Virus record (IMG/VR): IMGVR_UViG_3300037114_000038
Location: 1 to 26,200 of that record
DNA: 26,200 bases
From: a virus
Strand: one strand, 5' to 3'
Shown here in pieces: positions 1 to 26,200 of this stretch; position 1 is the first letter of the stretch, and every line of letters begins with the position of its first letter. Made by a program: the position numbers and the translations under genes. The notes under the pieces are model-generated. The model made no database searches and was not told where the DNA came from. It worked only from the letters and a program-made list of their open reading frames with translations.

Positions 1-2
1 CT

Positions 3-497
3 TGGAAATTATTCAAGCAGCATCACTATTTAGATGCGAATCTAGCGCGATCAGCGACGTGTTTTGTAGCATTCTTGAACGATAGGGCGGCGGCATTTAC
101 GGCGGTCCTTCCCTTTCCTCATCCATCGGCCCCAGCATGGCGCGAGCATCGCACGGTATGCCTGCCTGACTTCCAGGGCGTTGGGATTGGCAATGCGATG
201 AGCGAATTCGTGGCGAGCCTTTACGCGGCCCACAAGCGGTATATTTCCTGCACTTCGCACCCCTCAATGATTCGGCACCGGGGCAAATCACCATTGTGGC
301 GCATCATGCGGCGACCGGGGATGGTGAGCGGGCAGCATGGAAGAACGATCAGCAACGCAAAATCGTTTTCATCCGATATGGCGAAGGGGATTCTAAGAAA
401 AACCAGCTCTACCCGTTTGACCGCTAGCTTTGAATATCGCGGAACAGCCCGACCAATCGAGGCGGTGGGTTTGGGATTGATATACTTGGCTCATTGA
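3..497 (+). CDS. GNAT-family N-acetyltransferase, 5' end outside window
   Basis: The reading frame is open from the left window edge to TGA at 495-497, so this is the C-terminal 164 codons of a longer gene. Residues in the fragment match the acetyl-CoA-binding core of GNAT enzymes: a beta-strand with REHR, then LPDFQGVGIGNAMSEF (the R/Q-x-x-G-x-G/A pyrophosphate-binding loop at the start of the alpha3 helix). After this come SHPSMIRHR and SPLW, which I recall from a phage- and plasmid-associated GNAT subgroup. GNAT enzymes transfer an acetyl group from acetyl-CoA to an amine; the substrate here cannot be told. A TTG at 75 could be called as a start, but the upstream in-frame codons (WKLFKQHHYLDANL...) look like genuine protein and the LPDFQGVG core would then lack its preceding strands. 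The family call is fairly secure; the function is not. Confidence 0.72.
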   Translation, partial: WKLFKQHHYLDANLARSATCFVAFLNDRAAAFTAVLPFPHPSAPAWREHRTVCLPDFQGVGIGNAMSEFVASLYAAHKRYISCTSHPSMIRHRGKSPLWRIMRRPGMVSGQHGRTISNAKSFSSDMAKGILRKTSSTRLTASFEYRGTARPIEAVGLGLIYLAH

Positions 498-524
498 ACG
501 CCGTTTTTTGAGTAAAAGCGCGAT

Positions 525-638
525 TCACTTTTTCTTCCGTTTCCACTTGGGTTTGCGAGCCGGAAGCTCGGATTTCGGAACCTGAACGAGCAGCCGCGCG
601 AGAGAATCGAACGCCTTAAATCCCTTTGGTTTTTTCAT
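525..638 (-). CDS. 37-aa basic protein downstream of transposase C-terminal fragment
   Basis: A 37-residue ORF beginning MKKPKGFKAFDSL, with a central ARLLVQVPKSELPARKP stretch and a very basic C-terminus (KWKRKKK). Its ATG overlaps the TGA of the upstream gene as ATGA, a typical sign of translational coupling in one transcript. The basic tail suggests nucleic-acid binding. The N-terminal KKPKGF is also found near the start of the upstream 86-aa protein (KKPKGFAKF), which may be a shared motif or an old duplication. I recognise no characterised family. It is the last gene of the leftward operon, and convergent with the acetyltransferase gene that ends 27 bases away. Confidence 0.55.
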   Translation of the reverse strand: MKKPKGFKAFDSLARLLVQVPKSELPARKPKWKRKKK

Positions 639-895
639 TCGAGTCCCATGAATCCGGCCCCATCTTGGCCGGTCAAAAGTCGGTAGGTAATCCGTCGTCC
701 TGGAACTTGCGCCATCACGGCGGCGAACCGTCCAGCGTCGTCCGTCTTGCGTTGGTTAAATCGGAATACCTCCTCATCGACGTAGCGTTGTAAGTGCATC
801 GGCGAAAGCTGGATATGCGTGCCTTTAATGCACCGCTTGAACGGCGCCCCGAATTTGGCGAAGCCCTTCGGCTTTTTTGGTTTGCTCGCGTCCAT
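635..895 (-). CDS. Stand-alone C-terminal piece of an IS1595/ISXO2-type transposase
   Basis: An 86-aa protein starting MDASKPKKPKG. From about residue 17 it matches the end of IS1595/ISXO2-family transposases: FKRCIKGTHIQLSPMHLQRYVDEEVFRFNQRK, then DDAGRF and GRRITYRLLTG. In full transposases this segment follows the DDE catalytic residues and carries the R-Y-x-x-E-x-x-x-R-x-N-x-R motif. Here the catalytic aspartates are absent and the segment is a separate gene with its own ATG. The ribosome binding site overlaps the stop codon of the upstream HNH gene (TAG|GAG, 10 bases before ATG). The downstream 37-aa gene overlaps it by ATGA. It may be a relic of a disrupted transposase, but the intact frame and tidy start argue for expression. 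The family match is strong; the present role is inference. Confidence 0.7.
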   Translation of the reverse strand: MDASKPKKPKGFAKFGAPFKRCIKGTHIQLSPMHLQRYVDEEVFRFNQRKTDDAGRFAAVMAQVPGRRITYRLLTGQDGAGFMGLE

Positions 896-905
896 GCTGA
901 TTCTC

Positions 906-1439
906 CTATTGGACGTGCGCCCAAGTTCGGCCACTCTTGATGTCGGAGATGAGCGATTCGGAAACGCCGTATTCGCGGGCGATCCGCTTTCCTTCGCCCC
1001 ACTTCCCGAGCCGGGATTTAATGTCTCGTACTTGCGATTCGGTGAGTTGCGCCTCTGCGTTCCGTTCTCCCCGCGCGGTCGTTCCGTGCCGATCTCTGTC
1101 GCAAGCATTATCCAGCGGCGTGCCCCATCGCAGATTGTCGATCGCGTTGTTCTTCGGATTGCCGTCGCCGTGCAGGCATTCCAGGCCAGCGGGGCAGGGG
1201 CCGGCGAATGCGGACAGAACAAGAATGTGAACCCAGAATGTTTTCTTGACGCCATCTTTCGAGAGGGAGACGTTTAAGTGCCCGCTCGGCATGTCGCCCT
1301 GTGCGACGATCCGTTCTCGCACGCGGCAGATTCTCCCCGGCCTTCCTTCGCGGAGGCGCGCAACGCTCTTGATTCTGCCAAGGCTCGAAACCTCATAGCA
1401 GTTTTCGTATCCCGAGATTGGCATCCATATTTCGGACAT
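906..1439 (-). CDS. NUMOD4-HNH homing-type endonuclease
   Basis: A 177-aa protein with three parts. Residues 5-35 match a NUMOD4 motif (IWMPISGYENCYEVSSLGRI). Residues about 54-110 are an HNH_3-type nuclease core: WVHILVLSAF, then CLHGDGNPKNNAIDNLRWGT, where H71, H90 and N98 are likely catalytic or metal ligands. Residues 131-175 form a helix-turn-helix (LTESQVRDIKS...AREYGVSESLISDIKSGRTW) for site recognition. Such enzymes cut a specific DNA site and spread their own gene by homing. The ATG directly follows the TAA of the upstream zinc-ribbon gene (TAAATG), with GGAGG in that gene's last codons as ribosome binding site. Its position between two transposase pieces is unusual. I see no missing key residue. 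Confidence 0.88.
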   Translation of the reverse strand: MSEIWMPISGYENCYEVSSLGRIKSVARLREGRPGRICRVRERIVAQGDMPSGHLNVSLSKDGVKKTFWVHILVLSAFAGPCPAGLECLHGDGNPKNNAIDNLRWGTPLDNACDRDRHGTTARGERNAEAQLTESQVRDIKSRLGKWGEGKRIAREYGVSESLISDIKSGRTWAHVQ

Positions 1440-1814
1440 TTAAGCAGCCTCCATTGCGGTGCGGATTTTGTTTCGGAGAGACCACGCCGTCTTCTGTGTG
1501 GTTCCGATGAGTTTCCCGAGTTCGGACGTGGAGACGCGGACTTGATTGGCTTCGACCCAAATGGCAACGAACCACGATCCGAGCGGCACGGGGCTTTCGG
1601 TGAAGATTGTACCGGACTTCAGGGAGAATTGCTTGCCGCAGTCGCGGCACTGGAGGACGTGGCGTGTGGCGATTTCGCCGATACGGCCACCGTCACACTT
1701 TGGACAGACGATCTTGCCGTCGGGCCATTTGATCCGGCGCATGTATCGATTGCAGACCGCTGGATCGGCGAAGTATTGCGCGGCGGAGAGTAGTGAGTTT
1801 GGTTGAGTTTCCAC
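1440..1814 (-). CDS. N-terminal zinc-ribbon/helical piece of an IS1595-type transposase
   Basis: A 124-aa protein starting at GTG 1814 with GGAG 8 bases upstream. The frame stays open further upstream, but only this start has a good binding site, and it matches the duplicated copy near 3357. Residues 12-35 (AAQYFADPAVCNRYMRRIKWPDGKI) and a zinc ribbon (C37-x2-C40, C56-x2-C59) are followed by FSLKSGTIFTESPVPLGSWFVAIW and TQKTAWSLRNKIRTAM. These are the DNA-binding N-terminal domains of ISXO2/IS1595 transposases. The protein stops exactly where the DDE domain should begin. The HNH gene starts on the next base, and the transposase C-terminus lies beyond it. It may bind DNA on its own; it cannot catalyse transposition alone. 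Confidence 0.75.
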   Translation of the reverse strand: METQPNSLLSAAQYFADPAVCNRYMRRIKWPDGKIVCPKCDGGRIGEIATRHVLQCRDCGKQFSLKSGTIFTESPVPLGSWFVAIWVEANQVRVSTSELGKLIGTTQKTAWSLRNKIRTAMEAA

Positions 1815-1908
1815 GGTCGATTCTCCGAAAGGATGCCGCGCGATCCGGGCCTCATTGCGTTCCGGCCGTCGCCAGAACAGGAGCACCATCGGACCGCGCG
1901 GCAAAGGA

Positions 1909-2310
1909 TCATTTTGCAAAATAAACGCGGCGAACAAGGATCGCATTCATGCTTATCGTGCGCTGTCCACCGTAGGAGTGATCTTCATCTTCGGTCACGG
2001 AATCGATGAGCATTTCGTATGGACGCCCAATCCTTGTGACCGCGCAAAAGGTGGAACTTACGAGCTTGAGGCCGTCGCCGTAATTCGCGGAAGATATCGC
2101 TGGTCGCGGATCGGCGACAGGAGCCGTCATGTGTCCCGTCCCGACACTGATGAGATCACCGATGGCTATATTAGAGGCGAAATCTGCGGTAACGATCTGA
2201 TATCCCTGGCCCGCAACAGCATCGGCGTAATCTAGGCCACTGATGCCTCTGACTGGCTTGCCAGAGTCAATTCGTCGATACGGAGTGTGGCCAATCTGGA
2301 TGTATCGCAT
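1909..2310 (-). CDS. Hypothetical 133-aa phage protein
   Basis: Start at ATG 2310 (MRYIQIGHTPYRRID) was chosen because GGAAGGA lies just upstream; the frame extends further upstream without a good binding site. The protein is mixed alpha/beta in character with no cysteine motif, signal peptide or membrane segment, and I recognise no family. It is the first gene behind the promoter at 2383-2411, and its start lies 30 bases from the conserved leader hairpin. About 95 bases separate it from the zinc-ribbon gene downstream, so it probably shares a transcript with the transposase/HNH block. Confidence 0.6.
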   Translation of the reverse strand: MRYIQIGHTPYRRIDSGKPVRGISGLDYADAVAGQGYQIVTADFASNIAIGDLISVGTGHMTAPVADPRPAISSANYGDGLKLVSSTFCAVTRIGRPYEMLIDSVTEDEDHSYGGQRTISMNAILVRRVYFAK

Positions 2311-2339
2311 TGCTTTTCCTTCCGGCTTTCGCCGGTCCT

Positions 2340-2359
2340 GCAACCTGTCATCCGGTTGC
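2340..2359 (-). promoter_or_regulatory. Leader hairpin, copy 1
   Basis: A perfect inverted repeat (GCAACC, 8-base loop, GGTTGC), 20 bases long, between a promoter and the start codon of the 133-aa gene (30 bases away). The loop and lower stem recur at 3101-3120. The outer base pair is G-C here and C-G there, which keeps pairing. It is followed in both copies by CCGATC on the + strand. It could be an RNA leader structure or a repressor operator. Confidence 0.6.
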
Positions 2360-2382
2360 CCGATCCCCACTAGACAGTCCGT

Positions 2383-2411
2383 ATTCTATCGGACATCCGC
2401 TAATGTGTCAA
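2383..2411 (-). promoter_or_regulatory. Sigma70-type promoter, leftward
   Basis: On the minus strand a perfect -35 TTGACA (2406-2411) is followed by a 17-base spacer and -10 TAGAAT (2383-2388). Transcription would start near 2376 and run through the leader hairpin into the 133-aa gene and the transposase/HNH block. Confidence 0.72.
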
Positions 2412-2484
2412 ATGCCTATTTGTTATTTTTCGCATTTTTCTCGTTTTTGTTTAATCTGCCATTTTGGCGTATGAGCCAAGTATA

Positions 2485-2712
2485 TCAGTCCCATTGCGAT
2501 TCCTCGTTTATTCTCTGTAGCTCCCGAAGATTGGCCGCTATTAGCTGTTGTTCCTTTTCGATTAACTCTGCGGGGGCAGACAGCAAATTCAGCTCGACCA
2601 ATCTCCGGAACTTTTCGCCGAGCATCATCAGGAGCGCATCTCTGTCGTGGATTCCGAGCCAGTTGCCGGTCAGATCGCCAGGCGAAGTATCAGTGTCGTA
2701 TTCTATTTTCAC
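2485..2712 (-). CDS. Hypothetical 75-aa acidic helical protein
   Basis: Starts at GTG 2712 with GGAG 7 bases upstream. Sequence MKIEYDTDTSPGDLTGNWLGIHDRDALLMM is followed by a long charged helix (residues about 30-70: RRLVELNLL...LIEKEQQLIAANLRELQRINEE) that could form a coiled coil. I recognise no family. It lies 103 bases downstream of the 84-aa gene and upstream of the next promoter, so it is probably the second gene behind the promoter at 3150-3177. Confidence 0.6.
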   Translation of the reverse strand: MKIEYDTDTSPGDLTGNWLGIHDRDALLMMLGEKFRRLVELNLLSAPAELIEKEQQLIAANLRELQRINEESQWD

Positions 2713-2815
2713 GAATTCTCCAGAAAAAGCCGCCCGCCGCCGGGGGCTGATTTCTCAGACCGCTTGCGGCGGCGCGGCGACGGGCGAAGGCTCATCGGCA
2801 GCATCCAGCGATGGA

Positions 2816-3070
2816 TTAGGCGGTCGGAATGCCAGCGGCCCCGTCCTCATACTCCGAACGCTCATCGTCGTCCTGAGCCATCCATTGGCCGAAATCGCCA
2901 GTAAATCCCTGATTCGATTTCGCCCACGCGAAAGCCTGCTCCTCGCCCACGACACGACCATGCACCATATCGGCCTGATCGGCGGCATCCTGGAAGCTCG
3001 CGTGGGTGCTGTGGGTGGTCCAGCCAGCGATAGCCTTGACTTCGACGGTGTATTTTTGGTTTGCGCTCAT
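2816..3070 (-). CDS. Hypothetical 84-aa phage protein
   Basis: ATG 3070 is preceded by AAGGA at a good distance. The N-terminus (MSANQKYTVEVKAIAGWTTHSTHASFQDAADQADMVHG) looks like a small alpha/beta fold with a YTVEV strand and a helix. The C-terminus is acidic (MAQDDDERSEYEDG). No family recognised. It is the first gene behind the second promoter and leader hairpin (start codon 31 bases from the hairpin). A different frame near its 3' end could encode a short proline-rich peptide, but I found no binding site for it. Confidence 0.6.
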   Translation of the reverse strand: MSANQKYTVEVKAIAGWTTHSTHASFQDAADQADMVHGRVVGEEQAFAWAKSNQGFTGDFGQWMAQDDDERSEYEDGAAGIPTA

Positions 3071-3100
3071 CTGAATTCCTTTGCCCTTGCGGGGCTAACT

Positions 3101-3120
3101 CCAACCTGCCATCCGGTTGG
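3101..3120 (-). promoter_or_regulatory. Leader hairpin, copy 2
   Basis: A perfect inverted repeat (CCAACC, 8-base loop, GGTTGG), a near copy of 2340-2359 with one loop change and a swapped outer base pair. It sits 31 bases before the 84-aa start codon, the same distance as copy 1 from its own gene. Confidence 0.6.
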
Positions 3121-3149
3121 CCGATCTCAGTCGTATGACTGATGAGAGA

Positions 3150-3177
3150 ATAGTATCATGTATTTCGGGTGTGTCAA
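3150..3177 (-). promoter_or_regulatory. Sigma70-type promoter, leftward, second copy
   Basis: On the minus strand a perfect -35 TTGACA (3172-3177) is followed by a 16-base spacer and -10 TACTAT (3150-3155, 4 of 6 consensus). Layout matches the promoter at 2383-2411: promoter, about 24-30 bases, hairpin, about 30 bases, start codon. Confidence 0.6.
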
Positions 3178-3249
3178 GTGCCTAAATTGGAATTATTTTA
3201 ATGTCGTGTTTTTCGCGTAAAAATGAGGTCCGGTGTGTCAAATCAGTCA

Positions 3250-3357
3250 TTACCCAATCTTGCCATCCGGCCATTTGATCCGGCGCATGTAGGCGTTGCA
3301 CACCGCCGGATCGGCGAAGTATTGCGCGGCCCCAAGTAGTGAGTTTGGTTCGTTCAT
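3250..3357 (-). pseudogene. Truncated second copy of the transposase zinc-ribbon gene
   Basis: A 35-codon frame from ATG 3357 (GGAG just upstream) reads MNEPNSLLGAAQYFADPAVC and continues to WPDGKIG, then TAA. It matches residues 4-35 of the 124-aa zinc-ribbon protein almost exactly at both DNA and protein level. The match ends right before the first CxxC of the zinc ribbon, so no zinc site is made. The DNA match extends upstream through CGCGGC and GGAGAAT. In this copy the ribosome binding site lies in a CTCC-TTCG-GGAG hairpin (3365-3376), with a UUCG tetraloop in the RNA. It is a recombination relic or a very short peptide gene. Confidence 0.6.
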
Positions 3358-3470
3358 TTTCATTCTCCCGAAGGAGCCGCGCCGGATGCTCTCTCACAGC
3401 CTACGAGCACCGAGCTAATCTTGGCCGAAGCCTAGCTGGTTTCCAGCTTGCGCTGCGGCGCGGCAAGGAT

Positions 3471-3641
3471 TCAGCGTTTCCGGTTTCGTTTTTCCAGTTC
3501 GGGCGGCAAAGATGCCCCCTCTGGGCGATACAGGTCCTCTTCGATGGCGTCGATTTCAGCTTGGATTTTTGCTGTTTTCGGGACAATTTTTTCGAGCCGT
3601 TTTTTGCGGGCCAATAATTTTCTAGATTCGCTGATCGTCAT
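3471..3641 (-). CDS. Hypothetical 56-aa charged helical protein
   Basis: Start at ATG 3641 (MTISESRKLLARKKRLEKIV) follows the TAG of the upstream gene after one base, so translation is probably coupled; AAGGA lies 12 bases upstream. The protein is highly charged and helical (residues 5-40), with C-terminal ELEKRNRKR. It may bind DNA or act as a small partner protein. The frame extends upstream to 3746, but that part overlaps the 85-aa gene and looks like shadow sequence. No family recognised. Confidence 0.55.
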   Translation of the reverse strand: MTISESRKLLARKKRLEKIVPKTAKIQAEIDAIEEDLYRPEGASLPPELEKRNRKR

Positions 3642-3642
3642 T

Positions 3643-3900
3643 CTAGTACCCGATCCTTTTTCGCCGACCATCGGCGATTTCACGGCTGATGCGCCGTGCG
3701 ATTTTGGCTGTCCTACCGGCGGCGCGAATCGAATCCCGATCCGCATCTAGCCCGTCGATCCGTGTGATGCTGCCGTATTGAGCCTCGACGGTATGCGTCC
3801 CATCGAATGCCTCGACAGCGTCGAAATAGGATGCGCCGATCTGTTCTCTGACGATGACCGGCATTCCGAAATAGCCGCGTGTCTGAATGGTGATGGCCAT
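3643..3900 (-). CDS. Hypothetical 85-aa phage protein
   Basis: ATG 3900 has AAGGAG 9 bases upstream. The N-terminal half (MAITIQTRGYFGMPVIVREQ) is strand-rich; the C-terminus is arginine-rich (RRISREIADGRRKR). No family recognised. It is the middle gene of a three-gene leftward unit: 18 bases after the 159-aa gene and one base before the 56-aa gene. Confidence 0.6.
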   Translation of the reverse strand: MAITIQTRGYFGMPVIVREQIGASYFDAVEAFDGTHTVEAQYGSITRIDGLDADRDSIRAAGRTAKIARRISREIADGRRKRIGY

Positions 3901-3918
3901 GATTCGTGCTCCTTTTTA

Positions 3919-4398
3919 TTAGCGACCGAATTTTTCGGCGAGGGCTGCGGTGACAGCTTCGGTGAGAATATCTGACGCATCGTCCATTTCGGTTTCGATG
4001 ATGTCAGAAATTTCCGAGTCGATCTTTTTCGAGAGGATTTCCGCGATACCGTCCACGGCTTCCTTGATCAGCGATTCTGCGACCGCGTTGGCTTTTTTGG
4101 CGGAATATTTCCACTCTCCGTCTGCATCGTCTAAGCACGAATGGATGTCCTGCCAGAGCGAAAAACCATATTCCTCATCCCTCGGCTGGTGGATGGAGTA
4201 CTTTTCTGGGCCGGCGTAGGATGCCTCGGTGATGTCGATGTAGACGCCAGATTTTTCCGCAATGTATTCCGCGCACTGCCTGTACGCTTCAGCAAAATCC
4301 TTCGCCTCGGCATCATCGTATTTGCCGATTTGCGACAAATCGAAGTTCGCGTCCAAAATGATGTTTACGCGTAAAAAGTCGCTAATTAACGCAGTCAT
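3919..4398 (-). CDS. Hypothetical 159-aa acidic protein
   Basis: ATG 4398 is preceded by AAGGAAA. The protein is acidic and helical: residues 25-60 hold DDAEAKDFAEAYRQCAEYIAEKSGVYIDI, and the C-terminal third has repeated acidic helices (IDSEISDIIETEMDDASDILTEAV). No catalytic motif, signal peptide or membrane span is visible. It heads the leftward unit. Its start codon lies only 12 bases from the start of the divergent terminase gene, so its promoter must lie inside that gene. No family recognised. Confidence 0.62.
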   Translation of the reverse strand: MTALISDFLRVNIILDANFDLSQIGKYDDAEAKDFAEAYRQCAEYIAEKSGVYIDITEASYAGPEKYSIHQPRDEEYGFSLWQDIHSCLDDADGEWKYSAKKANAVAESLIKEAVDGIAEILSKKIDSEISDIIETEMDDASDILTEAVTAALAEKFGR

Positions 4399-4410
4399 CT
4401 GATTTTCCTT

Positions 4411-4734
4411 GTGGCTCGACCAAGAAAAACAATCGATCCAAGGCTAATCGAACTTGAAAAACAGGTCGAGAATTATGCCAGAATTGGATGCAGCGATCGG
4501 GATATCGGCGATATGCTTGGCGTTGCGCATACCACGATCGCCCGGCGTTATGCACCAATTCTCATAAAAGCCCGATCGGAGTCGAGATCGATGCTCCGTA
4601 AATGGCAAATGGACTTGGCCCGTAAGGGGAATGCTACGATGCTGATTTGGCTGGGAAAGAATGTCCTCAAACAAAGCGACAACCCAATATCTTCCGAGAA
4701 CCCCGAACCAATTGTGGACGAAACGATGGGTTGA
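4411..4734 (+). CDS. Small terminase-like DNA-binding protein
   Basis: A 107-aa protein starting at GTG 4411 (MARPRKTIDPRLIELEKQVENYARIGCSDRDIGDMLGVAHTTIARRYAPIL). Residues 17-50 form a helix-turn-helix that should recognise the packaging site. The MARPRK-IDP start and the short length are typical of small terminase or terminase-associated HTH proteins, which load the large subunit on phage DNA. It overlaps the large terminase gene by 74 bases and leads the rightward late operon. I see no Shine-Dalgarno before GTG 4411. It could be leaderless or use a later start, but the N-terminal sequence favours this one. Confidence 0.7.
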   Translation: MARPRKTIDPRLIELEKQVENYARIGCSDRDIGDMLGVAHTTIARRYAPILIKARSESRSMLRKWQMDLARKGNATMLIWLGKNVLKQSDNPISSENPEPIVDETMG

Positions 4735-5992
4735 ACTCCGTCCGCATGAAGAGCAGTTGCGGCTGTGGAATGACCCGGCCCGGTTTAAGATTGTTCCGGC
4801 TGGCAGACGGTCAGGCAAAACGGAGTTGGCTAAGCGCCGCCTGGTTGTGGCGTCGATGGTCAGAAAGAACCCGCCGGGCAGATACTTCGCCGCGGCTCCC
4901 ACCCGCGATCAGGCTAAACGGATTTGGTGGAACGACCTTAAGGCATTACTGCCAAGGGAGTGGAAGCCTCGGATAAGCGAAAGCGACCTGTCGATCACAA
5001 CCAGCACCGGGGCGCAGCTTTGGGTCATCGGATTAGACAAGCCCCAGCGGATGGAAGGGACACCGTGGGACGGGGGAGTAATTGACGAGTACGCCGACAC
5101 GAAGGTTGGCACGTTTGATGCGAACATCCGCCCAGCCCTAGCTGACCGCAAGGGGTGGCTTTGGTTCATCGGTGTGCCGGATATGTCGGCACCGGGCCAG
5201 ATCGAGTATGAGGGCTTCTATCAGGTCGCGGCGACCCATGCCGATCCTGAATGGGCGGCGTTCTCCTGGGCGAGTGCGGATATCCTCCCGGCGGAAGAGG
5301 TCGAATCGGCTAAGCGCCGGATGGACCCGCGGCTGTTCGAGCAGGAAATGCTCGGCAAGTTCATCCTGGCCGGCGGTCGCGCGTTCCCTGATTTTGATCC
5401 ATCAATACACGCAAGCAAGCCGGTTCCCTACGACAAATCGCTCCCGCTCTGCTGGTCGCTCGATTTCAACATCAACCCAATGTGCTCCGGGGTAATTCAG
5501 CACCACAAAGGCGAAGTACGGGTGATCCATGAATTCGCGTTGCCGGATACAAAGACCGACACGGCCTGTGACACGTTTTTAGGCGAGGCGCAGCGGCAAG
5601 GATGGAATTTGAAGGGGCTTAATGTTTACGGCGATGCAACGGGGGATGCGAGAGACTCCACAAGCGGTATTACAGATTGGTTCATCGTCAAAAACCGGCT
5701 AAAGAATGTGGAGGACTTCCGATCAAGGGTGCCGCGCTCGCAGCCGGGGATCAAAGATACCGTGAACGCGGTGAATGCCAAGCTAAAATCTGCGGATGGC
5801 ATGATCCATGTTGCGATTGATCCATCCTGCCATGGATTGATTACCGATCTTCGATCAGCCTTGGCCGGAACAGACATGGAACCACAGCACCACGTTTCGT
5901 GGTTCAGGTACTTTTGCAATGCCGAATTCCCCGTCAACGTCAATCGGCCTCCCGCCAGCGGCGGCATAGGCTTCGCCGCTTCTGGATTGTAA
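4661..5992 (+). CDS. terL: Large terminase subunit (ATPase-nuclease)
   Basis: A 443-aa terminase that drives DNA into the prohead and cuts it. Walker A is GRRSGKT (48-54). Walker B is GGVIDE (138-143), with the catalytic Glu next to Asp. GVPD at 171-174 is the likely coupling motif. The RNase H-like nuclease domain has acidic residues at D268 (SLDFNINP) and D325/D329 (YGDATGD). Length is normal for the family. GGGAAAG precedes ATG 4661, inside the end of the small terminase gene. The portal gene starts three bases after the TAA. Frame and motifs are intact. Confidence 0.93.
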   Translation: MSSNKATTQYLPRTPNQLWTKRWVELRPHEEQLRLWNDPARFKIVPAGRRSGKTELAKRRLVVASMVRKNPPGRYFAAAPTRDQAKRIWWNDLKALLPREWKPRISESDLSITTSTGAQLWVIGLDKPQRMEGTPWDGGVIDEYADTKVGTFDANIRPALADRKGWLWFIGVPDMSAPGQIEYEGFYQVAATHADPEWAAFSWASADILPAEEVESAKRRMDPRLFEQEMLGKFILAGGRAFPDFDPSIHASKPVPYDKSLPLCWSLDFNINPMCSGVIQHHKGEVRVIHEFALPDTKTDTACDTFLGEAQRQGWNLKGLNVYGDATGDARDSTSGITDWFIVKNRLKNVEDFRSRVPRSQPGIKDTVNAVNAKLKSADGMIHVAIDPSCHGLITDLRSALAGTDMEPQHHVSWFRYFCNAEFPVNVNRPPASGGIGFAASGL

Positions 5993-5995
5993 CCA

Positions 5996-7585
5996 ATGGC
6001 CGAAAACCTTTACACGATGACGGTTCTTCACGGCGACAATACGACGAATCTTTCATCGCTGGATTTGGCCGAGAAACCAAAGAAGTCTGTTGCCGGAGAG
6101 CAGACGGGGCCGCAAGTCGATTCCGGGGATAGTTCTGTCGTCAAACGCATTGTGGGCGGCGGCGGGATTATCAGTTCGGCGAGTGCTGAGCCGGTTGGGT
6201 TTTCGCCGCCGCCGCCCGGCACATACGAAACTTACGATCTGATTTCGCGTTACCCGACCGTCGCAATGGTCATGCAGGCGGCGCTTGGCCCGATCATCGC
6301 AAACGAAGGCGGATTCCAGAAGAAAGAGGATGACGTTCCCGACGAATATCTCGAACTGATCCAGGAATGTTTTGACACGACATGGCCGGACATCGTGCGG
6401 GATGGAATGCGGGCGATACCGAATGGGTATGCGCCTTTTGAAGCCATCTTTGAATTCACAGATGGCCGGATCATGCTCAATCCGGACCAGCCGCTCAAGC
6501 CGCTTGACCCGCGATTCTGTCAGTTCATTCAGGACAAAAAGAACGGTGCGATACTTGGGATCAAAAACGAAGTGCCTGGATACGACCCGGTTGAATTGCT
6601 AGGACCAAAGGCATTCTGGTACTCGAACGATCCGAAGTACGGAAACCCATTCGGCAATCCCCGCCATGAGAACATCCGCAAGGAATGGAGCGAGGCGACG
6701 CAGATTCAGGACCGGCTTGCTCGGTATCTGAAAAAGGTTGCCGCGATCATCGTCCAATTACACTACCCGGGTGAAGGCGAGAGCTTCTATTTCGGCGGTG
6801 CGAAGTACCCTAACGCATGGATTGCGGATGACATCCTGAAAAGGGCAAGCCGTGGCGATTCGCTGATGTTTCCCAACTTGTTCGCGGCGGAGATTGAGAA
6901 AGACCCGTCCAAGGCCGCTGAACTGGCCGGAAAAAGCTCGTGGGTTCTCAGTGCTTTGGAGGTCGGCAAGAGCGACCACGCCGAAGGTTTTATCAAGTCG
7001 CTCGAAATGTATGACAAGCTGTTCGTCCGCGGATGGCTCAGGCCAGAGCGGTCGGTGTTGGAAGCGCAACATGGTTCGCGGGCAGACTCGCAGACGCACA
7101 GCGATATCGGGATCATCGACTCGGAAACGATCAGTCGTGATTTTGCCCGTGCAGTCAATCGTCGTCTGGTTGACCTGATTTTGATGCTCAATTTCGGCCC
7201 GAAGGCACGCGGCACCGTGTTCTACGTCCCGAAGCCGATCAGCAACGATACCGCTGCATCTTGGGATAAGATCATCACGGCAGGCATGGGCGCACAGACT
7301 GTCGGCCCGGCGCTGGCCCAGGTTGTGGACTGGATTGAGATGTTCGAGGAGCAGGGCATCCCGATTCGTGCGGCGATTCAGGAACAGGTTGAGAAGACGG
7401 GCATCGACGGCATCATCGCAGCCCAGCAAAAGGCCGCTGCTGCATTGGGTATGCAAACCCAACAGAAGCCGGGCAAGAAGCCGAGCGACAACGACCAGCA
7501 GAATATGAGCAAGATCGTTTCTGGGTACGCCTGGCAGCGAAGGATCGAACGGCAACGGGTTGCGGCGTTCGCGGACGAAAGGTGA
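5996..7585 (+). CDS. Portal protein, Mu gp29-like (DUF935)
   Basis: A 529-aa protein beginning MAENLYTMTVLHGD. After about 75 variable residues comes YPTVAMVMQAALGPIIANEGGFQ, then a portal-like core with WPDIVRDGMRAIPNGYAPFEAIFEF and LKPLDPRFCQFIQD. The later RADSQTHSDIGIIDSETISRDFARAVNRRLVDLILMLNFG block corresponds to the G-SRA-xxH...D...L...LVxLNFG region of DUF935 portals. The portal forms the dodecameric vertex ring through which DNA enters and leaves. Placement directly after the large terminase supports the call. The C-terminus is basic and Gln-rich. Confidence 0.85.
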   Translation: MAENLYTMTVLHGDNTTNLSSLDLAEKPKKSVAGEQTGPQVDSGDSSVVKRIVGGGGIISSASAEPVGFSPPPPGTYETYDLISRYPTVAMVMQAALGPIIANEGGFQKKEDDVPDEYLELIQECFDTTWPDIVRDGMRAIPNGYAPFEAIFEFTDGRIMLNPDQPLKPLDPRFCQFIQDKKNGAILGIKNEVPGYDPVELLGPKAFWYSNDPKYGNPFGNPRHENIRKEWSEATQIQDRLARYLKKVAAIIVQLHYPGEGESFYFGGAKYPNAWIADDILKRASRGDSLMFPNLFAAEIEKDPSKAAELAGKSSWVLSALEVGKSDHAEGFIKSLEMYDKLFVRGWLRPERSVLEAQHGSRADSQTHSDIGIIDSETISRDFARAVNRRLVDLILMLNFGPKARGTVFYVPKPISNDTAASWDKIITAGMGAQTVGPALAQVVDWIEMFEEQGIPIRAAIQEQVEKTGIDGIIAAQQKAAAALGMQTQQKPGKKPSDNDQQNMSKIVSGYAWQRRIERQRVAAFADER

Positions 7586-7594
7586 GGAAGCACT

Positions 7595-7798
7595 ATGGAA
7601 AACGAGCACAAGCTCAAGGGGTTTGCGTATGCAGAATCTGTTCTACCAGCAGTATTTGAGTCGCGCGAGACAATTGCACGGCGGATATTGGAAGCCGCAA
7701 GTCGCAATGTCAGAGTTCCGTATGGTTTTATTTGGTCCGAACAGCCTATAGATGGCGTCGGATTTCATCTTTCCGGTCCGTCAATGGCAACTTCGTGA
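7595..7798 (+). CDS. Hypothetical 67-aa protein between portal and F-like gene
   Basis: GAGGAAG precedes ATG 7595. The sequence MENEHKLKGFAYAESVLPAVFESRETIARRILEAASRNVRVPYGFIW has a central amphipathic helix. No family recognised. Its TGA overlaps the GTG of the next gene as GTGA, so the two are probably co-translated. It may be a small head-assembly factor, given its position only. Confidence 0.6.
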   Translation: MENEHKLKGFAYAESVLPAVFESRETIARRILEAASRNVRVPYGFIWSEQPIDGVGFHLSGPSMATS

Positions 7799-8685
7799 CT
7801 CTCACCGCCGATCCACCTTCGACCGAAACCCGTGAGTCGCTCCCGATCAACGGAAAGCCCAACGACGACGACAAGTGGTGGGCCGCATTCCTCCTGATCG
7901 ATGACAACGACGTTGCCCGCGCCGATGCGTACTGGCAACGCCACGCAAGCCCGATGTTCAATGGGCTGCTATCTGGGCAGGATTTTTACTTTGATGAGCA
8001 GGAACAGCAATACTACCGGAAAAATGGCCGCGCCGTTGACGAGGATGAAATTCGCTGGCTGTTCCTGGCCTTCCTGACCGCCGCTGGCGATGAGATGGAG
8101 ATGGAGGCGGCAAAGATGGCCGGTGGGGAAATGCCGCTGGCAGACTGGCAATGGCAACAGGCGGCGGCGGTAAAGGATTTATACATCGCATCGGACGCGC
8201 TGGGGGTTGGTGGTATTGATGGATTGACCGAAACGGACTTGCAGGACGTGGAAGGGGTCGTCGGCGAAAGTGGGTTGGCTGATGCGTTAGTGCGGCTCAG
8301 GCGATTCGGAAATCAGATTGAGGAGAGCGGGGAAACGGCGGGGACGGCGAAGCAGATTGTGCATCGCGCCGGGCAGTATGCTTTGCCAGCCCATACGATT
8401 CAAGAAGAGGCAAGACGTGCATCGCACATTCGCGCACGGGATGGGGATGGCAAGTTAATCAGGTGGCAGGAGTTGAACGTCCTGACTCCAGCAGATCATT
8501 GCAACGACGGTGAATTCACGGTCGGATGCTGGGAATGTACACAAGCGGGGTGGCAGGACATCGGCACGCTTCCAAGCCCCGGCCTGCGCACCTGCAACGT
8601 CCACTGCAAGTGTTATCTGCGCTATCGGCTCATTCCACCCACAGACGCGATTCTGAATGACCCTCACCGGCCGGATCACAATTGA
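7795..8685 (+). CDS. Mu F-like minor head (head morphogenesis) protein
   Basis: A 296-aa protein from GTG 7795. An ATG at 7732 would add 21 residues that shadow the preceding gene, so the GTGA overlap start is preferred. The C-terminal third is Mu F-like: ASHIRARDGDGKLIRWQELNVLTPADHCNDGE, a cluster CxxC/CWEC, and the end CNVHCKCYLRYR that resembles the conserved C-terminal P-x-C-x-C segment. These proteins are packaged in the head and help prohead assembly. It lies just after the portal and before the protease/scaffold, as in Mu-like head clusters. The N-terminal half is acidic and poorly recognisable. Confidence 0.75.
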   Translation: MTLTADPPSTETRESLPINGKPNDDDKWWAAFLLIDDNDVARADAYWQRHASPMFNGLLSGQDFYFDEQEQQYYRKNGRAVDEDEIRWLFLAFLTAAGDEMEMEAAKMAGGEMPLADWQWQQAAAVKDLYIASDALGVGGIDGLTETDLQDVEGVVGESGLADALVRLRRFGNQIEESGETAGTAKQIVHRAGQYALPAHTIQEEARRASHIRARDGDGKLIRWQELNVLTPADHCNDGEFTVGCWECTQAGWQDIGTLPSPGLRTCNVHCKCYLRYRLIPPTDAILNDPHRPDHN

Positions 8686-8890
8686 CGAACGCAAATCGAT
8701 GATTTGTGGGTGTGGGAAATCCGTTTCAATCCTTCTTGGGATTACGGACGGGAAAAGCGTTACCGATGTGTGCTGCTGGTGTGGCCGGAGGAAAACCCGG
8801 ACCACGCATTTAAGGGTCTCCGACGCCGCGAGCGTTTTCACGGTCAATCTCATCAACGAAACAATCGTCGCTTCAAGAGGTAGGACATGA
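8657..8890 (+). CDS. Small Com-like zinc-ribbon protein
   Basis: A 77-aa protein overlapping the F-like gene by 29 bases. Four cysteine positions (C17/C19 and C39/C42, with C40 adjacent) flank a hairpin-like segment and form a probable zinc ribbon (MICGCGK...CCWCGRRKT). This resembles small zinc proteins such as Mu Com, a translational activator, but the spacing is unlike it and no mom-like gene is nearby. An internal ATG at 8699 would retain the whole zinc site. Its end overlaps the next start as ATGA. The call of a zinc-binding protein is reasonable; the role is unknown. Confidence 0.5.
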   Translation: MTLTGRITIDERKSMICGCGKSVSILLGITDGKSVTDVCCWCGRRKTRTTHLRVSDAASVFTVNLINETIVASRGRT

Positions 8891-9159
8891 ATCACCGTTA
8901 TGGCAATTTCGACCGTTGGACGGATGCTTGCCGATGTTTCCTTGGCATATTGCAGGATATTGGTCCGGAGAAAAGGATCGACCCAATTGGAATAGCTATC
9001 GGCCTGGTTGGCCGATTATATCTCGCGGTTGATTTGGTCGATCAGTTCAGGATGCGCGGGGTAATTAACATATCAAAACCAATGATGGAAGAAGGATATT
9101 GGACGGGCCGCAACTATGGGGATCCATCTATCGACGAGCCGCTGCAAGCCACCGCCTGA
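8887..9159 (+). CDS. Hypothetical 90-aa protein
   Basis: ATG 8887 has AGAGGTAGGA upstream and overlaps the preceding TGA as ATGA. Sequence MNHRYGNFDRWTDACRCFLGILQDIG is followed by a hydrophobic stretch (PIGIAIGLVGRLYLAVDLVDQF) that is too interrupted to be a clear membrane helix. No family recognised. It closes the small-gene set before the protease/scaffold gene, which starts 54 bases on. Confidence 0.58.
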   Translation: MNHRYGNFDRWTDACRCFLGILQDIGPEKRIDPIGIAIGLVGRLYLAVDLVDQFRMRGVINISKPMMEEGYWTGRNYGDPSIDEPLQATA

Positions 9160-9213
9160 TTAGCCATAAAATAAAACAAACAACCGACCCGCCAACCCGG
9201 TGAAAGTTCTCCC

Positions 9214-10632
9214 ATGGAAACAACCCCACAAAACCCAATCAAGGAATTAGACGGACACCAGTTCATGTCGCTGGCCGGCGGGTACGTCGCATTCCCCGCA
9301 AGCCAAGTTGCCGGGTTCCCGAAAGACATCGGCGGCGTCCCGTGCTTCTACTATTTCAAGGATGTCATCGCACCAGGAACATTCCCCGGCTGGTCTTGGA
9401 ATTCATCGGGGCAGAAGGTTACCGACCCGCTCACGGCAACGCCGGAATTGATCGAGCAGTGGAAGTCAAAGGGCGACCAAATGCTGAGCGATGGGGTGCC
9501 GATACCTATCGTCTGCGATCACGATCTGTCGGCAAAGCAAGTACTAGGTAACGTCGTCGGGTTCAAACTCGACCCGACAAACCACACGCTTTACGAGCTC
9601 TGCCAGTTCATCGGCGAAGACGCCCGCGACGTTGCAATGCGGAACAAAGTTAGCATCGGCCGCAACAAGCGGTACGTCGATGCGAATGGAAAGAATTGGG
9701 GGGATTGCCTGGTGCATCTTGGCGTCGTGCCCATCCCCGCATTCCAGGATCAAGGGCCATACTTACAAGCCGCCTCTCGCGCCTCAACCGATGCCGCGCG
9801 TGCAGACGCAACTACAAACGCATCGGCATCGGAATCTCAAACCAACAGGAGCCATCCAATGGATAGCATCCCAGCAACCGAAGAGAACATGAGCGCTTTG
9901 CGCGGTCATGCTCATCTTCAAATGAAGGACGTTCCCAATGAAAAGGCCGTCGAGCACCTGAGCAAGTTTCACACGGCGCACGCGCAGCACCTTTCGCAGA
10001 TGTGCAGCTTCTTCCCGGGCGGTTCAAACTGCCCCCCGGAAGAAGTGATGCCACGCGCGGTTCAACACTTGAGCACGCTAAAGGACGTGAGCAAGAAACT
10101 CGGTATCAGCCACATGAGCGCAGGTCCGGAAGGAACGGCCCAACTGATGTCGATTATCGACGGCATGGCGACATCGAAGGCGACCATCGAGACGAAGGAT
10201 AATGAGATTCGCAGCCGCGATTCTCAGATTCAAAACCTCAGCGCTCGCGTCGTCAAAGACCTGGACCCGGATTCAGAAGAACTGGTTGTCGGCTCGCTTT
10301 CGAGCCAGTTTGATGGCCTACTCAACTGCGGAATCGCTCCGCACGTCATCACGGCCCTGAAAAAGCTGGTGATTCATGATGGGAAAAAGGGCAACACGAT
10401 CATGTTGTCCAAGGCGTCCGCGTTCGGCAACAAGGCACCGGCGCTGGCGTTGCTTGAGATTCTCCAGACGCAGGCGGGATATGTTGCCCCCAAGAACGGA
10501 GAATTATCCCCACATCAAACCCAACTGCTTTCCCGGCAAGTCCCGGATCAGACGGGGCCGACCGCCGAAGAAACCGCCGCCGCCGGGAAGATTCTCGATT
10601 CGGCGATGGGTATCAAGCCCGCAGCGGCATAA
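9214..10632 (+). CDS. Mu I-like prohead protease/scaffold protein
   Basis: A 472-aa two-part protein. The N-terminal domain (to about 190) resembles Mu I-type proteases: PGTFPGW, VPIPIVCDHDLSAKQVLGNVVGFKLD (candidate His103), RNKVSIGRNKRYVD (candidate Ser147) and LVHLGVVPIPAFQDQ. The rest looks like scaffold: a low-complexity AADATTNASASES linker, a helical middle, a coiled-coil-like TKDNEIRSRDSQIQNLSARV and an Ala/Pro tail. Such proteins shape the prohead and then cleave it. Position before the decoration and capsid genes fits. In Mu a nested scaffold starts inside the I gene. Here an ATG near 9859 with AGGAG upstream could do the same. Confidence 0.75.
   Translation: METTPQNPIKELDGHQFMSLAGGYVAFPASQVAGFPKDIGGVPCFYYFKDVIAPGTFPGWSWNSSGQKVTDPLTATPELIEQWKSKGDQMLSDGVPIPIVCDHDLSAKQVLGNVVGFKLDPTNHTLYELCQFIGEDARDVAMRNKVSIGRNKRYVDANGKNWGDCLVHLGVVPIPAFQDQGPYLQAASRASTDAARADATTNASASESQTNRSHPMDSIPATEENMSALRGHAHLQMKDVPNEKAVEHLSKFHTAHAQHLSQMCSFFPGGSNCPPEEVMPRAVQHLSTLKDVSKKLGISHMSAGPEGTAQLMSIIDGMATSKATIETKDNEIRSRDSQIQNLSARVVKDLDPDSEELVVGSLSSQFDGLLNCGIAPHVITALKKLVIHDGKKGNTIMLSKASAFGNKAPALALLEILQTQAGYVAPKNGELSPHQTQLLSRQVPDQTGPTAEETAAAGKILDSAMGIKPAAA
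9859..10632 (+). CDS. Possible nested scaffold start within the protease gene
   Basis: Within the protease/scaffold frame, an ATG at 9859 (MDSIPATEENMSAL) is preceded by AGGAG about 8 bases upstream, right after the low-complexity linker. In Mu and lambda, scaffold proteins arise from an internal start in the protease gene, giving the C-terminal part alone. This would be a 257-aa scaffold. The site and domain boundary are seen in the sequence; use of the start is inferred. Confidence 0.45.
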   Translation: MDSIPATEENMSALRGHAHLQMKDVPNEKAVEHLSKFHTAHAQHLSQMCSFFPGGSNCPPEEVMPRAVQHLSTLKDVSKKLGISHMSAGPEGTAQLMSIIDGMATSKATIETKDNEIRSRDSQIQNLSARVVKDLDPDSEELVVGSLSSQFDGLLNCGIAPHVITALKKLVIHDGKKGNTIMLSKASAFGNKAPALALLEILQTQAGYVAPKNGELSPHQTQLLSRQVPDQTGPTAEETAAAGKILDSAMGIKPAAA

Positions 10633-10675
10633 CTCTCTATTCTCATCACGTTTCTAACCCCCAAGAGGTAATTCC

Positions 10676-11377
10676 ATGATTGGAAATCAACAAGGCACGC
10701 CCGGAGCGGGAAACCCCGTGTGGTCAACTCCCCGGCAGGCCCTTTATCAGCGCGTCGATGGACTATCCGAATTTCCGCTGCCGATCGTCATTGACGGAAC
10801 AAAGGTTTACAACACCCTCAATGGCCCATTCCCCTGGCTACTCTACGCCGGCACATTGATCGGCAAGGTCACGGCCACGGGCCTGTACGCCCCATCGATC
10901 ATCGGTGCCGTCACGACCGCCTATACATCCGGCGGCACAACCCTGGCCGTTGCTCCCGCAGTAGCTACGGCCATCGCCAATCGCATCGGGCAAAGCGGCA
11001 CGTTCAAGACGCAAGGACCTCCAAGTGTCGCCGGAACGGATACGACGATTACGACTACCTTTAGCGCGGTCAATCAGACCACGGGAGCGCTTACGGTTAC
11101 GAGTCTCGGCGCAAACGTCGTCAGCGGTTCGCTGATTAAGCCGACAGACGGCAGCGAAACCCCGTTGATGGTGGTTTGCGATATCACCGGCGTCAAAACG
11201 ACCGATTACACCAACATCAACACCATCAACAACTATGTGGTCCGTGCCGCAGTCGGCGGAATTCTTAACACCAATATGATCCCCTTCTATCCAGGTGCCG
11301 ACGCCAGCACCCGCGCGGCCATTGCAGCACTCACCCAACTGCGAGGATTCTACTTCTCTGACCAATACGGATTCTGA
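10676..11377 (+). CDS. Probable head decoration protein
   Basis: A 233-aa Thr/Ala/Gly-rich beta-type protein with AAGAGGTAATTCC before ATG 10676. It includes LPIVIDGTKVYNTLNG, LLYAGTLIGKVTATGLYAP, a variable Thr-rich insert, and AAVGGILNTNMIPFYP. The LxAGTLIGKVTATGLYAP and GGIL segments resemble lambda-gpD-like decoration proteins (HDPD family), which bind the expanded capsid. Position directly before the major capsid gene supports this, as does the lack of enzyme motifs. It is longer than lambda gpD (about 110 aa), because of the Thr-rich insertion. Confidence 0.62.
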   Translation: MIGNQQGTPGAGNPVWSTPRQALYQRVDGLSEFPLPIVIDGTKVYNTLNGPFPWLLYAGTLIGKVTATGLYAPSIIGAVTTAYTSGGTTLAVAPAVATAIANRIGQSGTFKTQGPPSVAGTDTTITTTFSAVNQTTGALTVTSLGANVVSGSLIKPTDGSETPLMVVCDITGVKTTDYTNINTINNYVVRAAVGGILNTNMIPFYPGADASTRAAIAALTQLRGFYFSDQYGF

Positions 11378-11441
11378 TCCCCGCGTCCTTTTTACCCTTT
11401 TCGTTTTCCCAACAATTCAAACACCGTAAGAGGTAGCTATC

Positions 11442-12659
11442 ATGGCTTCACCTGGATTTTTCGACATTCAATCTGTGCTCGGAGTTCCCCAGCTCCAGCC
11501 CCGCATCAAAGCCCGCGCGTCAAGCACACCACGCCCGCTTCCAAATTCGTTTTACGAATCAAAACCGTCCGATGTGGTGATTCGCAACAACGGAATGGCA
11601 CGTCGTACCTATGGACAGCAGCAAGGCGCTGCGATTACCGGTTATGGCTCGGCGGCCAGAACTGGCAATCAAGTGGCGACGCAAATGGTGCCCATCGTCA
11701 CGGTCCATACTTTCGAGAAACTCGAAATCAAGATGACCGATTACGTCGGCTTGCTTGAACCGGATTCCAGCGGATCGATCTTGCAGGTTGATGAAACCGG
11801 AATCAACTACATCGGCGAGCAAATCGCCGAATTCCAGTCCAAGTTTCTCACTACACGCAATACCATCACCGGTCTCACTCTCGTTCAGGATGCCGTGTAT
11901 GTCGCGCAGAATGGGTCGATCCTTCCGACTTCATCCGGTTCGATGTACACCATTTCGTCTGGCGTGGCCGCGAGTCATCAGGGACAGCTCAACAACGGAA
12001 CGTCAAGCATCATCAGCACGCCGTGGTCCGATGCTAACGCGGACATCCCGAAACAGATTCTTTCTCTCCGCCAACGGGCGGCGCAAGACTTCGCGGGCGA
12101 TGGTCCGAACATCGAATATGCGATCTACGGGAAGAACGTCCCGAGCTACTTGTTCAATAACCCATATCTCGTGAAGTATCTGCAATTCAATGAAGCGCAG
12201 AACATTGCGTATATCGCAAACGGAAAGATTCCAGATCAGAAAATGGTGGGAATCCAGTGGATCGACGCATCTACGATGTTCTTCCGCAGTGGTGCTGGTT
12301 CCGGCGCATTCGATGCGAATTCGCTTTTGTCGGCGACAAACACGACTGGCATTCAAGCCCCCGGCGACGGGACGCCGAATCTCATCGTCGGCGACGATCA
12401 GGTTATCTTCTGCCCTGACCCCGCCAAGGTGCCGTGGTTCAAGACCATCGAAGGACACTACCCGGTCCCACAAAAGATGCTGGCGGCGAATTCCCCGATG
12501 GAAATGCTCAACTCCACCAAGCTGACACGTGGCATGTTCGCCTATGCAGGCGTGAGCCTGAACCCGCTCGGCATTGACATTTACATGGGAGATAACTTCT
12601 ACCCCTTTATTGCGATGCCAAACGCGATTTACCAAAGTACCGTTGTGTACGCAAGTTGA
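11442..12659 (+). CDS. Major capsid protein (lambda E-like)
   Basis: A 405-aa protein with AAGAGGTAG before ATG 11442. Features match the capsid E family: VTVHTFEKLEIKMTDYVGLLEPDSSGS, then FQSKFLTTRNTITGLTLVQDAVY, DIPKQILSLRQRAAQDF, NIEYAIYGKNVPSYLFNNPYLVKYL and the C-terminal GMFAYAGVSLNPLGIDIYMGDNFYPFI. It forms the capsid shell. Length and location after a decoration protein are normal. It is followed by a strong inverted repeat at 12685-12728, and then by genes of a different character. Confidence 0.88.
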   Translation: MASPGFFDIQSVLGVPQLQPRIKARASSTPRPLPNSFYESKPSDVVIRNNGMARRTYGQQQGAAITGYGSAARTGNQVATQMVPIVTVHTFEKLEIKMTDYVGLLEPDSSGSILQVDETGINYIGEQIAEFQSKFLTTRNTITGLTLVQDAVYVAQNGSILPTSSGSMYTISSGVAASHQGQLNNGTSSIISTPWSDANADIPKQILSLRQRAAQDFAGDGPNIEYAIYGKNVPSYLFNNPYLVKYLQFNEAQNIAYIANGKIPDQKMVGIQWIDASTMFFRSGAGSGAFDANSLLSATNTTGIQAPGDGTPNLIVGDDQVIFCPDPAKVPWFKTIEGHYPVPQKMLAANSPMEMLNSTKLTRGMFAYAGVSLNPLGIDIYMGDNFYPFIAMPNAIYQSTVVYAS

Positions 12660-12684
12660 GTGTTTTAAATGACTTATGGCATTT

Positions 12685-12728
12685 CTTGCTGGCCGAGAAA
12701 ACCGCAGTTCCGGTACTCGGCCAGCAAG
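12685..12728 (+). terminator. Large inverted repeat after the capsid gene (terminator-like)
   Basis: Arms CTTGCTGGCCGAG (12685-12697) and CTCGGCCAGCAAG (12716-12728) are perfectly complementary over 13 bases. Within the 18-base loop, ACCG and CGGT can pair again. There is no T-run on either side, so it may be a factor-dependent pause, an RNA processing or stability element, or a recombination or insertion trace rather than a classical terminator. It lies inside the HNH remnant's frame on the other strand. Confidence 0.5.
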
Positions 12729-12914
12729 GATTGCTGATCTGGATGTTGGAAGGAGAAAGAGGAATTCTAAAATAGTCCGGTGTTTCTTTGATGTGTTACA
12801 AGGAAGGCACGCCGGAACAATGTTGTAAATGTCGATGACTCCGCCATTGCTCTTCGGGATTAGGTGGTCCTTTGTCATTCTTCCGGAGGCTCCGCAATAA
12901 ATGCTCGCCCCCAC
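12690..12914 (-). pseudogene. HNH endonuclease remnant, leftward
   Basis: On the minus strand the frame encodes SIYCGASGRMTKDHLIPKS and then NIVPACLPCNTSKKHRTILEF. These are the HNH core (DH..P, N, C-x2-C-N) of small phage HNH nucleases. The first zinc pair, normally CxYC, is SIYC here (AGC in place of TGC). The N-terminus is cut off by the oppositely oriented radical SAM gene. The frame has no stop of its own and runs on antisense through the capsid gene to 12003. An ATG at 12878 could restart it. The homology is clear, but function is doubtful. Confidence 0.6.
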
Positions 12915-13788
12915 CCAAAAATCAAACGACACGATCCAACTGATCGTTACCCGTTCGTGTTCGTTGCTGACGTGCTCGAATTGCACTCAACTTTTGCCAT
13001 TTCGCAAAGACGTGGCGCACATGAGCATTGACGTGTTTCGTTTGGCGTTGCGTTCTCTCGAAGGCTGGCCGGGCATCCGCGGCGTGTTCGGTGGAAATCC
13101 GACAAACCATCCACGGTTCGCCGATCTGTGCCAAGTGCTGATTGAGGAAGTCCCCGACCAGCGCCAACGGGGGTTGTGGTGCAATGATTTATTGAAGCAC
13201 GGCCAGATCGTACGCGACACGTTCTACCCGCTTGGCCGGTTCAACATGAATGCCCATGCTGATGAAGCGGCGGCGGCGGAAATCGACCGCTGGCTACCGG
13301 GCAAGCTGATCGCGTCGAGCCGGAATAATGCGGCATGGCACTCGCCGATCCTGATGAACCACGCAGACTACGGCATCGGATACGATGAGTGGGTTGGGAT
13401 GCGTGAGAAGTGCGACATCAACCAGCGGTGGAGTTCCGCGATTGCCGAGCGCGACGGTAAGCCTTACGCCTATTTCTGTGAAGTCGGAGCTGCGTTGGAC
13501 GGGATTCGCGGGGAGAATCATGGGATCGAAGCTGTTCCCGGCTGGTGGAAATTCGGGATGGATCATTTCGCAGGACAAGTCAAAGGGTGTTGTGACCGGG
13601 GTTGCGGCGTGCCTTTGAAGCTGAAAGGTCATCTCGACCGCGACGATACTTACGATGTTTCGCCTTCGTTCGTGCCGTTTACGGTGAAGGGAAAGAACGT
13701 GACGATTGCGAATCATGAGACGCTGCCGGGCGAGCATGTTCAACAGCCGACTGACTACCTTAGACTTAGAACGCCGGTTTCGGTATAA
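12901..13788 (+). CDS. Radical SAM protein with extra C-terminal cysteines
   Basis: A 295-aa protein with GGAGG before ATG 12901. Residues 12-28 (IQLIVTRSCSLLTCSNC) hold the cluster cysteines C20, C25 and C28, spaced CX4CX2C instead of the usual CX3CX2C. GGNP (64-67) corresponds to the GGEP SAM-binding motif. C171, C193, C230, C231 and C235 could bind a second iron-sulphur cluster, as in SPASM-type or twitch-type domains. Radical SAM enzymes cleave SAM to start radical chemistry on sugars, peptides or cofactors. A 53-aa gene starts 7 bases later, followed by glycosyltransferases and a methyltransferase. Radical SAM membership is fairly sure; the substrate is unknown. Confidence 0.72.
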   Translation: MLAPTQKSNDTIQLIVTRSCSLLTCSNCTQLLPFRKDVAHMSIDVFRLALRSLEGWPGIRGVFGGNPTNHPRFADLCQVLIEEVPDQRQRGLWCNDLLKHGQIVRDTFYPLGRFNMNAHADEAAAAEIDRWLPGKLIASSRNNAAWHSPILMNHADYGIGYDEWVGMREKCDINQRWSSAIAERDGKPYAYFCEVGAALDGIRGENHGIEAVPGWWKFGMDHFAGQVKGCCDRGCGVPLKLKGHLDRDDTYDVSPSFVPFTVKGKNVTIANHETLPGEHVQQPTDYLRLRTPVSV

Positions 13789-13789
13789 T
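13784..13789 (+). promoter_or_regulatory. Perfect -10 hexamer close to a start codon
   Basis: TATAAT (13784-13789) overlaps the radical SAM stop codon and lies 6 bases before ATG 13796. No good -35 is present (TTAGAC at an 18-base spacing). If used, transcription would begin at or beside the start codon. It may be a chance match. Confidence 0.3.
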
Positions 13790-13795
13790 GCGGGG

Positions 13796-13957
13796 ATGAG
13801 CAATAAAACAACCATCCCTCCGCATATCGTATCTGGACTCAAGAGGATAATGGAGCGACCGAATGCGAAGGCCGGTGATATGCTTTCGCTAGCCAAGGGT
13901 CCAAGCCCCAGCGCTAAACTGATGGAATTGCTCAATCGGCCGGCACCCAAGCAATGA
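13796..13957 (+). CDS. 53-aa protein directly downstream of the radical SAM gene
   Basis: A 53-residue ORF (MSNKTTIPPHIVSGLKRIMERPNAKAGDML ... SPSAKLMELLNRPAPKQ) with GGGG 5 bases before ATG 13796. It starts 7 bases after the radical SAM stop, and its TGA overlaps the next ATG as ATGA. It has a helical N-terminal half and a Pro/Ala/Lys-rich C-terminus; no cysteines. No family recognised. Its place between a radical SAM enzyme and modifying enzymes makes a peptide substrate or partner protein possible, but the sequence alone does not show this. Confidence 0.55.
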   Translation: MSNKTTIPPHIVSGLKRIMERPNAKAGDMLSLAKGPSPSAKLMELLNRPAPKQ

Positions 13958-14919
13958 CCAAGCTCGTCCTCGCCAACCGCGACTATCTCAGTGGCCCAGG
14001 ATATGGCCACATGACCGATGAAGGCGAGCAACTTCAATCCTCATTGGCGCACGCGGGTTGGATTCTCGCTGGCTTCGGATATGGCGACGGATGCACGGAT
14101 GTTCCAACACTGATCGAACGTTACAAACCGAGCATCATATTTATTCAGGATAGTAGGGACTGGTTGCGAAGCTCCCCCGGCTGCTACAACCCCGCCGTTG
14201 AGTTCAAGAACTGGCAATGCCTAAAGTCGCATCCAGAGATCGTCAAGGCGATGCCAGTCAAGGACGCCGGCACGTCCCAGGAGTTCCAGCGTCAGTTTGC
14301 GGAAGCCATCGGGTTGAATGCAGCGGTGATTTACTATCACGAGCGGAGCGTTACGGCCCCGCAATGCTCGCCGTGGCTCAAGAATTACAAGCTGGTCCGG
14401 CACTACCACACTGTTGACGCGGAGTACATCCGCACGCTTGATTTGACGGGGCCGCGAAAGCGATGTCTTGTGAGTGGCGCGGTGAGTGGATTTTATCCGC
14501 TTCGGCAGCGATGCTTTCAGAACGCGGCGGCACTGGGATGCGACGCGCTGAAACATCCCGGGTATGGGAACAAAGGATCGGCAACGCCGGGATTTCTCAA
14601 GACGCTTGCGGGGTACAAGGTGAGCATTTGCACGGCGTCTCGGTACAACTTCGCATTGCGGAAGATCATTGAATCTGTGGCGTGTGGGTGTCGGGTGATA
14701 AGCGACCTCAGTGAATCGCTGCCGTCGATCATTTCTGATGCGATCTTCCGGTTGCCTCCAGAGGCCCCATTTGGCACCATTCAACAGGCGATTTATGTTG
14801 CCGACAAGACGTGGAATTACGAATTGGCGGCGGCGGACAGTATGGCCGCTCTCAACTTCTACGATTACAAGATTCGCGGGGCGGCGTTGTCGAGGGAACT
14901 GGAGGCACTGTGTCGGTAG
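13954..14919 (+). CDS. GT-B-type glycosyltransferase
   Basis: A 321-aa protein from ATG 13954 (ATGA overlap). The C-terminal domain holds SICTASRYNFALRKIIESVACGCRVISDLSESLPSI (about 224-260). This is the nucleotide-sugar-binding E-S-x-A-C-G-C-x-V-I motif of GT-B enzymes related to GT4 and CgeB-type transferases. The N-terminal domain is Rossmann-like with IIFIQDSRDWL (61-71). It would transfer a sugar from an activated donor. It is the first glycosyltransferase of the operon. The fold class is a sound call; donor and acceptor cannot be told. Confidence 0.72.
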   Translation: MTKLVLANRDYLSGPGYGHMTDEGEQLQSSLAHAGWILAGFGYGDGCTDVPTLIERYKPSIIFIQDSRDWLRSSPGCYNPAVEFKNWQCLKSHPEIVKAMPVKDAGTSQEFQRQFAEAIGLNAAVIYYHERSVTAPQCSPWLKNYKLVRHYHTVDAEYIRTLDLTGPRKRCLVSGAVSGFYPLRQRCFQNAAALGCDALKHPGYGNKGSATPGFLKTLAGYKVSICTASRYNFALRKIIESVACGCRVISDLSESLPSIISDAIFRLPPEAPFGTIQQAIYVADKTWNYELAAADSMAALNFYDYKIRGAALSRELEALCR

Positions 14920-15548
14920 CCGACCCCGCCGCCTCTTACGCCATCGCATGGTGGAAGGATCGCCACGACAAAGGCTACTTCCCGACGATGGAGTGTCACC
15001 TGAATTGGAAGGTGTATGACGAAGCTCCGGGATACCTGATCGAACACGTTGCCCCGACAAAGGCGGACGATGTTTTGGAAGTCGGGTGTGGTTATGGTCA
15101 GTGGGTTCACCCGGTATCTAGGCTGGTTCGTTCAATCGTCGGTATCGACATCCACCAAATCCTGATCGACAAATCGGTTGAGAAGCTCGCCGATTGCCCA
15201 AATGCCCGTTGCGTTCTTTCGGATGGTCTGACGATACCATTTGCCGACGAAAGTTTCTCGCTCGTCTATTCAATCTCTGTTTTCCAGCACATGCCGCGTT
15301 CGATTGTATTGGGGTACTTCAAAGAGATTGCGCGGGTGATGAATCCGGACGGCCGGGCGCTCCTGCACTTTCGATTTGCCGATGGCATCGGCGAGTATTC
15401 GCAGGACATCACGGCGAACCACAAGGGAGACTGGTCAACAGGGTGGACGGAAGATGAGGCGATGGATGCGGCAAGATCGGTAGGATGGAGCGCAAAGGCC
15501 GTGATTCGTGATTACTCGATGCTGCTGATTGCGAAGCGTGCCGCGTGA
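14910..15548 (+). CDS. Class I SAM-dependent methyltransferase
   Basis: A 212-aa protein from GTG 14910, overlapping the end of the preceding gene by 10 bases with GGAGG 4 bases upstream; a longer frame from 14811 only shadows that gene. Motif I is VLEVGCGYG (55-63). A second acidic strand VGIDIHQ follows, then IPFADESFSLVYSISVFQHMP and IARVMNPDGRALLHF. This is the Methyltransf_11/25 pattern, common in glycan and small-molecule methylation. In this operon it likely methylates a sugar or a modified peptide. The end overlaps the next gene as GTGA. Confidence 0.85.
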   Translation: MSVADPAASYAIAWWKDRHDKGYFPTMECHLNWKVYDEAPGYLIEHVAPTKADDVLEVGCGYGQWVHPVSRLVRSIVGIDIHQILIDKSVEKLADCPNARCVLSDGLTIPFADESFSLVYSISVFQHMPRSIVLGYFKEIARVMNPDGRALLHFRFADGIGEYSQDITANHKGDWSTGWTEDEAMDAARSVGWSAKAVIRDYSMLLIAKRAA

Positions 15549-16273
15549 GCCTCGACGTGTGGAGTTATTGGTCTGGACCGCAACCAGATTGGATCGGCTG
15601 GTGCCTTGACAGCATTAAGCGGTGCTGCAAGAAATCCACGTTCCACCTGATAACCCCAGGCAACGCGGACGAATTCGCGCCGGACTCGATCCTCAATCCA
15701 CGATGGAGAACTATCGAGCCCGGTATCGCCACAGATTGTCTGCGTGCTGCCCTGCTGGCCGAGCACGGTGGAGTGTGGATTGATGCGGACACCGTCTGCC
15801 TTTGCGATCCAATCAAATTGGTGGAAACGTATTCACCTTCGCAGGCGGTTTACACAACATGGCCGAGCAAGCCAGATCGTGTAGTCGCTGGGTACTTCTA
15901 CGCTCCCAAGGGGCATCGGGTAGCGCGGGAATGGCTCACGTCGATCAACGCGGCACTTGAAAACTCTGAAAACATCGGCTGGATGGACCTTGGCGAGCGG
16001 ATGCTAACGCCGATCATCCGCCGCTCGCCGTCGCCGGAAGAGACGTGGGAAATGGCCCGTGAAACCTTCCTGCCGTTGAATGTCGCGGATGACCCGGAGC
16101 GAATGTTCAAGGAAAGCGGGTGGCGGGATTTCACAACGCCGCAGACGATTGGTTTTGGGTTGAATCATTCGTGGATGATGAAGAATCACTACCTTGAAAT
16201 GACGATGACCGCTGAGGGGATGCGAAATACCGGAGTGATGATCCACCGGCTGTTGATGGATAATCGCGCGTGA
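15545..16273 (+). CDS. GT32-like glycosyltransferase (DXD sugar-binding family)
   Basis: A 242-aa protein from GTG 15545 (GTGA overlap). ATDCLRAALLAEHGGVWIDADTVCL (62-86) is the hallmark of DXD sugar-binding transferases, with metal-binding D80-A-D82. IWSYWSGPxP-like opening residues (VWSYWSGPQPDW) and GFGLNHSWM near the end agree with the family. It would use a nucleotide-sugar donor with a divalent metal. It ends in a GTGA overlap with the next glycosyltransferase, so the genes are co-translated. Confidence 0.82.
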   Translation: MSLDVWSYWSGPQPDWIGWCLDSIKRCCKKSTFHLITPGNADEFAPDSILNPRWRTIEPGIATDCLRAALLAEHGGVWIDADTVCLCDPIKLVETYSPSQAVYTTWPSKPDRVVAGYFYAPKGHRVAREWLTSINAALENSENIGWMDLGERMLTPIIRRSPSPEETWEMARETFLPLNVADDPERMFKESGWRDFTTPQTIGFGLNHSWMMKNHYLEMTMTAEGMRNTGVMIHRLLMDNRA

Positions 16274-17676
16274 AAGTTTCTGGCCTGACGGTTTCGGTTG
16301 ACTACGCCGATCACCTTGCGGCTAACCTTGCGAATTGGCTGCGTGGACTTGATTCTCTGATTGTGGTCACGACGCCGAAGGATAAAGAGACGATCCGGCT
16401 ATGTGCGGGCATCCCCAAGATCAGGACGTTTGCAACCGATGTGTTCTATGCGGGCGGCGCGCATTTCAACAAAGGTGCCGCTATCGCAGCGGCGGCAGAC
16501 TGTTTTGGGTTCCCGTCCGCCGATTGGAATTTGCTTCTTGACGCCGATATCACGCTGCCCGAAAACTGGATTGAGCAAGTAGAATCCGAATCGCCCGCGT
16601 CAGGAACGCTGTACGGGGCGCGTCGATACCGGGAAACCGGCGAGGTCATGCCAGATCAAACGCCGGCGGGGTATTTCCTACTATTCCATGGCTCGGACCC
16701 GGCCGCACAAGTCAAGCCGTTCACGGATGCGCAATGGACGCACGCCGGGATTTACGATTCGATGTTCCTGAACCGCTGGCTGGGAAAAACGGCATGGCTG
16801 CCATTGGCGGTGAAACATTCTGGCGAGGATGGGGTGAATTGGTGCGGTCGGGGCAACGTCGATGCCATGAAGGAATTGCGGGCCGAGCGGGTACGGCGGC
16901 ATGGGACTTATTCACATGAGGTGATTGATATGGGCCGGAAAAAACTGGAAACGCAGTCGAATCGAGGAGCAAGCGACGGGCAATCGACAGGTAATCGAGG
17001 AGTAAGCGTAGCGGAACCCGCTGAAAGCGTGCCAGAGACGCCCGGATTGCCCATTCCCACAGCGATCCATAACGATCCGCCCCTTGCTGTCACGGAATGG
17101 CCTGTTTACCGCGTCGATATCCGGCCTGACCTATCCATCCTCATTCCATCGCTTCGTATGCGGGGGGCACTCTTGGCGAGGCTACAGGAAAGATTACGTT
17201 CCCAGCTTGTTCAAGCCGTTGAGGTGATGGTTTTGCTCAACAATGGCGAGGAAATGATCGGGGCGCTCCGTAACCGGCTGCTGGATGCGGCGAGGGGACG
17301 ATATGTGGTGTTTATCGATGATGACGACCTTGTAGCCCACGATTATGTGCCAAAGATTCTCAAGGCCATCCAATCATCCCCCGACTGTGTTTGCTTCGAT
17401 GTAGCGAGATACATGGATGGCCGGTTGATTGGGCTGGCGAAGCACTCCCTGGAATTCACGGACAATTCGACCCGGCAAAAGGGGAGTGCCTGGACGGATT
17501 ATGACCGCCTCCCAAACCACCTAAACGCGATCAGGGCTGATCTTGCCCGGCAGGCTCGGTTTCCGAATGTCCCGGTTGGCGAGGACATCGCGTATGGCCG
17601 GCGATTGAAGTTGCTGCTGAAAACACAAGTGCGGCTGGAAGAAGTCTTGTATGAGTATAGATGGGGCGGTTGCTAA
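16270..17676 (+). CDS. Bifunctional glycosyltransferase with two GT-A domains
   Basis: A 468-aa protein from GTG 16270. Domain one (1-220) has a GT-A fold with the metal site DAD at 91-93 (WNLLLDADITLPENW) and an acceptor-side stretch HSGEDGVNWCGRG. Residues 222-285 are a low-complexity linker (NRGASDGQSTGNRGVSVAEP). Domain two (286-468) is GT2-like with LSILIPSLRMR, RNRLLDAARGRYVVFIDDDDLVAHDY (DDDD at 350-353) and GEDIAYGRRLK. Two catalytic sites suggest two successive sugar transfers. A 16-base direct repeat encodes part of the linker. It is the last gene of the operon and is convergent with the ribbon-helix-helix gene. Confidence 0.82.
   Translation: MKVSGLTVSVDYADHLAANLANWLRGLDSLIVVTTPKDKETIRLCAGIPKIRTFATDVFYAGGAHFNKGAAIAAAADCFGFPSADWNLLLDADITLPENWIEQVESESPASGTLYGARRYRETGEVMPDQTPAGYFLLFHGSDPAAQVKPFTDAQWTHAGIYDSMFLNRWLGKTAWLPLAVKHSGEDGVNWCGRGNVDAMKELRAERVRRHGTYSHEVIDMGRKKLETQSNRGASDGQSTGNRGVSVAEPAESVPETPGLPIPTAIHNDPPLAVTEWPVYRVDIRPDLSILIPSLRMRGALLARLQERLRSQLVQAVEVMVLLNNGEEMIGALRNRLLDAARGRYVVFIDDDDLVAHDYVPKILKAIQSSPDCVCFDVARYMDGRLIGLAKHSLEFTDNSTRQKGSAWTDYDRLPNHLNAIRADLARQARFPNVPVGEDIAYGRRLKLLLKTQVRLEEVLYEYRWGGC
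16960..17008 (+). repeat. Direct repeat in the glycosyltransferase linker
   Basis: AATCGAGGAGCAAGCG at 16960-16975 and AATCGAGGAGTAAGCG at 16993-17008 differ by one base and are 33 bases apart, in frame. They encode the NRGAS/NRGVS repeats of the linker. This suggests that the linker grew by slippage or duplication after the two domains were joined. Confidence 0.7.
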
Positions 17677-17711
17677 TATTCATTTAGATGTGAGCATCTT
17701 TGCAATCGCCC
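17664..17711. terminator. Inverted repeat between convergent genes (possible bidirectional terminator)
   Basis: GGGCGGTTGC (17664-17673) pairs with GCAATCGCCC (17702-17711) with one G-T wobble. A second hairpin, AGATG-TGAG-CATCT (17686-17699), sits in the loop. It spans the stop codons of the converging glycosyltransferase and ribbon-helix-helix genes. There is no long T-run, so terminator activity is uncertain. Confidence 0.35.
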
Positions 17712-17808
17712 GCCTGATCAATTCGGAAATCGGTGCTCCGGTTTCTTCCGATATGCGCTTGAGCTTGGCCAACTGATCCGGCGGAATGCTGATTGATATG
17801 CGTGTCAT
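17680..17808 (-). CDS. Ribbon-helix-helix (CopG/Arc-type) regulator, 42 aa
   Basis: A short leftward ORF reading MTRISISIPPDQLAKLKRIS, then ETGAPISELIRRAIAKML. This is a typical ribbon-helix-helix protein: an N-terminal beta-strand (RISISIP) that contacts DNA, and two helices joined by a G-x-P-x-S-E-L turn. Such proteins dimerise and act as repressors or antitoxins. The ATG overlaps the upstream TGA as ATGA. It is the last gene of the ParB-like cassette and probably regulates it or phage genes nearby. Confidence 0.75.
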   Translation of the reverse strand: MTRISISIPPDQLAKLKRISEETGAPISELIRRAIAKMLTSK

Positions 17809-18239
17809 GGCATCACCTTATCCTGTTTCGTGTGGATTTCAATCCGTATTTTTTCCCAGTTCTTTCCTTCTGGATAACGAGCAGCGCCGCGAATTTGCAA
17901 AACACCCTGAACCGCCATCGCCATAATGTTTCTGGCTCCTATCCACTCTCGATTTGGCGGAATATTCCTCTGTTTCACGTTTGGGTGCTTGTATATAGCG
18001 TGATACATCTGCGTTCTTGACAAAAGATGCGGATCGATTTCAGAAATGATCCTATGCAAAATGGATGCCCTGTCGTGCCACTCCCCGTCCGAAAGCATCT
18101 GTCGAATCATTCGAAGGGCTTCACGCCTGGCTTCGTTTGCAGATATCCTTAAGTTTTCCACACAGTCGATCGATTCGGTTGATGAAATCGATCTTTTCTC
18201 CTTTTTCCGTGACTCCCCACTGATTGATGGTTCTGACAT
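17805..18239 (-). CDS. Hypothetical 144-aa protein, possible winged-helix domain
   Basis: Start at ATG 18239 has GGAG 10 bases upstream, but gives a 119-base overlap with the ParB-like gene. A later ATG near 18110 lacks a clear binding site. The protein has ANEARREALRMIRQMLSDGEWHDRASILHRIIS, a pattern common in winged-helix domains (xxxLxxGEWHxRAxIxxxI), then a helical and strand-rich C-terminus (GVLQIRGAARYPEGKNWEKIRIEIH). I recognise no named family. It ends with an ATGA overlap with the ribbon-helix-helix gene. It may be a transcription factor. Confidence 0.55.
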   Translation of the reverse strand: MSEPSISGESRKKEKRSISSTESIDCVENLRISANEARREALRMIRQMLSDGEWHDRASILHRIISEIDPHLLSRTQMYHAIYKHPNVKQRNIPPNREWIGARNIMAMAVQGVLQIRGAARYPEGKNWEKIRIEIHTKQDKVMP

Positions 18240-19053
18240 TGCAGTGCTTCTCCAATGAGGTTATGGCGATTTTAACACCCGTGGCAACGCTTCTTTTCCT
18301 TGGAGATGATTGATCTTGCTGTTTGAGGCCAAACCCCTTTTCGCATTCGGCGACAACGGCAATTTGCTGAGACTCTGTTCGCGCGCTGCGAATGTTCTGT
18401 GCGAAAGAGGAAATTTCGTCCGAGGTCATTCTCGCCCTCATTGCCAAGCGAATCGCCGGGACCACGACATTGGGATTTTTTAATCCGGAAAACAAAACAA
18501 GATGCGTTTTCGGGATTTTGTCCGTCTGGACGCCGGCGAGAGACATTTCCTTGGCGAACTCGGAGACCCGGATTTCTTTCTTCAAAAGCGCGATGGGAAG
18601 AGAAAAGACATCGCTTGATTTTTCTACCGTCATGCCTTTTTCAATTGATTTAAGAGCTAGACGAACTCGATCTTCTCGACTCTGCTGGCGCATCGGGGCA
18701 TTAAGGGCAGCGGGGAGCGAATAAAGAACTACCTCATCGGTGCTTTGAATGACGTAGGCCGAAATCGCCGTTTCCTCATTTTCCTTAGCCGCCAAGCATC
18801 GGTGATTTCCAGAGAATACGACATGATTTCCCTTGGAGGTTAGCCGAAGGACCGGGCGCGGTATTGAATCTCCGTCGGCCATCGCAAGGGACAAATCTGC
18901 TACGTGTTCGCTGGCAATCGGATTGTCAAGGCGAGCACCGTTTTTCTTGCTCGTGTCCCAGTCAATTGCTCCCATGGCGACATCGCACACGATAGGCGTA
19001 ACGCCAAACTTCTTCATCGTTTGTTCGGCAAAAGCGTCTGGTATCCATTTCAT
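18121..19053 (-). CDS. ParB/Srx-fold nuclease-like DNA-binding protein
   Basis: A 310-aa protein. GGAG is 6 bases before ATG 19053. Residues about 17-110 carry the ParB/sulfiredoxin fold: an N-terminal strand, ...HVADLSLAMADGDSIPRPVLRL, and the core SGNHRCLAAKE at 81-91, equal to the GxHRxxA box that binds nucleotide in ParB-like proteins. A helical middle (125-230) could carry HTH. The C-terminus is charged. Homologues bind DNA, and some are nucleases or CTP-binding clamps. It leads the cassette in the opposite direction from the late genes. Partitioning would suggest plasmid-like maintenance, but no ParA is seen here. Confidence 0.7.
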   Translation of the reverse strand: MKWIPDAFAEQTMKKFGVTPIVCDVAMGAIDWDTSKKNGARLDNPIASEHVADLSLAMADGDSIPRPVLRLTSKGNHVVFSGNHRCLAAKENEETAISAYVIQSTDEVVLYSLPAALNAPMRQQSREDRVRLALKSIEKGMTVEKSSDVFSLPIALLKKEIRVSEFAKEMSLAGVQTDKIPKTHLVLFSGLKNPNVVVPAIRLAMRARMTSDEISSFAQNIRSARTESQQIAVVAECEKGFGLKQQDQSSPRKRSVATGVKIAITSLEKHCNVRTINQWGVTEKGEKIDFINRIDRLCGKLKDICKRSQA

Positions 19054-19139
19054 GGCGATTCTCCTTTGTTAATAACCGCCGTAAGGCACATGGAGTGTAT
19101 AGGTATCAGGTGAATAACTTGCCGTCAAGTGATTAAGCC

Positions 19140-19145
19140 TATAAT
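19140..19145 (+). promoter_or_regulatory. Perfect -10 hexamer next to the G-like gene start
   Basis: TATAAT at 19140-19145 ends 3 bases before ATG 19149. A partial -35 (TTGCCG) precedes it with only 15 bases between, which is short. If used, the mRNA would be leaderless or start within the gene. There is no Shine-Dalgarno sequence in front of this ATG, which makes the option worth noting. The intergenic 19054-19148 also must hold the leftward cassette promoter; a TTGACG lies at 19122-19127 on the minus strand without a good -10. Confidence 0.35.
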
Positions 19146-19148
19146 TTT

Positions 19149-19715
19149 ATGTCAGTCGCAGTCTCTGGCCTATCCATCCTCTTCCAACCCGACCTGAGCA
19201 CCTTCGATCTAGCGATGGACCGGCTCGCATCCGTGCTGGACGAAGGCACAGGCGAACCGAGCATCAAGGCCGGATTTCAAGACTCAGCGAACGTTTATCT
19301 AGGTTACATCCGGCAGCGATACCGCTCAGCCGAGTTCACGCCGCCGGTGCCGTGGCAGGACATAGCGCCAGCAACGAAATACAACCGACTGCGGAAACTG
19401 GTCGGCGGGTTCAAGAGGACAAAGGGCGTAACAAAACTGTCGCGGATTGCATCGGCCCCGCAATTGCCGATTTTGTATGACACCGGCAGTTTGTATTCCA
19501 GCTTCGTTCCGGGCGAGCCGGGCTATTCCGAGTTCTGGTGGCCGGATGGGATCTCGATGGGAAGTTCTGTTTTCTACGCCCGCTACCATCAGGACGGGAC
19601 ACCGTTCATGCCCGCTCGCCCGATTCTGGTTTTACCGGACACTGACACACTTGACCGGATGGGGCGCGGGATTGCGATTGGGCTACAGGAAGCTTTTTCA
19701 TCTGCCTTAGCATGA
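19149..19715 (+). CDS. Mu G-like phage virion morphogenesis protein
   Basis: A 188-aa protein that begins MSVAVSGLSILFQPDLSTFDLAMDRLASVLDEG. The LPILYDTGSLYSSFVPGEPG and FYARYHQDGTPFMPARPILVLPDTDTLDRM stretches match phage virion morphogenesis proteins (DTGxLxxS ... YAxxHQxGxxxxPAR). These act in tail or connector completion. It is the first gene of the tail module, after the ParB-like cassette. Its TGA overlaps the next ATG as ATGA. No ribosome binding site is evident. Confidence 0.75.
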   Translation: MSVAVSGLSILFQPDLSTFDLAMDRLASVLDEGTGEPSIKAGFQDSANVYLGYIRQRYRSAEFTPPVPWQDIAPATKYNRLRKLVGGFKRTKGVTKLSRIASAPQLPILYDTGSLYSSFVPGEPGYSEFWWPDGISMGSSVFYARYHQDGTPFMPARPILVLPDTDTLDRMGRGIAIGLQEAFSSALA

Positions 19716-20242
19716 CCCTCCCTGATTACAACATCACAGACCCATTCACGGTCATTTATGAGCAGATTCGCACGATCATCATGGGGGATCGCGTGCTCGG
19801 CCCGTTGCTTTCGGCGATCAAGTTCAAGGACTTGGCCGATGTCGCTTTTCAGCAATTGATTTCGACGCCTTCAACAAACTACGCGGACACGCCGCAGGTT
19901 TATTTGGTACAGGGGAAGCGCAAGATTTCTCCCTTCGGCTGGAACAGCAAGATCGCATCTTGGATTCAGACTTACCCGCTTATCGCAACCCACTTCGATC
20001 AACGACTTGTGGATACGAAGCTCGGAACGAACCCCTTCAAGTGGCGGCTGATGACGTGCCTGAATACCGCCGGGCCGCAACTTGGATTAAACGGGTTGGT
20101 TTACGGATTCAACGACGACGACGGGGTTGACGATATTTTCGGCCACCAAGAATTCAAGCAATTTCAGGATCGGTGGATGACGGTGGATAACATTCAAGTG
20201 ACGGCCTACGTTTCACGCGACACGATCGCGGCAGGATCATAA
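19712..20242 (+). CDS. Probable tail completion/connector protein
   Basis: A 176-aa protein from ATG 19712 (ATGA overlap). It has an N-terminal amphipathic helix (ITDPFTVIYEQIRTIIMGDRVLGPLL) and beta-rich sequence ending WMTVDNIQVTAYVSRDTI. Many tail terminator and completion proteins in this position look like this, but no motif proves it. It precedes two structural genes; the next gene starts on the base after its TAA. Confidence 0.5.
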   Translation: MTLPDYNITDPFTVIYEQIRTIIMGDRVLGPLLSAIKFKDLADVAFQQLISTPSTNYADTPQVYLVQGKRKISPFGWNSKIASWIQTYPLIATHFDQRLVDTKLGTNPFKWRLMTCLNTAGPQLGLNGLVYGFNDDDGVDDIFGHQEFKQFQDRWMTVDNIQVTAYVSRDTIAAGS

Positions 20243-20725
20243 ATGACATCAACCATCTCTAGTTCGGTAATGCAGGCGAGTTTCTCAACAATACTCGCGC
20301 CGAACAATCCGTCTCTGCCGGCAACAATCCCTATTTCTTCCGTTGCCCAAAGCAAGCCAGGCGCTGGGACGGGCGCTGGTAATGCTGACGGAGTTTCGGT
20401 CCTCACGGGAAGCGTGACAACTGGAACCCCTGTTGTCATCAATCTCACGGCGCTCAAGTTTCCGGTTGGCGATGCGATTACCGCCGCTTATCTGGCCGGA
20501 TTGACAATCCAAAACACCAGCCCATCGGGCGGCACACTCACTTACGGCGGTGGCACGTACCCGGTCATTGCGGCCGGTGTCCCGCTCGGCCCGCTGGACG
20601 GTTTTATGCAAAGTTTCAATGGCAATCCGCAGATCATTACCGGTGGAAGTACGAACAATCTCACGCTCGCCGCCAGCGCCGGGACGATCAATTACTACAT
20701 AACTATTTTCACGCGGTCAACCTGA
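20243..20725 (+). CDS. Putative virion structural protein
   Basis: A 160-aa Ser/Thr/Gly-rich protein (TYGGGTYPVIAAGVPLGPLDG, NPQIITGGSTNNLTLAASAGTINYYITIF) with an all-beta appearance. AGGA lies before ATG 20243, which directly follows TAA. The composition and location between tail-completion and tube genes suggest a tail or head surface protein. No family recognised. Confidence 0.5.
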   Translation: MTSTISSSVMQASFSTILAPNNPSLPATIPISSVAQSKPGAGTGAGNADGVSVLTGSVTTGTPVVINLTALKFPVGDAITAAYLAGLTIQNTSPSGGTLTYGGGTYPVIAAGVPLGPLDGFMQSFNGNPQIITGGSTNNLTLAASAGTINYYITIFTRST

Positions 20726-20756
20726 TCGCATTCTCTTCACACAACTAGGAGTCCAA

Positions 20757-21167
20757 ATGCCTATCGTAAATGGCGTCGATCTTCGTTCCGGTATCAACGG
20801 CACGGCCTTACTCAACGGAACCGAACAACTGCCCATCATTTCATGGAGTTTCCCCGATACCACCAAGGTCGTTGACTTTGAAAACTCGAAATCCGGCGGC
20901 ACGACAATCGAAGCGGGAACATTCCTGAACGTCGATTTCACAATCGTCTTTGACGCGGACTTCGCAAACAACCCGCTCAAGGCGCCGTCCGGACTCATTG
21001 CCGGGGCAATCCTGACTAATATTAAATTGTTGGCAGATCGCACTAGCACCCTTGGGTACTTTATTTATAACGCGCTTGTGAAGAGCGTGCCCGTTTCGGT
21101 GAACGTTTCTGGCAAGATCGGCATGTCCGTACGCTGCCATGCCAACGCCTACGCTCTTGCCAGCTAA
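20757..21167 (+). CDS. Probable major tail tube protein
   Basis: A 136-aa beta-rich protein with AGGAG before ATG 20757: MPIVNGVDLRSGINGTALLNGTEQLPIISWSF, DFENSKSGGTTIEAGTF and ALVKSVPVSVNVSGKIGM. Its short length, beta pattern and position just before the frameshifted tail chaperone and tape measure genes are those of a tail tube protein in long-tailed phages. The family match itself is not firm. Confidence 0.5.
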   Translation: MPIVNGVDLRSGINGTALLNGTEQLPIISWSFPDTTKVVDFENSKSGGTTIEAGTFLNVDFTIVFDADFANNPLKAPSGLIAGAILTNIKLLADRTSTLGYFIYNALVKSVPVSVNVSGKIGMSVRCHANAYALAS

Positions 21168-21185
21168 CCAATTTGAAAGGACTCC

Positions 21186-21737
21186 ATGGCTGACAATACA
21201 GACCTGATCGGTGCAACACGCACAGATGTAATCCCCGGATACACGATTGTCCGGCGTGACATCGAACAGACAATCGAGCTTGAGCAATACCTCGCCGCGA
21301 TGCACCGCCGCGGGGTACTTGTTTCTGCGGCGGGATTGACGCCGGCGCAAGAGAACAAGGCGATGCAGCACGCGGATGCTACCGTTGCCGCGGGGCTGTT
21401 CTCCAGTCGCTCGCCGTTTTTTGATGAGGCGATCAAGCGGGAAACGACCGTGCCGTTTTTGCTTTGGATCAATCTCAAGGTGAGCCGCCCCACGCTCACC
21501 TTCGATGAAACCAAAACGCTCCTGTCTCAGCAGACGGAAGGAAAATTGACTGACAGCCCGAAGTTTTGGGACATCCGAAAGGCGCTGCTCGAAGCGTGGG
21601 GATATGAATTCAAGTCCTCAAAAAACGTCTTGACCCCGCAAATTGGAGCGGGGAATTCACAGACTGGGAATCCATCTTCCGATTCCTCCGCCGCAAGCGC
21701 GGACTTAGCTACGACCAAATCAAACGACTCACCATGA
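21186..21737 (+). CDS. Tail assembly chaperone, zero-frame product (gpG-like)
   Basis: A 183-aa protein from ATG 21186 (GAAAGGA upstream). The helical region (residues about 20-145: IVRRDIEQTIELEQYLAAMHRRG..., FFDEAIKRETTVPFLLWINLKVSRPTLTFDET) is followed by a low-complexity Ser/Asn tail (QTGNPSSDSSAASAD) that follows the slippery site. The zero-frame product stops at TGA 21735-21737. The chaperone binds the tape measure protein and helps tail assembly. A -1 shift at 21620-21626 gives the longer product described next. Confidence 0.75.
   Translation: MADNTDLIGATRTDVIPGYTIVRRDIEQTIELEQYLAAMHRRGVLVSAAGLTPAQENKAMQHADATVAAGLFSSRSPFFDEAIKRETTVPFLLWINLKVSRPTLTFDETKTLLSQQTEGKLTDSPKFWDIRKALLEAWGYEFKSSKNVLTPQIGAGNSQTGNPSSDSSAASADLATTKSNDSP
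21620..21653 (+). promoter_or_regulatory. Programmed -1 ribosomal frameshift site
   Basis: The heptamer A AAA AAC (21620-21626) is in the correct phase relative to ATG 21186 (codons AAA and AAC) and is a canonical X XXY YYZ slippery site. After a 7-base spacer a perfect 6-bp hairpin follows: CCCCGC (21634-21639), 8-base loop, GCGGGG (21648-21653). The -1 frame is open from here to TAG at 21980-21982. This is the arrangement found at lambda-type G/GT genes. Confidence 0.85.
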
Positions 21738-21982
21738 GTCAGTTATCGATCGAACTGTTTGAAGCTGATCGACCCGCTACCGAAACCGAGATTAAGCAGC
21801 GGCAGGAAGATCGGATGGAGAAATTGTTCGACGGGATTTGCGAGAAGTACAACCTGTCGAAACGGCTGCTCGCCATCCAGCCGTTGCAGTTGCTCAAACA
21901 GTGGCTCGAAGAAGTCATTGGACCGGGCGTGTTGATCGAGCGGATTCCGGCGATGCTGGATGAGTATAAGAATAGTCAGTAG
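21734..21982 (+). CDS. Tail assembly chaperone T region, made by -1 frameshift
   Basis: The frame from 21734 (82 aa from MSQLSIELFEADRP) has no ribosome binding site of its own. The same frame is open upstream to the slippery site and reads KKRLDPANWSGEFTDW and then ESIFRFLRRKRGLSYDQIKR before MSQL. So the T region is really residues 148-265 of a 265-aa G-T fusion (147 zero-frame residues plus 118). In lambda, G and GT proteins occur in a fixed ratio; both are needed for tail assembly. The tape measure gene follows after a leftward gene. Confidence 0.75.
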   Translation: MSQLSIELFEADRPATETEIKQRQEDRMEKLFDGICEKYNLSKRLLAIQPLQLLKQWLEEVIGPGVLIERIPAMLDEYKNSQ

Positions 21983-22218
21983 GCGAATGGAATCGTTTCA
22001 ACTTCGTGGAGGATCATCCAAAGGCAGAAGATGATTCCGACGATCACCCCCAGCACAATCAACACGCGGGAAATCACGGCGTCTGTATTTTTCTTCAGTG
22101 TTAGGTCGCTATTAAGTCTTGCTTGGCACCGTGAGCAAACCACCTGATCGTTGAAGATGTTGGCCGTTTCGAGTTTTCCAATCTCGCTATCACAGTTGGC
22201 GCATCTTTCCGCAATCAT
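21976..22218 (-). CDS. Small zinc-ribbon membrane protein, antisense to tail genes
   Basis: An 80-aa leftward protein with GAAGG before ATG 22218. The N-terminus has a zinc ribbon: C6-x2-C9 and C28-x2-C31 (CANC...CSRC). Residues about 48-70 form one transmembrane helix (VISRVLIVLGVIVGIIFCLWMIL). This is a zinc-finger plus single-helix topology. It overlaps the tail chaperone gene by 7 bases and lies between this and the tape measure gene on the opposite strand, so it should be transcribed from its own promoter. It may be a moron gene expressed in lysogens. The coding call is good; the role is unknown. Confidence 0.65.
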   Translation of the reverse strand: MIAERCANCDSEIGKLETANIFNDQVVCSRCQARLNSDLTLKKNTDAVISRVLIVLGVIVGIIFCLWMILHEVETIPFAY

Positions 22219-22244
22219 AAAACCTTCGTTCTGGTAGGTATGTT

Positions 22245-24689
22245 ATGTCTTCGGCCGATATAAGTGTGTTCACTAACCTGCTTCTGGTCAAGGACCAATT
22301 GCTCGCGGGCCTCGCCGAGACGAAAGAGAACCTGCGCGATTGGGGAAACGATGTCGGCGCAAACCCAATTATGATCGGGTTCAACGCGGACCTGACAACG
22401 TTGCAGGCGGCGATAGACGGATTCAGGGATGCCCAGGAGGCCGAGCCTATCGTCATACCCATAATCCTTGATGCGCAGAACGCAATGAATGCGGTAGCGA
22501 TGCTGCGGAATACGCTTTCCGAGGGAGGGATGAACATCGGCGGAAGCGGCGGGGTTGCGAGTGTTGCCGCGAATGTTGGGGCGGCTTCCGCGGTCCAAGC
22601 GGTATCTAGCGGCAGTGGCGAAGCGGCTTATGGGGCGCTGTTTGCCGGACCCGGAAATTTTGGCTCGCCGCCTGGCGATCAAGGCCAGTTTAAGTTTGGT
22701 CCGGATGCGCCAGACACCGGATTGACTAATTGGGGGCCTGGAAAAGAGTACATGCAGGCGATGGAGCAGGCGCAGTATGGACCCGCGGATGAATTTTCCG
22801 GCTTGGGAAGCGCCGATTTTGCGGCAGATGGGGGCGCCGGATCATCGTATGGCTCTCTCGGCTCGCCGATGGATTCTGGAACATCCGGCGGCGGGGGGCG
22901 CGGCGGTGGAATGATGGGAATGCGCAAGATTTTCATGGGGGTTCTTGCGGCAAGGGCTGGGGTTGCCGATGCGGAAGCAGGCGGAAACCTTTTAGGGGAA
23001 ATTGCGGATTATAAATCAAATCCGCAAGGCGCAGAGGCGTTCCGCAGAGCGGGCGAAAAGGACATTCAGGAAATCCCAATTTTAGGGAAAACGATCAGCG
23101 AAGTTGGGGAAATGCCAAATCGTCTTTTGTCGGCACTTGATAACTGGTCTTATGGATCGACCAGGAAGGGAGGATACGGGAATAACTTCGAATCTGATCT
23201 TGCCTACGGTGAACGCGTAGAAAAAGAAGCGACGGCAGAGGATCGTGACACCAAGGAAATGCACCGGGAAGCTGGCCGCCGACTTCATAAAGAGGAAAGT
23301 CTATACGCGGAATCCGCCCACAACAGATACGAAACCGGCATGGAAGGAATGGGCGCCGGTGGCAGGGCTGACTATATGCAAAAACACGGCATGGAGGATA
23401 TCGACGCAGAATTCAAGGGCGATCAATATCACATGAAGGCCGGTGGACCCCTTACCGCCGCCGCCGCCGAGTTGCGCCAGACTAAAATCGACAGGCTTAA
23501 CACGGACATCTCCGAGGATAAAAAGAAAGAGGCGATGTCGATTGAGCGCGTGCAGGATGAGGACGCCGCGCCCGCCCGAAATGACAAGGAGCGGATGGAT
23601 GAATACCGAAGGAAGCTCGATCTGAAACAAGACACGCTTGGGCTGGCCGGGGACTCGCAGGCGGTCGAGCAATTAAGGAAAGATCGCCCCCGACTCGAAA
23701 AAGAGGAGCAGGACAAGCTAAATCGAGAATCGGGATTGTCTAATGCGGAATCCGCTGATCGTGTATCGGATATCGGCGCACAGGCCGCAGAAGCCACGAT
23801 ACGATCCAAGGGTGAACTTTACGAAGCGGACACGCTCGCGTTCAATCAGTCTCAGGAAGATCAATTGAAGAAACTTCACGAACGGTACGATGCTGAAACC
23901 GACGAGGCTAAGAAGGCGAATATCGCTAAGGAAATCACCGCAACCGAAGCGGCGCAGGTCGTTGAAAAAGAGGCCCGTGAAGTTGCCCATAAAGCAGCCG
24001 ACGTTTCAAGTTCCCAGGAGATCAACCAGCGGACCCGGCAGGCGCAGTATGGCGCGGCTGGTGATAGCTACGATGCCAAACTATCCGCAATCAACTTCCA
24101 AGAGGCGCAGGCTTATGGAGATTTCTCTAAGAAGAGTGATTCGCAATCTGCACAAGCTGCCGCACGTTATGGCACAGCCCAGCGGGCAGAACTAAACATG
24201 TCGGAGAATGAAAAATACGACTCCCTTAAAATCTCCGGCGAAGAGGATATCGCCCGCGCTGCCGGCCGGGGTGGCGAAGCTGATGTGCTAGCATTACGCG
24301 AACGTGTTTCAAAACTCCAAAAGGACGCGGGGGGTGATCCAACCAAACTTGCCCAAGTGGACGCTTACGCCCATGCTCAAGCCGCCGCGATGCGGAAGGA
24401 ATTGACAGATGCGGGACCGGCCGTCTATGGGTTATCCGGGGAAGAAGCTGATAAATATTTTCAACAACAAGCTGACCGTGGCGCTGGCAACCAAGCCGCC
24501 ATGAAGGCCCTGAACCGTTTCGAGGGCGACGTGAATCAACGCGGAGTTCTCGGCAAGGATTCGATTGATTCGGACGATCGCGGGTTTGGGGTGGACATGA
24601 AAAACGCCGGGAAGGACCTGGCCGCGGCCGCGAAGAAACTCGCCGATCTTCCCAAGATTTATGTCGTCGGGGCCGGAGCAAACCAGTAA
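22245..24689 (+). CDS. Tape measure protein
   Basis: An 814-aa protein with GGTAGG before ATG 22245. It follows the frameshifted chaperone, as usual. The N-terminal third is helical (LLVKDQLLAGLAETKENLRDW, FNADLTTLQAAIDGFRDAQE) and then Gly-rich with SGGGGRGGGMMGMR. The centre (about residues 320-650) is a long, highly charged helical region (EKEATAEDRDTKEMHREAGRR ... EKEEQDKLNRESGL). The protein sets tail length; by the usual 0.15 nm per residue it fits a tail of about 120 nm. A weak hydrophobic stretch around IFMGVLAARAGVA is the only candidate membrane segment. No lytic domain is seen. Confidence 0.78.
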   Translation: MSSADISVFTNLLLVKDQLLAGLAETKENLRDWGNDVGANPIMIGFNADLTTLQAAIDGFRDAQEAEPIVIPIILDAQNAMNAVAMLRNTLSEGGMNIGGSGGVASVAANVGAASAVQAVSSGSGEAAYGALFAGPGNFGSPPGDQGQFKFGPDAPDTGLTNWGPGKEYMQAMEQAQYGPADEFSGLGSADFAADGGAGSSYGSLGSPMDSGTSGGGGRGGGMMGMRKIFMGVLAARAGVADAEAGGNLLGEIADYKSNPQGAEAFRRAGEKDIQEIPILGKTISEVGEMPNRLLSALDNWSYGSTRKGGYGNNFESDLAYGERVEKEATAEDRDTKEMHREAGRRLHKEESLYAESAHNRYETGMEGMGAGGRADYMQKHGMEDIDAEFKGDQYHMKAGGPLTAAAAELRQTKIDRLNTDISEDKKKEAMSIERVQDEDAAPARNDKERMDEYRRKLDLKQDTLGLAGDSQAVEQLRKDRPRLEKEEQDKLNRESGLSNAESADRVSDIGAQAAEATIRSKGELYEADTLAFNQSQEDQLKKLHERYDAETDEAKKANIAKEITATEAAQVVEKEAREVAHKAADVSSSQEINQRTRQAQYGAAGDSYDAKLSAINFQEAQAYGDFSKKSDSQSAQAAARYGTAQRAELNMSENEKYDSLKISGEEDIARAAGRGGEADVLALRERVSKLQKDAGGDPTKLAQVDAYAHAQAAAMRKELTDAGPAVYGLSGEEADKYFQQQADRGAGNQAAMKALNRFEGDVNQRGVLGKDSIDSDDRGFGVDMKNAGKDLAAAAKKLADLPKIYVVGAGANQ

Positions 24690-25540
24690 TGGGATTCTCT
24701 CTTGACCCATCGCAGGCGATCAACATCCTCGGCTACCAAGTTTGGGATGAGGGGGTGGAATCGGTTGCGCTCAATGCCGATAATCCATCGCTCACGCGAA
24801 TCCTTGTCCTGAATTGGACAGACATCCCTGGTTTTCTGGCATCATGCGGCGGAGGTTATGACCAGAAACTCCAGGGCTATACGGCCCCGCTCGCGCATCC
24901 CACTTATCCCTCCCTTTTAGCAAAATACGCCACCTACCTCGGCATCCCAATTGGGGGAATGACTAACGACAGCAACAACCTCGCCGCATATATGTACGGA
25001 CGGGTGAAGCTCACGTTTGGTCGCTGGCCGTTTCTCAACTGGACGGTGATTCCGCAGGCGGATATCCAGATTGCATACCGGGCTGAGATTGATTTTCCAA
25101 AGAGCGTTTCTGGCGGTGTGCTTCAAAACCTATGGAAGTTTACAACCGATAATTCTTTGGTTGATTCAAGTATCCTCGTTCCGGTCAACCTCCAGGCGGC
25201 GACCTATCGGGTCGTTCGATATAATTGCTCAACAAATGCTGGAGCACTTCAACTAGCGATCGGTGGGACCGTCAATGCCGCTCCATTTCTTGGGTGCGCA
25301 GCACAAACCCTGTACTTCAATTCTCCAACCAGCAGCAAGCGGATTACTATTGGTGGATCGGATAACTGGACGAACACTTTCACGCTGGCTTACAAGGCGG
25401 TTGGATTTAATACGTTATTTAATCCAAATGCCACCGGCGCAACAATGGCGTCTAGATACCAGCCGATCGTATTGGTTTCGGACGGAACAACCACTAAACA
25501 TCCATTGGGTGATTTTACCCTTCTGGCCGGGGTGGTGTGA
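24689..25540 (+). CDS. Probable distal tail protein
   Basis: A 283-aa protein that starts on the last base of the tape measure stop (TAATG). It is beta-rich with many Asn/Thr/Trp residues (LNWTDIPGFLASCGGGYDQKL, NLAAYMYGRVKLTFGRWPFLNWTVIPQADI, SKRITIGGSDNWTNTF). No enzyme motif is visible. Location after the tape measure gene suggests a distal tail or baseplate hub protein. The family is not recognised. Confidence 0.55.
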   Translation: MGFSLDPSQAINILGYQVWDEGVESVALNADNPSLTRILVLNWTDIPGFLASCGGGYDQKLQGYTAPLAHPTYPSLLAKYATYLGIPIGGMTNDSNNLAAYMYGRVKLTFGRWPFLNWTVIPQADIQIAYRAEIDFPKSVSGGVLQNLWKFTTDNSLVDSSILVPVNLQAATYRVVRYNCSTNAGALQLAIGGTVNAAPFLGCAAQTLYFNSPTSSKRITIGGSDNWTNTFTLAYKAVGFNTLFNPNATGATMASRYQPIVLVSDGTTTKHPLGDFTLLAGVV

Positions 25541-26031
25541 TGTTTACCATTTTTGCGGAAGATGAACCTGGCGACGATCGGCGGGTGATGCTAAGCGGGG
25601 ATGCGTTCAAGAAGCTCCGGTATTTTCTGGAGATGCTGGCTAACCCGAATGTTGGGCAAGGACTGCATTGGGAAATCAACGAGGGGCAGCTCACGATTTG
25701 GGCGGATACCGCCTCCTCCTCCCCCGGCGTCTTCCCGGTGCTGGTGACGTATCACAGCGGAAGCCCTTCGCCGAATTTAACATACGACTGCACGACCTTG
25801 AGCGGCGGGGCGCTGAAGGACGGTTCAAGCTCAACTGCCACTAATAAATCCCCACTGATTACAGCGGCGGGGCGGGTGCCCGGTGCCACGATCAACGCCG
25901 CCGCCAGCGGGAGCATCGGCATCGGCTGCTACGACACGGCATCGCCGCCGAATTTAAAATTGTTGACGGTCGGTGAAGGCGTCGGCAGCACCACGTACAC
26001 CTGCGCCGTTCCGTCAGGAAGCGGGGGTTAG
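25540..26031 (+). CDS. Putative tail structural protein
   Basis: A 163-aa protein from ATG 25540, overlapping the previous TGA by one base (TGATG); GTG 25537 is an equal alternative. The N-terminus has alpha/beta character (MFTIFAEDEPGDDRRVMLSGDAFKKLRYFLEML); the C-terminus is Ser/Thr/Gly-rich and beta-like (TYHSGSPSPNLTYDC, GSIGIGCYDTASPPNL). Location suggests a tail protein. No family recognised. Confidence 0.55.
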   Translation: MFTIFAEDEPGDDRRVMLSGDAFKKLRYFLEMLANPNVGQGLHWEINEGQLTIWADTASSSPGVFPVLVTYHSGSPSPNLTYDCTTLSGGALKDGSSSTATNKSPLITAAGRVPGATINAAASGSIGIGCYDTASPPNLKLLTVGEGVGSTTYTCAVPSGSGG

Positions 26032-26032
26032 C

Positions 26033-26200
26033 TTGGCCGAAGAGCCGATTATCGTTGAGGGCGACATTCTCGTTGATGCCTCGGGGAACATCGTCATCGG
26101 TCCCGCGCCAACCGATTGGTGCCCGACGTGCGGGTGCCCGAAAAACCCGTGTGAATGCATTGTAACAGTCACACTGACAGATGCAGTTTTCAATCTGAGT
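26033..26200 (+). CDS. Partial gene for a cysteine-rich phage protein, 3' end outside window
   Basis: A frame from TTG 26033 to the right edge, 56 codons, preceded by GGGGG at 5 bases. It reads MAEEPIIVEGDILVDASGNI, then a Cys cluster DWCPTCGCPKNPCEC, and a beta-type TVTLTDAVFNLS. The four- or five-cysteine cluster could bind metal. Function unknown; it continues the tail operon. Confidence 0.5.
   Translation, partial: MAEEPIIVEGDILVDASGNIVIGPAPTDWCPTCGCPKNPCECIVTVTLTDAVFNLS

Follow-up and report, generated by a model that had tools for sequence, protein, structure and literature searches.

The window, the whole stretch of DNA analysed, is a virus contig of 26,200 bases (positions 1 to 26,200 of IMGVR_UViG_3300037114_000038). 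Phage genes of the terminase, portal and capsid type are found from position 4411 onward to the right, and the locus studied lies at the left end of the contig. It is flanked on the left by a GNAT-like phage gene (3-497, plus strand; Acetyltransf_7/1 match), the 3' end of which is interrupted by an inverted repeat, and on the right by the gene for the small terminase subunit, TerS (4411-4734, plus strand). In three related phages whose terminases are 59-62% identical (L128, L129 and L130), TerS comes immediately after the GNAT-like gene. Judged by gene order, these phages appear to represent the empty site, and the DNA at 473-3473 has no counterpart in them. A second HNH gene (PF01844/HNH_5) is located at 12660-12986 on the minus strand, beside a capsid-type gene.

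Four leftward frames occupy positions 525 to 1814, and a check of ORFs and Pfam domains recovered them with the spacing and domain assignments given by an earlier, sequence-only reading. The 124-aa ORF at 1440-1814 starts with GTG and encodes a stand-alone zinc ribbon plus HTH protein of the IS1595 type (PF12760, E 1.3e-9) without a DDE domain, hereafter the N protein. Its stop codon TAA is followed directly by the ATG of a 177-aa gene at 906-1439 (HNH_3 1.4e-12 and NUMOD4 5.6e-10 in Pfam), which carries the two domains of phage homing endonucleases and is of the free-standing type; its best phage matches are about 40% identical over 99% of the length. The stop codon TAG of this HNH gene falls inside ...CAATAGGAGAATCAGCATG. 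The 86-aa ORF at 635-895 matches just positions ~119-153 of the PF12762 profile (E 3.3e-7), and only about its last 68 residues (the C piece) are clearly transposase. The 37-aa basic ORF at 525-638, whose start overlaps the 86-aa ORF upstream in the sequence ATGA, is the small basic ORF typical of IS1595-type phage elements; a Pfam search with it gave no match. The junctions are as had been described. Purine-rich sites resembling ribosome-binding sites precede the open frames of the N protein, the HNH protein and the 37-aa ORF.

L005, a locus of IMG/VR 3300037242_000090, carries an intact transposase of the kind that the sequence-only reading had named as evidence for random decay, though at another genomic site. 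The L005 transposase has 314 aa (PF12760 + PF12762, E 1.8e-41). Compared with it, residues ~125-245 (about 120 residues, including D136, D207 and E241) are absent from the window. The locus thus has the PF12760 zinc-ribbon N-terminus of the IS1595 family and the PF12762 tail alone, without the DDE catalytic core.

Inverted repeats and homology to an intact element

Repeat comparison located a terminal inverted repeat at 473-496 (plus strand), the left end of an L005-like element, here element C, and another at 2469-2492 (minus strand), the upstream end of element A. The two are 96% identical over 23 bp, and no further copy is found within the window. Their flanks are unrelated (GTGGGTTT at 465-472, without a partner, versus ATTGCGAT at the 2492 repeat), no 8-bp target duplication joins them, and they are therefore not both ends of one insertion but ends of different elements. 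That one whole transposon spans the distance from the 473 repeat to the 2492 repeat was considered and is ruled out by the unlike flanks and by the switch in homology within that interval.

At the DNA level, window 3473-3257 is 93% identical to L005 982-1198 and window 841-471 is 87% identical to L005 1836-2206, while L005 1199-1835 is missing between the two matched parts. On this map the left repeat belongs to the 3' part of element C, together with the 37-aa ORF and the C piece. The 3' end of the element C transposase is at 635-841 (minus strand; PF12762 tail without DDE residues, within the L005 match at 471-841). The interrupted 5' end of the same gene, with its leader, is at 3255-3473 (minus strand), where a truncated transposase start at 3257-3363 lies in the other L005 match. 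L005 encodes the same 37-aa protein; the two genes differ by 8 synonymous and 0 nonsynonymous changes.

A degenerate terminal inverted repeat at 3231-3254 (minus strand) matches at 19 of 24 positions; each shuffled window would be expected to give about 0.75 matches of 18 or more. It interrupts the transposase gene of element C at codon ~36 and marks the upstream end of element B. Element B has a promoter-like site at 3150-3177 and passenger ORFs at 2485-2712 and 2816-3070 (together 2485-3070), all on the minus strand; a Pfam search with these ORFs gave no match. Element A starts with its own promoter-like site, TTGACA-N17-TAGAAT (2383-2411, minus strand), followed by a passenger ORF (1909-2310, minus strand) 83% identical to a passenger in the contig of L005 and L045. 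The number of promoter-like sites in the motif scan is within chance; the position of the element A site is conserved in L005 and L045. The N protein belongs to element A.

The proposal that the N and C pieces are two halves of one transposase is not borne out. The inverted repeats, the promoter-like site of the element and the second transposase 5' fragment at 3257-3363, all overlooked in the sequence-only reading, place the two pieces in different elements, as does the DNA homology. Protein identity to L005 is 69% for the N piece and 88% for the C piece. The dN/dS ratio versus L005 is 0.04 for the C piece and 0.10 for the first half of N, values in which selection before and after the loss of the core is inseparable and most of which may predate that deletion.

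The first part of the 86-aa ORF has another source. It begins with MDASKPKKPKGF, a sequence similar to the small basic ORF found 3' of the transposase in related elements, in particular that of L013 (MSKDSTKPKKPKGF), so the 86-aa protein seems to join the small ORF of element A to the transposase tail of element C. The first codons of this second small basic ORF extend over 842-895 (minus strand); the position of the fusion junction is uncertain by about 8 codons, and the codons around it (AKFGAP) fit either parent. As a whole, 473-3473 can be read as a nest of IS1595-family elements.

Related elements and HNH genes in other virus contigs

In other virus contigs, IS1595-family elements are enclosed by repeats of this type and mostly have perfect 8-bp duplications, seen in ten or so related phage elements. 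The duplications are CAAATTTG in L003, TTAAAATA in L009/L010, CTTCCTTT in L013 and CACTGAAG in L014/L015; further elements with duplications are L011, L017, L021, L170 and L173. Duplications of 8 bases are usual for the IS1595 family (PMC12561309). The elements have a common plan: a repeat, a promoter-like site, one or more passenger ORFs, the transposase, a small basic ORF (KKPKGFxAFDxLARxLxxVPK type) and a repeat. The small basic ORF (KKPKGFxAFDxLARxLxxVPKxE with a lysine-rich tail, no Pfam family) stands before the right repeat in nearly all elements and is retained even where the transposase is lost. It was seen at window 525-638 and in L003, L005, L012, L013, L015, L170, L176, L177 and L181.

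Other cargo and arrangements were observed among these contigs. The 508-bp element at L005:6120-6627 has inverted repeats, a perfect duplication (ATTGGATG) and a Dam-like adenine methyltransferase as its sole ORF. Repeats of the same type surround a C5 cytosine methyltransferase gene (PF00145, 4e-27) at L044:8979-10588, where the flanks are unmatched. An 840-bp element with terminal repeats (L174:3343-4182) has kept just the C-terminal tail of its transposase, along with a passenger and the small basic ORF. Contig 3300037242_000090 (L045 at its end, L005 at its start) has an array of the 30-bp repeat GACGCCGAGCGCCCTGGAAGCTGCGGG at both ends, inside a repeat-protein ORF that seemingly runs across the contig ends. 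Nesting also occurs in L044, where an element at 6936-8463 (duplication ATCGGCTC) lies within another at 5419-8947 (duplication CAAATGAA), both duplications being intact. The elements L014:4397-6082 and L015:4397-5709 have insertion site and duplication in common, and the transposase core is lost in L015, apparently by deletion in place.

The element in L013 lacks the DDE core and consists of a passenger, a 123-aa zinc ribbon plus HTH protein and the small basic ORF, between intact terminal repeats. With matched repeats and its duplication it qualifies as a non-autonomous IS, whereas the right end of element A in the window is lost. The N protein type of the window is thus also present in an element without any HNH gene. 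The window and L013 proteins share a variant second half, SGTIFxxSPxPLGxWFVAIWxxANxVR; in trees, N's first half is placed with L005 (support 0.98) and its second half, weakly, with L013 (0.59). The AF2 model of the N protein (pLDDT 91, pTM 0.80) is one complete domain that ends at residue 123, and a fold search of the PDB with this protein returned nothing at E 0.001 or better. N domains without a downstream DDE core were counted at 11/25 virus loci and 2/59 bacterial loci (Fisher p 1e-5), or at 6/20 and 2/59 when the window, L044 and L047, loci that the question itself brought up, are left out (p 0.003), in samples that are a non-random draw of N-domain loci.

The point of entry of the HNH gene can be located by comparison with L013. 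The spacer after the N protein there, TAATAGAGGAATAGCGAACATG, resembles CAATAGGAGAATCAGCATG after the window HNH gene, which puts the HNH gene downstream of the N stop codon and ahead of the small basic ORF with its ribosome-binding site. L013 presents the same junction without HNH, next to a protein just 52% identical to that of the window. The gap between transposase and small basic ORF holds passengers in L003, L176 and L181. Since the N protein type is already without a catalytic domain in L013, the HNH gene probably displaced none at the window locus. That an HNH gene stands where the DDE core would be expected holds for its position; the gene occupies a gap of element A, and the replacement itself probably did not take place at this locus. 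HNH_3 genes were found in 3 of 19 other virus records tested, all away from the elements.

A different case is presented by L044 (IMG/VR 3300050016_000060). A single 294-aa ORF at 2099-2983 on the minus strand combines PF12760 (1.1e-7) and HNH_3 (1.9e-11), both above cut-offs, with a NUMOD4 match below cut-off and no DDE domain. The transposase homology stops at AMETQEF, within a few residues of the point at which the window N protein ends. The HNH stop codon and the start of the small basic ORF share an ATGA overlap. No PF12762 was found in the 59-kb record. In the structure model the HNH half is unreliable, with pLDDT below 50 for residues 179-242. Judged from its sequence, the protein is a true chimera of N domain and HNH, joined in frame at the domain boundary where the two genes meet in the window. 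The idea that HNH took the place of the catalytic domain, which is not supported at the window locus, therefore applies to L044, where such a replacement does appear to have occurred.

Between the HNH proteins of the window and L044, identity is 51% over 88 aa. Other phage HNHs give the window protein a higher score (117 bits) than that of L044 does (88 bits), so the two acquisitions look independent and two separate unions of N domain and HNH are likely. A common origin of the two HNH genes was considered and is unsupported, the window gene being closer to other phage HNHs. Further chimeras were found neither in 788 Planctomycetota and Acidobacteriota genomes nor in 50,697 phage and 72,556 plasmid records (80% coverage or more), and no report of an IS1595-HNH chimera was found in the literature searched.

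Origin and activity of the arrangement

The arrangement is probably the result of nested IS1595-family insertions and one deletion, with HNH having replaced nothing at the locus. Insertion and deletion had been named as the rival of domain replacement in the sequence-only reading, and the L005 map, the repeats and the element homologies fit it better. In this history an element C, near the intact L005 element, would have inserted between the terminase genes and the GNAT-like gene. Its transposase gene would have received element B, and B in turn element A, all in the same orientation. Element A would have been a DDE-less element with a passenger, a stand-alone zinc ribbon plus HTH protein, that is, the DNA-binding part of a transposase, and the small basic protein. 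The NUMOD4-HNH gene, of the homing type, would have entered A between the N gene and the small basic ORF, the slot used by passengers elsewhere. One deletion would then have taken out A's right end, what remained of B and, in the C transposase, codons ~36-246, so that the first codons of A's small basic ORF became joined to the tail of C's transposase. Such a nest with one deletion would explain each of the missing parts, and the gene order of L128-L130, the nested pair in L044 and the in-place loss in L015 lend it independent backing. This single deletion is one that we infer, as no undeleted copy of the nest was found. The degenerate state of the B repeat (19 of 24) speaks against the proposal, as do the ambiguous codons around the fusion and the frames, every one of which is still open and tightly coupled, and the recurrence of N domain plus HNH in L044, which chance decay does not predict.

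The product would be a remnant that, on its gene content, cannot transpose by itself; as a non-autonomous element it would move only with a DDE transposase supplied in trans. The activities most likely retained are homing, for the HNH protein, and inverted-repeat binding, for the N protein. The HNH protein would nick or cut related DNA that lacks the HNH gene and spread by recombination repair, and the DNA-binding protein may occupy the inverted repeats, acting as a repressor or competitor of intact transposases.

The same history with no remaining function, in which all pieces are dead fragments and the HNH gene is accidental, is rather unlikely. It would agree with the frequent loss of DDE cores in phage copies (11/25 versus 2/59), but the N, HNH and 37-aa frames are open with sites resembling ribosome-binding sites, and dN/dS versus L005 is low, though perhaps mostly from a time before the deletion. 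A functional replacement, in which the transposase DNA-binding domain (a subunit here, fused in L044) directs HNH to IS1595-type inverted repeats and the element spreads by nicking others and gene conversion, is less likely still. The L044 fusion, with PF12760 and HNH_3 in one ORF, the same boundary and neither a DDE domain nor PF12762 in the record, argues for it, as do the predicted complete fold of the N piece and the grouping of its second half with the DDE-less L013 protein and not with L005. Against these stand the small number of cases, two, with HNH acquisitions that look independent, the HNH protein's own NUMOD4 and C-terminal HTH-like part, and the lack of a fusion in the surveyed Planctomycetota and Acidobacteriota genomes and phage and plasmid records. 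It is equally doubtful that phage IS1595 elements repeatedly exchange DDE for HNH and keep the end-recognising domain, which would yield a nuclease directed to transposon ends that cuts and converts other copies.

That a homing endonuclease split one transposase gene, the pieces of which reassemble as in Aeh1 nrdA with mobE, is extremely improbable. The gene order and coupled starts do resemble the mobE case, in which the start of Aeh1 mobE overlaps the stop of nrdA (PMC2988022). The N and C pieces, however, come from different elements and do not together make up one whole gene, the catalytic core of ~120 residues is wholly absent, and C begins with a foreign leader. A split of the Aeh1 type does not apply to pieces that are not from one gene, and the L005 homology map largely rules it out.

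Comparison with known systems

IS1595-type phage elements with HNH cargo appear to be a new variant within the known IS1595 family. They point to a little-described population of this family in environmental phage genomes, which nests, loses its catalytic core and carries HNH, DNA methyltransferases and small proteins as cargo. The L044 protein offers a concrete and easily expressed candidate for a transposase targeting domain re-armed with a homing nuclease, and the window illustrates how an apparent domain swap can come from nested insertion and one deletion.

With the IS1595 family (ISXO2-like, with passenger genes) the locus shares PF12760, the PF12762 tail, terminal inverted repeats beginning GG and, in related elements, 8-bp duplications. 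It differs from that family in the missing D-D-E core, the nested and chimeric structure, the HNH cargo, the phage genome and the small basic ORF ahead of the right-hand repeat. Inverted repeats and cargo without an active transposase are likewise found in non-autonomous IS derivatives (MITE, MIC, tIS), and also in L013 and L005:6120-6627, which have duplications, whereas the window element has no matching right end and retains the DNA-binding part of a transposase as a gene. The NUMOD4-HNH-HTH order and the short coupled gene are those of free-standing phage NUMOD4-HNH homing endonucleases (phrog_1492, phrog_59, phrog_959), but the window gene lies inside an IS1595-type element beside a transposase DNA-binding domain, to which HNH is fused in L044. 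In Aeh1 nrdA/mobE and T4 gene 60/mobA an HNH gene also stands between two pieces related to one enzyme; in the window the two pieces trace to separate elements, and the catalytic part is gone. InsA of IS1, an IS of a related family, is a stand-alone zinc-finger plus HTH protein that binds the ends of the element and is comparable to the window N protein. InsA is produced from a complete insAB under frameshift control, in contrast to the window, which is without the catalytic part.
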